From Allofournierella massiliensis (lineage in GTDB: Bacteria > Bacillota > Clostridia > Oscillospirales > Ruminococcaceae): a stretch of DNA of 58,499 nucleotides. The notes below the pieces were generated by a model. It did not search any database and had not been told where the DNA came from. It saw only the letters and a list, made by a program, of their open reading frames with translations. Shown piece by piece: positions 1 through 58,499 of the stretch; positions within the stretch are counted from its first letter, which is position 1; each line of letters begins with the position of its first letter. A program made the position numbers and the translations under genes. The stretch spans positions 1-58,499 of the forward strand of contig NZ_SLUM01000024.1 in the NCBI RefSeq assembly GCF_004345265.1. Direction: 5' to 3'.

Positions 1-68
1 TGTGGGACCATATTTTCCAAACTTACAAATTCCAGCTGTCCTCGATTTTCTGCGTTCTTTACCAGCAT
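1..68 (-). CDS. IS1182-family transposase, N-terminal fragment cut by window edge
   Basis: Reading leftwards from an ATG at 66-68, 22 codons remain before the window ends. The peptide begins MLVKNAENRGQLEFVSLE and matches my memory of the N-terminus of IS1182-type DDE transposases (ENR-Q-E-VSL-LVP, followed by DHL-RKI in the family). A TATAAT -10 box lies at 86-91 on the same strand, and a G-rich stretch just before the ATG could serve as ribosome site. The catalytic region is outside the window, so intactness cannot be judged. The family assignment rests on a short stretch. Confidence 0.65.
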   Translation of the reverse strand, partial: MLVKNAENRGQLEFVSLENMVP

Positions 69-115
69 TTTTATCCCCCCACACCATTATACCGCATTCC
101 CTTTCCTTATACGAG

Positions 116-143
116 AAAAAGACCACCGATAGGTGGCCTTTTT
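116..143 (-). terminator. Intrinsic terminator of the MarR/FUSC operon
   Basis: Arms 116-127 and 132-143 pair at 11 of 12 positions around a GATA loop, with runs of A on the left and T on the right, so it can work in both directions. It lies downstream of the minus-strand FUSC gene and upstream of the transposase promoter. Confidence 0.7.
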
Positions 144-153
144 CGACAGGCTG

Positions 154-186
154 AGACCGCACAAAACAATGTGCGGTCTGTTTTTT
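154..186 (+). terminator. Hairpin with T-tract in plus orientation
   Basis: A perfect 9-bp stem (154-162 with 171-179) is followed by a T-run at 181-186. It points against the flanking minus-strand genes and may shield them from opposing transcription. Otherwise it is just a structured 3' end of the FUSC mRNA. Confidence 0.5.
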
Positions 187-193
187 AAACGAT

Positions 194-1255
194 TCAGCCT
201 TCCGAATTCTCTGTGCGGGGCAGAAAGCGCACTGCTACCAACCAGTGGAACAGAGCGGCAAACACCAGCCTGAAGGCGACACCCAGCACGGTATCCACAA
301 TGCGCAGCACCACCGCGCCCTGAATGCCATAGATTCCGGCGCCCAGCATCAGGGCGCCAAAGCAGTTCATGGCCGTTTTGTACCGGTAATCGGTGCAGAA
401 GCCCAGACACAGCCCGCCCAGCAGAGAATGGAGCCCGGCGGGTGTAATGGAGTAAATCAGGAAAAAGGCCAGCGAGCCGGCCACTGCCCCCACGATGCGC
501 TGGAAGAAACGGGGGGCTCCGTTGTCGGAATAGGGATATTCCGACAGCAACGAAGCACAGGCAAAGCCCATCCACATGAACCGCTCCACCCCGAACACCT
601 GCCCGGCGGTGAGCACCAGCGCCACGCCAAGGGCCATGCGCAGCTGCCACAGATGCACGATGTTGGCCAGATCGAACCGACGCACCACATGGTGGAACCG
701 CACGGCTTTGTGCTGATGCCGGTGCTTGCCGAACAGGATGGCGCCACAGATCAGATAGCCAACCAGCGTCAGAAGCGTCCGCCGGGCCAGCGCCTCGCCC
801 ACCACCGGATTGCCGGTCAGATACACATAGGCAAAGCTGTACAGCCCACCGTTGCCCAGCTCCGGCCGCTGTGTGGTCATATAAAGCAGAACGAAAAAGG
901 CTACGGCGTGCATCGGGATCAGCAATGGCGCGGGAACCACCGCCGCCGCACTGGGCACCGCCACCAGAATGGCCAGTGCCAGCGCCAGTGTGATCAGAGA
1001 GTCGCCGATACAGTATTCAAAATTCACAAATCGGATGCCCAGCATGATGCAGAACAGCGCCACCGCCATGGGAGTGTTGTCGGAGCCGAACAGGCCGGAC
1101 AACAGGCTGATGAACACGATGGCAAAGGCCACGATCAGCACCGAGCGCACGGCCATCGCCGTCCAGTACCAGGCTTTTTCCCGCCGGGTGGTGCAGGCAG
1201 CGATTTTGCGTTTCAGAATCGTCGGGTCCAGCTGCAAAGCGTCATAAAACTTCAT
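194..1255 (-). CDS. FUSC / aromatic-acid-exporter-like membrane protein
   Basis: A protein of 353 residues with many hydrophobic segments arranged as two membrane blocks around a basic cytoplasmic loop (KHRHQHKAVRFHHVVRR, about residue 200). This is the layout of fusaric-acid-resistance/aromatic acid exporter proteins. The start at MKFYDALQ (ATG at 1255) was chosen because it sits just inside the end of the upstream marR gene (14-bp overlap), which implies translational coupling; the longer open frame upstream runs inside marR. Probable role: export of organic acids or amphipathic toxicants from the cytoplasm. The substrate cannot be inferred. It is co-regulated with the MarR repressor from the promoter at 1729-1757. 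Confidence 0.75.
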   Translation of the reverse strand: MKFYDALQLDPTILKRKIAACTTRREKAWYWTAMAVRSVLIVAFAIVFISLLSGLFGSDNTPMAVALFCIMLGIRFVNFEYCIGDSLITLALALAILVAVPSAAAVVPAPLLIPMHAVAFFVLLYMTTQRPELGNGGLYSFAYVYLTGNPVVGEALARRTLLTLVGYLICGAILFGKHRHQHKAVRFHHVVRRFDLANIVHLWQLRMALGVALVLTAGQVFGVERFMWMGFACASLLSEYPYSDNGAPRFFQRIVGAVAGSLAFFLIYSITPAGLHSLLGGLCLGFCTDYRYKTAMNCFGALMLGAGIYGIQGAVVLRIVDTVLGVAFRLVFAALFHWLVAVRFLPRTENSEG

Positions 1256-1694
1256 GGTCAACGTTCTTTTCTTCCCCTTCCTCAATGTGGGCCGCCAGCC
1301 GGCCGGTGTATTCCAGAAACGCCTCGAAATCCGGCCCGGCGCTGCGCCACAGATCATAAAAGGGCTGCAAAATGCTCTCGTAGCTCTGCTTCAGTTCGGC
1401 AAGGCCTTTGTCGGTCAGATACAGCCGGTAGCTGCGCTCGTCTTCCGGCTGGCGCTCCTTGCGGATGCACTCCTTCTCCGAAAGGCTTTTCAGGCAGCGG
1501 CTCACCGCTTCCTTTTTCATGCCGCTGCTCTGGCTGAGCATCACCGGGGTATTCTGCTCCGGCCGCAGATACAGCAAAGCCAGAAGCTCACATTCGCTGG
1601 TGGTCAGCACAGAACGGCGCGGCGGCAGCAGAGCGCGCATGATTTTTTGCAGCTGCTGCTGGCGGCGGGCCATATCGGTCCATTCGAGTTCCAT
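1242..1694 (-). CDS. MarR-family transcriptional regulator
   Basis: A protein of 150 residues with the MarR winged-helix pattern: a helix-turn-helix around LSQSSGMKKEAVSRCLKSL and a wing at RQPEDERSYRLYLTDKG, closing with a dimerisation helix. The start MELEW (ATG 1694) follows a good AAAGGGG ribosome site; longer starts would read through the promoter. First gene of a two-gene operon with the FUSC exporter. The near-perfect palindrome on its own promoter suggests autorepression relieved by a small phenolic-type ligand, as is usual for MarR-exporter pairs. The ligand itself is unknown. Confidence 0.88.
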   Translation of the reverse strand: MELEWTDMARRQQQLQKIMRALLPPRRSVLTTSECELLALLYLRPEQNTPVMLSQSSGMKKEAVSRCLKSLSEKECIRKERQPEDERSYRLYLTDKGLAELKQSYESILQPFYDLWRSAGPDFEAFLEYTGRLAAHIEEGEEKNVDHEVL

Positions 1695-1710
1695 GGAATT
1701 CCCCTTTCTC

Positions 1711-1757
1711 ATATAGTTAACGGTGTTAATTATATGGCGCGGATTCCTGTTTGTCAA
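1711..1757 (-). promoter_or_regulatory. Consensus sigma-A promoter overlapped by MarR-type palindromic operator
   Basis: On the minus strand TTGACA (1757-1752), a 17-bp spacer and TATAAT (1734-1729) form a perfect consensus promoter. A 25-bp inverted repeat at 1711-1735 (arms with TTAAC and GTTAA around a GGT centre, 10 of 11 arm positions matching) covers the -10 box, so a bound dimer would block RNA polymerase. Confidence 0.85.
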
Positions 1758-1764
1758 GAACGGA

Positions 1765-1801
1765 GACAAAGAAAAAGGGATCCTCCGAAGAAGATCCCTT
1801 T
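1765..1801 (-). terminator. Terminator of the lipoprotein gene
   Basis: A perfect 9-bp stem (1774-1782 with 1793-1801), read on the minus strand, is followed by a CTTTTTCTTTG tract. It lies about 70 bp beyond the stop codon at 1871. Confidence 0.75.
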
Positions 1802-1870
1802 GACGAGTTGCGTTTTGCCTGCGGTACGGGCGTAGCTTGCTGCCGGTGTGCGTTCTGCTGCCCCGAACAA

Positions 1871-3205
1871 TCAGCCCTGGTTTCCGTAAACATCATCGGT
1901 AAAACGGATGTAGTCCGGCACACCGTTCCAGTAATCCTCCTGACGGATCAGGGCATACTCGGCAACGGCCATCTGGTTTTCATAGGCCTGCCCGTTTTGT
2001 GTGAAGTCCTGATAGGTGACCATTTTGTCCTGGAGCTTCACGAGGAAGTAGTCCTGCCAGATGCGGTAAATGGTGACCGGTCGGTCCCCATCCATCAAAA
2101 GTTTCTGGTGCCATTGCCCGGTGGCGCTGTTCCAATAATAGGTGACGCTGCTTTCCCCTTTGGTGAAAAAGAACTCCAGATAAGGCTCAGGAGCAGGAAA
2201 GCCCGCCTGCACCGAGTCAAATTCCAGCTCCGGCGGCGCAATTTCGTCCAAAAGCAGCGTGCTTTCCCTGCTGGAAGGATCAAACTGGTACAACGCATTT
2301 TCGCTGGATTCAATGTAGTAAATGGCATCGTCCCGGTAAAATACATACTGTTCCGCCGTGTCAAAAGAAGCCAGGGGAACAATCGCTTTCTTTGCGGGAT
2401 CGAGCGTGTATAGCTCCCTGACAAGCGTTCCGTTTTCTCCGATTTTAGAGGAGGAAAGAACCAGTTTGTCCCCGAAAGAATTCACAAGAGAAGCGTTCTG
2501 AAGGTTCAGACCGGTCTCAGAAAGATCCATCAAAGTGGTGATTCTGCGGGACGAGAAGTCCGCGCGAACAAGCTCCGGGTGTAAGGATGTGTCCTTATCC
2601 ACCGAATCCACCAGCAAAACAAGAGCGTCGCCATCCGCGAACACTCCGCTTGCGCTGTTTATCACCCGGTCGAACGAAAGCTCCAGGGCGATTCGGTCGC
2701 TCCCGTTCGGATTTAAGCGATAGATGCAGGATTTTGCATCCTGCTCAGAGGCTTTTTGCAGCAAAAGGCTGCCTTTTTTCAAAACATAAACATACTCATC
2801 GTCTGCAAAAACCGTGGCACCACCGACCGCGGTGGGAATGTAGCTGGTGTCATCCTCGCTCTGGTGGTCGCTGCCCACGTCACTGGAAAGATAGACGCGG
2901 TGCCGGGAAGGAAAATCCGTGTATACAATGTTTTGCGCAGCCGAAAGAACATTCTTGGTGTAAACCAGATCATAAAATCCATCCTCCACCTGTGCTCTGC
3001 CCCCGTAGAAGATCCCGTCCGCAGAGGAGACCAGACGATATCTGGTTTGCGTGTTCTGCACTTCTTCGGCTGTGGAAGAGGCAGGAACAGAGACGGTGGA
3101 ATGTGAATTTACAGCGTCGCTGCTTTCCACCGGCGAACAGGCGGTAAACAATGCGGCAGCTGCGGCCAGAAGGATCATCTTTTTCGCGGTGACATGGTTT
3201 TTCAT
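1871..3205 (-). CDS. Secreted lipoprotein with probable beta-propeller, function unknown
   Basis: A protein of 444 residues starting with a lipoprotein signal peptide: KK, a hydrophobic Ala/Leu stretch and the lipobox LFTAC, giving lipidated Cys23. A Ser/Thr-rich linker (about 25-50) follows. The rest consists of repeated units of about 40 residues with YRL-, DEYVY- and DAIYYIE-type beta strands, like the DUF5050/beta-propeller lipoproteins common in Firmicutes. The ATG at 3205 has a GGAG ribosome site. Monocistronic, with its own terminator. I do not recognise a specific function; binding or sensing at the outer membrane face is the usual guess for this architecture. Confidence 0.7.
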   Translation of the reverse strand: MKNHVTAKKMILLAAAAALFTACSPVESSDAVNSHSTVSVPASSTAEEVQNTQTRYRLVSSADGIFYGGRAQVEDGFYDLVYTKNVLSAAQNIVYTDFPSRHRVYLSSDVGSDHQSEDDTSYIPTAVGGATVFADDEYVYVLKKGSLLLQKASEQDAKSCIYRLNPNGSDRIALELSFDRVINSASGVFADGDALVLLVDSVDKDTSLHPELVRADFSSRRITTLMDLSETGLNLQNASLVNSFGDKLVLSSSKIGENGTLVRELYTLDPAKKAIVPLASFDTAEQYVFYRDDAIYYIESSENALYQFDPSSRESTLLLDEIAPPELEFDSVQAGFPAPEPYLEFFFTKGESSVTYYWNSATGQWHQKLLMDGDRPVTIYRIWQDYFLVKLQDKMVTYQDFTQNGQAYENQMAVAEYALIRQEDYWNGVPDYIRFTDDVYGNQG

Positions 3206-3363
3206 GGCGGTTGCTCCTTCTCTTGCTGTGCTGATCTTATGTTACTATCTTACAATCTTTTTTCACATTCTTCAATGCAGTATGCGCTTTTTGGCTGCTA
3301 TCTAGCAAAGAAGGGACATATTGCTGCAAAAGGTACAGGAAGAAAAGGGGATTGGGCTTTGAG

Positions 3364-3410
3364 TTGACGAAAAGCCTCGTTTCTTTTATAATATCTCTAT
3401 TCGATATATA
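3364..3410 (+). promoter_or_regulatory. Promoter with PadR-type operator
   Basis: TTGACG (3364-3369), a 17-bp spacer and TATAAT (3387-3392). The inverted repeat ATATC-7-GATAT (3391-3407) begins inside the -10 box and covers the start site, just upstream of the padR ribosome site AAGGAGG. The position fits autorepression by PadR. Confidence 0.75.
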
Positions 3411-3421
3411 AGGAGGGCGCT

Positions 3422-3973
3422 ATGGAATTTCTCATTCTGGGGTTGCTGATGCTTTCGCCCATGACCGGCTATGAGCTGCAGCAGTTCATCAAACAGAATC
3501 TGGCCCTGATCTGTTCCCACAGCGCAGGCAGTGTGCAGACCGCACTGGCCAAGCTGGAGCGGGAGGGCCGCATCACCGCTGCCGAGAGCTCCGAGGGACG
3601 GCGGCGCAAACGGATTTTTTCCATCACCGAAGCGGGCCGTGCTGCCTTCTCAGATTGGGTGGCCCAGCCGATGCAGGCCGACCGGGTGAAAAACATGGAG
3701 CTGGCCCGGTTGTTTTTTCTGGGGCTGGCCGACCCGGCCCAGCGGGCGGCCGCCATCCGGGACTATGTCCGCCAGATGGAGGAAGCCGAAGCCACGCTGC
3801 GGGCCATCCGCGCCCGGTTCGACGCCATCCGGCAGGGAGAGGTGCCCGGCGGGCGGGACTGGGATTCCATTTTCCGCTTTCAGGGATATACCATCGATTA
3901 CGGCATTGCCGCCGCCCGCTTCGAGCGGGACTGGTATGCCCGACTGCTTTGTGAATTGGAGGAAAAGGAATGA
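3422..3973 (+). CDS. PadR-family transcriptional regulator
   Basis: A protein of 183 residues. The N-terminal winged helix (residues 1-75) shows the PadR hallmarks: ILGLLMLSPMTGYEL at the start, a recognition helix in the SVQTALAKLEREG region, and a wing ending in RRKRIFSITEAGRAAFSDW. The C-terminal half is the helical dimerisation/ligand region (PadR C-terminal, Vir-like). First gene of a four-gene operon. It overlaps the next gene by 4 bp (ATGA) and has a palindrome on its own promoter. It probably senses a small aromatic or drug-like compound that the downstream reductase and acetyltransferase modify; that last point is inference. Confidence 0.88.
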   Translation: MEFLILGLLMLSPMTGYELQQFIKQNLALICSHSAGSVQTALAKLEREGRITAAESSEGRRRKRIFSITEAGRAAFSDWVAQPMQADRVKNMELARLFFLGLADPAQRAAAIRDYVRQMEEAEATLRAIRARFDAIRQGEVPGGRDWDSIFRFQGYTIDYGIAAARFERDWYARLLCELEEKE

Positions 3974-5328
3974 AAATACTTGTTTTGAATGCAAGCCCCA
4001 AGGGCAAAAACTCCGCCACAGTCCATACGGCGCTGTATCTGCAGGCCCTGCACCCGGAGCATGACTTCAGCTTTCTGCCTGTGGGTCAGCGGATCAGGGC
4101 TTATGAAAAGGATTTTTCGCCGGTGCGCGCCGCTCTGGAGCAGGCAGAGCTGGTGCTGTTCTGCTATCCGGTTTATACCTTCATTGCGCCCTATCAGCTG
4201 CACCGGCTGATCGAGCTGATCAAGGCGGACGGGGTGGACCTGACCGGCAAATTCGCCAGCCAGATCACCACCTCCAAGCACTTTTATGATGTGACCGCCC
4301 ACCGCTATGTGGAGGAGAACTGCTGCGACCTGGGCATGAAGGTGATCCGCGGGCTTTCGGCGGATATGGAGGATCTTCTCTGCGAGCAGGGCCAGAAAGA
4401 TGCCCGTAACTTTTTTGATCAGCTCATGTTCTCCTGCCAGCACGGGCCCTTTGTTCTGCCGCCGGTAAAGGCTCCGGCCCGCCGGAAAACGGTTTATCAG
4501 CCGGTGCTGCCCGCCGCGGAAAAGGACCGGAAAAAAGATGTGGTCATCGTGACCAACTGCGCTGCGGACGACGAAAATCTGGCAAACATGATTGCGGATT
4601 TCCGCGCCGCGCTGCCCTGCGAAAGCCGGGTGGTGAATCTGCGCCAGTTCCCCTTCGACGGCGGGTGCCTTGGCTGTTTTGGCTGCGCCATCACCGGAAA
4701 ATGCGTGTATAATGATGGTTTCGACGAATTTCTGCGCAGCACCATCCAGACCGCGGACGGGTTTGTGTACGCTTTTACCATTGCGGATCACTACACCCAG
4801 TCCAGCTTCAAGTGCTTTGACGACCGGCAGTTCTGCAACGGCCACCGCACCGTGACCCACGGCACGCCCATTGCCTATCTGGTCAGCGGTGATTATCGCT
4901 ATGAGCCCAACCTGCGCATGATTCTGGAGGGCCGGGCCGAGGTAGGCGGCAACTATCTGTGCGGTGTGGCCACCGACGAGGGCGACGCTGCATGCGAGAT
5001 CCGGCAGCTGGCGGAGAATCTGACCTTTGCCATGGACAAAAAGCTCACCCGCCCGGCCAACTTCTACGGAGTGGGCGGCATGAAGATTTTCCGGGATCTG
5101 ATTTATGTGATGCAGGGCCTGATGAAGGCGGACCATAAATTTTATAAGCAGCAGGGCATTTACGACTTCCCCCAAAAGCAGAAAAAACGCATTTTGCAGA
5201 TGAAGCTGGTGGGGGCGATGCTGGCGGTGCCCTCCATCCAGAAGCAGGCGAAGGGGAAAATGACGGAAGCAATTGTGGGGCCCTATCGCAAGGTGATTGA
5301 GCAGGCTCAGGGAGGAAACAGGCAATGA
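3970..5328 (+). CDS. Tandem flavodoxin-like NAD(P)H/FMN oxidoreductase
   Basis: A protein of 452 residues with two flavodoxin-like halves. Residues 1 to about 160 start MKILVLNASPKGKNS (an FMN-phosphate-binding loop), with FCYPVYTFIAPYQLHRLIE typical of NADPH-dependent FMN reductases. From about residue 190 a second fold starts KDVVIVTNCAADDEN and carries the Cys motif GGCLGCFGCAITGKC. The second half lacks a clean SxxxxNS phosphate loop, so it may have lost FMN or bind an Fe-S/metal centre through its cysteines. It lies between padR (4-bp overlap) and the acetyltransferase (4-bp overlap), in tight translational coupling. Probable role: reduction of quinone, nitro or azo compounds. The substrate is not predictable. 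Confidence 0.7.
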   Translation: MKILVLNASPKGKNSATVHTALYLQALHPEHDFSFLPVGQRIRAYEKDFSPVRAALEQAELVLFCYPVYTFIAPYQLHRLIELIKADGVDLTGKFASQITTSKHFYDVTAHRYVEENCCDLGMKVIRGLSADMEDLLCEQGQKDARNFFDQLMFSCQHGPFVLPPVKAPARRKTVYQPVLPAAEKDRKKDVVIVTNCAADDENLANMIADFRAALPCESRVVNLRQFPFDGGCLGCFGCAITGKCVYNDGFDEFLRSTIQTADGFVYAFTIADHYTQSSFKCFDDRQFCNGHRTVTHGTPIAYLVSGDYRYEPNLRMILEGRAEVGGNYLCGVATDEGDAACEIRQLAENLTFAMDKKLTRPANFYGVGGMKIFRDLIYVMQGLMKADHKFYKQQGIYDFPQKQKKRILQMKLVGAMLAVPSIQKQAKGKMTEAIVGPYRKVIEQAQGGNRQ

Positions 5329-5948
5329 CGTTTACAAAAATTGACCGCAACGCATGGCCGCGGGAGGAATATTTCAACCACTATTTCAGTCAGGTGCCCT
5401 GTACTTACAGCGGGGTGTTCAAGCTGGACATCACCCGGCTGCGGCAAAGCGGGCAGAAACTCTATCCGGCCATGTTGTATTATCTGTCCACGGTGGTGAA
5501 CCGTCATCAGGAATTCCGCATGGCGCTGGACGAGGCAGGGGAGCCGGGCTATTACGATGTGGTTCACCCTTGTTACACCATCTTCCATAAGGATACCGAA
5601 ACCTTTTCCAATTTGTGGACGGCCTATACCCCGGATTTTGATGCCTTCTGCGCCGCGTACGAGCGGGATATGGCGACGTATGGAAACAACCCGGGCATGA
5701 TGGCCCGGCCGGATACCCCGGCCAACACCTTTCCGGTGTCCATGATTCCCTGGGCCAGCTTTGAGGGGTTTAATCTGAACCTGCAAAATGGCTACGACTA
5801 CCTGCCGCCCATCTTCACCATGGGGCGCTTTTATGAGGAAAACGGCCGGGTACTGCTGCCGCTGGCGGTGCAGGTGCACCACGCGGTATGCGACGGCTTT
5901 CATCTGTGCCGTCTGGTGAACGAGCTGCAGGATCTTTTAAACGGGTGA
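5325..5948 (+). CDS. Type A chloramphenicol acetyltransferase-like protein
   Basis: A protein of 207 residues aligned over its length with CatA-type acetyltransferases (usually about 215-220). The catalytic motif HHAVCDG (H185-G191) supplies the general-base His, and the PWASFEGFN block has Ser145 where CAT stabilises the tetrahedral intermediate. The YYLSTVVNRHQEFRMAL and FSNLW blocks are also typical. It would transfer acetyl from acetyl-CoA to a hydroxyl, of chloramphenicol if it is a true CAT. It is chromosomally placed in a PadR-controlled operon, with no mobile element nearby and codon use like its neighbours, so it may be an intrinsic resistance gene or act on another compound. Confidence 0.82.
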   Translation: MTFTKIDRNAWPREEYFNHYFSQVPCTYSGVFKLDITRLRQSGQKLYPAMLYYLSTVVNRHQEFRMALDEAGEPGYYDVVHPCYTIFHKDTETFSNLWTAYTPDFDAFCAAYERDMATYGNNPGMMARPDTPANTFPVSMIPWASFEGFNLNLQNGYDYLPPIFTMGRFYEENGRVLLPLAVQVHHAVCDGFHLCRLVNELQDLLNG

Positions 5949-5954
5949 TCGGCT

Positions 5955-6476
5955 ATGGAACGTGTGATCGTGATCGGCTGCCCCGGCGCGGGCAAGAGCA
6001 CCTTTGCCCGGGCGCTGCATCAGGCGACCGACCTGCCGCTTTTCTATCTGGATCAGATCTGGCACCGGCCGGACAAAAGCACCCTGTCGGAAGAGGAATT
6101 TGACGCGATCCTGACGGACGTTGTAAGCCAGCCCCGCTGGATCATCGACGGCAATTACCTGCGCACCATGGAAATGCGGCTGAAACGGTGCGATACGGTG
6201 TTCCTGCTGGATTATCCGCTGGAGCTATGTCTGGAAGGGGCGGCGGCCCGCATCGGTGCGGCCCGGGAGGATATGCCCTGGGTCGAAACCGAGTTTGACC
6301 CGGAGTTCCGGCAATGGATTGAGGATTTCCCCAGGGATCAGCTGCCCCGGGTGTATGAGCTGCTGGATTCTTTCCGGCAACAGGCGGACTGTATTGTCTT
6401 TCGTTCCCGGCAGCAGGCGGATGACTGGCTGCGGGAATGGAAGAAGAAAAGGGAAAACGAAAACAATCCTGCATAA
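5955..6476 (+). CDS. P-loop NTPase, topology-modulation/adenylate-kinase-like (FlaR family)
   Basis: A protein of 173 residues. Walker A is GCPGAGKST at residues 8-16. The family-typical LDQIWHRPDKS and WIIDGNYLRTM motifs follow, then a DTVFLLDYP strand. This is the pattern of the small kinases annotated as DNA topology modulation protein FlaR, adenylate-kinase relatives whose true substrate is unknown. It starts 6 bp after the acetyltransferase stop and ends the PadR operon. Whether it works with the upstream genes or is just carried by the operon cannot be decided. Confidence 0.75.
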   Translation: MERVIVIGCPGAGKSTFARALHQATDLPLFYLDQIWHRPDKSTLSEEEFDAILTDVVSQPRWIIDGNYLRTMEMRLKRCDTVFLLDYPLELCLEGAAARIGAAREDMPWVETEFDPEFRQWIEDFPRDQLPRVYELLDSFRQQADCIVFRSRQQADDWLREWKKKRENENNPA

Positions 6477-6569
6477 GTTCAGGTGGTGGAGCGATACACT
6501 GCCGGAGGAGTCTGCCGGGAATGGTGCGGCGCTGCACCAGAGCAGCAAAGAATTTTCAGGATACAACAC

Positions 6570-6609
6570 AAAGGACCGGCTCGCCCCGTTAAGGGGCGGC
6601 CGGTCCTTT
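6570..6609. terminator. Bidirectional hairpin between convergent operons
   Basis: An 11-bp perfect stem (6570-6580 with 6599-6609) encloses an inner CCCC/GGGG stem. Only short T-runs follow on either strand, so termination strength is uncertain, but it sits between the converging padR and nif operons. Confidence 0.6.
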
Positions 6610-6671
6610 GTCGCAAAATGCAGATTGGAGGATGTTATGAAATAAGAGGAAAAATCGAAAAAGAGAATGCC

Positions 6672-7113
6672 TTACTCCTCGTCGTGGCCATGACCGTGAT
6701 CATGGCTGTGACAGCCGCCGCAGCAGCCGTTGCAGGAGGGGATGTCGTCGGTGGGCAGGCCGTTGCGGGTGCGGTAGTCGGCAATGGCCGCCTGCACCGC
6801 TTCCTCGGCCAGCACCGAACAGTGGATCTTGTGCGGGGGCAGGCCATCCAGCGCCTCGGTGACTGCCTTGTTGGTCAGCTTCAACGCCTCGTCCACCGGT
6901 TTGCCCTTGATCATCTCGGTGGCCATGCTGCTGGAAGCAATGGCGCTGCCGCAGCCGAAGGTGTTGAATTTCACGTCGGTGATGATGTCGTTGTCGATCT
7001 TCAGGTAGATCTTCATGATGTCGCCACATTTGGCGTTGCCCACCTCGCCCACGCCGTCGGCGTCGTCGATGGTGCCCAGATTACGGGGATTGAGAAAATG
7101 GTCCATGACCTTA

Positions 7114-7127
<14 letters not shown>
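6672..7127 (-). CDS. nifU: NifU/IscU-type Fe-S cluster scaffold with His/Cys-rich tail
   Basis: A protein of 151 residues from MLYSDK (ATG 7127, overlapping the end of nifS by 14 bp). It carries the scaffold's three cluster-binding cysteines C34 (KCGD, with the conserved Asp36), C59 (FGCGSAIASSS) and C103 (KIHCSVLAEEA). It receives sulfur from the upstream cysteine desulfurase and assembles [2Fe-2S]/[4Fe-4S] clusters in the cytoplasm. The last 20 residues are unusual: a tail with five cysteine/histidine clusters (CNGCCGGCHSHDHGHGH), not part of standard IscU, which could hold metal. In this window hydrogenase, PurF and the reductases are likely cluster recipients. Confidence 0.92.
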
Positions 7128-8307
<1,180 letters not shown>

Positions 8308-8393
8308 TTGTATTCCTCCTGAATCAAACTGCCGGATGCCCGGCAGGAAACGCTGTGGCAGGGTGGGAAGTTAATTCCCATCGTTGCAATAGG

Positions 8394-8422
8394 ATAATAA
8401 CACGCAAAACCCGGAAAGTCAA
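8394..8422 (-). promoter_or_regulatory. Promoter of nifS-nifU
   Basis: On the minus strand TTGACT (8422-8417), a 17-bp spacer and TATTAT (8399-8394). It lies between the rrf2 terminator and nifS; the roughly 80-nt leader shows no clear palindrome. Confidence 0.75.
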
Positions 8423-8429
8423 TAGGAAA

Positions 8430-8462
8430 ATAAAAAAATTGCACAGCCGGAAAAGGCTGTGC
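8430..8462 (-). terminator. Terminator of rrf2
   Basis: A perfect 8-bp stem (8441-8448 with 8455-8462), followed on the minus strand by an AATTTTTTTATTTT tract. Confidence 0.85.
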
Positions 8463-8479
8463 AGGTGCTCCGCAGAGGT

Positions 8480-8899
8480 TCAAACAGGGGGCAGCGTGCC
8501 GTCCAGCATATCCTGAAGGGTCACGCTTTGCAGAAAGTTTTCCACCAGGTGATCCAGCCGCTGCCACAGGGGCAGGGTGGCACACTGGTTGGCCCGGGGG
8601 CAGTCACCATCGGAGCATTCCCGGCAGTTCACCGGGGCAAGCCCGCCCTCTGCGGCCTTCAGAATCTCGCCCACAGTGTATTCCGAGGGAGCATTGGCCA
8701 GCCGGTAGCCGCCGGCCTTGCCGCGCCGGCTTTCCAGAAAACCGGCCTTGTTCAACAGCGCTACAATGGCTTCCAGATACTTCATCGAGATGCCCTGCCG
8801 TTCGGCCACGCCGCCCAGAGCAACGTATTCTTCCGGCGGGTTTTGCGCCAGATCCATCATAACGCGCAGAGCATAGCGCCCTTTGGTGGAGATCATCAT
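8480..8899 (-). CDS. Rrf2-family (IscR-like) transcriptional regulator
   Basis: A protein of 139 residues. The winged helix begins MMISTKGRYALRVM and contains GISMKYLEAIVALLNKAGFLES and the RGKAGGYRLA wing, all typical of Rrf2/IscR. Cysteines at 92, 95, 100 and 106 (NCRECSDGDCPRANQC) match an Fe-S-sensing loop. The start at ATG 8899 is preferred over the upstream GTG at 8905, which is too close to the GAGG site. Directly upstream of nifS-nifU on the same strand, it most likely controls Fe-S assembly in response to cluster status. Confidence 0.9.
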   Translation of the reverse strand: MMISTKGRYALRVMMDLAQNPPEEYVALGGVAERQGISMKYLEAIVALLNKAGFLESRRGKAGGYRLANAPSEYTVGEILKAAEGGLAPVNCRECSDGDCPRANQCATLPLWQRLDHLVENFLQSVTLQDMLDGTLPPV

Positions 8900-9166
8900 A
8901 AACACAACACCTCATCACAGTTCCCGTGCGGCCCGTCCGCAGGCCGCGCACACACTTCAACATGGATATTGTCTGATATTTCCCCACAAAAATCAAGGGG
9001 TTACAAACAAAACGGTGATTCGTATGAATTGCGCTGCCGCTACGGATAAAATTTGTGCAAATATCTCAGGAAAACGGCGCATCTGCTGCATGCAAAAGCA
9101 AGTTTATGCAGTGAGTGCCATCGAACCGGCGCAGCAGCGCCGGGCAAAAAATTTTTTGCTGCCGTC

Positions 9167-9226
9167 TTGTACGGGGCACATGGCGGGTGTATACTGTACA
9201 GGTAAACCGACCGACCGGTCGGTCGG
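9167..9226 (+). promoter_or_regulatory. Promoter with 20-bp perfect palindrome, TetR operator
   Basis: TTGTAC (9167-9172), a 17-bp spacer and TATACT (9190-9195). A perfect 20-bp palindrome at 9207-9226, built of GACC/GGTC repeats, covers the region just downstream of the expected start site. ACCGACCGGTCGGT-type sites are a common TetR/AcrR operator form, and the TetR gene is the last gene of this operon. Confidence 0.85.
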
Positions 9227-9292
9227 ATTTCGGTCGCTGTGTATTTTTACACGGCATCTTCATTTTACACAATTCCCAAGGAGAATGCAGCT

Positions 9293-12200
9293 ATGTCCAA
9301 ATATTGCGTGAAAAAGCCGTTCACCGTGGTGGTGGCGGTGATCATGGTGATTGTGCTGGGCGTGATCAGCTTCACCAGCATGACCACGGATCTTCTGCCC
9401 GCCATGGAACTGCCCTATGTGATGGTGGTTACCAGCTACCCGGGCGCCAGCCCGGAGCGTGTGGAGGCGGCGGTGACTGCGCCGCTGGAGGCGGGGCTGG
9501 GTACTGTGAGCGGTGTGAAAAACGTGACCAGCACTTCCAGCGAGAATGTGAGCATGGTGGCTCTGGAATTTGAGCAGGACACCAATATGGACAGCGCCAT
9601 GGTGGCTCTGTCCACTGCGCTGGATCAGATCAAGGGCGCTTTGCCGGATACGGCGCAGAACCCCATGCTGATGCAGCTTTCGCCGGACATGCTGCCGGTG
9701 ATGATCGCCAGTGTGGACATGGAAGGCATGGACATCTACGATCTTACCGAGTTTGTGGATTCGGACGTGATCCCCGGTTTTGAACGGCTGGATGGTGTGG
9801 CCAGTGTGAGCGGCACCGGTATGGTGGAGCAGACTCTGCAGGTGACCCTGAGCCAGGAAAAGATCGATGAGGTAAACACCCGGGTGCTGGCCAGCGTGGA
9901 CGATAAGCTGGCAGATGCCAAGCAGGAGCTGGATGACGCCCGCAGGAAGGTGGAGGACGGCCGGGCCGAGCTGGAAAGCGGCAAGACTGCGCTGGAGGAC
10001 AAGCAGGCCGAGACCGCCGACCAGCTGGCAGAGGGCAGCGCTCAGCTGGATTCCGCCATCGCCCAGGCGCAGGCTCTGGCCAGCCAGGAGGCGGCGCTTA
10101 CCGCCAGCAAAACTGCGCTGGAGACGGAGAAAAAGGGATACGAGGACGGCGCGAAGCAGATTGCGGACGGCCTTGCCCAGATGGATGCGGGCCTTGCTCA
10201 GATGGACGACGGCATTGCCCGAATCGATGCCGCGGTGGCAGGCATTGACCAGATGCTGGCCATGGGCCTGCCGGAGGATACCGCGCTGAGCGATCTGATG
10301 GCCATGCTGCCCACGCAGGAATTGAAGGACGCGGTGCAGGCGCTGATGGATCAGGGCATGACCACGCTGGCGGATCTGACGGCCGGCAGGGAGCAGATGG
10401 TTGCCCAGAAGGATCAGCTGACCACTCAGCGGGCCGAGCTGGCCGCCCAGCGGGATGCGCTGGCTGCCCAGCAGACCCAGCTGCAGCAGAAGATGGATGA
10501 GCGTCTGCCTCAGATTGAGACCGAGCTGGCCAATCTGGAAACCGAGCTGATGGCGGCCAAAATGATGAAGGAGGCCGCCCAGGAAGGGTTGGAAAAGGCG
10601 CAGGAGGCCTATAAACAGCTGGAAAGCGGCAAACTCAGCGCAGCGGCAGGCTTCGGCAGCGGTCAGGCTCAGCTGGCGGCAGCGGAGCAGTCGCTGACTC
10701 AGGCTGAGGAGCAGATGGAGCAGGCCCAGGAGCAGTTTGAGGATGCCCGCCAGCAGGCCATGGAGCAGGCGGATCTTTCCACTCTGCTCACCAAGGACAT
10801 GGTAAGCAGTCTGGTTATGGCGCAGAACTTCTCCATGCCTGCGGGCTATATTAAGGAAGGGGATGACTCCTATATCCTGCGGGTGGGCGACGCCTTCTCG
10901 GATCAGGAGAGTGTGGAGAACGCCCTGTTGATGCACATCGACGGTGTGGGCGACATTCGCCTGAAGGATGTGGCGGATATTGCCATGACCGACAACAGCG
11001 CCGAGAGCTATGCCCGGGTGAACGGAAACAGTGCAGTGGTGCTGACCATCCAGAAGGGCTCCACCGCCTCCACCAGCGAGGTGTCCAAGGAGGCCAACCG
11101 GGCCATTGAACAGCTGCAGGAGAAATATCCCGGCCTGCGCATCACCCCGCTGATGGATCAGGGCGATTACATTCAGATGACGGTGAGCAGCGTGTTGTCC
11201 AACCTGGCGTGGGGCGGTGTGCTGGCGGTCATCGTGCTGGCCATCTTCCTGAAGGACTTCAAGCCCACACTGGTGGTGGCACTGAGTATTCCCATCAGCC
11301 TGATGTTCGCGGTGGTGCTTATGTATTTCTCCGGCGTCACCCTGAACATGATCTCTCTCAGCGGTCTGGCACTGGGCGTGGGTATGCTGGTGGATAACTC
11401 CATCGTGGTGATCGAAAACATCTATCGCATGCGCAGCGAAGGCACTCCGGCCGCAAAGGCAGCGGTGCGGGGCGCCAGGGAGGTGGCGGGCGCCATCGCG
11501 GCTTCCACCCTTACCACCATCTGCGTGTTCCTGCCCATCGTGTTTACCGAGGGCATTACCCGCCAGCTGTTTACCGATATGGGCCTGACCATCGCCTATT
11601 CGCTGGTGGCCAGCCTGCTGGTGGCCCTTACGCTGGTGCCTGCCCTCAGCAGCACGCTGCTCAAAACCGCCAGCGAAAAGCGCCACCCCTGGTTCGAGAG
11701 CATGGTAAACGGCTATGCCCGTGCGCTGCGGTTCTGTCTGCGTCACAAGGCGCTGCCGCTTGGCCTGGCAGCTGTGCTGCTGGGTGTGGCAGTGTGGCAG
11801 ACCGCCCGCATGGGTATGGAGTTCATGCCCACCATGGGCGGCAATCAGGTAAGCGCCACCCTGACCCTGCCGCAGGGTACCAAACGGCAGGATGCCTGTG
11901 AAATGGCCGATCAGGCCATGGAAACCATGCTTCAGGTTCCCGGTGTGGAGACCGTGGGCGCCATGGACGGAGGCAGCACCGCAAGCATGCTGGGAATGGG
12001 CGGTTCCAGCTCCAGCACGGTGGAGAGCATGAGCTTCTACCTGCTGCTCAGCGAGGAGGCCGCGAAGGACAGCCAGGCTCTGGCGGACCAGATGGCCAGA
12101 GATGTGCAGGAGCAGCTGCCCGGCTGTGAGCTGGCGGTATCCACCTCCAACATGGACATGTCGGTTCTGGGCGGCAGCGGCATGGAGATCGTGATTCAGG

Positions 12201-13297
12201 GCCGTGATCTGGACACCCTGCAGGCCATCAGTCAGGATATGATGGACCTGCTGGGCCAGGTGGAAGGCTTTACCGAAATCAGCAACGGGCAGGAGGACGG
12301 CGCACCTCAGATCCGGGTGACCGTGGACAAGGACAAGGCCATGCAGTACGGCCTGACCGTGGCTCAGATTTACAGTGATCTGTCCGCTGCGCTCACCACC
12401 GAGACCACTTCCACCACCCTCACCGTGGGGCAGGATGACTACGATGTGGTGATTGTGGACGAACGGGATGCCCTGACCAGAGAAAATCTGCTGGATTATC
12501 CCTTCACCGTACAGGTGCAGGGAGAGAACGGCGAGACCGAGGAGGAGACGCACACTCTGGGCGAATTTGCCACGGTGCAGACCGATGCCAGCCTTTCCTC
12601 CATCAGCCGAGACAACCAGCAGCGGTATATGACCGTGACCGCGGCGACCGAAGAGGGCTACAACACCACCCTGCTCAGCCGCCAGGTGGAGCAGCTGCTG
12701 GCGGATTATCAGGCCCCGGAGGGCTATACCATCCAGATCAGCGGTGAGGTGGAGACCATCCAGAACGCCATGGTGGATCTGGTGAAGATGATCGCACTGG
12801 CGCTGGTATTTATCTATCTGATCATGGTGGCCCAGTTCCAGAGCCTGCTCAGCCCCTTCATTGTTATGTTCACCATTCCGCTGGCCTTCACCGGCGGCCT
12901 GCTGGCGCTGTGGATCAGTGGGCAGCAGCTTTCGGTGATCTCGATGCTGGGCTTTTTGATTCTGGCAGGCGTGGTGGTAAACAACGGCATCGTGTTTGTG
13001 GACTACGCCAACCAGCTGCGGCTGGCCGGCATGGAAAAGCGGGACGCACTGGTGCTCACCGGCCGTCGGCGCATTCGTCCCATTCTGATGACGGCCCTCA
13101 CCACCATTCTGGCCATGAGCACCATGGTGTTCTCGCAGGATCTGGGGGCGGAAATGAGCCGCGCCATGGCCATTGTGACCATTGGCGGTCTGGCCTATGC
13201 CACCCTGCTTACTCTGTTTGTGGTTCCGGTGCTGTATGATATGCTGTTCCGCAAGGAGCTGAAAAAGGTAGACCTTGGGGAGGATGACGATGAGTGA
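9293..13297 (+). CDS. RND-superfamily efflux permease with long coiled-coil insertion
   Basis: A protein of 1334 residues. TM1 (about residues 9-28) is followed by a porter region like AcrB-type permeases (ELPYVMVVTSYPGASPERVE). Residues about 203-500 are an Ala/Gln/Glu-rich coiled-coil insertion (repeated LADAKQELDDARRK-type heptads). Then come GVLAVIVLAIFLKDFKPTLVVALSIPISL, GVGMLVDNSIVVIENI and GARE in TM blocks 2-6, and a duplicated half ending with FLILAGVVVNNGIVFVDY. The conserved Asp pair GMLVDNS supports proton-driven export. The coiled coil probably replaces the separate adaptor used by Gram-negatives. The start MSKYC was chosen for the AAGGAGA site. It overlaps tetR by 8 bp. Confidence 0.88.
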   Translation: MSKYCVKKPFTVVVAVIMVIVLGVISFTSMTTDLLPAMELPYVMVVTSYPGASPERVEAAVTAPLEAGLGTVSGVKNVTSTSSENVSMVALEFEQDTNMDSAMVALSTALDQIKGALPDTAQNPMLMQLSPDMLPVMIASVDMEGMDIYDLTEFVDSDVIPGFERLDGVASVSGTGMVEQTLQVTLSQEKIDEVNTRVLASVDDKLADAKQELDDARRKVEDGRAELESGKTALEDKQAETADQLAEGSAQLDSAIAQAQALASQEAALTASKTALETEKKGYEDGAKQIADGLAQMDAGLAQMDDGIARIDAAVAGIDQMLAMGLPEDTALSDLMAMLPTQELKDAVQALMDQGMTTLADLTAGREQMVAQKDQLTTQRAELAAQRDALAAQQTQLQQKMDERLPQIETELANLETELMAAKMMKEAAQEGLEKAQEAYKQLESGKLSAAAGFGSGQAQLAAAEQSLTQAEEQMEQAQEQFEDARQQAMEQADLSTLLTKDMVSSLVMAQNFSMPAGYIKEGDDSYILRVGDAFSDQESVENALLMHIDGVGDIRLKDVADIAMTDNSAESYARVNGNSAVVLTIQKGSTASTSEVSKEANRAIEQLQEKYPGLRITPLMDQGDYIQMTVSSVLSNLAWGGVLAVIVLAIFLKDFKPTLVVALSIPISLMFAVVLMYFSGVTLNMISLSGLALGVGMLVDNSIVVIENIYRMRSEGTPAAKAAVRGAREVAGAIAASTLTTICVFLPIVFTEGITRQLFTDMGLTIAYSLVASLLVALTLVPALSSTLLKTASEKRHPWFESMVNGYARALRFCLRHKALPLGLAAVLLGVAVWQTARMGMEFMPTMGGNQVSATLTLPQGTKRQDACEMADQAMETMLQVPGVETVGAMDGGSTASMLGMGGSSSSTVESMSFYLLLSEEAAKDSQALADQMARDVQEQLPGCELAVSTSNMDMSVLGGSGMEIVIQGRDLDTLQAISQDMMDLLGQVEGFTEISNGQEDGAPQIRVTVDKDKAMQYGLTVAQIYSDLSAALTTETTSTTLTVGQDDYDVVIVDERDALTRENLLDYPFTVQVQGENGETEEETHTLGEFATVQTDASLSSISRDNQQRYMTVTAATEEGYNTTLLSRQVEQLLADYQAPEGYTIQISGEVETIQNAMVDLVKMIALALVFIYLIMVAQFQSLLSPFIVMFTIPLAFTGGLLALWISGQQLSVISMLGFLILAGVVVNNGIVFVDYANQLRLAGMEKRDALVLTGRRRIRPILMTALTTILAMSTMVFSQDLGAEMSRAMAIVTIGGLAYATLLTLFVVPVLYDMLFRKELKKVDLGEDDDE

Positions 13298-13880
13298 ACA
13301 GACGAAGGAAAAGATCTTTCAGGGCGTTTTGAGTCTGGCGCAGCAGGGCGTGCCGCTGTATGAGGTGAAGGTGCAGGCCATCGCCACCGCTGCGGGTCTG
13401 GGCAAGGGAACGCTGTATGAATATTTTTCCTCCAAGGAGGAGATACTGGCAGCGACCATGCTCTGGTGCATGGAGCGGGAGCTGGGTGCGCTTGAGGAGC
13501 AGCTGGATGCGGGAACATCCTTTGAAAGCAAGCTGGAAAACGCACAAACCTTTGTGGTGAAGATGCTGCTGGAACGGGGCAGCAGCTACCGGGTGATTGC
13601 CGCCGCACTCACCGCGCCGCGGGGAAGCAGCGAGCTGCCCCAGCAGGCCCGCCGCCCGCTGGAGCAGTGCAAACAGCGTCTGCTCGGGCTGATTCAGTGC
13701 ATGATCGATACCGGCCGCGGCGAGGGCAGAATCGGGCCCTCCTGCAGCGACGAATACTGTCATTATGTGATGAAGGCAGCGATGCTCAGTGTCTGTGCGG
13801 TCCAGAGCTGCGAGGGAGAAGCGGGTCTGAATCGAAGCGCGGCACATGTGCGGGACATGATCTGCAAGGCGCTGGCCTGA
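13290..13880 (+). CDS. TetR/AcrR-family transcriptional regulator
   Basis: A protein of 196 residues. The N-terminal helix-turn-helix contains VQAIATAAGLGKGTLYEYFSSKEEIL, the TetR signature; the C-terminal ligand domain is Cys-rich (C127, C133 and CSDEYC among others) and poorly conserved. The start at ATG 13290 has GGGGAGG 6 bp upstream and overlaps the RND stop codon, so the two are translationally coupled. It most likely represses its own operon through the palindrome at 9207-9226 and is released by an exported compound. Confidence 0.9.
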   Translation: MSEQTKEKIFQGVLSLAQQGVPLYEVKVQAIATAAGLGKGTLYEYFSSKEEILAATMLWCMERELGALEEQLDAGTSFESKLENAQTFVVKMLLERGSSYRVIAAALTAPRGSSELPQQARRPLEQCKQRLLGLIQCMIDTGRGEGRIGPSCSDEYCHYVMKAAMLSVCAVQSCEGEAGLNRSAAHVRDMICKALA

Positions 13881-13972
13881 CGGCTGTGCAGGACATCGAA
13901 AAACGGACGGATTTTCCGCCTGTTTCCGGCGGTCTTGCGTGTAGCAATTTGAAACAAAGGGCGGCAATACGA

Positions 13973-14002
13973 TTGACAACAGGGGAAGAGAGCTCGTATC
14001 AT
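13973..14002 (+). promoter_or_regulatory. Promoter of the cation antiporter gene
   Basis: TTGACA (13973-13978), an 18-bp spacer and TATCAT (13997-14002), about 75 bp before the start codon. Confidence 0.65.
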
Positions 14003-14076
14003 GATAAGCGGTTCGTGTCGTTTTGGCACAGTTTTGTTCCGTTTTGTGGAGAATTTAAAGTGAAAGAGGAAAGCGT

Positions 14077-15000
14077 ATGTTAGTCAATGTTGTGATCCTG
14101 CTGGTGGGCTTTGCCCTGCTGGTCAAAGGCGCAGATGCCTTTGTGGACGGCTCTTCCGGCATCGCCCGCCTGCTGCGGGTACCCTCGGTGGTGATCGGTC
14201 TGACCATTGTGGCCATGGGCACCAGCCTGCCGGAGGCGTCGGTAAGCATCACTGCCGGTCTGGCCGGCAGCAACGGCCTGAGCCTGGGCAACGTAATCGG
14301 TTCCAACCTGTTCAACCTGCTGGTGGTGGCCGGCGGCTGTGCGCTGATTCTGGCCTTCGGCATTGAGCGGCAGCTGATCGTGCGGGACTTCCCGGTCTGC
14401 GTGGGTGCGTCTGCGCTGCTGGTGCTCTTTTTGCTGGACGGTGTGCTCCAGCGTTGGGAGGGCCTTGTGCTGTTGGCCTGCATGGTGCTGTACATGATCT
14501 GGACCGTGCGTGCAGCCATGAACGAGCGCACCGAAGAGGACGCGGAGGACAAGCCCTCGGTGGCCAAATGTATCCTGTTTGTGGTGGTGGGCATTGTGGC
14601 CATCATCTGGGGCGGTGACCTGGTGGTGGACAGCGCCAGCGCCATTGCAGCGGCTCTGGGCCTGAGCGAGACCCTGATCGGTTTGACCATTGTGGCGGTG
14701 GGCACCAGCCTGCCGGAGCTGGCCACCAGCATCGTGGCCGCCCGCAAGGGCGAAAGCGGCCTGGCCCTGGGCAACGCCATCGGCTCCAGCACCTTCAACA
14801 TCCTGTTCATTCTGGGCGCGTCCAGCGCGCTGACTCCCATTGAAAGCTCTGCCGAAGTATTTTCCGACGCGGTGGTGCTGCTGGTGGTCACCGCGATCAT
14901 GTGCCTGTGGTGCTGGCTGAAGGGCCGGATGAGCCGGCTCATGGGCGGCGTGGGTATTCTGGTTTATGTGGGCTACATTGTCTATGTGGTTCTGCGCTGA
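14077..15000 (+). CDS. Calcium/sodium antiporter, CaCA family (YrbG-like)
   Basis: A protein of 307 residues, almost wholly hydrophobic, with about ten membrane spans in two inverted repeats. Each half has the alpha-repeat signature: GLTIVAMGTSLPEASVSI with LGNVIGSNLFNL, and GLTIVAVGTSLPELATSI with LGNAIGSSTFNI. The acidic residues in the GTSLPE motifs bind the exchanged cation. It probably exports Ca2+ in exchange for Na+ or H+. Monocistronic between its own promoter and the terminator at 15023. Confidence 0.93.
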   Translation: MLVNVVILLVGFALLVKGADAFVDGSSGIARLLRVPSVVIGLTIVAMGTSLPEASVSITAGLAGSNGLSLGNVIGSNLFNLLVVAGGCALILAFGIERQLIVRDFPVCVGASALLVLFLLDGVLQRWEGLVLLACMVLYMIWTVRAAMNERTEEDAEDKPSVAKCILFVVVGIVAIIWGGDLVVDSASAIAAALGLSETLIGLTIVAVGTSLPELATSIVAARKGESGLALGNAIGSSTFNILFILGASSALTPIESSAEVFSDAVVLLVVTAIMCLWCWLKGRMSRLMGGVGILVYVGYIVYVVLR

Positions 15001-15022
15001 GAAAGGATAAAATCAGACGAAA

Positions 15023-15063
15023 AGGCACGGCGGGCCGAAGCAGGGCTGCCGTGTCTTTTTTGT
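15023..15063 (+). terminator. Terminator of the antiporter gene
   Basis: A 9-bp stem (15023-15031 with 15048-15056, one mismatch), followed by a run of T. Confidence 0.8.
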
Positions 15064-15101
15064 TTCCGGCGGGCCGTGAAACGGGGCAATGCCGGGTACA
15101 C

Positions 15102-15131
15102 TTGCCAAATCCGGGGGGATTCCATTATAAT
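15102..15131 (+). promoter_or_regulatory. Promoter of the two-component operon
   Basis: TTGCCA (15102-15107), an 18-bp spacer and TATAAT (15126-15131), 70 bp before the response-regulator start. Confidence 0.65.
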
Positions 15132-15200
15132 AAGCAATAAAATAACAAGTGCAGAACCCAATATACTTGCGGAAATCAAAATGGAAAGGACGGCACAAGG

Positions 15201-15914
15201 ATGATGATCAGCGTTGCGATCGTGGAGGATGAGGCGGCCTATGCAGAGCAGCTGCGGGAGTTTCTGGTGCGCTATTCCCAGGAGAGCGGGCACGAATTTG
15301 AAATCAGCATCTTTTCCGATGGGGATGAGATCGTGGAAGGCTACAAGGCCCAGTACGATCTGATTCTTCTGGATGTGGAAATGAAATTTATGGACGGCAT
15401 GACCGCCGCCGAGGAGATTCGCCGGGTGGATCCGGAGGTGGTGATCATCTTCATCACCAACATGGCGCAGTATGCCATTCGGGGCTACGCGGTGGATGCC
15501 ATGGACTATGTGCTCAAGCCGGTGAGCTATTTTGCCTTTTCCCAGCGTTTGAGCCGGGCCATCCAGCGGATGAAAAAACGGGCCCGTCGTTATATGACCA
15601 TCTCTATCAAGGGCGGCGCCCAGAAGCTGGACATTGACAAAATCTATTATGTGGAGAGCCAGGGTCACAACCTGATCTTCCACACCGAGCAGGGTGACCA
15701 TGTGACCAGCGGTACCATGAAGGATGTGGAGGAAAAGCTGGAATCGCTGAACTTCTTCCGCTGCAACAAGGGCTACCTTGTGAATCTGGAGCATGTGGAC
15801 GGCGTACAGGGCGGCTGTGCCATTGTGGGCGGCAAGGAGCTGCTGATCAGCCGCGGCCGAAAAAATGATTTCATGGAAGCACTGGCCAATTATGTGGGCG
15901 AGGTGATCAAGTGA
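15201..15914 (+). CDS. LytTR-family response regulator (AgrA-like)
   Basis: A protein of 237 residues. The receiver domain (1-120) has acidic Glu9-Asp10-Glu11, phospho-acceptor Asp58 (LILLDVEMK) and the switch KPVSYFAF. The LytTR DNA-binding domain (about 135-235) includes IYYVESQGHNLIFHT and NFFRCNKGYLVNLEHV. Directly followed by a GHKL sensor kinase (4-bp overlap), so it is the output half of a quorum/peptide-type two-component pair. The regulon is unknown; no target repeats were found nearby. Confidence 0.92.
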   Translation: MMISVAIVEDEAAYAEQLREFLVRYSQESGHEFEISIFSDGDEIVEGYKAQYDLILLDVEMKFMDGMTAAEEIRRVDPEVVIIFITNMAQYAIRGYAVDAMDYVLKPVSYFAFSQRLSRAIQRMKKRARRYMTISIKGGAQKLDIDKIYYVESQGHNLIFHTEQGDHVTSGTMKDVEEKLESLNFFRCNKGYLVNLEHVDGVQGGCAIVGGKELLISRGRKNDFMEALANYVGEVIK

Positions 15915-17254
15915 ACATGCCGTTTCCCGACATACCCCGCCTTTATACCGCCATTGCCGAATGGCTGGCCTGTATGGTCTATATTGCCCAGCTGCCCCTG
16001 CGCATCCGGGGCTGGAAGCTGGCGGGGGTAAGCGTAGGCATGCTGGTGGTTCAGTGTGTGTTCCTTTTGGTCACCGGTGATGCGCCGCTGTTTTTGTGGA
16101 TTCCCTGTATGATTGCGGCAATCGGTTTGATGCTGGTATTGTTCTGCGTCTGCTGCAACCTGCCGGTGCTGGATGCCTGTTATCACTGTATGCGTGCGTT
16201 TCTGCTGGCGGAATTTGCTGCGGCGCTGGAGTGGCAGCTGTATTTTTATACCCTGTTCCGGCTGGGCTGGTACAGCAAGCTCTGGGATGTGCTGTGCCTG
16301 ATTGTGATCTACTCTGCGGTGTTCAGTTTTATTTATCTGCTGGAGTATCGCCGCAGGGATTCCAACCGATATTTTAAAGTTACGCTGCGGGAGACAGGCA
16401 GCGCGGTTGCGATTGGTCTTGCTGTTTTCCTTATGAGCAATCTGAGCTATGCGTACAGCAACACGCCCTTCAGTAGCGGGTTTGTGACCGATATCTTCAA
16501 TACCCGCACACTGGTGGATCTGGGTGGTCTGGCCATTTTGTATGCCTATCATGTGCAGCGGGGCGAGCTTCACATGCGCTACGAGCTGGATTCCATCCAG
16601 AACGTGCTGCAGAATCAGTATGCCCAGTACCGCCAGTTCCGCGAGAGCATCGATGTGATCAACCGCAAGTATCACGATCTGAAGCATCAGATTGCGGCGC
16701 TGCGAGCCGAGAGCGATCCGGATCGTCGGGCCGCCTGGCTGGATGAGATGGAAGAGGACATTAAAACCTACGAAGCGCAGAACAAAACCGGAAACCCGGT
16801 GCTGGACACCGTGCTCACCAGCAAAAGCCTTTACTGCCAGAAGCACGGCATCACCCTCACCTGTGTGGCGGACGGTACCCGCCTGGGCTTTATGAGCGTG
16901 ATGGACATCTGTACCATCTTCGGCAATGCGCTGGACAATGCCATCGAGTGTGAGCTGCGCATCGCCGACAAATCCAAGCGGCTGATTCATGTGACGGTGG
17001 CGGTGCAGAAGGGCTTTTTGCTTCTGCGGTTCGAAAATTACTATGAGGGAACGCTGGAGTTTGAGGGTGGCCTGCCCGTAACCACCAAAAAGGACAAGGC
17101 ATACCATGGCTTCGGCATCAAGAGCATCCGTTATACCGCGGCGAAATACGGCGGCAGTGTAACGGTGAAAGCAAAAGACAACTGGTTCGAGATGAAGGTG
17201 CTGTTTCCGCTGCCCAAAAACGGAGCGGAGGACACCGAACAAACCAGTCAATAA
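15911..17254 (+). CDS. Sensor histidine kinase, GHKL type (AgrC-like)
   Basis: A protein of 447 residues from a GTG start overlapping the regulator stop. Residues 1 to about 215 form about six or seven membrane spans. A coiled linker (RGELHMRYELDSIQNVLQNQY) and the phospho-acceptor box NRKYHDLKHQIAALR follow. The C-terminal GHKL ATPase domain carries the N-box GNALDNAIECEL and the glycine lid HGFGIKSIR. This is the AgrC/ComD design that senses peptides or membrane signals. No AgrD/AgrB-like genes are in the window, so the signal is unknown. Confidence 0.9.
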   Translation: MNMPFPDIPRLYTAIAEWLACMVYIAQLPLRIRGWKLAGVSVGMLVVQCVFLLVTGDAPLFLWIPCMIAAIGLMLVLFCVCCNLPVLDACYHCMRAFLLAEFAAALEWQLYFYTLFRLGWYSKLWDVLCLIVIYSAVFSFIYLLEYRRRDSNRYFKVTLRETGSAVAIGLAVFLMSNLSYAYSNTPFSSGFVTDIFNTRTLVDLGGLAILYAYHVQRGELHMRYELDSIQNVLQNQYAQYRQFRESIDVINRKYHDLKHQIAALRAESDPDRRAAWLDEMEEDIKTYEAQNKTGNPVLDTVLTSKSLYCQKHGITLTCVADGTRLGFMSVMDICTIFGNALDNAIECELRIADKSKRLIHVTVAVQKGFLLLRFENYYEGTLEFEGGLPVTTKKDKAYHGFGIKSIRYTAAKYGGSVTVKAKDNWFEMKVLFPLPKNGAEDTEQTSQ

Positions 17255-17263
17255 TGACAGGAA

Positions 17264-17310
17264 AGCCCGCGCATTTTTCACAGTTCAGTGGAAATGCGCG
17301 GGCTGTTTTT
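17264..17310 (+). terminator. Strong terminator of the two-component operon
   Basis: A perfect 13-bp stem (17264-17276 with 17292-17304), followed by GTTTTT. Confidence 0.92.
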
Positions 17311-17678
17311 GTGGGAAGCAACAAAAAATGAAATGATTTTGTAACTTGCCAAGAGCTCTTGGTGAATCTGCTGAAAATTCGCGGGAATGTTTTGTGCGGA
17401 ATGAATAAATTGAATTTCCATTCATGCGCAAAAGATGCGATTTGTGAAGATGCTATGAAATATGAAATAAAAATGTGTTAAAATGCAGGCAGAAAAACGG
17501 GGGAGACCGGAAACAAGGTCTGTCTTGTAAAACATCTGGCGGTGCGGCGGGCCGCTGCGGGGCAGATAGGGAATGTTCCGTAACCGGCGCATCGGAAAGG
17601 AAGGTGGCTGCGCGCACAGTGAAAAGCCTCTTGCGGAGGCGAGTACGCAAGCATTTACATTTTTAAGGAGGAAACGAA
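17311..17678 (+). promoter_or_regulatory. Regulatory region and structured leader of the GH3 locus
   Basis: This 368-bp stretch has no gene. It holds a perfect 14-bp palindrome CCAAGAGCTCTTGG (17349-17362), a second inverted repeat with ATGAAT/ATTCAT arms (17401-17425), and a -10-like TAAAAT (17479-17484) with only a weak -35 (TGAAAT, 17456-17461). A GC-rich leader of about 185 nt able to fold follows. The AAGGAGG site lies just before the GH3 start. The weak -35 plus palindromes suggest control by a sugar-responsive factor, which is inference. Confidence 0.6.
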
Positions 17679-20600
17679 ATGCTGTCTATCAATATTGAAG
17701 ACGTCATCAAAGTTCTCAATTCCATGAAGCCTCAGCTGATTGGCTTTGGTGTCGTTCTGGTGCTGGCGATCGTTGCCATGATCGCCTGCATGAAATTGCC
17801 GAAGGCAAAGAAATACATGATCCGTTGCCAGGCCGGTCTGGCCATCCTGCTGGCCCTGGTAATTACTGTTAACCTGATCTGCTTTGGCCCCATGAACACC
17901 ATGATCTCTCTGGCCACCGGCAGCGGCTCCATCAGTGAGGAGACCAGCGCCGAAGCCACCGATCTGGTTGAGGACATTGCGGACGAGGGCATCGTTCTGC
18001 TGAAGAACGAGGGCAGCACCCTGCCCCTGACCGCCGGCAACCTGAACGTGTTTGGCTGGGCTTCCACCAATCCCGTTTACGGCGGTACCGGTTCCGGCGC
18101 TCTGAACGACGCCTACCACACCGTTACCCTGCTGGAAGGCCTGGAGAACGCCGGCTTCACCCTGAACACCGAGCTGAGCGATTTCTACACCGCTTACCGT
18201 GCAGACCGTCCCACCATTGCCATGGGCACTCAGGACTGGACTCTGCCCGAGCCTCCGGCTTCCACCTACACCGATGAGATGATGGCCAACGCCAAGGCCT
18301 TCTCCGACACCGCTCTGGTTGTGATCGGCCGTTCCGGCGGTGAGGGCGCTGACCTGCCCACCGATATGGCCGCTGTGATCGACGGCAGCTGGCAGGATGG
18401 CACCACCTCCTACGCCGGCAGCTACACCAACAACTCCACCGAGTATGCCGACTTTGAGCAGGGCCAGCACTATCTGGAACTGAGCAAGACCGAGCGCGAC
18501 ATGCTGGATCTGGTTTGCTCCAACTTCGAGAACGTAATCGTGGTTTACAACGGCGCCAACACCATGGAGCTGGGCTTCGTGGATGAGTATGCTCAGATCA
18601 AGAGCGTGCTGTGGTGCCCCGGCACCGGTCAGTCCGGCTTCAACGCTCTGGGCAGCATCCTGGCCGGCACCGTGAACCCCTCCGGTAAGACCGCCGACAC
18701 CTTCGTGTACGATCTGACCGCTACTCCCACCTGGAACAACTTCCACGCATTCAGCTACACCAACGCCGACGAGTTCGCCGCCGCTGGCTTCATGATCAAG
18801 TCCACCACTCCTCGTTTCATCAACTACAACGAGAGCATCTACGTGGGCTACCGCTTCTACGAGACTGCCGCCGCTGAGGGCGTGATCGACTACGCCACCA
18901 CCGTGCAGTATCCCTTCGGCTACGGCCTGAGCTACACCAGCTTCAGCCAGACCATGAGCGACCTGACCGTGGACGGTGAGGGCAACATCAGCCTGGATGT
19001 AACCGTGACCAACACCGGCAGCGTGGCCGGCAAGGATGTGGTTGAGGTTTACTACAATCCTCCCTACACCAATGGCGGCATTGAGAAATCCACCGCCAAC
19101 CTGATCGCTTTCGACAAGACCGAGATGCTGGAGCCCGGCGCTTCCGAGACCATCACCATCACCTTCAAGGCTGAGGATATGGCTTCCTACGACGCCGACG
19201 TGAACAAGGCTTATGTGCTGGAGGCTGGCGATTACATCATCAGCATCAACAGCGATTCTCACACTGTGATCGATTCCCGTACTTACAACGTACCCTCTAC
19301 CATCGTTTACGGTGAGGGCAATGCCCGCAGCACCGATGCGACCGTTGCCACCAACCAGTTCGACTTCGCTGACGGCGGCGTGACCTACCTGTCCCGTGCG
19401 GACGGCTTCGCCAACTACGCCGAGGCTACCGCTGCTCCCGCCAGCTACGAGATGAGCGATGAGCTGAAGGCTTCCTTCATCAACAACGGCAACTACGATC
19501 CCAACGAGTACAACAATGCCGACGACGTGATGCCCACCACCGGTGCCTCCAATGGCCTGCAGCTGGTTGACATGCGCGGCGTTGACTACGACGACGCTCA
19601 GTGGGATACCTTCCTGGATCAGCTGACCATCAATGATATGGACACCCTGATCGCTCTGGGCGGCTACCAGACCGCTGCGGTTCCCAGCATCGGCAAGGTT
19701 CAGACCTATGACTGCGACGGCCCCGCTTCCATCAACAACAACTTCACCGGCGTGGGCAGTGTAGGCTTCCCCAGCGCTGTGATGATCGCTTCCACCTGGA
19801 ACCAGGATCTGGCCAGCGAGTTCGGCCGCAGCATCGGCAAGATGGCTGACGAGATGAACACCACCGGCTGGTACGCTCCTGCCATGAACAATCATCGTTC
19901 CGCTTTCGCCGGCCGTAACTTCGAGTACTACTCTGAGGACGGCGTGCTGAGCGGCAAGATGGCTGCCAAGGCCATCCAGGGCGCCGAGGAGTTCGGCGTG
20001 TACGCTTACATGAAGCACTTCGCGCTGAACGACCAGGAAGCCAACCGCTGCGATATGCTGTGCACCTGGGCTGACGAGCAGTCCATCCGTGAGATCTACC
20101 TGAAGCCCTTCGAGATTTCTGTGAAGGAAGGCGGCTGCGACGCTGTTATGTCCTCCTTCAACTACATCGGCCACAAGTGGGCCGGCGCCTGCGACGAGCT
20201 GCTGAACAAGGTTCTGCGCGACGAATGGGGCTTTGTGGGCATGGTTCTGACCGACTACTTCGGCGTATACGGCTACATGGATGCTGATCAGGCGATCCGC
20301 AACGGCACCGACTTCTGCCTGGTGAACTACGATACCGCCACCAACCATGTGACCGATACCACCAGCGCCACCGGCGTTCAGGCCATGCGTCAGGCTTCCA
20401 AGAACATCCTGTACACCGTGGTGAACAGCCGCGCTTATGCGGAAGAGAACCTGAACATGGGCATGCCCACCTGGCAGATTGTTGCCATCGCTGCCGACGT
20501 GGTTCTGGCCGCTGTGCTGATCGTTCTGGAAGTGCGCACCATCAAGGGCTACGGCCGCCGCAAGGCTGCTGTGCAGGTGGAAGGCAAGGAAGAGGCGTAA
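17679..20600 (+). CDS. Membrane-anchored glycoside hydrolase family 3 with permuted domain order
   Basis: A protein of 973 residues. Two N-terminal TM segments (about 21-38 and 48-70) and one near the C-terminus (about 928-948) frame an outside-facing enzyme. The domain order is swapped. The GH3 C-terminal alpha/beta domain comes first (EGIVLLKNEGSTLPL, about 105), then the fibronectin-III-like part (PFGYGLSYTSF, about 415-540). The (beta/alpha)8 nucleophile domain is last (DCDGPASIN; GRNFEYYSED; K779-H780; nucleophile Asp859 in VLTDYFG). Such inversion is known for some ruminococcal beta-glucosidases. Codons are strongly biased (GCT, TCC, TAC, ACC), unlike its neighbours, suggesting high expression. 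Likely cleaves beta-gluco- or xylo-oligosaccharides at the cell surface. Confidence 0.88.
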   Translation: MLSINIEDVIKVLNSMKPQLIGFGVVLVLAIVAMIACMKLPKAKKYMIRCQAGLAILLALVITVNLICFGPMNTMISLATGSGSISEETSAEATDLVEDIADEGIVLLKNEGSTLPLTAGNLNVFGWASTNPVYGGTGSGALNDAYHTVTLLEGLENAGFTLNTELSDFYTAYRADRPTIAMGTQDWTLPEPPASTYTDEMMANAKAFSDTALVVIGRSGGEGADLPTDMAAVIDGSWQDGTTSYAGSYTNNSTEYADFEQGQHYLELSKTERDMLDLVCSNFENVIVVYNGANTMELGFVDEYAQIKSVLWCPGTGQSGFNALGSILAGTVNPSGKTADTFVYDLTATPTWNNFHAFSYTNADEFAAAGFMIKSTTPRFINYNESIYVGYRFYETAAAEGVIDYATTVQYPFGYGLSYTSFSQTMSDLTVDGEGNISLDVTVTNTGSVAGKDVVEVYYNPPYTNGGIEKSTANLIAFDKTEMLEPGASETITITFKAEDMASYDADVNKAYVLEAGDYIISINSDSHTVIDSRTYNVPSTIVYGEGNARSTDATVATNQFDFADGGVTYLSRADGFANYAEATAAPASYEMSDELKASFINNGNYDPNEYNNADDVMPTTGASNGLQLVDMRGVDYDDAQWDTFLDQLTINDMDTLIALGGYQTAAVPSIGKVQTYDCDGPASINNNFTGVGSVGFPSAVMIASTWNQDLASEFGRSIGKMADEMNTTGWYAPAMNNHRSAFAGRNFEYYSEDGVLSGKMAAKAIQGAEEFGVYAYMKHFALNDQEANRCDMLCTWADEQSIREIYLKPFEISVKEGGCDAVMSSFNYIGHKWAGACDELLNKVLRDEWGFVGMVLTDYFGVYGYMDADQAIRNGTDFCLVNYDTATNHVTDTTSATGVQAMRQASKNILYTVVNSRAYAEENLNMGMPTWQIVAIAADVVLAAVLIVLEVRTIKGYGRRKAAVQVEGKEEA

Positions 20601-20792
20601 CAACCTCGGCTCCCTGCGCGCAACCGGTAACTGAATCGACCTGAAAATCGGGGCTCCCGTGTGAAGCTCACGCGGGGGCCCCGACCCCTGGGCCGGCTCC
20701 CAGAGGAGGGGTTGGAAAAGCCCTTTTGTGGGAACCGGCCAATGGATCAACACGCCCAAGGGGGGCGTAAATAGCAAAGGAGTTATGAGCCC
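20601..20792 (+). other. Intercistronic region with two large hairpins
   Basis: Hairpin 1 is at 20648-20684 (TCGGGGC/GCCCCGA outer stem). Hairpin 2 is at 20691-20740 (GGCCGG/CCGGCC outer stem with inner TCCCA/TGGGA). Neither has a T-tract, so they look like processing or stability elements between the two GH3 genes rather than terminators. No separate promoter was recognised. Confidence 0.6.
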
Positions 20793-23192
20793 ATGAAGTA
20801 TAAGGAATTGATCGATCAGATGACTCTGGAGGAGAAGTGCAGCCTGCTGTCCGGCCGTGACGTGTGGACCACCCGCCCCATTGAGCGCCTGGGCATCCCC
20901 AGCATTTTCCTGTCCGACGGGCCCACCGGTGTTCGGAAGCAGATGGGCGCGGGCGATCACCTGGGCCTGAATGCCAGCGTGCCCGCCACCTGCCTGCCTA
21001 CCGCTGCCACCATGGCCAACAGCTGGAATCCCGAGCTGAGCCAGCAGGTGGGCCGCCTGGTGGGCGAGGAAGCTGCCAGCCTGGACGTGAACGTGCTGCT
21101 GGGCCCCGGCCTGAACATCAAACGCAGCCCGCTGTGCGGCCGTAACTTCGAGTATTTTTCGGAAGATCCCTATCTGTCCGGCAAGATGGCAGCTGCCTTT
21201 GTGCGCGGCGTGCAGGAAAACGGCATTTCCGCCTGCCCCAAGCATTTTGCCGCCAACAGCCAGGAGCTGCGCCGCATGGCCAACGACAGCGTGATGGACG
21301 AGCGAACCTTCCGCGAGATCTACCTCACCGGCTTTGAAATTGCCGTGAAGGAAGGTCAGCCCAAGACCATCATGAGCGCCTACAACAAGATCAACGGCGT
21401 TTATGCCAACGAGAGCAAGCACCTCTTGCAGGATGTTCTGGTGGATGACTGGGGCTATCAGGGTGCAGTGGTCACCGACTGGGGCGGCTCCAACGACCAT
21501 GTGGAGGGCGTCCGTGTGGGCAGCCATCTGGAAATGCCCGGCACCGGCGGCGACAGCGACCGGGAGCTGGTGGCAGCGGTCAAGGAAGGCCGTCTGAGCA
21601 TGGATCTGCTGGATCAGCGTGTGGATGAATTCCTGCGTCTGGTGTTCTCCACCATCAACGCGCCTGCCGCCGGCAAGGAGTTCGACAAGGAAGGCCATCA
21701 TCAGCTGGCTGCCCATGCCGCTGAGGAAACGGTTGTGCTGCTTAAGAACGAGGACGACATCCTGCCTCTGGCCGAGGGCACCAAGGTGGCTGTGATCGGC
21801 GAATTCGCCCAGAAGCCCCGTTATCAGGGCGCCGGTTCCAGCCTGGTGAACCCCACCAAGCTGGATACCGCCAATGAACTGCTGGCAGGCATGCCGCTGC
21901 AGTCCGTGGGCTATGCGCAGGGCTATCAGCGCAACAACAAGCACGACGACGCCCTGAAGATGGAGGCCGTTGAACTGGCCAAGAAGGCCGACGTGGTTCT
22001 GCTGTATGTGGGCCTGCCCGAGATCAGCGAGACTGAGGGCCTGGACCGGGATCACATGCGGATGCCGGAAAATCAGGTGGAGCTGCTGGAAGCTGTTGCC
22101 GAGGTGAATCCCAATCTGGTGGTGGTTCTGGCCGCGGGCAGCCCGGTGGAGATGCCCTGGCTGGATCGCTGCAAGGCTCTGGTTCACGGCTATCTGGGCG
22201 GCCAGGCCGGTGCAGGTGCCGTACTTCGGGTGATCACCGGTCAGGTGAACCCCAGCGCCAAGCTGGCCGAGAGCTACCCCATGACCTGTGAGGAGAATCC
22301 CTCCAGCCCCTACTACCCGGGTCTGGAGCGTACCAGTGAATACCGCGAGGGCCTGTATGTGGGCTACCGCTATTACGAGACCGCCGGCGTGCCGGTGCGT
22401 TTCCCCTTCGGCTTCGGCCTTTCCTACACCACCTTCGCTTACAGTGACCTGAAGGTGAGCGAGAAGGAGGTAACCTTCACCCTGACCAATACCGGCAAGC
22501 GGGACGGCGCCGAGGTGGCTCAGCTGTATGTGGGCTGCAAGGACGGCAAGGTGTTCCGCCCGGCCAAGGAGCTGAAGGGCTTCGCCAAGGTGTTCCTGAA
22601 GGCAGGCGAAAGCAAGACCGTTACCATCGAGCTGGACGACAAGGCCTTCCGTTACTTTGACGTCAAGACCGATTCCTGGCAGGTGGAGGGCGGTGTTTAC
22701 CAGCTGATGGTGGGCGCCAGCGTGGCCGACATCCGTCTGGAGGGTGAGGTCACCGTGCAGGGTACCGGCGCTGCCTGCCCCTACGATTCCGCTCAGCTGG
22801 AATGCTACTACACCGGCAAGATCACGCAGGTGTCCGACGCTCAGTTCGAGGCTCTGCTGGGCCATCCCATTCCCGAATCCGGCTGGGATGCCAGCGGCCT
22901 GCTGGGCATGAACGATGCCATCTGCCAGATGTATTACGCCAAGAATCCGCTGGCCCGTCTGGTCTACAAGATCCTGACCAGCCTGAAAGACAAGAGCATC
23001 GCCAAGGGTGAGCCGGATCTGAACATCCTGTTCATCTACAACATGCCCTTCCGCGGCATTGCCAAGATGACCGGCGGCGCGGTGACCATGGATATGGCCC
23101 GCTGCATGGTGACCATGGTGAACGGCCACTTCTTCAAGGGTCTGGGCGGTCTGATCAAGGCGTTTTTCGCCGGCCGCAAGGCACAGAAGTAA
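20793..23192 (+). CDS. Glycoside hydrolase family 3 beta-glucosidase, canonical order, with C-terminal extension
   Basis: A protein of 799 residues without signal peptide, so cytoplasmic. N-terminal barrel: LSDGPTGVRKQ, GRNFEYFSEDPYLSG, KHFAANSQE, nucleophile Asp229 in VVTDWGGSND. C-domain: VVLLKNEDDILPL and acid/base Glu415 in TEGLDRDH. The FnIII-like domain carries RFPFGFGLSYTTF. After about residue 655 comes an extra segment of about 140 residues with amphipathic helices (LGGLIKAFFAGRK), absent from most GH3 enzymes and possibly membrane-associating. Sits between the permuted GH3 and the GtrA protein. Hydrolyses terminal beta-glucosides; exact specificity unknown. Confidence 0.92.
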   Translation: MKYKELIDQMTLEEKCSLLSGRDVWTTRPIERLGIPSIFLSDGPTGVRKQMGAGDHLGLNASVPATCLPTAATMANSWNPELSQQVGRLVGEEAASLDVNVLLGPGLNIKRSPLCGRNFEYFSEDPYLSGKMAAAFVRGVQENGISACPKHFAANSQELRRMANDSVMDERTFREIYLTGFEIAVKEGQPKTIMSAYNKINGVYANESKHLLQDVLVDDWGYQGAVVTDWGGSNDHVEGVRVGSHLEMPGTGGDSDRELVAAVKEGRLSMDLLDQRVDEFLRLVFSTINAPAAGKEFDKEGHHQLAAHAAEETVVLLKNEDDILPLAEGTKVAVIGEFAQKPRYQGAGSSLVNPTKLDTANELLAGMPLQSVGYAQGYQRNNKHDDALKMEAVELAKKADVVLLYVGLPEISETEGLDRDHMRMPENQVELLEAVAEVNPNLVVVLAAGSPVEMPWLDRCKALVHGYLGGQAGAGAVLRVITGQVNPSAKLAESYPMTCEENPSSPYYPGLERTSEYREGLYVGYRYYETAGVPVRFPFGFGLSYTTFAYSDLKVSEKEVTFTLTNTGKRDGAEVAQLYVGCKDGKVFRPAKELKGFAKVFLKAGESKTVTIELDDKAFRYFDVKTDSWQVEGGVYQLMVGASVADIRLEGEVTVQGTGAACPYDSAQLECYYTGKITQVSDAQFEALLGHPIPESGWDASGLLGMNDAICQMYYAKNPLARLVYKILTSLKDKSIAKGEPDLNILFIYNMPFRGIAKMTGGAVTMDMARCMVTMVNGHFFKGLGGLIKAFFAGRKAQK

Positions 23193-23249
23193 AAGAAAAG
23201 CAGAACCAGTGTGTGACGCCTGATAAATCATGAGGGGGATAAGCATAAA

Positions 23250-23813
23250 ATGAATTTCTGGAATAATTTTGCCGCCAAGCATCCGGCGGCTGCCAAGTGG
23301 GTTCGCGAGGGCGGCCTGTTCGTGATCGTAAGCAATCTGATCACCGTGTTCAAGTACCTGATGCTGCAGTTCCTGCCCGCGGCGTTTGCGGGTCTGGGCG
23401 ATGCCAGCTTCGGCTGGCCCGGCATTCCGCTGACCCTGTTTGGCGAAACCTTTGAGTGGAACATTCTGGGCTACGACCAGGCGCACGGCGGCCTTGCCTA
23501 CTTCTGCGCCTACATGGTTGCCATGGTGATCGGCGAGTGCATCAACTTCCCCATCCAGCGCAACTTCGTGTTCCGTTCTCACGGCAAGCTGGGCCCGCAG
23601 ATTGCCTGGTATCTGGTGGCCTTCTGCATCATCACCTGCATCGTGAACTCCATCAACTGCATCTGGGTGGCTGTGGCCGGTCTGCTGGTGCCTGATTTCA
23701 TCTACAACATCGGCACTACCGTTCTGAACGGCGGTATCTCCATGGTGGTGTTCTTCTTTGTGAACAAGATCATCTTCCCCTCTTCGGAAGGTGAAGCCAA
23801 AAAGGCTGCCTGA
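23250..23813 (+). CDS. GtrA-like membrane protein
   Basis: A protein of 187 residues with four membrane segments and the family pattern: GGLFVIVSNLITVFKYLML at the start, a CINFPIQRNFVFRS loop (NF-NRKWVF-like) and VFFFVNKIIFPS at the end. GtrA/DPMS-type proteins help move lipid-linked sugars across the membrane or work with glycosyltransferases. Located 57 bp after the GH3 gene and probably in the same operon. A link between surface glycan processing and sugar-lipid transport is suggested by context only. Confidence 0.8.
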   Translation: MNFWNNFAAKHPAAAKWVREGGLFVIVSNLITVFKYLMLQFLPAAFAGLGDASFGWPGIPLTLFGETFEWNILGYDQAHGGLAYFCAYMVAMVIGECINFPIQRNFVFRSHGKLGPQIAWYLVAFCIITCIVNSINCIWVAVAGLLVPDFIYNIGTTVLNGGISMVVFFFVNKIIFPSSEGEAKKAA

Positions 23814-23841
23814 TTGTTCATAGCGACCTGTAATGGAAAAG

Positions 23842-23909
23842 TGACCTGCTCTGCGCTTTGCGCGGGGCAGGTCATTTGCTTGTAGCCGCCTGCTTTCCCG
23901 GCAGGCGGC
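23842..23909 (+). terminator. Tandem hairpins after gtrA
   Basis: Stem 23842-23849/23867-23874, followed by ATTTGCTTGT, and a second perfect 9-bp stem 23885-23893/23901-23909. Likely the 3' end of the GH3-GtrA transcript. Confidence 0.6.
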
Positions 23910-23998
23910 GCGCTGCCCCAGCGGGGCAACAGGGAAGAAAAGCCGGGAATAAATGGGGAGAAACTGCAAAAAATAAGCAGTGCATTTTCGGCTTTTTA

Positions 23999-24027
23999 TT
24001 GACATGGAACCGCTGGGATGGTAGAAT
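23999..24027 (+). promoter_or_regulatory. Promoter of purA
   Basis: TTGACA (23999-24004), an exact 17-bp spacer and TAGAAT (24022-24027). Confidence 0.85.
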
Positions 24028-24039
24028 TTTAAAGTGAAT

Positions 24040-24084
24040 AAAGACGTTCACAAAGCGCTGCGAAAGCAGATTGTGGGCGTCTTT
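24040..24084 (+). promoter_or_regulatory. Extended hairpin at the 5' end of the purA leader
   Basis: Arms AAAGACG (24040-24046) and CGTCTTT (24078-24084), an inner CACAA/TTGTG stem and a CTGC-GAAA-GCAG tip make one long hairpin a few bases from the predicted start site. TTTGTTTGT follows, so it may stabilise the mRNA or act as an attenuator. The leader before the purA ATG is about 138 nt. Confidence 0.6.
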
Positions 24085-24171
24085 GTTTGTGTGAAAGGCT
24101 CGTCTGGCCGCGCAGCTGCAAGCGGCCAGGCTTTGGGGCAATCAGCCAAAGAACAAAGGAGCAAGGGATTT

Positions 24172-25461
24172 ATGTTAACTGCTATCACCGGAATCAACTG
24201 GGGCGACGAGGGCAAGGGCCGCATGGTGGACCTGCTCAGTCAGGAATACAACATCGTGGTGCGCTATCAGGGCGGCAACAACGCCGGCCACACCGTGGTG
24301 ACCCCCGAAGGAAAGTTCGTGCTGAATCTGCTACCCAGCGGCATTCTGCGGCCGGACGTGGTGTGCGTTATGGGCAACGGCATGGTCATCGACCCCGCCC
24401 ATCTGGAGAAGGAGATCGCCGCGCTGCGTGAAAAGGGTATCCAGATCGATCCCAGCCATCTGAAAATCAGCGACCGGGCCACCATCTGCATGCCTTACCA
24501 TGTGGCGGAGGACGGCCTGGAAGAGGATCGCCTGTCCAAGAGCGGCAACCAGTTCGGCTCCACCCGCCGGGGCATCGCCTACTCTTATGGCGACAAATAC
24601 ATGAAAAAGACCCTGCGCATGGGCGACCTGCTCAATCTGGATCAGTCCGTGAAGGATCGTCTGGCCACCATCGTGGAGTGGAAGAACCTGACCATGGAAA
24701 AAGTTTACGGCCAGAAGCCCATTGATCTGGAAGAGATGTGGGCCTGGTGCCAGAAGTACGCCGAGCTGTTCCAGGACTACATCTGCGACGCGGGCGCCTT
24801 CCTGGACAAGGCGGACCGCGAGGGCAAGAAGATCCTGTTCGAGGCTCAGCTGGGTGCGCTGCGTGATATTGATTTCGGCATCTATCCCTTCACCAGCTCT
24901 TCCAACGTGATCGGCAGCTACGCACCCATTGGTGCGGGCATTCCCGGCCACAAGCTGCACAAGAGCATCGGTATTATGAAGGCCTACTCCAGCTGCGTGG
25001 GCGAGGGCCCCTTCACCGCCGAGCTGGCCATGACCGAAGAGGAAAAGAACGCCCTGCGTGAGGCGGGCCATGAGTTCGGCGCGGCCACCGGCCGTCCCCG
25101 CCGCGTGGGCCCCTTCGACGTGGTGGCAAGCCGCTACGGCGTATTCTGCCAGGGTGCGGACGAGCTGGCCCTGACCCTGCTGGATGTTCTGGACTACATG
25201 GAAGAGATTCCTGTGGTGGACAAGTATCTGGTAAACGGTGAAGAGGTGGACCGCTTCCCCATGGGCGAGGCGCTGGACAATGCCAAGCCGGTTGTGAAGT
25301 TCCTGCCCGGCTGGCACTGCGACATCACCGGCTGCCGCACCTGGGAGAGCCTGCCCCAGGCGGCCAAGGATTATGTGGAGTATCTGGAAAAGGCCGTTGG
25401 CTGCAAGATCAAGTATGTTTCCGTGGGCGCTGCCCGCGATGCGTACCTGGTGCGTGAGTAA
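24172..25461 (+). CDS. purA: Adenylosuccinate synthetase
   Basis: A protein of 429 residues, the usual length. It has GINWGDEGKGRMVDLL (GTP-binding loop with catalytic Asp), NNAGHT (catalytic His), QFGSTRRGIAYSYGDK, VGEGPFTAEL and GRPRRVGPFD. It makes adenylosuccinate from IMP, aspartate and GTP, the first committed step to AMP. The start at MLTAITG is chosen for the AAGGAG site; the open frame extends upstream into the leader hairpin without support. purF follows, so the locus serves purine synthesis. Confidence 0.96.
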   Translation: MLTAITGINWGDEGKGRMVDLLSQEYNIVVRYQGGNNAGHTVVTPEGKFVLNLLPSGILRPDVVCVMGNGMVIDPAHLEKEIAALREKGIQIDPSHLKISDRATICMPYHVAEDGLEEDRLSKSGNQFGSTRRGIAYSYGDKYMKKTLRMGDLLNLDQSVKDRLATIVEWKNLTMEKVYGQKPIDLEEMWAWCQKYAELFQDYICDAGAFLDKADREGKKILFEAQLGALRDIDFGIYPFTSSSNVIGSYAPIGAGIPGHKLHKSIGIMKAYSSCVGEGPFTAELAMTEEEKNALREAGHEFGAATGRPRRVGPFDVVASRYGVFCQGADELALTLLDVLDYMEEIPVVDKYLVNGEEVDRFPMGEALDNAKPVVKFLPGWHCDITGCRTWESLPQAAKDYVEYLEKAVGCKIKYVSVGAARDAYLVRE

Positions 25462-25476
25462 TTGTTTTAAAATGCG

Positions 25477-25503
25477 CCGGCCCGGTAATCATTACCGGGC
25501 CGG
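25477..25503 (+). terminator. Hairpin between purA and purF
   Basis: A perfect 12-bp stem (25477-25488 with 25492-25503) with a 3-base loop. The T-tract is poor (TTCATCTGTTT), so it may only partly terminate and leave read-through into purF. Confidence 0.65.
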
Positions 25504-25535
25504 TTCATCTGTTTCAAGGGGGTAAAAGTAACACT

Positions 25536-26924
25536 ATGGGAGAGTATCTGGATAAGGGTCTGCACGAGGAATGCGGTGTGTTTGGCGTTTACCGCCAGAG
25601 CGACGCGGCGCATCTGACCTATTTTGGCCTGCATGCGCTGCAGCACCGTGGCCAGGAGGGCGCGGGTATTGCAGTGGCGGATGGCAAAACCGTTCGCTGC
25701 CGCAAGGGCAAGGGCCTGCTGAGCGATGTGTTCGGCCGCAATGATCTGGACGGGATGACCGGCAAGAATGCCATCGGTCATGTGCGCTACGGCACTGCCG
25801 GCGGCGGCGAGGTGGAAAACGTGCAGCCCATCGTATCCCGCCTGGCCAATGGCGGTGCGCTGGCGGTGGCCCACAATGGCCAGATTGCCAACGCTGCCGA
25901 GCTGCGCAAGGAACTGGAGGACAAGGGCAGCATCTTCTGGGGCTCGTCGGACAGCGAGATTATTCTGCATCTGCTGCAGGGAACCAAGGGACCGCTCATC
26001 GAGAAGATCAAGCAGGCCTGCAACCGGCTGGACGGCGCGTTTGCCTTCCTGATCCTCACCGAAAAGAATCTTTACGCAGTGCGGGACAAGAACGGCCTGC
26101 GGCCGCTGTCGCTGGCCAAGCAGGGCGATGGCTGGTGTGTTTCCAGCGAGAGCTGTGCCTTCGACATTGTGGGCGCGCATCTGGTGCGGGACGTGCGCCC
26201 CGGCGAGATCGTGAAGATCTCTGCCGCCGGGCTGGAAAGCTGCTTCTACACCGAGGAGACCAGCTGCAACCTGTGTGCCATGGAATACATCTATTTCTCC
26301 CGCCCGGATTCCGTGCTGGAGGGGCAGAATGTGCACGGTGTGCGCCGTGAGTGCGGCCGTCTGCTGGCCCAGGAGGATCTGGACAGCTTTTTCAAGGCCG
26401 ATATCGTGGTGGGCGTGCCGGATTCCTCCCTGTCCGCTGCGGCGGGTTACAGCGAGGCCATCGGCCTGCCCAACGAGATGGGCCTGATCAAGAACCGCTA
26501 TGTGGGCCGTACCTTCATCCAGCCCACCCAGGCCCAGCGCGATCTGGGTGTGCGGCTCAAGCTGTCTGCCAACGTGCCGGTGGTACGGGGCAAGCGGGTG
26601 GTTCTGGTGGACGACTCCATCGTGCGCGGAACCACCTCCAAGCGGATCGTGGCCCTGCTGCGTCAGGCCGGCGCCACCGAGGTGCACCTGCGCATCGCCG
26701 CTCCCGCCATCAAGTATCCCTGCTTCTACGGCGTGGATATGTCCACCCGGGCCGAGCTGGCCAGCGCCAGCCTGGAGCCGGATGTTCTGGCCAAGGTGCT
26801 GGGGGCGGATTCCCTGCGCTTTTTGAGCGTGGATGACCTGAAGCAGGCCTGCGGCTGCCAGGGCCTGTGCACCGCCTGCTTTGACGGCAGCTATGTGACC
26901 CCGCTGTACAGCAACAAGGTCTGA
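25536..26924 (+). CDS. purF: Amidophosphoribosyltransferase
   Basis: A protein of 462 residues. A 12-residue propeptide precedes nucleophile Cys13 (HEECGVFGVY), giving the Ntn glutaminase domain (13 to about 235: LQHRGQEGAG, GHVRYGTAG, NGQIAN). The phosphoribosyltransferase domain has the PRPP motif VVLVDDSIVRGTT. Cysteines near the end (CGCQGLCTACFDG) and mid-protein match the [4Fe-4S] form of the enzyme known from Bacillus. First step of de novo purine synthesis. No promoter of its own was clear; it is likely reached by read-through from purA. Confidence 0.96.
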   Translation: MGEYLDKGLHEECGVFGVYRQSDAAHLTYFGLHALQHRGQEGAGIAVADGKTVRCRKGKGLLSDVFGRNDLDGMTGKNAIGHVRYGTAGGGEVENVQPIVSRLANGGALAVAHNGQIANAAELRKELEDKGSIFWGSSDSEIILHLLQGTKGPLIEKIKQACNRLDGAFAFLILTEKNLYAVRDKNGLRPLSLAKQGDGWCVSSESCAFDIVGAHLVRDVRPGEIVKISAAGLESCFYTEETSCNLCAMEYIYFSRPDSVLEGQNVHGVRRECGRLLAQEDLDSFFKADIVVGVPDSSLSAAAGYSEAIGLPNEMGLIKNRYVGRTFIQPTQAQRDLGVRLKLSANVPVVRGKRVVLVDDSIVRGTTSKRIVALLRQAGATEVHLRIAAPAIKYPCFYGVDMSTRAELASASLEPDVLAKVLGADSLRFLSVDDLKQACGCQGLCTACFDGSYVTPLYSNKV

Positions 26925-26959
26925 GAAAAATATCACAGGCACAAAGCCTGAACCATTGC

Positions 26960-27009
26960 AAAACAGGGCTTTTTCCTCTGGAATGAAGGGGGAAAAGCCC
27001 TGTTTTTTT
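26960..27009 (+). terminator. Terminator of purF
   Basis: A long stem of about 14 bp (26962-26976 with 26991-27004, one bulge), followed by TTTTTTT. Confidence 0.9.
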
Positions 27010-27113
27010 ATAAAAATGCAGAAAAGACCTGAAAAATTGCACAGAAAACAGAAACGCTGATTGTTCGGTTTGCATGAAAAGTTTTCAAAAACTTGTTTTA
27101 AAATTATCATTTA

Positions 27114-27142
27114 TTGCCCAAGGTACTTTGTTGTGGTAAAAT
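27114..27142 (+). promoter_or_regulatory. Promoter of the hydrogenase operon
   Basis: TTGCCC (27114-27119), a 17-bp spacer and TAAAAT (27137-27142). An AT-rich stretch with AAAGTTTT/CAAAAACTTG lies just upstream (27078-27100). Confidence 0.55.
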
Positions 27143-27182
27143 CAAACCAGAAAATAAAAGTATTACTTTTGCGGAGGATGGT

Positions 27183-29015
27183 ATGAGCAGATTGGAAATG
27201 CCGACCCCTAGCAGGTCGCAATTGGTGATCGAACAGTTGTACAAGGAATTGGAACGCCGTATTGAGGCCAGCCCTCCGGGGCTTTGCCCGGTGGATATCA
27301 CCCGTGCGTTCCTGGAGCTGTGCCACGCGCAAACCTGCGGCAAATGTGCACCCTGCCGCATCGGCCTGCTGCAGCTGAAGCATCTGATTACGGATGTGCT
27401 GAACGGCAAGGCCACCATGGAAACCCTGACCCTGATGGAGAATACGGCCCTTTCCATCATGGAATCCGCCGACTGTGCCATCGGCCATGAGGCAGCCCGC
27501 ATGGTCTATCAGAGCCTGATCGGCTGCCGCGACGACTACGAGCAGCACATCCGGGTGGGGCGTTGTACCTGTACTTACAGCCAGCCGGTGCCCTGTGTCA
27601 CCCTGTGCCCGGCCCATGTGGATATTCCCGGCTACATCGCGCTGGTGCGGGAAGGCCGCCATGCGGATGCAATCCGCCTGATCCGGAAAGATAACCCGTT
27701 CCCCACCACCTGTGGCTTTATCTGCGAGCACCCCTGCGAAGCCCGCTGCCGCCGCAACATGGTGGACGATGCCATCAACATCCGCGGCCTGAAGCGGGTC
27801 GCGGCCGACCGGGCGGGTCATGTGCCCCCGCCGAAGAACGCCCCCTCCACCGGCAAGACCGTGGCGGTTGTGGGCGGCGGCCCCGGCGGTCTGTCCGCTG
27901 CCTACTATCTGCAGCTGATGGGCCATCAGGTCACCGTGTTCGAGATGCTGCCCCAGCTGGGCGGCATGCTGCGCTACGGCATTCCCAACTATCGCCTGCC
28001 CAAGGACCGGCTGGACGACGACATCCAGGCCATTCTGGAAACCGGAGTACAGGTGGAATACGGCAAGCGGATCGGCCGGGATATCACCATTGAAGAGCTG
28101 CGCAAAAACTACGATGCCGTGCTGGTAAGCATCGGCGCCAGCACCGACAAGAAGCTGGGCATGGAGCACGAGGACGCCCCCGGCGTTGTCTCTGCGGTGG
28201 AGTTCCTGCGCACCGTGGGCCAGGGCGAGCCCATGGATCTGAACGGTCAGGAAGTGGCCGTTGTGGGCGGCGGCAACGTGTCCATGGATGCTGTGCGCAC
28301 CGCCGTGCGCCTGGGCGCAAAGAAGGTGAGCATCGTCTACCGCCGCCGTGTGGCGGATATGACCGCCCTGCCTGCCGAGATTGAGGGCGCCATGGCCGAA
28401 GGTGTGGAAATCCGCACTCTGCAGGCACCCGCCCGCATCGAAACCGACGAAAACGGCCATGTGAAGGGCCTGTGGACCACTCCTCAGATGATCAGCGCCA
28501 TCCGCGACGGCCGTGCCAGCGTGAAGGCCAGTGGGGAAGAGGAGCAGTTTATTCCCTGCACCACCCTGATTGTTGCGGTGGGTCAGAGCATCGAGACCAA
28601 ACACTTCCAGGAAGCCGGCCTGCCGGTGGAACGGGGCAAGATCCTCACCGAAAATTCCGGTGGCTTCTCCGATATTCCCGGCGTATTTGCCGGCGGCGAC
28701 TGCGCCACCGGCCCCGCCACCGTGATCAAGGCCATTGCGGCGGCCAAGGTTGTGGCGGCCAACATCGACGAATACCTGGGCTACAACCACAAGATTACCT
28801 GTGATGTGGAGATTCCCGAGCCCGATCTGGCGGACAAGAGCCCCTGTGGTCGTGTGGAGCTGACCGAGCGTCAGGCCTGCGAGCGCATCCGCGATTTTGA
28901 GGGCGTGGAAAACTGCATGACCGACAAGGAAGCCTGCCAGGAGGCCGGGCGCTGCCTGCGATGCGATCACTTCGGCTTCGGCCTGTTCAAAGGAGGAAGA
29001 GAAAAGGTATGGTAA
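27183..29015 (+). CDS. NuoF-Fe-S / GltD-like NAD(P)H flavoprotein fusion, hydrogenase partner
   Basis: A protein of 610 residues. The N-terminal 100 residues match only the C-terminal [4Fe-4S] domain of NuoF/HydB (C52GKC55APC58R, then C98). A GltD/DPYD-type double [4Fe-4S] segment follows (CVTLCPAHVDI, CGFICEHPCEARCRR). From about residue 225 there is an FAD domain (VAVVGGGPGGLSAAYYLQ) and an inserted NAD(P)H domain (VAVVGGGNVSMDAVRTA), ending with FAGGDCATGPATVIKAI. A final CxxxxxCLRCD segment may bind metal. Start at ATG 27183 with GGAGG. It overlaps hydA by 7 bp, so it probably feeds or receives electrons from the hydrogenase. Confidence 0.88.
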   Translation: MSRLEMPTPSRSQLVIEQLYKELERRIEASPPGLCPVDITRAFLELCHAQTCGKCAPCRIGLLQLKHLITDVLNGKATMETLTLMENTALSIMESADCAIGHEAARMVYQSLIGCRDDYEQHIRVGRCTCTYSQPVPCVTLCPAHVDIPGYIALVREGRHADAIRLIRKDNPFPTTCGFICEHPCEARCRRNMVDDAINIRGLKRVAADRAGHVPPPKNAPSTGKTVAVVGGGPGGLSAAYYLQLMGHQVTVFEMLPQLGGMLRYGIPNYRLPKDRLDDDIQAILETGVQVEYGKRIGRDITIEELRKNYDAVLVSIGASTDKKLGMEHEDAPGVVSAVEFLRTVGQGEPMDLNGQEVAVVGGGNVSMDAVRTAVRLGAKKVSIVYRRRVADMTALPAEIEGAMAEGVEIRTLQAPARIETDENGHVKGLWTTPQMISAIRDGRASVKASGEEEQFIPCTTLIVAVGQSIETKHFQEAGLPVERGKILTENSGGFSDIPGVFAGGDCATGPATVIKAIAAAKVVAANIDEYLGYNHKITCDVEIPEPDLADKSPCGRVELTERQACERIRDFEGVENCMTDKEACQEAGRCLRCDHFGFGLFKGGREKVW

Positions 29016-30754
29016 ACCTGACGATTGACGGGCTGGCCATCCGCGCGCCCAAGGGCACGACCATCATGGAGGCGGCCGCGCAGAATAACATTGCAATCCC
29101 CAAGCTGTGCTTTTTGAAGGAAATCAACGAGATCGCAGCCTGCCGCGTATGCGTGGTGGAGCTGGAAGGCAAGGAGCGGCTGATTACCGCCTGCAACAAC
29201 GTGGTGGAAGAGGGCATGGTCATCTACACCAACAGCCCCAAGGTGCGGCGCGACCGGCGCAACACCGTGCAGCTGATCCTCTCCCAGCATGACTGCAAGT
29301 GCGCCACCTGCTTCCGCAACGGCAACTGCGCGCTGCAGAACATTGCCAGCGATCTGAACATTCACGAGCTGCCCTTTGAGGAGCGGCTGGAACGCCAGCC
29401 CTGGGATCAGAATTTCCCCCTGATCCGGGATTCTGCCAAGTGCATCAAGTGCATGCGCTGCGTGCAGATCTGCGATAAGGTTCAGAGCCTGAACATCTGG
29501 GATCTGGAGGGCACCGGTTCCCGTTCCACCATTAACGTTACCGGCCACCGCACCATCGGCGAAGCGGACTGCTCGCTGTGCGGCCAGTGCATCACCCACT
29601 GCCCGGTGGGCGCGCTGCACGAGCGGGATGACACGGAGCAGGTCTGGCAGGCCATCGCCGACCCGAAAAAGGTCGTGGTGGCACAGGTTGCCCCCGCGGT
29701 TCGCGCTGCCTGGGGCGAGCAGCTGGGCCTTGCCCGGGAAGAAGCCACCGTGGGTAAGATCATGGACAGCCTCAAGCGGATGGGTGTGGACTATGTGTTC
29801 GACACCACCTTCTCCGCCGACCTGACCATCATGGAAGAGGGCACCGAGTTCCTGGGCCGCTTCACCCGCGGCGAAACAAAAGAAAAGCCCATGTTCACCT
29901 CCTGCTGCCCGGGCTGGATTCGGTTCATCAAGTCCCAGTATCCCCATCTGGTGCCGCAGCTGTCTACCGCGAAGAGCCCCCAGCAGATGTTCGGCGCAGT
30001 GATGAAATCCTACTTTGCACAGGCCATCGGCCGCTCCCCGGAGGACATCTACACCCTGTCCATCATGCCCTGCGTGGCCAAGAAGGGCGAGCGGAACATG
30101 GAACTGTTCGACGGCGAGTACGCGGGCCACGATGTGGACGCAGTGCTCACCACCCGTGAGCTGGTGCGCATGATGCGTTCGGCCCACATCCGGCCGGATA
30201 CGCTGGTCGACCGCCCCTGCGACGATCTGATGCAGGCCGGCAGCGGCGCGGGCGTGATCTTCGGCGCCACCGGCGGCGTAATGGAAGCCGCCCTGCGTAC
30301 CGCCTACTATGTGGTGATGGGCGAGAACCCGCCCGCAGATGCTTTCAAGCAGGTGCGCAGTCAGGGTCAGGGCACCGGCGTGACCACCGCCGAGTTCCAT
30401 CTGGGCGACGCCGTGGTGCGCACTGCCGTGGTAAGCGGTCTGGGCAATACCCGCCGCCTGCTGGAGCAGATCGAAAAGGGCGAAGTGGCCTACGACTTTG
30501 TGGAAGTCATGGCCTGTCCCGGCGGCTGTGTGGGCGGCGGCGGCCAGCCCATCCACGACGGCGAAGAGCTTGCCTTTGAACGGGGCAAGAACCTCTACGC
30601 GCTGGACAGCAGCGCCGCCCTGCGCTTCTCTCACGAGAACCCGGATGTGCAGCGGCTGTATGCCGAGTATCTGGGCGAGCCCATGAGCCATCGGGCCCAT
30701 CAGCTGCTCCATACCGACCACAATGCCTGGACGATGCCCCGCAAACAACGTTAA
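29009..30754 (+). CDS. hydA: [FeFe] hydrogenase catalytic subunit, M3-type
   Basis: A protein of 581 residues. Domains in order: N-terminal [2Fe-2S] (C-AACRVCVVE), the His/Cys cluster segment HDCKCATCFRNGNC, two [4Fe-4S] motifs (CIKCMRCVQICDKV and CSLCGQCITHCPVG), then the H-cluster domain. Its three signatures are FTSCCPGW (C299, C300), MPCVAKKGE (C355) and EVMACPGGCVGGGGQP (C503, C507). All H-cluster ligands and proton-path residues I can recognise are present. It reduces protons or oxidises H2 in the cytoplasm. Pairing with a GltD-like fusion rather than HydB/HydC resembles the glutamate-synthase-linked class of [FeFe] hydrogenases. HydE/F/G maturases are not in the window. Confidence 0.96.
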   Translation: MVNLTIDGLAIRAPKGTTIMEAAAQNNIAIPKLCFLKEINEIAACRVCVVELEGKERLITACNNVVEEGMVIYTNSPKVRRDRRNTVQLILSQHDCKCATCFRNGNCALQNIASDLNIHELPFEERLERQPWDQNFPLIRDSAKCIKCMRCVQICDKVQSLNIWDLEGTGSRSTINVTGHRTIGEADCSLCGQCITHCPVGALHERDDTEQVWQAIADPKKVVVAQVAPAVRAAWGEQLGLAREEATVGKIMDSLKRMGVDYVFDTTFSADLTIMEEGTEFLGRFTRGETKEKPMFTSCCPGWIRFIKSQYPHLVPQLSTAKSPQQMFGAVMKSYFAQAIGRSPEDIYTLSIMPCVAKKGERNMELFDGEYAGHDVDAVLTTRELVRMMRSAHIRPDTLVDRPCDDLMQAGSGAGVIFGATGGVMEAALRTAYYVVMGENPPADAFKQVRSQGQGTGVTTAEFHLGDAVVRTAVVSGLGNTRRLLEQIEKGEVAYDFVEVMACPGGCVGGGGQPIHDGEELAFERGKNLYALDSSAALRFSHENPDVQRLYAEYLGEPMSHRAHQLLHTDHNAWTMPRKQR

Positions 30755-30774
30755 CAGCCATTCCAACCTCCAAT

Positions 30775-30824
30775 AAAAGCAGCACCCGCCCCCGGAAATT
30801 CCGGAGGCGGGTGCTGCTTTTTCG
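30775..30824 (+). terminator. Terminator of the hydrogenase operon
   Basis: A perfect 16-bp stem (30775-30790 with 30806-30821), T-rich on the right and A-rich on the left. It is bidirectional and also ends the convergent ABC-F operon. Confidence 0.92.
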
Positions 30825-30862
30825 TGTTTTTTTATGGAATGAGGAAGGGCAGAGAACCCGAC

Positions 30863-32467
30863 TTACAGGCCCCGCTCCTTCTTCCAGGCCAGGAATTCCT
30901 CGAAGCTGCCGGTGCGGTCCAGGCAGCCCTCCTGACCCAGGGGAATCTCGATGATCCGGTTGGCAATCTCGTCGATGAACTGATGGTCATGGGAGGAGAA
31001 GAGCAGATTGCCCTTGAAGGAGGCCAGACCGTTGGACAGCGCCTGAATGCTTTCCAGATCCAGATGGTTGGTGGGCTGGTCCAGTACCAGAACGTTGGAG
31101 TGGGCCATCATCATGCGGGAGAGCATGCAGCGTACCTTTTCGCCGCCGCTCAGCACCGACGCGGGCTTGTAAACCTCGTCGCCGGAGAAGAGCATCCGGC
31201 CCAGGAAACCGCGCAGGAAGGTCTCGGTGGGGTCCGGGCTGTACTGGCGCAGCCACTCGATCAGGTTGCCCTCAAAGCCGTCGAAGAAGGCGGAGTTGTC
31301 CTGCGGGAAGTAGCTCTGGCTGGTGGAAACACCCCACTTGAAGCTGCCGGCGTCCGGCTCCATCTCGCCCATCAGGATCTTGAACAGGGCAGTCATGCCC
31401 ACCTCATTGTCGCCCACCAGAGCGATCTTGTCGTTCTTGTTCATGGTGAAGGTCACGTTGTCCAGCACCTTCACACCGTCCACGGTCTTGGTCAGGCCCT
31501 GCACGAACAGGATGTCCTTGCCGGCCTCCCGCTCCGGGTCGAAGCCCACGAAGGGATACCGGCGGGAGGAAGCGGGCATCTCCTCCAGCTGGATGGAGTC
31601 CAGAATCTTTTTGCGGCTGGTGGCCTGCTTGGACTTGGACTTGTTGGCGGAGAAGCGCTGGATGAAGGACTGCAGCTCCTTGATCTTCTCTTCCTTTTTC
31701 TTGTTCTGGTTGCGGATCAGCTGCTGCATCAGCTGGCTGGACTCGTACCAGAAGTCGTAGTTGCCGGCGTACATCTGCACCTTGTTGTAGTCGATGTCCA
31801 CGGTGTGGGTGCACACGGCGTTCAGAAAGTGGCGGTCGTGGCTGACTACGATGATGGTGCCGTAGTAGTCCATCAGGAACTCTTCCAGCCAGTCGATAGA
31901 TTCAATGTCCAGGCCGTTGGTGGGCTCGTCCAGCAGGATGATGGAGGGCTGGCCGAACAGAGCCTGTGCCAGCAGCACCTTCACCTTCTGGCGGCCGTCC
32001 AGCGCGTCCATCTGGGCGTAGTGCAGGTCGGTGGGCAGGCCCAGACCGCTGAGCAGCTGGTTGACCTCGGTCTCGGCATCCCAGCCGCCCATTTCGGCAA
32101 ATTCCGCCTCCAGCTCACCGGCGCGCTCGCCGTCCGCCTCGGAGAAATCCTCCTTGGCATACAGCTCGTCCTTTTCCTTCATGATGTCGTACAGGCGGCG
32201 GTTGCCCATGATGACGGTCTCCATCACCGAGAACTCGTCGTACTTATAGTGGTCCTGCTCCAGCACGCTCATCCGGTCGTCCGGCCCGATGGACACGCTG
32301 CCGCTGGTGGGCTCGATCACACCGGAGATGATCTTCAGCAGGGTGGACTTGCCGGCGCCGTTGGCGCCGATGATGCCGTAGCAGTTGCCCGGCACAAAAT
32401 TCAGGTTCACGTTCTTATACAGGTAGTTGCCCTGAAACTGCAGGCTCACGTCATTTACAGAAAGCAT
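30863..32467 (-). CDS. ABC-F family ATPase (YbiT-like) with degenerate second Walker A
   Basis: A soluble protein of 534 residues with two ABC domains and no membrane part. Site 1: Walker A GANGAGKST (34-42), degenerate signature LDGRQ, Walker B IILLDEPTN. A charged linker (KKKEEKIKELQSFIQRFSANKSKSKQ) follows. Site 2: signature LSGGEK, Walker B VLVLDQPTNHLDLES, but the P-loop reads GDNEVGMTAL, with Met358 where the Lys should be. ABC-F proteins act on the ribosome in translation or antibiotic protection. Last gene of the AraC operon. Confidence 0.88.
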   Translation of the reverse strand: MLSVNDVSLQFQGNYLYKNVNLNFVPGNCYGIIGANGAGKSTLLKIISGVIEPTSGSVSIGPDDRMSVLEQDHYKYDEFSVMETVIMGNRRLYDIMKEKDELYAKEDFSEADGERAGELEAEFAEMGGWDAETEVNQLLSGLGLPTDLHYAQMDALDGRQKVKVLLAQALFGQPSIILLDEPTNGLDIESIDWLEEFLMDYYGTIIVVSHDRHFLNAVCTHTVDIDYNKVQMYAGNYDFWYESSQLMQQLIRNQNKKKEEKIKELQSFIQRFSANKSKSKQATSRKKILDSIQLEEMPASSRRYPFVGFDPEREAGKDILFVQGLTKTVDGVKVLDNVTFTMNKNDKIALVGDNEVGMTALFKILMGEMEPDAGSFKWGVSTSQSYFPQDNSAFFDGFEGNLIEWLRQYSPDPTETFLRGFLGRMLFSGDEVYKPASVLSGGEKVRCMLSRMMMAHSNVLVLDQPTNHLDLESIQALSNGLASFKGNLLFSSHDHQFIDEIANRIIEIPLGQEGCLDRTGSFEEFLAWKKERGL

Positions 32468-32522
32468 AAAAACCTCGCTCGTTTTATTCTTTTATCAGAA
32501 GTGTGGCCGATGCACAGGCGGT

Positions 32523-33887
32523 TCAGTCCGCCTGCTTTACCAGCTCGATCACACATTCACAGTGTTTGGTGCGGGGGAAAAGATCCACGGGCTGGGCCCG
32601 CAGGGGTTTGTAGCCCCGGTCGGCCAGATACCGGCAGTCCCGGGCGGCGGTGGCCGGGTTGCAGCTCACCATCACGATGCGCCGGGGCCCCATGGCAATC
32701 ACCGCGTTCAGGGTCGCCTCATCGCAGCCCTTGCGGGGCGGATCCAGGCAGACCACATCCGGACGCAGGCCCTCGTTTGCCAGCTTCGCGGCAGCCTTGC
32801 CCGCGTCGGCACAGAAGAACCGGGCATTCTGTGCGCCCATGGCCGCGGCGTTGAGCTCGGCGCTCTCCACCGCTTCGGGAATGATCTCCACGCCGATCAG
32901 CTCCCTGCAGTCTGCCGCCATGGAAAGGCCGATGGTGCCCATGCCGCAGTAAAGATCCAGCAGGGTGTCGCCGGGCTGCAGCTGGGCGAACTGCCGGGCC
33001 ACGCCGTACAGCTGCTCGGCAGCAGGGGTGTTCACCTGATAGAAGGACAGCGGCCCCAGCCGTACCGGTACGCCGCACAGGGTATCCTCAATGTATCCGG
33101 GCCCGTACAGGGAAATGTTCTCCAGCCCGGTGATCACGTTGGTTTTCTGCCGGTTCACGTTCAGCACGATGCTGCGGATGGCGGGGAACTGTTCGATCAG
33201 TGCCGCGCACAGCTCCTGTGCATGGGGCAGCTTGCGGCCGTTGACCACAAGGCAGACCAGAATCTCGCCGCTGTGCCAGCCCTTGCGCAAAAAGATGTGG
33301 CGCACAAGGCCGGTGTGCGTTTCCTCCTGATAGGGGGCGATGCCATGGGTCTCCATGAATTCGCACACAAAGGCGGCAATCTGATTCAGTTCCTCCGGCT
33401 GCAGCTTGCAGTCGGCACAGGGCACAATACGGTGGGTGCGGCCCGCGTAAAAGCCGGCGATCACATGACCGTTCGCATCCAGCCCCACCGGGAACTGCAC
33501 CTTGTTGCGGTATCGCTCCTCCAGAGGCGAGGGCAGAATGGGCAACACCGGAGTATCCAGCCCGCCGATGCGCCGGAAGGCATCCTCCACAAAGCTCTGC
33601 TTTGCCCGGGCCTCGGTTTCGTAGTCCAGATGGCGGAAGCAGCAGCCTCCGCAGGGCTTGCACACCGGGCAGTCCGGCTCGATGTGGGCGGGGGAAGGCT
33701 GCAGCATTTCCTCCACGATGCCAAAGGCATACCGGCCCATGTCCTTTACGATACGGGCGTTCAGCACGTCGCCGGGGGCGGTGGCGGGCACGAACACCGC
33801 CTTGCCCTCGTAATGGGCCACACCGCTGCCATCGCTGGAAAGGCTTTCGATGGTCAGAGGGATGATGGAATTCTTGTGAATGGGCAC
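32523..33887 (-). CDS. RNA (uracil-C5) methyltransferase, RlmD/TrmA family
   Basis: A protein of 454 residues from a GTG start with AAGGAG. N-terminal TRAM domain (1-60), [4Fe-4S] cysteines C74PVCKPCGGCC and C162ADC, SAM-binding motif LLDLYCGMGTIGLSMA, and the catalytic loop VSCNPAT with nucleophilic Cys. It methylates a uridine of 23S rRNA (RlmC/RlmD/RlmCD type). Which position cannot be read from the sequence. It lies 14 bp from the upstream gene and 55 bp from the ABC-F gene, so ribosome-related functions share one operon. Confidence 0.92.
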   Translation of the reverse strand: MPIHKNSIIPLTIESLSSDGSGVAHYEGKAVFVPATAPGDVLNARIVKDMGRYAFGIVEEMLQPSPAHIEPDCPVCKPCGGCCFRHLDYETEARAKQSFVEDAFRRIGGLDTPVLPILPSPLEERYRNKVQFPVGLDANGHVIAGFYAGRTHRIVPCADCKLQPEELNQIAAFVCEFMETHGIAPYQEETHTGLVRHIFLRKGWHSGEILVCLVVNGRKLPHAQELCAALIEQFPAIRSIVLNVNRQKTNVITGLENISLYGPGYIEDTLCGVPVRLGPLSFYQVNTPAAEQLYGVARQFAQLQPGDTLLDLYCGMGTIGLSMAADCRELIGVEIIPEAVESAELNAAAMGAQNARFFCADAGKAAAKLANEGLRPDVVCLDPPRKGCDEATLNAVIAMGPRRIVMVSCNPATAARDCRYLADRGYKPLRAQPVDLFPRTKHCECVIELVKQAD

Positions 33888-33901
33888 AAAAACGCTCCTT
33901 T

Positions 33902-34900
33902 TTATTGGTTTTCTTCAAGGGTGGTGACCAGGCCGAAGGGAATGAAGAACCGGCCGGATTCATCGGGCTGCAGTTCCAGACCCTGGCCTGCAAACTCCTT
34001 GTCCAGAGAGTTCAGGGCCAGCTGGCCTGCTACCCGGGTAATTTCGTCAATGTCATAGTAGGAGGCGGCGATGGCGATTCCCTCGTCCACCAGCGCCTGC
34101 GCCAGCTCCGGGTTTTCGGCTACGGCGGCAATGCGCACCGGTGCATCCCCGTCCAGCCAGCCCAGCTGCCCGGCCAGATCATGCAGAAAACGTGAGTCGT
34201 CGGCGGTGGTGCACAAAAACAGCTCCGGCTTTTGCTGGCCTGCCAGCCCCTCGGCGGTAAAGGGCAGGGGATCGTCGTTCTCGTCCAGGTATTCCAGCAG
34301 GTTGGAATATACCCCGTAATGCTCGCATTCCTGCAGAGCATAGTAGCTCAGCGCCTGATGATAGGGGCCGATGTCGCTCAGATACAGGCTGTATTGCAGC
34401 ACCAGATCCCCGTTTGCGTCCGGAATGGCACCGCTGCGGAAGCCCATGGCCATCTCTTCGCCCAGCAGCTCGCCGCCCAGTGCCGGGCTGCTGCCCACAT
34501 ACCACAGCTTGTCGTAGTCCTCCATCTCCTGCACCTGAGGGCTGCGGCCCACCACAACCAGCGGAATGCCATGGCTGCGGGCAAGGCGCAGCAGCGCCGG
34601 ATCCAGAATATCCTCGTCCTCACTTACAATCAAAACCTGCGCGCCCTGTTCGATCAGCTCCCGGGCGGCGGGTTCGTAGTCGGCGGATTCATCGGCCAGC
34701 AAAAAACGGACGCCGTTTTCCGAAAAATAATCCTCCAGTGCGTCCAGATCCACATAAGGAAGCTCCTTGGGCGAGTGCAGATAGCCGATGGTGGGCTGGG
34801 GGTCAAAATAGCCCACGCTGAACAGATACAGCACGGCGCACAGGCCCAGAGCCGCACAGACGGCAAACAGCTTGGCAAGAATAAGCGCGATTCGTTTCAT
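33902..34900 (-). CDS. Membrane-tethered periplasmic-binding-protein-like protein
   Basis: A protein of 332 residues. One N-terminal hydrophobic segment (about 5-30) without lipobox acts as signal anchor. The rest resembles type I sugar-binding (LacI/RbsB) folds: VLIVSEDEDILDPALLRLARSHGIPLVVVGR, GGELLGEEMAMG, VRIAAVAENPELAQALVDEGI. No ABC transporter permease or ATPase is nearby; instead it follows an AraC regulator by 21 bp. It may sense an extracellular sugar, or it may serve a transporter elsewhere. The function is not established. Confidence 0.65.
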   Translation of the reverse strand: MKRIALILAKLFAVCAALGLCAVLYLFSVGYFDPQPTIGYLHSPKELPYVDLDALEDYFSENGVRFLLADESADYEPAARELIEQGAQVLIVSEDEDILDPALLRLARSHGIPLVVVGRSPQVQEMEDYDKLWYVGSSPALGGELLGEEMAMGFRSGAIPDANGDLVLQYSLYLSDIGPYHQALSYYALQECEHYGVYSNLLEYLDENDDPLPFTAEGLAGQQKPELFLCTTADDSRFLHDLAGQLGWLDGDAPVRIAAVAENPELAQALVDEGIAIAASYYDIDEITRVAGQLALNSLDKEFAGQGLELQPDESGRFFIPFGLVTTLEENQ

Positions 34901-34921
34901 TGGCAGTTCTCCAGAAAGGGG

Positions 34922-35758
34922 TCAGGTTTTTTCGATGCTGCTCAGATAGCGGCTGGGGGGCACGCCCTTGGTCTTTTTAAAGACCCGGGAGAAGTAGAAC
35001 TGATCAAAAAAGCCCACGGACACGGCGATCTCCGCAATGGAGAGCTTGGAATCCCGCAGCAGGTTGCAGGCCTCGCCGATGCGGTAGTTGGTCAGATAGT
35101 CGATGGGGCTCTGGCCCACATTGCTCATGAACACCCGGTACAGATGGCTGCGGCTCACGCCCACCGCCTTGGCAATGTCGTCGATGCTGATGTCGTGAGA
35201 ATAGTTGAACTGGATGTACTTGATGGCTCCGTGCACATACTGGGAGCTGGTGTTGCTCACCCGGGGATCGCATTCGTGGGCCTGCTTCATCAGGCTGGAC
35301 AAAAACAGATACAGATGCCCCACCATGGCCGCTTCGTGATGGGATTCCGGGCCGCGGCAGTCGTAGATGGAACGCAGGGCCTGCTTCAAGGGTTGCGCTT
35401 CCCCGCAGTGATACACCGGCGACTGGTCGGTAAAGGGGGTCTGCTGCACCAGCTTGTTGGCGAAAGCGCCGTTGAACCCCACCCAGTAATATTCCCAGGG
35501 GTCGTTGGCGTCGGCGCAGTAGCTCACCAGCTGGTTGGGCTTCACCAGAAACAGATCGCCCGGGCCCAGCGTGAAGCTGCGCCCGTTCACCGTGTACTGG
35601 CCGTGGCCGCTCACCACCAGATGGATGAGATAATGATCCCGCACACCGGGCCCCCAGGCGTGGGAAGGCGCGCAGGACTGCAGCCCACAGTTAAAAATGG
35701 AAAGCTCCACATTATCTGTATAGTGCTGCTTAAAGGATTGTTTATAGGTTTCTGCCAT
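34922..35758 (-). CDS. AraC-family transcriptional regulator with cupin sensor
   Basis: A protein of 278 residues. The N-terminal AraC-type cupin (about 30-150: HLVVSGHGQYTVNGRSFTLGPGDLFLVKPNQLVSYCADANDPWEYYWVGF) is typical of sugar-responsive regulators. Two C-terminal helix-turn-helix motifs follow (IDDIAKAVGVSRSHLYRVFM and IAEIAVSVGFFDQFYFSRVFKKTKG). The start has GGAGG. First gene of a minus-strand unit with the membrane-tethered binding protein. It probably controls carbohydrate use; the target genes are not evident. Confidence 0.92.
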   Translation of the reverse strand: MAETYKQSFKQHYTDNVELSIFNCGLQSCAPSHAWGPGVRDHYLIHLVVSGHGQYTVNGRSFTLGPGDLFLVKPNQLVSYCADANDPWEYYWVGFNGAFANKLVQQTPFTDQSPVYHCGEAQPLKQALRSIYDCRGPESHHEAAMVGHLYLFLSSLMKQAHECDPRVSNTSSQYVHGAIKYIQFNYSHDISIDDIAKAVGVSRSHLYRVFMSNVGQSPIDYLTNYRIGEACNLLRDSKLSIAEIAVSVGFFDQFYFSRVFKKTKGVPPSRYLSSIEKT

Positions 35759-35891
35759 ATCAAAGATACCTCCGCAAGGGGATCAAAAAAGAAAAGGCGG
35801 CAAGCCGGGCGGCGCATGGCAAAAGGCAAGGCGCGGCCGGTGGGCCGGCATTGGGCAAGTGTTTTGCCGGCGGGCTTCCGCATCAATACCC

Positions 35892-35920
35892 AGTATAACA
35901 GAAAATTCAACAAAAGTCCA
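35892..35920 (-). promoter_or_regulatory. Promoter of the AraC operon
   Basis: On the minus strand TGGACT (35920-35915), a 17-bp spacer and TATACT (35897-35892). A leader of about 125 nt with no recognised gene follows (35759-35885). Confidence 0.65.
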
Positions 35921-35959
35921 TAAAAAATGCCGCACCCCTGAAAAACAGGGGCACGGCAT
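35921..35959 (-). terminator. Terminator of the lipoprotein/ene-reductase unit
   Basis: A stem of TGCCG and CCCCTG blocks around an AAAAA loop, with a CATTTTTTATGG tract on the minus strand directly after it. It abuts the -35 box of the next promoter. Confidence 0.8.
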
Positions 35960-35983
35960 GATAGAATGGTGCAAAAAAGGGGA

Positions 35984-36592
35984 TCAGCCCACCGGCAGAA
36001 CCTCAACAATCTTAAGCACAACGCTGGCCTCGCTCACAGATTCATTGGCCTCCTGCAGCTGAGCCAGAACCTCGGCGTCCTCCTCCAGCTCCAGCTTGAC
36101 CACAGCGCCGGAGTGGCGGCCGGCCTTCTCCTCGGCGGTGGGATCGGCGATGTCGTAGCTCATGATGGCGGTCTTTTCCCGCAGCACGTTGGCCTTGGTG
36201 GCATTGTCGGCCCAGTTGAAGAAGATGTGGCTGTCGTCGGCCACACCGGGCACGAAGATGGCAATGTTGGGGGTGCCGTCCGCATTCACGGTGGACACAT
36301 TGCACAGGCCCTTGAACTGGCCAATGGCCTCCAGCAGGGCGGCCTGGTCCAGGTTGGTGTACAGGCCGGTGGTGGCGCTGGCGGTGGCGGCGGCGTCAGC
36401 GGAAACGGCAGTTTCGCTGGCAGCCTCGCTGGAAGCAGCCGGAGCGGAAGCGGCTTCACTGGAAGCGGCTTCGCTGGAGGCAGTGCTGGCGGAAGTGGAG
36501 GCGGTGGTTGCAGCGGAGCTGCTGCTCTGGCCGCAGGCGCAGAGGTTGAATACCAGAGTCAGGGTGAGCAGTGCAATGGCAAGTTTTTTCAT
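35984..36592 (-). CDS. Secreted lipoprotein with FMN-binding split-barrel-like domain
   Basis: A protein of 202 residues. Signal peptide with lipobox LCAC (lipidated Cys20), then about 50 residues of low-complexity Ser/Ala/Glu (repeats of SSEAASSEAASAP), a flexible wall-spanning spacer. The remaining 125 residues resemble pyridoxamine-phosphate-oxidase-like FMN split barrels (GLCNVSTVNADGTPNIAIFVPGVADDSHIFFNW). Good AAGGAG site. It lies 39 bp after the ene-reductase on the same transcript. An extracellular flavin-linked partner of the reductase is possible; no such partnership is established. Confidence 0.7.
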   Translation of the reverse strand: MKKLAIALLTLTLVFNLCACGQSSSSAATTASTSASTASSEAASSEAASAPAASSEAASETAVSADAAATASATTGLYTNLDQAALLEAIGQFKGLCNVSTVNADGTPNIAIFVPGVADDSHIFFNWADNATKANVLREKTAIMSYDIADPTAEEKAGRHSGAVVKLELEEDAEVLAQLQEANESVSEASVVLKIVEVLPVG

Positions 36593-36631
36593 AATGATAC
36601 AGAAATCTCCTTTTTAATCCGGAAAATGGAA

Positions 36632-38554
36632 TCACAGGCTGTTGGCAGCGTCATAGGCGGTGCGGATGGCGTTGGAAATGTCCGCAGCACGCTCGCCGCA
36701 GTCGCCCACGGCAATTACGGGGATGCCGGCGGCCTTCAGGGGCTCGGCGTCAAAGGCCACGGGGCGGGCGCCCACGGCCAGAACCACATAGTCGCAGGGA
36801 ATGGTCACGGTGTTGCCGTCCTTATCCTCGCACAGAATGTGATCCAGCGCAATCTGGCTGACCTTGTGGTTCACATACTGCTCCACGCCATAGCGGGCGT
36901 AGTTCTCCATCAGGGTGGGCAGGATGGTGTTGCTCTCGCCATTGGCGATCTTGTCCATCATCTCCACAACGCTTACCTTGCAGCCCCGCTCGGCCAGATA
37001 TTCAGCGGTCTCGCAGCCAACCATGCCGCCGCCGATCACGGCAACCTTGCCGTAAACCTGCTGGGCACCGGCCAGCACCTGCCAGGCGTCGCATACGTTG
37101 GAATTTTCCTTGCCGGGGATGGCGGGGGCAAAGCTGGAAGCGCCCACGGCCAGAATCACGGCGTCCGGCTTCTCGGCCAGCACGTCCTCGGCGGTGACGG
37201 CCTTGCCCATGCGCAGGGTTACACCGGCGCTGGTGACCTGATGCACCAGGTTGGCGGTGGCGCGGCGCATCTCCTCCTTGCGGGGAGGTACGCAGGCAAT
37301 GTTCAGCTGGCCGCCCAGCTGGGCGCTCTTCTCGAACAGCACCACCTCATGGCCCTTGGCGGCAGCCACACGGGCGGCCTCCATGCCGGCCACGCCGCCG
37401 CCGATCACGGCAACCTTCTTTTTGGTCTGGGCGGGGGTGATGGAGCGGGTCAGCTCGTAGCCGTTTTCGGCGTTCAGCACGCAGGACAGGAAGCTGCGGT
37501 TCTGGATGTTATCGGTGCAGCCTTTGTTGCAGGAGATGCAGCGGCGGATGTCGCAGCCCTTGCCGGCTTCCAGCTTGACCACCCAGTCAGGGTCGCACAG
37601 CAGGGGACGGCCCAGAGCCACGATGTCGGCCTTGCCGCTGTCCAGTGCGCGCTCGGCCATCTCGGGGTCAATGATGCGGCCCACGCAGCTTACGGGCACC
37701 TTCACGGCCTGCTTCACCTGGCCGGCAATGTCCACAAAGAAGCCGTAGGGCTGCACGCCCATGGGAGGAATGGTGTCGGCCATGTTACCGGTGTGGTTGG
37801 CCTGGGCCACATGCAGCATGTCCACGCCGGCTTCCTCCAGCAGTTTGGCGAAGTCCACGGCCTCGGCCAGAGGGATACCGCCCTTGCCGCGCTCGGGGGT
37901 GATGACCGAGAACTTGTAGTCGATGCCCATGCCGGGAACCGCCTGACGCAGGGCCTTCACCAGCATCACCGCAAAGCGGGTGCGGTTCTCGAAGCTGCCG
38001 CCGAATTTGTCGGTGCGGCGGTTCATCAGGGGGCTGCACAGACAGCCCACCAGACGGTCGCCGTGTACCTGAACGAAATCAATGCCGGCCTTCTGGGCAC
38101 GAACGGCGCAGTCGCACATCTTCTGGATAATGTCCATCAGCTGTTCTTCGGTCACGTCGGTCACATAGTGCTCCATGTCGTGGTGCATCTTCTGGCGTAC
38201 GCCCATCATGTCCTTTTTCTGGAACAGCTCGATCAGGGCGTTCACGTCGTATTCCGGATGGAAGATCTGCACGCCGATCTTGGCGCCGTAGGCGTGTACG
38301 CTGTCTGCCAGATCCTTGAAGCCGGCGATCTGGCCGTCGTGGAACAGGCGGGGAGTGGGGGAGAAGGAGGCCACGGGGCTCACGTCGCCCAGCACAATGT
38401 AGGAAACGCCGCCCTTGGCCAGGCGGGTGTAGAAAGCCTTGCTCTGTTCGGTGATGCTGCCGTCCCGGCCTTCATAGCCGGTGGTCAGCGGGGGGAACAT
38501 GATGCGGTTTTTCAGGGTGATGTTGCCAACCTTGATGGGGGTGAGCAGTTCCAT
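36632..38554 (-). CDS. Old Yellow Enzyme-type NADH:flavin ene-reductase (FadH/BaiCD-like)
   Basis: A protein of 640 residues. The N-terminal FMN barrel (1 to about 340: LKNRIMFPPLTTGYEGRDGSIT, DFVQVHGDRLVGCLCSPLMNRRTDKFGGSFENRTRF) is followed by the [4Fe-4S] motif CISCNKGCxxN and Cys further on. FAD- and NAD-binding domains come next (VAVIGGGVAGMEAARVAA and VAVIGGGMVGCETAEYLAERG). This is the 2,4-dienoyl-CoA reductase architecture, shared with bile-acid BaiCD/BaiH, cinnamate and steroid ene-reductases of gut Clostridia. Here the motif is VHGDRLVGCLCSP rather than the FadH/OYE HGAHGYLL form, so the substrate may differ. Control by the divergent AraC regulator is likely. Confidence 0.9.
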   Translation of the reverse strand: MELLTPIKVGNITLKNRIMFPPLTTGYEGRDGSITEQSKAFYTRLAKGGVSYIVLGDVSPVASFSPTPRLFHDGQIAGFKDLADSVHAYGAKIGVQIFHPEYDVNALIELFQKKDMMGVRQKMHHDMEHYVTDVTEEQLMDIIQKMCDCAVRAQKAGIDFVQVHGDRLVGCLCSPLMNRRTDKFGGSFENRTRFAVMLVKALRQAVPGMGIDYKFSVITPERGKGGIPLAEAVDFAKLLEEAGVDMLHVAQANHTGNMADTIPPMGVQPYGFFVDIAGQVKQAVKVPVSCVGRIIDPEMAERALDSGKADIVALGRPLLCDPDWVVKLEAGKGCDIRRCISCNKGCTDNIQNRSFLSCVLNAENGYELTRSITPAQTKKKVAVIGGGVAGMEAARVAAAKGHEVVLFEKSAQLGGQLNIACVPPRKEEMRRATANLVHQVTSAGVTLRMGKAVTAEDVLAEKPDAVILAVGASSFAPAIPGKENSNVCDAWQVLAGAQQVYGKVAVIGGGMVGCETAEYLAERGCKVSVVEMMDKIANGESNTILPTLMENYARYGVEQYVNHKVSQIALDHILCEDKDGNTVTIPCDYVVLAVGARPVAFDAEPLKAAGIPVIAVGDCGERAADISNAIRTAYDAANSL

Positions 38555-38619
38555 GATATAGATCTCCTTTCCGATCTCAAAAAGCAGCGGCGCGGGCGTC
38601 TGGCCCGCTTTCTAAGGTC

Positions 38620-38708
38620 ATTATAAGCCCGAAGGTTGTTAAAAATATATCTCATTTCTTGATGTGAATTGCGCAAAACTTGATGAAATAGCGCGTTTTT
38701 GATAAAAT
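38620..38708. promoter_or_regulatory. Divergent promoters with AraC-type direct repeats
   Basis: Two copies of CTTGATG (38658-38664 and 38679-38685), 21 bp apart and each followed by GCGC (38671 and 38691), form a direct repeat spaced two helical turns. Leftwards, the reductase promoter has a perfect TATAAT (38625-38620) but almost no -35, with the repeats just upstream of it, the layout of activator-dependent promoters. Rightwards, TTGATG inside the second repeat (38680-38685), 17 bp and TAAAAT (38703-38708) form the araC promoter, so binding there would autorepress. Confidence 0.7.
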
Positions 38709-38746
38709 AAATAAAATGATTGGGAGAAAAACTGGGAGGAATTTCC

Positions 38747-39625
38747 ATGGATGAGAACTATCGGCTGGAACAGTGGACACTGGAGCCGGGAAGGGAAAGA
38801 GAGCTGGATGCCCGGGGCTGCGAGCTGGTGGTTCTGATCAACGGAGGCAGCGGCCGGCTGGAGTGGGCCCGGGGCGGTGCCGCCCTGGGGCCGGATACCA
38901 TCGGCCTGCTTCGCCCGGGAGCCACCGCGAAGGCGCGGGCACAGGAGCAGGGGCTGGAGCTGTGGCAGCTGCGCCTGCAGCCGGAACTGCTGCGGCAGAT
39001 CTCCTGCCCGGGGTGTGATCTGGAGGCCTGCTTTTCGGTGGTGCCCTTCCAGTGTGCGGTGGTACGGCTGAACACCCAGAACGCCACGCTGCTGCGGCGG
39101 CTGTATTCCCTTTTGCGCCAGGAGCTGGCCCAGCCGGATGCGCTGGCAGGCGGGGTATATCGCCGGGGCCTTGTGGAGCTTCTGGTAGCCGGCGTGCTGC
39201 GCTGCTGCGTAACAGAGGAGCGCAAAACCGCGCTGGTGGGGCGCAAGCGTCTGGTGGTGGACGAGGTGTTTGCCTACATCAATGCCCATCTGGCCGAGCC
39301 GCTGCGCTTAAAGGATCTGGCGGCGCATTTCTATGTGAGCCCGGAGCATCTGGCCCGCCAGTTCAAGCAGCGCACCGGCCAGACGCTGCACCAGTATATT
39401 GTAAAGGCCCGACTGGGCCGCTGCCGGGAGCTGCTGTGCAACGGGGTGCCGCTGGCGGCAATCTGGACCCAGTGTGGCTTTTCCGGCTACAGCTCCATGC
39501 TGCGCAGCTTCAAGCAGGAATTTGGGGTGACCCCGGCGGAATACTACCGGCAGTGCTGCCAGCGTGCCCGGGAATATCCGGACGAAGCCCTGCCGGAACA
39601 GGAGCGGACGATCCCCCGGCGCTGA
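38747..39625 (+). CDS. AraC-family transcriptional regulator
   Basis: A protein of 292 residues from MDENYRL (ATG 38747, GGGAGGA site; an upstream in-frame start is less favoured). N-terminal sensor (about 1-160) with several cysteines (SCPGCDLEACFS) but no standard cupin motif I can name. C-terminal double helix-turn-helix: LRLKDLAAHFYVSPEHLARQFKQRTGQTLHQYI and LAAIWTQCGFSGYSSMLRSFKQEFGVTPAEYYR. Divergent from the ene-reductase and separated from it by the probable binding repeats. It is most likely the activator of that operon. Confidence 0.9.
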   Translation: MDENYRLEQWTLEPGRERELDARGCELVVLINGGSGRLEWARGGAALGPDTIGLLRPGATAKARAQEQGLELWQLRLQPELLRQISCPGCDLEACFSVVPFQCAVVRLNTQNATLLRRLYSLLRQELAQPDALAGGVYRRGLVELLVAGVLRCCVTEERKTALVGRKRLVVDEVFAYINAHLAEPLRLKDLAAHFYVSPEHLARQFKQRTGQTLHQYIVKARLGRCRELLCNGVPLAAIWTQCGFSGYSSMLRSFKQEFGVTPAEYYRQCCQRAREYPDEALPEQERTIPRR

Positions 39626-39641
39626 CCCGCCCCTTCTCCGA

Positions 39642-39670
39642 TTGACAGACGTGGATTCGGCGGGTACAAT
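39642..39670 (+). promoter_or_regulatory. Promoter of the Crp/Fnr gene
   Basis: TTGACA (39642-39647), an exact 17-bp spacer and TACAAT (39665-39670). Confidence 0.85.
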
Positions 39671-39712
39671 CAAGGAAAAGAAATGGTTGGAAAACCAACA
39701 AAAGGAGACGCC

Positions 39713-40387
39713 ATGAACGACATTCAGGTTTTGCAGTCGTCGCAGCTGTTTGAGGGCATTGAGCCGGAGCAGATTCAGATTCTGCTGGGCTGCCTGCACG
39801 CGGCGGTGAACACCTACCAGAAGGGGGAGTTTATTCTGCACCGGGGCGAGCCCACCCGCCGGATGGGCATCGTGCTGGAGGGCACCGCCCATATCATCAA
39901 GGAAGATTTCTGGGGCAATCGGGTAATTCTGGGCCCCTCCGGGCCGGGGCAGCTGTTTGCCGAGTCCTACGCCTGCCTGGGCAGCGAAAATCTGGCGGTG
40001 AGCGTGGTGGCAGCCACCACTGCCCGGGTGATGTTTCTGGACGTGGTGAGCCTGTTTCAGAGCTGTACCACCGCCTGTGACTTTCATACCCGCATGATCC
40101 GCAATCTGACCCGGGTGCTGGCGGGGCGCAACCTGATGCTTACCCAGAAGGTGGAGCACATGGCCCAGAAAACCACCCGGGAAAAGCTGCTGTCCTACCT
40201 GTCCGGCGAGGCACAGCGGGCGGGCAGCGCCAGTTTTTCCATCCCCTACGACCGACAGGAGCTGGCGGATTACCTCTCGGTGGACCGCAGCGCCATGTGC
40301 ACCGAGCTGAGCAAGCTGCAGCGGCAGGGAGTTCTGCGCTGCCAGAAAAAGCAGTTTGAGCTGCTGGAGCTGCCCCGGGAATTCTGA
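39713..40387 (+). CDS. Crp/Fnr-family transcriptional regulator
   Basis: A protein of 224 residues. The cyclic-nucleotide-like beta roll (about 15-120: YQKGEFILHRGEPTRRMGIVLEGTAHIIKEDFWGNRVILG, PGQLFAES) lacks the Arg-Ser pair that binds cAMP in CRP and the N-terminal Cys cluster of FNR. The C-terminal helix-turn-helix has FSIPYDRQELADYLSVDRSAMCTELSKLQRQG. The start MNDIQVLQ has AAGGAG. Firmicute proteins of this sort often respond to redox or heme; the signal is unknown here. It lies directly upstream of the GH43-like gene (23 bp). Confidence 0.9.
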   Translation: MNDIQVLQSSQLFEGIEPEQIQILLGCLHAAVNTYQKGEFILHRGEPTRRMGIVLEGTAHIIKEDFWGNRVILGPSGPGQLFAESYACLGSENLAVSVVAATTARVMFLDVVSLFQSCTTACDFHTRMIRNLTRVLAGRNLMLTQKVEHMAQKTTREKLLSYLSGEAQRAGSASFSIPYDRQELADYLSVDRSAMCTELSKLQRQGVLRCQKKQFELLELPREF

Positions 40388-40410
40388 TTGCAGTCAAGGG
40401 AGAAACGCAA

Positions 40411-41886
40411 ATGAAAACAAACGGATGCAACCCCTATCTGCCCAGCTGGGAATATGTGCCGGACGGCGAACCCCGTGTGTTCGGCGGCCGGGTATATCTA
40501 TACGGTTCCCACGACCGCTTTGGCGGGCCGCTGTTCTGCATGAACGATTATGTGTGCTGGTCCGCCCCGGAAGAGGATCTGACCGACTGGCGTTTTGAGG
40601 GTGTTATTTACCGCAAGGAACAGGACCCCATGAACCCCGGCGGGCGGCGCTGCCTGTATGCGCCGGACGTGGTGCAGGGGCCGGATGGGCGCTATTACCT
40701 GTATTATGCCTTTGATTTTATGGGCCGTATCGGAGTGGCAGTGTGTGATGAGCCGGCGGACCGGTTTGAGTTTTACGGCCATGTGGCCTTTCCGGACGGC
40801 CACCTCTGGGGCGAGCGGGCCGGGGAACCCTTCCCCTTTGACCCGGGCGTTCTGGTGGACGACGACGGCCGGGTGTATCTGTATTCCGGCTTTGCCACCC
40901 GCATCCCCGCCCCGGTCACCGGGTTCCGGCAGCTGGAAAATCCCGGCGGCGTGGCGGTGGAGCTGGAGCCGGACATGCGCACCATCCGGCAGGGCCCCCA
41001 TCTGCTGTTTCCGCGAAAGGGGCGGCCCGGCGCTTTTGAAAACCACGCTTTTTTTGAGGCCAGTTCCATCCGCAAGGTGGATGGCCGTTACTGCTTTGTG
41101 TATTCCTCCGAGCACAATCACGAGTTGTGCTGCGCCATGGCGGACCACCCCTTCGGCCCCTTTGTTTTTGGCGGCACGCTGGTGGACATCGGCGATGTGT
41201 TTCTGCCCGGCCGCCCGAAGGAAGCGGATGCCGTCAATTACCTGGGCAATACCCATGGCAGCATTGCCTGCATCCGGGGGCAGTGGTATGTGTTCTATCA
41301 CCGGCAGACCAACCGGCATTCCTATTCCCGGCAGGCCTGCGCCGAGCCGCTGCGGCGCAGCCCGGACGGTGGCTTTCTGCAGGCGCCGGTCAGCAGCACC
41401 GGCCTGCGGGGCAAACCGCTGCCGGATCTGGGCCGGGTGCCGGCCCGAATTGCCTGTTATCTGCGCAGCGGGCAGGGCACAGCCCGGTACGACATCCGCC
41501 TGCCCCGGCTCCGGCTGGCGGAGCATCCTTACTTCACCCAGGCGGGCGGCGATCGCCAGCAACAGCCGGCGCAGTATATTGCCAATCTACGCAGCGGCAG
41601 CGCGGCGGGCTTCTCTTCCTTTGCATTCACCGGCCAGCCCCGGCGCATCGGTCTGCGGCTGCGGGGTAGTGGTCGGGGTGTGATGCTGGTTTCCCACCGG
41701 GAAAACGGGGACGAGCCTCTGGCGGTGATTCCGGTTCCCGCCGACAAATCCCTTCTGCGCCCGGCTGTCATTCATCCTCGCCCGGGGGTGCGGCCGCTCT
41801 ACTTTGTGTTCCGTGGCTGCGGCGCGGTGGATTTCACCGGCTTTGCCCTGGGGCGGCCTGTTTGCGGAGTGCAGGAAACGAAATAA
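40411..41886 (+). CDS. GH43-family-like glycoside hydrolase
   Basis: A protein of 491 residues, no signal peptide. The first 310 residues read as a five-bladed propeller like GH43: NPYLPSWEYVPDGEPRVFGGRVYLYGSHD with the catalytic-base type Asp, YAPDVVQGPDGRYYLYYAF, FDPGVLVDDDGRVYLYSG, FFEASSIRKVDGRYCFVYSS with a candidate acid Glu, and YLGNTHGSIACIRGQWYVFYHRQ. The C-terminal part resembles a jelly-roll carbohydrate-binding module. It probably removes arabinose, xylose or galactose residues from imported oligosaccharides. Downstream of the Crp/Fnr gene, perhaps co-transcribed. Confidence 0.82.
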   Translation: MKTNGCNPYLPSWEYVPDGEPRVFGGRVYLYGSHDRFGGPLFCMNDYVCWSAPEEDLTDWRFEGVIYRKEQDPMNPGGRRCLYAPDVVQGPDGRYYLYYAFDFMGRIGVAVCDEPADRFEFYGHVAFPDGHLWGERAGEPFPFDPGVLVDDDGRVYLYSGFATRIPAPVTGFRQLENPGGVAVELEPDMRTIRQGPHLLFPRKGRPGAFENHAFFEASSIRKVDGRYCFVYSSEHNHELCCAMADHPFGPFVFGGTLVDIGDVFLPGRPKEADAVNYLGNTHGSIACIRGQWYVFYHRQTNRHSYSRQACAEPLRRSPDGGFLQAPVSSTGLRGKPLPDLGRVPARIACYLRSGQGTARYDIRLPRLRLAEHPYFTQAGGDRQQQPAQYIANLRSGSAAGFSSFAFTGQPRRIGLRLRGSGRGVMLVSHRENGDEPLAVIPVPADKSLLRPAVIHPRPGVRPLYFVFRGCGAVDFTGFALGRPVCGVQETK

Positions 41887-42013
41887 GCCCGCGGGGAACG
41901 GTTTGATTGGAATATTCTTCCGCTGTTTCTGTGTGCCGCATGGGTGTGGCGTGCAAAATGCGGGAGGTTATCTGGCAAAACAAGATCAAAACGGCTGAAA
42001 GGAGACAAGTACC

Positions 42014-42670
42014 ATGAAATTCTTTCTGGACACTGCCAATGTGGACGAGATCCGCAAGGCAAACGAAATGGGTGTGATCGCCGGTGTGACCACCAATCCC
42101 AGCCTGATTGCCAAGGAGGGCCGGGACTATGCCGAGACACTGAAGGAGATCGCCTCCATTGTGGACGGCCCCATCTCCGGCGAGGTGAAGGCCACCACCG
42201 AGGATGCCGAGGGTATGATCGCCGAAGGGCGGGCCATTGCGGCCATGCACCCCAACATGGTGGTGAAGATCCCCATGACCCCGGAGGGCTTGAAGGCCAT
42301 CAAAACCCTGAGCGCTGAGGGCATCAAAACCAACTGCACCCTGATTTTCACTGCCAATCAGGCGCTGCTGGCCGCCCGGGCGGGGGCCACCTATGTGTCG
42401 CCTTTCCTGGGGCGGCTGGATGATATCAGCCAGCCCGGCATTGATCTGATTCGCATGATCTGCCAGATGTTCGACAATTATCCGGACATCAACTGCCAGA
42501 TCATCGCCGCCAGCGTACGCAATCCCATCCATGTGACCGACTGCGCGCTGGCCGGGGCGGACATTGCCACCGTGCCCTACAAGGTGATTTTGCAGATGAC
42601 GAAGCATCCTCTCACCGATCAGGGCATTGAGAAATTCAAGAAGGATTATCTGGCGGTGTTTGGTCAGTAA
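42014..42670 (+). CDS. fsa: Fructose-6-phosphate aldolase / small transaldolase
   Basis: A protein of 218 residues, the short FSA/TalC form. It has [36 protein letters not shown], Schiff-base Lys85 in [43 protein letters not shown], and the C-terminal [23 protein letters not shown]. It transfers dihydroxyacetone units between sugar phosphates, linking pentoses released by enzymes such as the upstream GH43-like protein to glycolysis (context inference). The ribosome site is AAAGGAGA. A terminator follows. Confidence 0.93.
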
Positions 42671-42684
42671 CTTCTTCTGAAAAA

Positions 42685-42726
42685 TACCGCGCGTGTGCCG
42701 GTGCCGGCATGCACGCGGCATTTTTC
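42685..42726 (+). terminator. Terminator of the aldolase gene
   Basis: A GC-rich stem (CCGCGCGTG region with CACGCGG), containing an inner CCGG/CCGG stem, then CATTTTTCT. Confidence 0.85.
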
Positions 42727-42770
42727 TGCCCAATCAAAAGGCGCAGCGGCACTTTTTTACAAAATTTCCA

Positions 42771-42798
42771 TTGCATTGCGAACCGCATCCGGTATAAT
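42771..42798 (+). promoter_or_regulatory. Promoter of the surface-protein gene
   Basis: TTGCAT (42771-42776), a 16-bp spacer and TATAAT (42793-42798). Confidence 0.7.
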
Positions 42799-42840
42799 AG
42801 GGCACGAACCACACGAAAAACAAGGGGTAAAGGAGAAAGC

Positions 42841-43965
42841 ATGAACAAACGAATGAAAAAGAGCCTGTGGGCGCTGGTGGGCACGATGCTGTGCGGTTGC
42901 CTGTTGCTGGCACCGGGCGCCCGGGCGGCAGAGACCACTGCGCTGGAGGATGCGTTGGAGCAGACAGCCCGGCTGCATCAGCTGGCAGAGGAATACGCCG
43001 CCGGTCAGCAGACGGAGACGGAGCCGCTGACGCTTACCATCAACTACATCCGCGCTCAGCGCTATGCCGACACCACCTGGGATATGATTCTGGGGGAGCC
43101 CAGTGAAGAGTTTGCCGGCTTTGTGGAGCAGCAGGCCCCGGAGCTGGCGCAGCTGCAAACGCTGGAAAATGTGGAGATCCCCGCCACTGGCGAACCGGTG
43201 GATTTTGTGCATCTGGTGGCGGGCATCGGGGCCACCTGGAAGCGGCTGCCGGTGGTCTGCACCTGGGGCGGCGACTGCATCCAGCTGGCCGGCAGCGTCC
43301 AGGGCTCCGGCATGGATGAGGAAAGCTGTATCCAGCAGCTGAAGCCCTATTTTGCCTGTGAGGACGAGAATGCCAGCCTGCTGCCCAAAAGCGACTGGCT
43401 GGCAGATCTGGATGGTGTGAACATCGGCAGCACGTTGACGCAGGACAGCGATCTGGCCGAGTCGATCCGGGAATATTACCGTTCCATCAGTACCGGGGAG
43501 CGGGCCCGCCGGTTTGTGCTGGCTCAGTTTGGCGAGGTCGACACCGGCGATCAGCAGGCTTTCCGTCAGCAGGTGAAGGATAAATTCTTCTCGGATTCCG
43601 GCGTACAGCTGCTTTTGCTCAGCCAGAAGCAGATGACGCTGGATGAGGAGCGGAACTTTGTGGTGGTGGATTCCCTGAACGCGCCGCTGAATGCGGTGTG
43701 CAGTCTCACCGCCGATACGCTGGCGGAAATGCTGGATGGAGCAAAGGTAACCGGCGCGGCAGAGGAGACGCCGCAGGAAACAGGGGAGACGCAGAGCCCG
43801 GCACAGACAAGTCAGCCGGGCGAAGCTCAGCCCACCGCACCGGTACTGGGGCAGAGCTCGCTGGCCCGAACCATGGAAAAGTACTCCTGGCTGCCCTGGG
43901 CGTTGGGCGGGGTGGTGCTGTTCTGCGTGCTGGTGCTGGCGGTATTGTCACGCAAAAGCCGCTGA
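42841..43965 (+). CDS. Secreted, C-terminally membrane-anchored surface protein of unknown function
   Basis: A protein of 374 residues from MNKRMKKS (AAAGGAG site). N-terminal signal peptide (KK, hydrophobic core, cleavage near ARAAET). An extracellular domain of about 270 residues follows with YADTTWDMILGEPSEEFAGFVEQQ and DFVHLVAGIGATW; the spaced Asp/His and a Cys pair (CTWGGDC) hint at a folded domain I cannot name. A Pro/Thr/Gln/Glu-rich stalk (about 300-340) leads to a single C-terminal TM helix with an RKSR stop-transfer tail. Own promoter. It could interact with the cell wall; the function is unknown. Confidence 0.75.
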   Translation: MNKRMKKSLWALVGTMLCGCLLLAPGARAAETTALEDALEQTARLHQLAEEYAAGQQTETEPLTLTINYIRAQRYADTTWDMILGEPSEEFAGFVEQQAPELAQLQTLENVEIPATGEPVDFVHLVAGIGATWKRLPVVCTWGGDCIQLAGSVQGSGMDEESCIQQLKPYFACEDENASLLPKSDWLADLDGVNIGSTLTQDSDLAESIREYYRSISTGERARRFVLAQFGEVDTGDQQAFRQQVKDKFFSDSGVQLLLLSQKQMTLDEERNFVVVDSLNAPLNAVCSLTADTLAEMLDGAKVTGAAEETPQETGETQSPAQTSQPGEAQPTAPVLGQSSLARTMEKYSWLPWALGGVVLFCVLVLAVLSRKSR

Positions 43966-44159
43966 CCTGCTCTTTTCGCGGATCTTTCGCAGTGTGCTCA
44001 TATTCTGTTCAAATTCGACTGGTATAGTATAGACACGGTTACAGATCCACCGCCGTTCGGTGATAAAGTTACCGCAACCGGCGGCAGTATTTGCTACCAT
44101 ATACATAGGAAAAACGCCCCGGCGATTTTCCACAAAGACCAATGAAAAAGGAGAGCACC

Positions 44160-44291
44160 ATGATGATCCAATCGTTCTTACAGCAGGCCCTGGTTCGGCT
44201 CGGCCCCTCGGTACAGGTGCTGGCCTGGCTGGAACAACTGCCTTTTGTCCCCCGCTGGCTGCGTCCGGTGCGGGTTCGCGCCCGCCGCTGA
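44160..44291 (+). CDS. Putative 43-residue small protein
   Basis: Begins with ATG-ATG at 44160 behind an excellent AAAAAGGAG site at 7 bp spacing and ends at TGA 44289-44291, just before a strong terminator. The peptide has an amphipathic Leu/Val/Trp-rich body (SFLQQALVRLGPSVQVLAWL) and an Arg-rich end (RWLRPVRVRARR), so it may bind membranes or nucleic acid. A -10-like TATAGT lies at 44023-44028 without a clear -35. No homologue is recognised. Its reality rests on the ribosome site and the terminator. Confidence 0.5.
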   Translation: MMIQSFLQQALVRLGPSVQVLAWLEQLPFVPRWLRPVRVRARR

Positions 44292-44315
44292 GCGGAGCCG
44301 CTGTGATAAACAATG

Positions 44316-44369
44316 AAAAAACTCCGCCCCCATTTCCTGCAACAGGCGCTGGGGGCGGAGTTTTGTTTT
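44316..44369. terminator. Bidirectional terminator
   Basis: A perfect stem of about 14 bp (AAACTCCGCCCCC with its complement, 44318-44331 and 44351-44364) with T-tracts both ways. It ends the small ORF and the convergent phosphoesterase gene, whose stop codon lies in it. Confidence 0.9.
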
Positions 44370-45039
44370 ACGGTTGTACCCGGCTGCGGGCAGGCAGCCA
44401 TTTCCAGAACTGCCACCATTCAGGGCGCACCGGCCGATTCGGATCCGGTTCCACCTCGATTACATATTTTTCATAGGCATTCACCACGGTGGTGTCGCCC
44501 TTGCGGCAGCAGCGGGGAAGGTTTGCGTTATAGCTCATGTGCACATGCCCGTGCACAAAGTAACTGGGGGAGTACTCCTCCAGCAGCTGGTTGAAGCAGT
44601 CGAAGCCCCGGTGGGGCAGATCCTCCCCATCGTTCAGGCTCCGGGCCGGGGCGTGGGTCACCAGAATGTCGAAGCCATTGTGGCTTTTCAGCTTGCGGCG
44701 CAGCCGACGGATGCGGCTTGCCATCTGCTTTTCGGTGTACTGGAAGGGCCCTTCCTTGTAGCGCAGCGAACCGCCCAGCCCCAGAATGCGAATTCCACGG
44801 TATTCAAAAATATCGTCCTCGATGCAGATGCAGCCCTCCGGCGGATCGTGCAGATAGCGGGTGTCGTGGTTGCCGTGCACATACAGCAGCGGAGCCGAGG
44901 TAAAGGTGGCCAGCAGGGTCAGATAGTGAGGATTCAGATCCCCGCAGGAGATGATCAGGTCATAGCCGCGGATCTTGTCCGGGCTGAAAAAATCCCACAG
45001 GGCCTTGGATTCTTCGTCTGCCAGCAGCAAAATTCTCAT
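44368..45039 (-). CDS. Metallophosphoesterase (calcineurin-like)
   Basis: A protein of 223 residues. Metal-binding motifs in the family order: the first Asp in LLLADEES (atypical, DxH replaced), SCGDLNPHYL, VHGNHD, VTHAPAR, and VHGHVH. The substrate is unknown; relatives act on nucleotides or phosphoproteins. The start at MRILLLAD is chosen for a GGAG site; the longer open frame has no ribosome site. Follows the BMP-like gene by 31 bp on the same strand, so it may be co-transcribed. The loss of the usual DxH start motif may affect metal site 1. Confidence 0.85.
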   Translation of the reverse strand: MRILLLADEESKALWDFFSPDKIRGYDLIISCGDLNPHYLTLLATFTSAPLLYVHGNHDTRYLHDPPEGCICIEDDIFEYRGIRILGLGGSLRYKEGPFQYTEKQMASRIRRLRRKLKSHNGFDILVTHAPARSLNDGEDLPHRGFDCFNQLLEEYSPSYFVHGHVHMSYNANLPRCCRKGDTTVVNAYEKYVIEVEPDPNRPVRPEWWQFWKWLPARSRVQP

Positions 45040-45070
45040 GTTTGACTTCTCTCCTCGCCGGATCCCGGTG

Positions 45071-47008
45071 TTACAGGATCTTGGTGGTTGTTTCGTCCTT
45101 ATGCACACCGATCAGCGAAACCAGAGGTTTGGCCTCGTCGATCAGCTCGTCAAAGCGGGGGATGCGGCCGATCACATTGCTGGCCAGCCAGTCCATGGTG
45201 ATGACCTGTTCCGCGGTGAGGCGGCTGTGGTCGGCGGGCATCACAACCCGGCCGTCCTGGGCATACAATACGCCTGCGAAGGGGTCAAAGTCCCGGCTGC
45301 ACACTGCCTGACGCAGCAGATTTACCAGCCGCTGGGTCTCCACGGGCAGCGTGCGGGAGCACAGCACGTCGATCACACCGGCATCCATGCCCCACCAGTA
45401 GTTCAGGGCCCGTTCACCGCTGCTTCCGGCAGACCAGCCGCCGTTCATGATGGACTGCACAATGCGCACGTAGAATTCACCCCAGTTCCAGAAGGGCATG
45501 GCGTAATTGCAGAAATGGTCTCCCTCCAGCCGGTAAAGGCCGAATTTCCAGGGGGGCTGCTGGGGCGCACGGTTGTCCAGATCCGAAATCAGGGTCACGC
45601 CGTTCTTGGCAAAGCGGGCGGGAATATCTGCGCCCTTCTCCGAGGTCCACTCCAGATACACCTGAGCCCGGGGATTGGTCATCTGCGCGCCCAGTGCGAA
45701 GGCGTTGATGGCAGCGATCATGCCATAGGTGGGATAGGTGGCCACATAGCCGATCTTGTTGTCGTCCGCCAGAGCACCGGCAATGGCGCCCAGCAGGAAC
45801 TTTGCCTCATGAATACGCCCGTAGTAGGTGCGGATGGACGGGTGAGACATGTTCAGCGAGCAGTTGATGATCTTCACTTCCGGGTGAGCCAGCGAAGCCT
45901 TCAGGCTGGCGCCGATCAGCTTGGGTGTGGTGGTGAAAATCACGTCGCAGCCATCGGCCACGGCCTTTTCCAGAATCTCGTCGCCGTTCACATCCGGCTG
46001 CACATTGTCGTAGCACAGGGTGGTCACCCGGCCGCCGAAGTGTTCCTCCAGCTCGCCGCGGCCAAAATCGTGGGCATAGGTCCAGGCGGAGGTATCGGCG
46101 CTTTTTTCGTACACAAAGCCCACCTTCAGGCTGGGCGCCTGGAAGGCGATGGGGTTGTGCAGCCGGGAGAACAGGCCGGTGTTCTGGGGGAATGCCGGCT
46201 CCATGGAAAGCTCCACTGCATCCGGCCGGGTGAGCACCAGCACCTCGCTCCAGGCGCGCTCCACCGCCTGCTGCAGCTCGGGCATGCTCATGCCGCACAG
46301 CTGCCGGTAGGGATAAACGCCCATCACGGCCAGCAGACCGTCGGCGGGGGTGATGGGCAGCCGGTCGCCGCCCCGCTGCACGAACACCGAGCGGAACCGG
46401 TAGTACATCGAGGTGAGCATGCTCTTGTCGTCATCGCTCCAGCGCTCGCCGGGGGCCTTGCCCACGGCTGCCACGAACTTGGCAAAGCGGCCTTCTTCGG
46501 TGAACCAGAGCAGGTTGATCTGGGTCAGCTTGTAGAAGTCCAGAAATTCGTAATAGATGTTCACTTCCTTGGAGCCGTTGCGCTTGGGGATATAGCGGGT
46601 CACATTGCCGGGAATGCTGCCCGCGCCGAAATATTTCATTACCGAGACGCGCTTGTTGCCCTCCACCACATAAAAGCGGTTCAGAAATTCCACCGCTTCA
46701 ATGGGGTCGCGGATTCCCTCCTCCATCTGGGATTCACACAGGGCGCTCCACTTCACCGCAAATTCGGTGCGGTCGCCCAGAAGAGGCATGAAATTGCGGG
46801 CGAAGGCGGTTTTGCGGCCCTCGGTCTTGGTGCCCACAATGGCGTCCAGAGGGATGTTCACCACACCCAGAGGCTGGGTGCTGTCCAGCTCGGTGTTTTC
46901 CAGAATGTCATCCAGCACCTGCAGATAGGGATACTGCCCCTTGGAAACACAGGCGCGGAAGCTGCGCTGACCCATTTTTTGGGCCTTTTTGTAATCTTCA
47001 CTTGCCAA
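45071..47008 (-). CDS. Cytoplasmic ParB-like / BMP (PnrA-like) ligand-binding fusion
   Basis: A protein of 645 residues from a TTG start at 47008, chosen because AAAGGAGGGG lies 8 bp upstream. No signal peptide or lipobox. The N-terminal 250 residues contain a ParB-like motif (FLNRFYVVEGNKRVSVMKYFGAGSIPGNVTRY). The C-terminal half (about 300-560) is a basic-membrane-protein/PnrA-type binding fold (LKVGFVYEKSADTSAWTYAHDFGRGELEEHFG, GCDVIFTTTPKLIGASLKASLAHPEVKIINCS, AGALADDNKIGYVA). BMP proteins are normally secreted nucleoside-binding lipoproteins of ABC importers; here the protein stays inside and has no transporter beside it. A purine-sensing role is possible but unproven. Confidence 0.75.
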   Translation of the reverse strand: MASEDYKKAQKMGQRSFRACVSKGQYPYLQVLDDILENTELDSTQPLGVVNIPLDAIVGTKTEGRKTAFARNFMPLLGDRTEFAVKWSALCESQMEEGIRDPIEAVEFLNRFYVVEGNKRVSVMKYFGAGSIPGNVTRYIPKRNGSKEVNIYYEFLDFYKLTQINLLWFTEEGRFAKFVAAVGKAPGERWSDDDKSMLTSMYYRFRSVFVQRGGDRLPITPADGLLAVMGVYPYRQLCGMSMPELQQAVERAWSEVLVLTRPDAVELSMEPAFPQNTGLFSRLHNPIAFQAPSLKVGFVYEKSADTSAWTYAHDFGRGELEEHFGGRVTTLCYDNVQPDVNGDEILEKAVADGCDVIFTTTPKLIGASLKASLAHPEVKIINCSLNMSHPSIRTYYGRIHEAKFLLGAIAGALADDNKIGYVATYPTYGMIAAINAFALGAQMTNPRAQVYLEWTSEKGADIPARFAKNGVTLISDLDNRAPQQPPWKFGLYRLEGDHFCNYAMPFWNWGEFYVRIVQSIMNGGWSAGSSGERALNYWWGMDAGVIDVLCSRTLPVETQRLVNLLRQAVCSRDFDPFAGVLYAQDGRVVMPADHSRLTAEQVITMDWLASNVIGRIPRFDELIDEAKPLVSLIGVHKDETTTKIL

Positions 47009-47046
47009 AATAAACCCCTCCTTTAACAATAGGAAGCACAGTTGCA

Positions 47047-47070
47047 GGGCCGCCGCGGCGGCCCCTTTTT
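47047..47070 (+). other. GC-rich palindrome between MATE and BMP-like genes
   Basis: A perfect 18-bp palindrome (47047-47064), followed by CTTTTT in plus orientation, against the direction of both flanking genes. As a minus-strand terminator it lacks a T-tract, so its role is unclear. Confidence 0.5.
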
Positions 47071-47093
47071 ATGGTAAAGGATGTTTTCACAAA

Positions 47094-48464
47094 TTACAAT
47101 ACCCGGCTTTCCTCTTTTTCCGGCTGAACCGTCATGGGCGGGAAGCGCAGCCGGGTCAGGCACAGAGCGAACAGCAGCGAGCTGATGATCCAGGTGATGG
47201 GATAGGCCCAGTAGACCATGTGGATGTCCGGAATCAGGCGCACCGCAATGGTAATGTAGCAGATGCGCAGCACGCACCAGATGCTCAGCATGATGGTCAT
47301 GGGGATAATGGGCCGACCCATTCCCCGCAGAATGCCCGCGCAGCAGTGGGAGAAGGCCAGCAGGCAGTAAAACAGCGCCACGGTGTGGGCGTCCGCCACG
47401 CCGTAGGCCACCACCTGAGGCTCATTGTTGAAGGCGCCGATCAGCTGGGGCGAGAAGGTGAAGATGAACAGGCCGATGCACTCGGCCAGCAGCGGGCTGC
47501 AGATCAAACCGAAGCGCATGCCCTGCCGCACCCGATCATAACGGCCCGCGCCGATGTTCTGGCTCACGAAGGTGGAAAGGGCCAGCGCAAAGCAGGTCAC
47601 CGGCAGGAAGGCGAAGCCCTCCACCCGGCTGTAAGCGGCGCAGCCCGCCATGGCGGCGGAGCCGAAGGCGTTGATGTTGGATTGCACGATCACATTTGCC
47701 AGCGAGATCACCGAGTTCTGCACGCCGGAGGGAATGCCCAGGGTAAGCACCTGCCGCAGCATGTCCGCCCGGAAACCCACCTCTTTCCAGATGATGCGGT
47801 AAGGCGCCTGCACCACGGTCAGCTTGCGGAAGGCAAGGAAGGCGCAGAGGGTCTGGCTGATGATGGTGGCCAGTGCGGCGCTTTCTACCCCGCGGCCCAT
47901 TCCGGCCACAAATACCAGGTCCAGCACCACATTGGTGAGGGAGGCGATGATCAGGTATTTCATGGGGCTGCGGCTGTTGCCCACCGATTGCAGAATGCTG
48001 GCGCCCATGTTGTACATGACCACCGACAGCGAGCCCATGAAATAAACCCGGAAATACAGAATCGACTGGGGCAGCACATCCGACGGGGTACCCATCCAGC
48101 GCAGAATCTGGGGCGTGAAGATGATGCCCAGAATCGAAAGCAGCACGCCGGCGCACAAACCCAGCGCCACGGTGGTGTGCACCGCCTGCTTCAGGGTTTT
48201 GTGATCCTGCGCACCGTAAAGCCGGGCCACCAGCACGCCCGCACCCAGCGACACGCCATTGATGAAGCCGATCATCAGCATGATCAGGCTGGAGGAGGAG
48301 CCCACCGCCGCCAGCGCCTGTTCACCGATGAAGTTGCCCACGATCAGCGAGTCCACCGCGTTGTAAAGCTGCTGAAACAGGTTACTGAAGAAGATTGGCA
48401 CCGCGAACAGCAGCATCTTTTTGGGAACGCTGCCCACGGTAAGAAGGTTCTGGTCGTTTGTCAT
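47094..48464 (-). CDS. MATE-family multidrug/cation exporter
   Basis: A protein of 456 residues with twelve predicted membrane spans in two similar halves. MATE features include the N-terminal VPKKMLLFAVPIFFSNLFQQLYNAVDSLIVGNFIGEQALAAVG and the second-half counterpart GIPSGVQNSVISLANVIVQSNINAFGSAAMAG. It exports cationic drugs or metabolites using Na+ or H+. The ribosome site is poor (no clear AGGAGG), and a terminator-like hairpin sits in the leader, so expression may be conditional. Confidence 0.92.
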   Translation of the reverse strand: MTNDQNLLTVGSVPKKMLLFAVPIFFSNLFQQLYNAVDSLIVGNFIGEQALAAVGSSSSLIMLMIGFINGVSLGAGVLVARLYGAQDHKTLKQAVHTTVALGLCAGVLLSILGIIFTPQILRWMGTPSDVLPQSILYFRVYFMGSLSVVMYNMGASILQSVGNSRSPMKYLIIASLTNVVLDLVFVAGMGRGVESAALATIISQTLCAFLAFRKLTVVQAPYRIIWKEVGFRADMLRQVLTLGIPSGVQNSVISLANVIVQSNINAFGSAAMAGCAAYSRVEGFAFLPVTCFALALSTFVSQNIGAGRYDRVRQGMRFGLICSPLLAECIGLFIFTFSPQLIGAFNNEPQVVAYGVADAHTVALFYCLLAFSHCCAGILRGMGRPIIPMTIMLSIWCVLRICYITIAVRLIPDIHMVYWAYPITWIISSLLFALCLTRLRFPPMTVQPEKEESRVL

Positions 48465-48493
48465 TTCATAGCCACTTCGCTTTCACATCGCGC

Positions 48494-48542
48494 ACAAAAA
48501 GCGGCCCGCGGGTGCAGAAAGCGCACCCGAAAGGACCGCGGG
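48494..48542 (-). promoter_or_regulatory. Attenuator-like hairpin in the MATE leader
   Basis: Nested stems GGGTGC/GCACCC (48510-48515 with 48523-48528) and CCCGC/GCGGG (48505-48509 with 48538-48542), followed on the minus strand by GCTTTTTG (48494-48499). It lies between the MATE promoter and start codon, where a terminator only makes sense as an attenuator. Confidence 0.6.
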
Positions 48543-48570
48543 AAAGGCGTGACAATAAATTTTCTATTCT

Positions 48571-48600
48571 ATCATACCACCGGAGCGGGGATTGGCGCAA
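48571..48600 (-). promoter_or_regulatory. Promoter of the MATE gene
   Basis: On the minus strand TTGCGC (48600-48595), an 18-bp spacer and TATGAT (48576-48571). Confidence 0.55.
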
Positions 48601-48639
48601 GATGCTGCCGTGCTATTTGAGCAAAGTGGCAAAGCGCCG

Positions 48640-48668
48640 TTGCGGCCATGGCCGGCGGCTGGTATAAT
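48640..48668 (+). promoter_or_regulatory. Promoter of pth2
   Basis: TTGCGG (48640-48645), a 17-bp spacer and TATAAT (48663-48668), divergent from the MATE promoter. Confidence 0.7.
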
Positions 48669-48721
48669 AGCAGGGAATCGCCGGGATCTTTTTCGCCCGG
48701 TTTTTGCAAGGAGGAACCAGA

Positions 48722-49144
48722 ATGTATTCATCCAAACAGATGATTGTGATGCGCCGGGATCTGAAGATGCGCAAGGGCAAAATTGCCGCCCAGGCGGGCC
48801 ATGCCTGCGTTACCGCCACCCTGATGGCGCTGCAGAAGGAGGGCCGTCTGGGGCAGATTCAGGTGACCGACGGCTGGGTGGGCCTGGCTGAGAGCAAACA
48901 GGAGGCTACCCCCCTGAGCGAGTGGTTCGACAGGGGAGTGGCCAAGATCTGTGTGTATGTGGATTCCGAGGAGGAGCTGCTGCAGCTGCACCGGAAAGCG
49001 CAGGACGCCGGGGTGATCAGCGCCCTGATTCAGGATGCGGGCATGACCGAATTCCACGGCGAGCCCACCTACACCTGCCTGGCACTGGAGCCGCTGGCGG
49101 CGGAAAAGGCCGACGAGTTCACCGGCGGCCTGCCGCTGTACTGA
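48722..49144 (+). CDS. pth2: Peptidyl-tRNA hydrolase, Pth2 (archaeal/eukaryal) type
   Basis: A protein of 140 residues. It carries the PTH2 signature: KQMIVMRRDLKMRKGKIAAQAGHACVTATLMAL, then GVAKICVYVDSEEELLQLHRKAQDAGVISALIQDAGMTEF and the C-terminal PTYTCLALEPLAAEKADEFTGGLPLY. It cleaves peptides from tRNA dropped off ribosomes. This form is standard in archaea and eukaryotes and sporadic in bacteria, which usually use the unrelated Pth1. Start ATG 48722 with AAGGAGG. Monogenic unit with its own promoter. Confidence 0.92.
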   Translation: MYSSKQMIVMRRDLKMRKGKIAAQAGHACVTATLMALQKEGRLGQIQVTDGWVGLAESKQEATPLSEWFDRGVAKICVYVDSEEELLQLHRKAQDAGVISALIQDAGMTEFHGEPTYTCLALEPLAAEKADEFTGGLPLY

Positions 49145-49154
49145 ACGGCCCGGC

Positions 49155-50306
49155 TCAGAATTTCAGGGCCGCGATGCGGTCGAAGGCCTCGGCCAGCTTT
49201 TCCTCGCTGGTGGTGCAGGCGATGCGCACATAACCCTCGCCGGCAGCGCCGAAGGCCACGCCGGGCACCATGGCCACATGGGCTTCCTTCACGCACTTCT
49301 GGCAGAAGGCGATGGAGTCCAGCCCGGTTTCCCTGATGTTCATGAACAGGTAGAAGGTGCCCTGGGGCTTGCGCACCGAGAGCTTCGGAATGGCGTTGAT
49401 GCGTTCGGCGGTGTAGAACACCCGGCGGCGGTATTCGCCGGTGTATCGATCGCCGATCTCGCCGCGCAGCCGCAGCGCATGGATGGCTGCCCGCTGGGAC
49501 ACCGAGGGGGCGGAGTAGACCATGTTCTCGTTGATGCGCTTGATGGTATCGATCACCGCAGGCTCGGCGATGATCGAGCCCACGCGCCAGCCGGTCATGA
49601 TATAGTTCTTGGAAAAGCTGTTCAGGGTGATGCTGCGCTGCGCCATGCCGGGCAGACCGCGGAAGGGCCGGAAGGGCACATCAAACATGTAATCGGTGTA
49701 AATTTCGTCCAGAATCACCACCAGATCGAATTCCTCGGCCACCTGTGCCAGCGTCTGATAGGTCTGCATGTCGTAGGCCGCGCCGGTGGGGTTGCAGGGG
49801 TTGTTCACGATCATGGCCTTGGTGCGGGGGGTAATGGCTGCCCGCAGCCGCTGGGCGTTGATGGCGAAGCCCTCCTCCTCCAGGCAGGGAACCTCCACGG
49901 CAACGCCGCCGGTCAGCTCCACCTGCTCTTTATAGGGGGAGAAGTAGGGAGCAAAGAGAATCACCTCATCGCCCGGATCCAGAATGCTCATGAGCGCCAG
50001 CTCCATGCCGAAGCAGCTGGAGGCGGAAATGAACACCTGCTCCCGTGAAAGCTCCATGTTGTGGGTGGTTTTATAATAAGTACGGATCTCGTTGATCAGC
50101 TCCGGGTCGCCCTGAGGCGAGGTGTAGTGGGTGTGACCGGCCAGGGCATCCTCCATGGCGGCACGGATGATCCGTTCATCGGTGGTGAAATCGGTGTCGC
50201 CGATGCTCAGGTCGATCAGGTCGCTGTAAGCGCCCTTCTCGGCGGCGGCGCTGGCCATTACGCTGTCCTGCGCGGTCTGGAACCGGCGGGCAATATAATT
50301 TCTCAT
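49155..50306 (-). CDS. Class I/II aminotransferase (AspC/PatA-like)
   Basis: A protein of 383 residues, fold-type I PLP enzyme. It has DLSIGDTDFTTDERI at the N-terminus, HYTSPQGDPELINEI, AMIVNNPCNPTGAAY, VILDEIYTDYMFD, the PLP-Lys block LNSFSKNYIMTGWRVG and the carboxylate-binding RIACTTSEEKLAEAF. It transfers amino groups between an amino acid (aspartate-, aromatic- or alanine-type) and 2-oxoglutarate; specificity is not readable. Good GGAGAG site. Convergent with pth2 (10 bp between stops, no terminator space). Confidence 0.9.
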   Translation of the reverse strand: MRNYIARRFQTAQDSVMASAAAEKGAYSDLIDLSIGDTDFTTDERIIRAAMEDALAGHTHYTSPQGDPELINEIRTYYKTTHNMELSREQVFISASSCFGMELALMSILDPGDEVILFAPYFSPYKEQVELTGGVAVEVPCLEEEGFAINAQRLRAAITPRTKAMIVNNPCNPTGAAYDMQTYQTLAQVAEEFDLVVILDEIYTDYMFDVPFRPFRGLPGMAQRSITLNSFSKNYIMTGWRVGSIIAEPAVIDTIKRINENMVYSAPSVSQRAAIHALRLRGEIGDRYTGEYRRRVFYTAERINAIPKLSVRKPQGTFYLFMNIRETGLDSIAFCQKCVKEAHVAMVPGVAFGAAGEGYVRIACTTSEEKLAEAFDRIAALKF

Positions 50307-50445
50307 GGAAAAACTCTCCTTTTTTCAAAAAACATCTTTTTCTATCATAGCATATCAGCGCGTAAAAGTGCAGTGTGCTTTTGCACAAATCATTGCATGA
50401 AATTCTGCATGCTGCGAATAAATAAACACAAAAGCCGGGTGCTGC

Positions 50446-50475
50446 TTGCAGCGGACGGCGAAAAGGGCGTACAAT
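50446..50475 (+). promoter_or_regulatory. Promoter of the small unknown gene
   Basis: TTGCAG (50446-50451), an 18-bp spacer and TACAAT (50470-50475). Confidence 0.55.
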
Positions 50476-50516
50476 AGCAAAAAGCGGAGCAATATTCGTA
50501 AACGGGAGGAATGAAG

Positions 50517-50864
50517 ATGGAACCCAAGGATATGGGAGCAATGGATTCGACCTGGCTGCAGGCCATCCATCCCCGGGGCAGTGCCGCAGGCGAGGGCTGC
50601 GTAAAGGGGGCGTTTCAGTACAATGGAGGCCACGGGCTGACCACTTTTTTTGTGTATGTGGAGCTGGCCGAACCTCTTCGCCAGCAGCTGGCCGGCCAGG
50701 GGTTGGATCCGGTGGATACGGTGGCCTTCTGCCAACAGGCCGAGGGCGGCTGGGTGGCTGCCTTCAGCGACGAAGCCATGACAAAACGGCTGGATTTTTC
50801 TCTGGAAGAGGGCCAGATGCAGGCGCTGCTGGAGAAAAACGGCCTGCATCTTGTGCATGTATAA
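50517..50864 (+). CDS. Hypothetical protein, 115 residues
   Basis: The start at ATG 50517 (MEPKDMGAMDSTW) is preferred over ATG 50511 because GGGAGG ends only 1 bp before the latter. Soluble, acidic, with blocks GEGCVKGAFQYNGGHGLTTFFVYVELAEPL and WVAAFSDEAMTKRLDFSLEEGQMQALLEKNGLHLVHV. I recognise no family. It precedes the promoter of the structured RNA by about 80 bp with no obvious terminator between. Confidence 0.65.
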   Translation: MEPKDMGAMDSTWLQAIHPRGSAAGEGCVKGAFQYNGGHGLTTFFVYVELAEPLRQQLAGQGLDPVDTVAFCQQAEGGWVAAFSDEAMTKRLDFSLEEGQMQALLEKNGLHLVHV

Positions 50865-50945
50865 TTATTCCAAATGATGGAAAATCCCATGGAAAAAGCA
50901 GGGAAAAGCGGCCGTTAAAATTTTGCTAAAAACTGAAAAAAGCCG

Positions 50946-50975
50946 TTGACAAACGGCAAAAAAACAGGTTATACT
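50946..50975 (+). promoter_or_regulatory. Promoter of the structured RNA / polyamine leader
   Basis: TTGACA (50946-50951), then TTATAC/TATACT (50969-50975) at 17-18 bp spacing, with an A-rich spacer. The predicted start is near 50982, about 15 nt before the closing helix of the RNA. Confidence 0.85.
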
Positions 50976-50997
50976 TTTCCCGTCATGCGATATGAGT

Positions 50998-51238
50998 TTT
51001 CATACAGAGTATCCATGCAAATATTTCTTCTGACCACCCAATCGTGGGTTAAAGGCCATACGGACAGCCGGGTCAACTGCCGATGGGCGGTGCGATACCG
51101 CCATTATTGATTGAGTTAAAAGCTCAATTTTATAAGTTGGTTACTTTACAACCAGTGCGTATTCTGCGTACATCAACTTGTAAAACGGTCAATAAGAGTA
51201 GTAAAAGTAAGTATTTGCTATATAGACTCTGTGTGAAA
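50998..51238 (+). ncRNA. Large multibranched structured RNA upstream of the polyamine operon, class unresolved
   Basis: About 241 nt closed by long-range helices. P1 is 50998-51010 with 51226-51238, 13 bp with one G-U. P2 is 51017-51026 with 51209-51218, 10 bp with one G-U. P3 is 51031-51035 with 51187-51191. Inside are hairpins at 51036-51049 (ACCCA/TGGGT), 51086-51102 (GGCGGT/ACCGCC) and 51110-51128 (ATTGAG/CTCAAT), plus a branch 51129-51139/51174-51184 with further inner pairing at 51155-51171. Base composition (AT-rich, no ORF) differs from flanking genes. It could be a raiA-type or other large ncRNA (low confidence from memory), or a cis-regulator of speD. Not 6S, RNase P or tmRNA by its motifs. 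Confidence 0.8.
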
Positions 51239-51358
51239 GCAAGCCGGGCTGTGCCCTGAGCGGCGCTGTTTTGCCGTACCTCACTGTATCCATCCGGAAC
51301 TGTGTGCCGGTCTTTTTTCAGGGGGTTCCGCGCTTAATCACCAAAATAGGATTCGTTT
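51239..51358 (+). other. Linker between structured RNA and terminator
   Basis: No gene. Contains GC-rich segments able to pair locally (GCGGC/GCCG near 51260-51276, CCGG/CCGG near 51294-51310) and a T-run at 51312-51317 that could be an earlier, weak termination site for the RNA. No convincing second promoter for speD was found. Confidence 0.5.
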
Positions 51359-51401
51359 ACAGGCAATGTGTATGCAAAAGTACACATTGCCTGTTTTTTT
51401 G
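51359..51401 (+). terminator. Perfect intrinsic terminator just upstream of speD
   Basis: A perfect 14-bp stem (51359-51372 with 51381-51394) with an 8-base loop, then eight T. It lies 48 bp before the speD start codon and 120 bp after the RNA's closing helix. Confidence 0.95.
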
Positions 51402-51448
51402 TTGCCGCCGGGCCAAAAAAGGGCGATGTCAATTTCAGGAGGAGACCG

Positions 51449-52207
51449 ATGGGAGAAAAGCTGAAACTTTATGGGTTCAACAACCTGACCAAAGCGCTGA
51501 GCTTCAACATCTACGACGTGTGCTATGCAAAAACCGCCCGGGAACAGAAGGATTACATTGCCTACATCGATGAGCAGTATAACTCCGAGCGGCTTACCAA
51601 CATCCTCACCACTCTCACCGACATGATCGGCGCCAAGGTGCTGAACATCGCCCGGCAGGACTACGACCCCCAGGGCGCGTCGGTGACCATCCTCATTGCC
51701 GAGGGCAGCATGTTGCCGGCAGGCGAGACCCAGCTGGCCCATCTGGATAAAAGCCATGTGACGGTGCACACCTACCCGGAGTACCATCCGGAGACCTGCC
51801 TGGCCACCTTCCGGGTGGACATCGACGTGGCCACCTGCGGCGAGATTACCCCGCTGTCCACGCTGGATTACCTGATCCGCTCCTTCGATTCGGACATCAT
51901 CACCATGGACTACCGGGTGCGCGGTTTTACCCGGGACATGAACGGCCGCAAGCTGTTTCTGGATCACAAGGTCAACAGCATTCAGGACTACATCGAGCCC
52001 GAGCTGCTGCGCCGGTACGACGCGGTGGACATCAACGTTTACGACGCGAACATCTTCCACACCAAGATGATGCTCAAGGAAGTGGATCTGCAGAACTATC
52101 TGTTCAAAACCGATGTGTATGAGCTCCCGCCCAAAACCCGGCTGGAGATCATGAACAACCTGCGCCGCGAGATGATCGAGATCTTCAGCGGGCGCAATAT
52201 CTACTGA
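51449..52207 (+). CDS. speD: S-adenosylmethionine decarboxylase proenzyme, E. coli type
   Basis: A protein of 252 residues, the longer class 1A form. The self-cleavage site is [16 protein letters not shown], where Ser102 becomes the pyruvoyl cofactor; [24 protein letters not shown] and [10 protein letters not shown] follow as in E. coli SpeD. It makes decarboxylated AdoMet, the aminopropyl donor for spermidine synthase (speE, two genes on). Start ATG 51449 behind AGGAGGAG. First gene of the polyamine operon, separated from the leader RNA by a terminator. Confidence 0.96.
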
Positions 52208-52233
52208 GAAACAAAGAGGCAGGGGGAGAGAGA

Positions 52234-53682
52234 ATGGAACATCTGGATCAGCAAAGGGCTCCCATCTACGAGGCACTGGAACGCTTCGGCAAGATGCGGG
52301 TGGTGCCCTTTGACGTGCCCGGGCACAAGCGCGGGCGAGGAAACCCGGAGCTGGTGGATCTGCTGGGCCAGCAGTGTGTGAGCATGGACGTGAACTCCAT
52401 GAAGCCGCTGGACAATCTGTGCCACCCGATCTCGGTAATCCGGGACGCGGAGATTCTGGCCGCGCAGGCCTTTGGGGCGGCTCACGCCTTTCTGATGGTG
52501 GGCGGCACCACCAGCGCGGTGCAGAGCATGATTCTGTCGGTGGCAAAGCGGGGCGAAAAGATCATCCTGCCCCGCAACGTGCACCGCAGCGTGATGGGCG
52601 CCATGGTGCTGTGCGGCGCCATTCCGGTGTATGTGAACCCGGAATGCGACCACCGACTGGGTATCCCGCTGGGCATGAGTGTTTTCGCGGTGGAAAAGGC
52701 CATCCGGGAAAATCCGGACGCCAAGGCCGTGCTGGTGAACAACCCCACCTACTACGGCATCTGTTCCGATCTGCGCAGCATCGTGAAGCTGGCGCATGAC
52801 AACGGTATGCTCTGCCTGGCCGACGAGGCCCACGGCACCCACTTCTATTTTGGCGAAAACCTGCCGGTTTCCGCCATGGCGGCGGGGGCGGATATGGCCG
52901 CCGTTTCCATGCACAAATCCGGCGGCAGCCTGACCCAGAGCTCGCTGCTGCTCACCGGCCCGGCCATGCCGGAGGGCCATGTGCGCCAGATCATCAACCT
53001 GACCCAGACCACCAGCGGCTCCTATCTGCTGCTGTCCAGCCTGGACATCTCCCGGCGGAATCTGGCGCTGCGGGGAAAACAGGAATTCCAGCGGGTGAGC
53101 GAGCTGGCGGAATACGCCCGCAGGGAGATCAACGCCATCGGCGGTTACTACGCCTTCTCCAAGGAGCTGTGCAACGGCGACAGCATCTTTGATTTTGATA
53201 CCACCAAGCTGTCGGTGAACACGCTGGATGTGGGTCTGGCCGGCATCGAGGTCTATGACCTGCTACGGGACGAATACGACATCCAGATCGAATTCGGCGA
53301 TCTGGGCAACATTCTGGCCTATCTGTCCATCGGTGACCGCCCCCGTGAGGTGGAGCGGCTGGTGAGCGCGCTGGCCGAGGTGCGCCGCCGGTTCGGCGGC
53401 AGCAAGGCGGGCCTGATGCAGCAGGAATACATCGACCCCATTGTGGCCGCTTCCCCGCAGGAAGCCTTCTATGCGGAGAAGGAGTCGCTGCCCATTGAGG
53501 ACACCGCGGGCCGCATCTGCAGCGAATTCGTGATGTGCTATCCTCCGGGAATTCCCATTCTGGCTCCCGGCGAGCGCATCACAAAGGAGATTCTGGACTA
53601 CATTCAGTATGCGAAGGCCAAGGGCTGCTCCATGACCGGCCCTGAGGATGCGGACATCCTGCGCCTGAACGTGCTCAAATAA
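52234..53682 (+). CDS. speA: Arginine decarboxylase, Orn/Lys/Arg decarboxylase fold-type I
   Basis: A protein of 482 residues, the short Bacillus SpeA-like form without the N-terminal wing domain. It has VPFDVPGHKRGRGNPEL, MVGGTTSAVQSMILS, VLVNNPTYYGICSDL, ADEAHGTHF and PLP-Lys228 in AAVSMHKSGGSLTQSS, ending with PPGIPILAPGERI. Agmatinase in the same operon argues for arginine as substrate rather than lysine or ornithine. It lies 26 bp after speD. Confidence 0.94.
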   Translation: MEHLDQQRAPIYEALERFGKMRVVPFDVPGHKRGRGNPELVDLLGQQCVSMDVNSMKPLDNLCHPISVIRDAEILAAQAFGAAHAFLMVGGTTSAVQSMILSVAKRGEKIILPRNVHRSVMGAMVLCGAIPVYVNPECDHRLGIPLGMSVFAVEKAIRENPDAKAVLVNNPTYYGICSDLRSIVKLAHDNGMLCLADEAHGTHFYFGENLPVSAMAAGADMAAVSMHKSGGSLTQSSLLLTGPAMPEGHVRQIINLTQTTSGSYLLLSSLDISRRNLALRGKQEFQRVSELAEYARREINAIGGYYAFSKELCNGDSIFDFDTTKLSVNTLDVGLAGIEVYDLLRDEYDIQIEFGDLGNILAYLSIGDRPREVERLVSALAEVRRRFGGSKAGLMQQEYIDPIVAASPQEAFYAEKESLPIEDTAGRICSEFVMCYPPGIPILAPGERITKEILDYIQYAKAKGCSMTGPEDADILRLNVLK

Positions 53683-53695
53683 GAAGGAGGAAGCG

Positions 53696-54556
53696 ATGGA
53701 TTTTTGGTTTTCCGAAGCGCAGACCCCGAACGTGAAGCTGTCCATCAAGGTGGACAAGCAGCTGTTCAGCGGCAAGAGCGAGTTCCAGCGCATCGATGTG
53801 TTTGAAGCGCCGGAGTTCGGCCGCTTTCTGACGCTGGACGGTTATATGATGCTCACCGAAAAGGATGAGTTCATCTACCACGAGATGATCACCCATGTGC
53901 CCATGGCGGTGCATCCGAAAGTGCGGGACGTGCTGGTCATCGGCGCGGGCGACGGCGGCGTGATCCGCGAGCTGACCCGCTACCCGGAGATTGAGCACAT
54001 CGACATGGTGGAGATCGACCCGCTGGTGGTGGAGGTGTGCAAGAAGTATCTGCCCCAGACCTCCTGCCGGCTGAACGATCCCCGCCTGACCATCCACTAT
54101 GAGGACGGTGTGCGGTTCATCCGCTCCTGCAAGGATCAGTATGACCTGATCATTGTAGATTCCACCGACCCCTTCGGCCCCGGCGAGGGTCTGTTCACCC
54201 GGGAGTTTTACGGCAGCTGCTACAACGCCCTGCGGGAGGACGGCATCATGGTCAACCAGCATGAGAGCCCCTTCTACACCGAGGACGCGGTGGCCTGCCA
54301 GCGGGCCCACAAGCGGATTGTGGAGTCCTTCCCCATCAGCCGGGTATACCAGGCGCACATCCCCACCTATCCCTCCGGGCACTGGCTGTTCGGCTTTGCC
54401 TCCAAAAAGTATCACCCGCTGCGGGATCTGGACGAAACCCGCTGGAACATGCGCGGGCTGACCTGCCGCTATTACACCACCACACTGCACAAGGGCGCGT
54501 TTTACCTGCCCGCATACGTAGAGGAGCTTTTAAGAGATGTTGAGCAAGAATGTTGA
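53696..54556 (+). CDS. speE: Spermidine synthase (aminopropyltransferase)
   Basis: A protein of 286 residues. N-terminal beta domain with FQRIDVFEAPEFGRFLTLDGYMMLTEKDEFIYHEM, then the Rossmann part VLVIGAGDGGVIRELTRYPEIEHIDMVEID, IIVDSTDPFGPGEGLF and the YPSGHWLFGFASK block. It transfers aminopropyl from decarboxylated AdoMet to putrescine. Overlaps speB by 20 bp. Confidence 0.95.
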   Translation: MDFWFSEAQTPNVKLSIKVDKQLFSGKSEFQRIDVFEAPEFGRFLTLDGYMMLTEKDEFIYHEMITHVPMAVHPKVRDVLVIGAGDGGVIRELTRYPEIEHIDMVEIDPLVVEVCKKYLPQTSCRLNDPRLTIHYEDGVRFIRSCKDQYDLIIVDSTDPFGPGEGLFTREFYGSCYNALREDGIMVNQHESPFYTEDAVACQRAHKRIVESFPISRVYQAHIPTYPSGHWLFGFASKKYHPLRDLDETRWNMRGLTCRYYTTTLHKGAFYLPAYVEELLRDVEQEC

Positions 54557-55391
54557 GGTTTTCATGGGGTGCGACAAGGGCCCCCGTTTCGCGTCCACCA
54601 TGCTGTTCGGCGCACCCTTTGATTCCACCACCTCCTACCGGCCGGGTACCCGGTTCGGAAGCGCGGCCATCCGCCACGAGTCCTATGGTATCGAAAGCTA
54701 CAGCCCCTATCAGGACAAGGATCTGGAGGATGCCAATGTGATCGATCTGGGCGACCTGGAGCTGTGCTTCGGCGACGTGAACAAGGCGCTGGATCGCATC
54801 GAGGAGCGCACCCGCCACGTTCTGCACGCCAGCAAGCGGCCCTTCATGCTGGGCGGCGAGCATCTGGTAACGCTGGGCGCCTTCCGTGCGGTGGCCGATA
54901 TGTACCCGGATGTGCACATCATCCACTTTGACGCCCATGCCGATTTGCGGGACGATTATCTGGGGGCCAAGCTCTCCCATGCCTGCGTGCTGCGCCGCTG
55001 CTGGGAGCTGGTGGGCGACGGCCGCATTCACCAGTTCGGCATCCGCTCCGGCGACCGGGAGGAGTTTGCCTGGGGCCGTACCCATGTGAGCACCCGTCGG
55101 TTTGATTTCGAGGGCCTGGAAGAGACCCTGAACCAGCTGGAGGGCAAACCGGTCTACTTCACTGTGGATCTGGATGTAATGGATCCCTCCATCTTCCCCG
55201 GCACCGGCACCCCCGAGCCCGGCGGCGTAACCTTTGACGCACTGCGTCAGGCCGTGACGCTGGTGTGCAGCCGGGCCAAGGTGGTGGGCTGCGACGTGAA
55301 CGAGCTGAGCCCCCACTACGACCAGAGCGGCGTGTCCACCATCGTGGCCTGCAAGATCGTGCGGGAGATGCTGCTGGCTCTGCAGCCCTGA
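54537..55391 (+). CDS. speB: Agmatinase (ureohydrolase)
   Basis: A protein of 284 residues. Binuclear Mn2+ motifs are complete: GGEHLVTLG, FDAHADLRDDY, and VDLDVMDPSIFPGTGTPEPGG. It hydrolyses agmatine to putrescine and urea, completing the route begun by SpeA. Its start lies inside the speE coding end, implying coupled translation. Confidence 0.95.
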   Translation: MLSKNVEVFMGCDKGPRFASTMLFGAPFDSTTSYRPGTRFGSAAIRHESYGIESYSPYQDKDLEDANVIDLGDLELCFGDVNKALDRIEERTRHVLHASKRPFMLGGEHLVTLGAFRAVADMYPDVHIIHFDAHADLRDDYLGAKLSHACVLRRCWELVGDGRIHQFGIRSGDREEFAWGRTHVSTRRFDFEGLEETLNQLEGKPVYFTVDLDVMDPSIFPGTGTPEPGGVTFDALRQAVTLVCSRAKVVGCDVNELSPHYDQSGVSTIVACKIVREMLLALQP

Positions 55392-55459
55392 GTGGGAAAA
55401 CGAAGCGCAAAACACTTTTGTATCAATCGAAAAATCAAACGAAGAAAGAGGATGAAATC

Positions 55460-56719
55460 ATGAGCAAGGTATTGATCATCGGCTGCGGCGGCGTTGCCGG
55501 CGTTGCCATCCACAAGTGCTGCCAGAACAGCGAAGTATTCGCCGAGATCTGCATCGCCAGCCGCACCAAGTCCAAGTGCGACGACCTGAAGGCCAAGCTG
55601 GAGGGCACCACCTCCACCAAGATCACCACCGCTCAGGTGGACGCGGACGACGTGAACCAGCTGATCGCCCTGATCAAGGAGGTTCAGCCCGATCTGGTGA
55701 TGAACATCGCCCTGCCTTATCAGGATCTGACCATCATGGATGCCTGCCTGGCCTGCGGCGTGAACTACATGGATACCGCCAACTACGAGCCCGAGAATCT
55801 GGACGATCCCGAGTGGAAGGCTGCCTACGAGAAGCGCTGCAAGGAAGAGGGCTTCTCCGCCTACTTCGACTACTCCTGGCAGTGGGCCTACAAGGAGAAG
55901 TTCGAGAAGGCCGGCCTCACCGCCCTGCTGGGCTCCGGCTTTGACCCGGGTGTGACCCAGGCCTACTGCGCATGGGCCCAGAAGCACCTGTTCGACACCA
56001 TCGACACCATCGATATTCTGGACTGCAACGGCGGCGACCATGGCTATCCCTTCGCCACCAACTTCAACCCGGAGATCAATCTGCGCGAGGTGTCCGCCCC
56101 CGGCTCCTACTGGGAGAACGGCCACTGGGTGGAGATTCCCGCCATGAGCATCAAGCGGGAGTACAACTTTGATCAGGTGGGCCAGAAGGACATGTACCTG
56201 CTGCACCACGAGGAGATCGAGTCTCTGGCCAAGAATATCCCGAACGTGAAGCGCATCCGCTTCTTCATGACCTTCGGCCAGAGCTACCTGACCCACATGA
56301 AGTGTCTGGAGAACGTGGGCATGCTGTCCACCACGCCCATTGAGTTTGAGGGCCACGAGATCGTGCCCATTCAGTTCCTGAAGGCCCTGCTGCCCGATCC
56401 CGCCACCCTGGGCCCCCGCACCAAGGGCAAGACCAACATCGGCTGCATCTTCACCGGCAAGAAGGACGGTCAGGACAAGACTGCCTATATCTATAATGTG
56501 TGCGACCACGAGGAGTGCTACAAGGAGGTTGGCTCTCAGGCCATCTCCTACACCACCGGCGTGCCCGCCATGATCGGCGCCATGATGCTGCTCACCGGCA
56601 AGTGGAACAAGCCCGGCGTATACACCGTGGAGGAGTTCGATCCGGACCCGTACATGGACGCCCTGAACAAGTGGGGTCTGCCCTGGCAGGTCAACGATAA
56701 CCCGGAGCTGGTGGACTGA
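55460..56719 (+). CDS. Carboxyspermidine dehydrogenase (saccharopine-dehydrogenase family)
   Basis: A protein of 419 residues. Rossmann start MSKVLIIGCGGVAGVAIHKCCQN, then NIALPYQDLTIMDACLACGVNYMDTANYE and GSGFDPGVTQAYCAWAQKHLFD, all typical of the CASDH/CANSDH branch rather than true lysine-pathway saccharopine dehydrogenases. It reductively condenses aspartate semialdehyde with putrescine to carboxyspermidine. The identity is reinforced by nspC starting on its stop codon (TGATG). 68 bp follow speB. Confidence 0.93.
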   Translation: MSKVLIIGCGGVAGVAIHKCCQNSEVFAEICIASRTKSKCDDLKAKLEGTTSTKITTAQVDADDVNQLIALIKEVQPDLVMNIALPYQDLTIMDACLACGVNYMDTANYEPENLDDPEWKAAYEKRCKEEGFSAYFDYSWQWAYKEKFEKAGLTALLGSGFDPGVTQAYCAWAQKHLFDTIDTIDILDCNGGDHGYPFATNFNPEINLREVSAPGSYWENGHWVEIPAMSIKREYNFDQVGQKDMYLLHHEEIESLAKNIPNVKRIRFFMTFGQSYLTHMKCLENVGMLSTTPIEFEGHEIVPIQFLKALLPDPATLGPRTKGKTNIGCIFTGKKDGQDKTAYIYNVCDHEECYKEVGSQAISYTTGVPAMIGAMMLLTGKWNKPGVYTVEEFDPDPYMDALNKWGLPWQVNDNPELVD

Positions 56720-57843
56720 TGAGCAACGCCATTTCCACACCCTATTTTCTGGTGGATGAAACCCGCCTGGTGCAGAATCTGGAAATTCTGCGCCAGGTGG
56801 CCGACCAGGCGGGCTGCAAGATTCTGCTGGCCCAGAAGGCATTTTCCATGTTTTCCTGCTATCCGCTGCTGCGCCGCTATCTGGTGGGCAGCACCGCCAG
56901 CGGTCTGTACGAGGCCCGGCTGGGCAGGGAGCATTTCGGCGGCGAGACCCATGTGTTTTCTCCGGCCTACAAGCCGGAAGAATTTGAAGAGCTGCTGAGC
57001 TACGCCGACCATTTTGTGTTCAATTCGCCCCGCCAGCTGCAAAAGTTCGGCCCGGTGGCCAAGGCGGCGGGCAAGGCGGTGGGCCTGCGGGTGAACCCGG
57101 AGTGCTCCACTCAGGAGGGCCACGCCATCTATGACCCCTGCGCCCCCGGCTCCCGGTTGGGCACCACGCTGGCCAACTTCGACGAGAGCCTGCTGCCCCT
57201 GCTGGACGGCCTGCACTTCCACACCCTGTGCGAGCAGAACTCGGACGATCTGGAAACCACCGTGGCTGCCTTTGAGGAGAAGTTCGGTAAGTATCTGCAC
57301 GGATTGAAATGGATCAATCTGGGCGGCGGCCACCACATCACCCGCAAGGACTACGACCGCCAGCGTCTGGTGCGCATTGTGAAGCACCTGAAGGAAACCT
57401 ATCAGGTGGAGGTCTATCTGGAGCCGGGCGAAGCCGTGGTGCTGAACGCCGGTTTTCTGGTGACCAGTGTGCTGGAGACCCTGCACAACGGCATGGACAT
57501 TGCCATTCTGGACACCTCCGCCGCCTGCCACATGCCGGACGTGCTGGAGATGCCCTACCGCCCGCCGCTGCAGAATTCCGGCGAGAGCGGGGAAAAGGCC
57601 TACACCTACCGGCTGGGCGGCCCCACCTGTCTGGCGGGGGACGTGATCGGGGATTACTCCTTCGACGCACCTCTGAACGAGGGCGACCGGCTGGTGTTTG
57701 AGGATATGGCCCTTTACACCATGGTCAAAACCAACACCTTCAACGGCATGCCCCTGCCTGCCATCGTCTGGCGGGACGCAAACGGGCAGGAGAAGCTGGT
57801 AAAAGCTTTTGGTTATGAGGACTTCAAAAACCGCCTTTCCTGA
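56719..57843 (+). CDS. nspC: Carboxyspermidine/carboxynorspermidine decarboxylase
   Basis: A protein of 374 residues, alanine-racemase-fold PLP enzyme. PLP-Lys40 in ILLAQKAFSMF, GLRVNPECSTQEGHAIYDPCAPGSRLG, GLHFHTLCEQNSDDLE, INLGGGHHITRKDYD and the EPGEAVV phosphate site are present. It decarboxylates carboxyspermidine to spermidine. Last gene of the operon, overlapping its partner dehydrogenase by one base. Together they form a complete second spermidine route independent of SpeD/SpeE. Confidence 0.95.
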   Translation: MSNAISTPYFLVDETRLVQNLEILRQVADQAGCKILLAQKAFSMFSCYPLLRRYLVGSTASGLYEARLGREHFGGETHVFSPAYKPEEFEELLSYADHFVFNSPRQLQKFGPVAKAAGKAVGLRVNPECSTQEGHAIYDPCAPGSRLGTTLANFDESLLPLLDGLHFHTLCEQNSDDLETTVAAFEEKFGKYLHGLKWINLGGGHHITRKDYDRQRLVRIVKHLKETYQVEVYLEPGEAVVLNAGFLVTSVLETLHNGMDIAILDTSAACHMPDVLEMPYRPPLQNSGESGEKAYTYRLGGPTCLAGDVIGDYSFDAPLNEGDRLVFEDMALYTMVKTNTFNGMPLPAIVWRDANGQEKLVKAFGYEDFKNRLS

Positions 57844-57849
57844 ACCGGC

Positions 57850-57878
57850 TTTACACCGGGCCGCCGCGCGGGTATAAT
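57850..57878 (+). promoter_or_regulatory. Promoter of the small Cys-containing protein gene
   Basis: TTTACA (57850-57855), a 17-bp spacer and TATAAT (57873-57878). Confidence 0.75.
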
Positions 57879-57909
57879 AGAAACCAGCAAAGCGAGGTGT
57901 TGCAAGCGT

Positions 57910-58137
57910 ATGCTGCTGCGCAAAAAGCCGATGTTCGGGGCCAACATCCAGCCGGCCTGCACCTACTGTGAGTTCGGCCAGAAGGCGGCGGATCCCCGGA
58001 TGATCCTGTGTGCCAAAAAGGGCGTGGTCTCGCCCTATTATCACTGCAAAAAATTCAGCTACGATCCCCTGCGGCGGGTGCCCCGCCGCCAGCCCAAGCT
58101 GCCGGAATTTTCGGCGGAGGATTTCAGTCTGGATTAA
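57910..58137 (+). CDS. Small Cys-containing protein, 75 residues
   Basis: Contains four cysteines arranged as CTYCEFGQKAADPRMILCAKKGVVSPYYHCKKF (two pairs, C18/C21 and C34/C46), a likely zinc or Fe-S ligand set, and a basic C-terminal stretch (YDPLRRVPRRQPK). Similar short proteins occur in Clostridia without known function. Own promoter and terminator. It follows the polyamine operon but looks independent. Confidence 0.75.
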   Translation: MLLRKKPMFGANIQPACTYCEFGQKAADPRMILCAKKGVVSPYYHCKKFSYDPLRRVPRRQPKLPEFSAEDFSLD

Positions 58138-58149
58138 AAACAAAAAACG

Positions 58150-58200
58150 AACGCCCGCCCGGGCCCCTGATCATCAGGGAAGCCAGGGCGGGCGTTTTGT
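58150..58200 (+). terminator. Terminator of the small-protein gene
   Basis: A long imperfect stem (AACGCCCGCCC with GGGCGGGCGTT, inner CCTGAT/ATCAGG), then TTTTGTT. Confidence 0.9.
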
Positions 58201-58211
58201 TAACTAGAAAA

Positions 58212-58325
58212 CCACAAGCTATGCTTGTGGACGAGAAGAGCACGAGCGTTGAAACGGTAAAAAAGAACCTCCTTTTGCTACAATAGAAGCGGGTAACGCC
58301 AACCGCACAAAAGCAAAAGGAGGTT
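58212..58325 (+). mobile_element. IS200/IS605-family left end with two hairpins
   Basis: A perfect 8-bp subterminal hairpin (58212-58219 with 58223-58230) is typical of the ends bound by the HUH transposase. A second perfect 14-bp inverted repeat (58266-58279 with 58312-58325) pairs with and hides the AAGGAGG ribosome site of tnpA, as known for IS200. A TACAAT -10-like box (58279-58284) would start transcripts inside the loop, free of the blocking arm. Confidence 0.8.
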
Positions 58326-58332
58326 CATCCAT

Positions 58333-58422
58333 ATGGACGAAAAAAGTTTATCACATACGAGTTGGAATTGCAAATATCACATTGTGCTGGTGCCAAAGTA
58401 TCGCAGAAAGATTAACTATTAA
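58333..58422 (+). pseudogene. Truncated IS200/IS605 transposase TnpA
   Basis: Only 29 codons remain: MDEKSLSHTSWNCKYHIVL then VPKYRRKINY and a stop. The full HUH transposase is about 150 residues and continues after KYRRK with the second beta strand and the catalytic HUH and Tyr motifs, all missing. The sequence after 58420 no longer resembles tnpA, so the copy is dead in cis. Confidence 0.82.
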
Positions 58423-58437
58423 AAATCAACCCCGAAA

Positions 58438-58499
58438 ATGAATGGTGGTGGTGAAAAAGGGATGGTTCAAAAAAGGTATAGCAAAGCTGAGGTCTTGTC
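58438..58499 (+). other. Unidentified open frame running off the window
   Basis: From ATG 58438 (or 58462) the frame stays open to the edge: MNGGGEKGMVQKRYSKAEVL. The MVQKRYSKAEV part could be the start of a transposase or helix-turn-helix protein, but it is far too short to assign. Confidence 0.25.

Follow-up and report, generated by a model that had tools for sequence, protein, structure and literature searches.

A large conserved leader RNA ahead of polyamine genes in Bacillota is a probable transcription-terminating polyamine riboswitch

The window, by which we denote the whole analysed stretch of 58,499 nucleotides from Allofournierella massiliensis, contains a run of polyamine genes preceded by a promoter, a leader RNA and an intrinsic terminator. 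The ATG of speD, at 51449, lies downstream of all these elements, and the genome to which the window belongs holds one copy of the RNA. The features of the locus are as follows.

50946..50975, + strand: sigma-70-type promoter, TTGACA-N18-TATACT, 11 of 12 consensus matches
50982..51400, + strand: leader RNA of about 419 nt, start inferred, ending with the T run of the terminator (sequence; fold z -6.15)
51359..51400, + strand: intrinsic terminator (hairpin 51359-51394, 15 pairs), then a T run
51449..52207, + strand: speD, adenosylmethionine decarboxylase (TIGR03331, 401 bits, above cut-off)
52234..53682, + strand: Orn/Lys/Arg decarboxylase family enzyme (PF01276, E 9.1e-65)
53696..54556, + strand: speE, spermidine synthase (TIGR00417, above cut-off)
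54537..55391, + strand: speB, agmatinase (TIGR01230, above cut-off)
55460..56719, + strand: carboxynorspermidine-synthase-like dehydrogenase, SDH (NF043000, E 2e-125; 419 bits, below the cut-off of 800)
56719..57843, + strand: nspC, carboxynorspermidine decarboxylase (TIGR01047, above cut-off)

On a Gemmiger contig (L075) speD is 99% identical and the decarboxylase 97% identical to those of the window. Directly upstream of the promoter, positions 50514-50864 hold an open reading frame of 116 amino acids with no Pfam or NCBIfam match, which has 73-76% identical counterparts in two loci of the same genus (L015 and L030). Positions 48704-49144 encode a peptidyl-tRNA hydrolase of the PTH2 type (PF01981), a type that is mostly archaeal and eukaryotic.

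The earlier note on this DNA had pointed out a consensus-like promoter and had seen none between the terminator and speD. Both observations were borne out: the promoter deviates from the consensus at a single position, and no promoter-like site at or above the scan cut-off lies in 51240-51448. The start of the leader was placed at 50982, about 7 nt downstream of the -10 box. For the region 50982-51410 the folding energy is -150.1 kcal/mol, where shuffled sequences average -116.1 (z -6.15), with none of 100 shuffles as good. Promoters scoring at least 10 of 12 recur ahead of the RNA in relatives, in 87 of 159 loci compared with 42 of 1590 shuffles.

The only gathering-level Rfam match in the whole window is to RF02440 (SpF59_sRNA), at 51031-51083, covering model positions 1-54 with 66.5 bits against a gathering cut-off of 37.2. 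The RF02440 model is 54 nt long, covers the P3 region alone and is filed as an sRNA. No match to raiA, 6S, T-box or SAM families was found in the window at gathering level or in 50900-51460 at E values up to 5, and 15 further loci were likewise free of gathering-level matches to any Rfam SAM family. Matches to ZFAT-AS1_3, SorX and TB6Cs1H1 scored far under their gathering thresholds and were judged to be due to chance.

As a whole, the element spans about 250 nt, well beyond the 54-nt Rfam model. Its structure was assessed on three alignments: A2, a plain, unfitted MAFFT alignment of 34 sequences scored over 60 pairs in ten helices; A3, of 96 distinct sequences; and A4, of 36 divergent ones, the last two being fitted to the model and leaning towards the structure. 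The long-range helices P1 and P2 were assessed separately from the alignments, in a strand-swap test on 87 of 130 loci. The resulting domain comprises the following elements.

50984..51017, + strand: possible hairpin P0, with the P1 5' strand in its loop (pseudoknot; by eye)
50998..51010 with 51226..51238, + strand: P1, 13 bp (fold; strand-swap test in relatives)
51017..51025 with 51210..51218, + strand: P2, 9 bp (strand-swap test in relatives)
51031..51083, + strand: P3a, P3b, P3c and GCCGA, the core matched by RF02440 (66.5 bits)
51086..51102, + strand: P4 hairpin (two-sided changes in 6 of 6 pairs)
51105..51194, + strand: P6 (51105-51111/51188-51194), enclosing P5, P7, P8 and P9 (alignments)
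51113..51125, + strand: P5 hairpin (two-sided changes in 4 of 5 pairs in A2, 5 of 5 in A3)
51129..51184, + strand: P7 (51129-51138/51175-51184; alignments; only one-sided changes in A2)
51139..51142 with 51150..51153, + strand: P8, inside P7 (alignments)
51155..51161 with 51165..51171, + strand: P9, inside P7 (alignments)

The ten helices of the domain covary. In A2, 89.5% of cells pair and two-sided changes occur in 27 of the 60 pairs against 16.9 in shuffles (0 of 500 shuffles reach the observed value), and all slid versions of the structure score far lower. Two-sided changes are seen in 34 of 58 pairs in A3 and in 44 of 58 in A4, both model-fitted. The evidence is distributed unevenly among the helices. 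At the outermost position of P3a, 17 of the 34 sequences of A2 have a UA pair, 11 have GC and 4 have CG; P3c is invariant in A2 and shows two-sided changes in all three of its pairs in A4. P6, with 99.6% of its cells paired, has no two-sided changes in A2 and has them in 3 of 7 pairs in A4, while the corresponding figures for P7 are none and 4 of 10. P9 is poorly aligned in A2, where 50% of its cells pair, compared with 71% in A3 and 81% in A4. Among 38 aligned sequences, 66 positions are invariant. The 5' leader thus contains what is expected of the sensing part of a riboswitch: a structured domain that is conserved and supported by covariation. The covariance model made in this analysis (R2, 205 positions) replaced an earlier structure model (R1), built on A2, in which P3b and P4 were one column off; the error was exposed by the +1 slide.

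The two long-range helices noticed earlier are both present. P1 has the 13 bp originally described, extending to 15 bp in the free-energy fold, and at 72 of the 87 loci its own pairs do better than the mean of swapped ones. The second helix, P2, stands at 9 bp in the model instead of 10, and its own pairs do so in 74 of 87; for either helix, none of 5000 permutations reaches the observed sum. The P0 pseudoknot was spotted by eye in several loci and is suggestive only: a swap test with crude segment borders favours it weakly, with 67 of 117 loci better and 27 of 5000 permutations reaching the observed sum.

Several smaller features of the domain were recorded. At the base of P7 (51127/51186) the loci alternate between A.C (83 of 115) and G.U (23 of 115), which are isosteric wobble pairs; standard pair counts give no credit for this alternation. 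The stretch AGAGU occurs both at 51195-51199 and at 51006-51010, each complementary to ACUCU at 51226-51230 in the P1 3' strand, and judging by this complementarity the duplicate stretches could permit a second switch. Within the core, CGG at 51061-51063 is complementary to CCG at 51080-51082. In six loci (L059, L085, L089, L120, L155 and L164) the spacing from the core to AATAAGAGTAGTAAA is 168-291 nt, against mostly about 130-155 elsewhere, and these insertions in the domain suggest that peripheral extension is tolerated.

The terminator had been described as a perfect 14-bp hairpin with eight T. The terminator stands, with corrected counts: it has 15 pairs, and the T run numbers seven (51394-51400), the first of which is able to pair. 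Terminators of -9 kcal/mol or better follow the RNA in 116 of 137 relatives against 46 of 685 shuffles, and those of -15 kcal/mol or better in 99 of 137 against 3 of 685. In most of the 21 loci missed by the terminator finder, visual inspection shows hairpins that resemble terminators and have larger loops or bulges.

The earlier note had seen no obvious antiterminator. A 16-bp pairing was nonetheless found between the following segments.

51166..51184, + strand: switching strand, the 3' halves of P9 and P7, pairing with 51356-51375
51356..51375, + strand: antiterminator partner, overlapping the terminator 5' arm, pairing with 51166-51184

The antiterminator is made up of 8 bp (51166-51173/51368-51375), an internal loop, and a further 8 bp (51177-51184/51356-51363). 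In the window the switching strand CUUGUAAA is opposed by the arm UUUACAGG; the corresponding strand and terminator arm are CAUCAACUUGUG and CACAAGUGAUG in L038, and CACAGACUUGUG and CGCAAGCUGUG in L004. Among 83 non-redundant loci taken from 116, the mean duplex energy is -16.87 kcal/mol for a locus's own partner, -14.01 for swapped partners and -9.88 for its own arm shuffled. The own pairing beats the swapped mean in 65 of the 83 loci, being no better than the mean of swapped terminators in the remaining 18, and none of 10,000 permutations reaches the observed sum.

P7/P9 and the antiterminator require the same strand, and the terminator and the antiterminator require the same arm; therefore, the two states are mutually exclusive. 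The leader accordingly possesses a computed expression platform with mutually exclusive structures, whose switching is energetically unfavourable when unassisted. Local energies in the window are nearly equal, at -17.1 kcal/mol for the P7-P9 subdomain and -18.2 for the antiterminator duplex. For the leader up to 51379 in a ligand-free model, the antiterminator state has -110.4 kcal/mol against -127.6 for the free fold, and is thus 17 kcal/mol less stable; in nested folding the antiterminator additionally disrupts P1, P2 and P6. With this gap, termination would be the default outcome, unless folding is kinetic, pseudoknotted with the domain partly kept, or assisted by a factor.

Relatives of the RNA were gathered by the RNA sequence alone, never by the neighbouring gene. 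Of 197 genomes in the window's family, 49 carry RF02440, as do 18 of 398 in the phylum; R2 has matches in 25 of the 398 phylum genomes and in 45 of 117 genomes in the family of Lactococcus sp. dk101 (genome G593). A scan of named genomes for the core pattern returned at least 118 loci, and in two further scans, which excluded repeat fetches and loci with the RNA running off the end, a match was present in every one of 100 and of 80 source sequences. Among the matches listed are Paenibacillus, Bacillus, Neobacillus, Kurthia and Lactococcus, as well as Acidaminococcus, Phascolarctobacterium, Blautia, Faecalibacterium and Gemmiger. The RNA also occurs in one Spirochaetes bin and one Synergistaceae bin, where binning errors are possible. 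Phages gave no match, the exact core pattern was absent from viral contigs, and the single plasmid match lies on a 2.7 Mb Paenibacillus replicon; a mobile or phage origin was rejected on these grounds. The RNA is not obligatory for speD, since 50 of the 81 SpeD-bearing genomes of the family lack an RF02440 match, which is found in the other 31.

The genes downstream of the RNA show a near-constant link to polyamine metabolism. For each locus we took the nearest match on the same strand, within 1.7 kb, to a polyamine protein set. Removal of 31 loci sharing an identical 110-nt stretch from the initial 207 left 176, nine of which have less than 600 nt downstream. Of the resulting 167 distinct loci, 166 precede a polyamine gene: speD in 55, a decarboxylase in 48, potA in 47 and an SDH-like dehydrogenase in 16. 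With looser removal of duplicates, where only identical RNA stretches were dropped and near-copies kept, the count is 188 of 189. Repeat fetches (L167-L182, L184, L186 and L192-L198), a locus at a contig end (L232) and L233 stand outside both censuses, and L233 has a decarboxylase match all the same. The sole census locus without a polyamine gene is L204, where a short open reading frame at 1889-2425, downstream of the RNA, resembles by eye an IS200-type transposase. The potA of L053 scores above the cut-off for the NCBIfam spermidine/putrescine ABC transporter ATPase, and potA at other loci was assigned by similarity to it.

Wherever a genome of the family carries both the RNA and speD (31 genomes), they share a contig and a strand, with the RNA leading at a distance of 271-610 nt, and all seven phylum loci matched by R2 and not by RF02440 (scoring down to 25 bits) stand ahead of speD or a decarboxylase. 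A same-strand open reading frame of at least 80 amino acids separates the RNA from the matched gene at two loci only, L031 and L122. That of L122, 132 amino acids long and located ahead of potA, 197-596 nt past the start of the RNA core and on its strand, looks by eye like a PII/GlnB-type protein and could be a nitrogen-signalling component of the operon. Three genomes contain two copies of the RNA, one ahead of potA and one ahead of a decarboxylase: Lactococcus sp. dk101 (L195 and L199), G658 (L229 and L206, on the same contig) and G664 (L231 and L230, on two contigs of a draft). The association of the RNA with polyamine synthesis or import genes at 166 of 167 loci points to one metabolite, as that of a riboswitch does. 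Control of import and synthesis by one RNA is the usual mark of a riboswitch for an end product.

The best reading of the RNA is that it is probably an OFF riboswitch that terminates transcription in response to a polyamine, most plausibly spermidine. Transcription would begin near 50982, and the nascent RNA would form the large, very conserved domain P1-P9 (50998-51238). When the polyamine is plentiful, the ligand is predicted to stabilise the domain and to keep the P7/P9 3' strand, 51166-51184, locked; the terminator at 51359-51400 would then form, leaving speD and the later genes untranscribed. When it is scarce, 51166-51184 would pair with the terminator 5' arm, 51356-51375, and the antiterminator so formed would block the terminator and allow the operon to be transcribed. 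Cis-acting attenuation as such, which the earlier note had offered as one of two readings, is very likely, given the census, the two-copy genomes, the enrichment of promoters and terminators and the covarying antiterminator. The computed support covers fold and covariation, promoter, terminator and antiterminator in relatives, and the near-constant polyamine gene link; from these we infer the direct sensing of a small molecule, its identity as spermidine and the OFF direction. That a polyamine is sensed directly appears likely. The speD/speE route, the SDH-nspC route and import by PotABC(D) have spermidine as their common product, which makes it the best guess for the ligand; we favour spermidine in particular by somewhat more than an even chance, and putrescine or another polyamine is possible.

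A different molecule, S-adenosylmethionine or its decarboxylated form, might be sensed by the same device. The former had been named alongside polyamines as a candidate ligand; it is consumed by speD, and a known spermidine riboswitch is a SAM-I variant (PMC10853860). It fits poorly, since neither potABC import nor the SDH-nspC route uses it: 47 of the 167 loci precede potA and 16 the SDH gene, and Rfam SAM models find nothing in the window, nor do they reach gathering level in the 15 further loci. The polyamine half of the original suggestion is retained, and a riboswitch for either SAM compound appears most improbable. The possibility of an independent small RNA acting in trans, and ended by the terminator by chance, draws on the filing of RF02440 as an sRNA and on the pneumococcal RNA, which is listed as a discrete transcript with a length of 318 nt or, from the coordinates, 327 nt. 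An attenuated leader would likewise appear as a discrete short RNA. The near-constant position before polyamine genes (166 of 167 loci), the pairing of RNAs with different polyamine genes in two-copy genomes, the covariation of the antiterminator and the lack of a promoter-like site past the domain in the window all argue against a trans-acting RNA, which we regard as very unlikely. The earlier note would have abandoned the cis-acting interpretation if Rfam had matched a family that acts in trans and neighbours unrelated genes; the family matched is indeed labelled an sRNA, yet it lies beside polyamine genes, and the alternative of an independent non-coding RNA is weakened accordingly.

A less remote alternative is a protein-dependent attenuator, in which a regulatory protein, perhaps polyamine-loaded, binds the RNA, stabilises its fold and lets the terminator form. 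Such an attenuator would yield the same anatomy of covariation, antiterminator and terminators, and the unassisted gap of 17 kcal/mol is compatible with a helper. The 66 invariant positions among 38 sequences, the multi-helix fold and the occurrence in distant lineages are better suited to a small-molecule aptamer, and we consider protein dependence unlikely, while giving it, and the possibility of another macromolecular ligand, some weight.

A counterpart of the probable polyamine riboswitch is known from pneumococcus, where RF02440 (SpF59_sRNA, ldcC RNA) goes by the names F59, SN20, srn235 and Spd_sr49 and sits in the SP0915-SP0916 interval, on the same strand as SP0916, an arginine decarboxylase gene (PMC7531197). 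Its published sizes there are 327 nt from coordinates 869478-869804, 318 nt, and 82 nt for F59. The literature also offers a guess that SN20 is an FMN switch (PMC2887815) and an entry for F59 with 'Lung' in a review's virulence table; this entry and the 'sRNA' label leave room for an additional role in trans. Five loci in the Lactococcus sp. dk101 family have a decarboxylase downstream (L214, L221, L222, L225 and L226, several being near-copies of each other), and in them the inferred start and the terminator end are 326-330 nt apart. The start of the L214 decarboxylase gene agrees by eye with the SP_0916 primer given in PMC7531197 except for one base, which makes these loci near relatives of the pneumococcal locus. 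As their leaders are close in length to the published 327 nt, the 327-nt pneumococcal RNA is probably the attenuated leader. RF02440 does not reach an E value of 0.01 on L214 and L221, where R2 scores 69 bits. F59 shares with the window the RNA core, judged by the RF02440 score, and the position before a polyamine gene; leader lengths were compared through relatives of its locus.

The closest proven case is the spermidine riboswitch that is a SAM-I variant (Salvail et al. 2023, PMC10853860), a terminating OFF switch in spe and ldcC leaders. It resembles the window RNA in leader position, termination and the OFF mode proposed here. In contrast, it has a SAM-I aptamer and involves a P1 strand in switching, whereas the window RNA matches no Rfam SAM family, is larger and has its switching strand inside the domain (P7/P9). 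Other candidates can be likened to the window RNA by their published descriptions only: the predicted attenuator ahead of potABCD in Gammaproteobacteria, the ABC-leader, from Haemophilus somnus and Pasteurella multocida (Naville and Gautheret 2010, PMC2965389), and the potE and odc1 motifs, candidate RNAs ahead of polyamine-linked genes (RNA Biol 2021, PMC8632094), of which potE occurs only in Veillonella and in environmental samples, while odc1 is a uORF-type element confined to alphaproteobacteria. In the open PMC literature, which leaves supplements and most subscription papers outside, we found no polyamine-regulator role for this RNA and one natural class of spermidine riboswitch, the rare SAM-I variant.

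Databases already contain the RNA, in the form of a 54-nt piece of a 'small RNA'; what appears to be new, within the searched literature, is how far it extends, its structure and platform, the range of genes it precedes and its probable role. On balance it seems probable that it represents a widespread class of large polyamine riboswitches that had gone unrecognised, of about 250 nt, unrelated to SAM-I and Bacillota-wide, which would govern spermidine synthesis and import by termination, switching internally (P7/P9) and not through P1. If so, RNA-based sensing of polyamines would be widespread and extend over both synthesis and uptake, from gut Clostridia to Bacilli, Lactococcus and relatives of Streptococcus, and a known 'sRNA' would be reassigned. 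The domain, the switching strand, the terminator and the compensatory changes taken from relatives together provide a ready construct for a direct test. At one of the loci (L032), the opposite strand carries a c-di-GMP-I riboswitch (2514-2605, 78.4 bits), separated from the polyamine RNA by about 1 kb.
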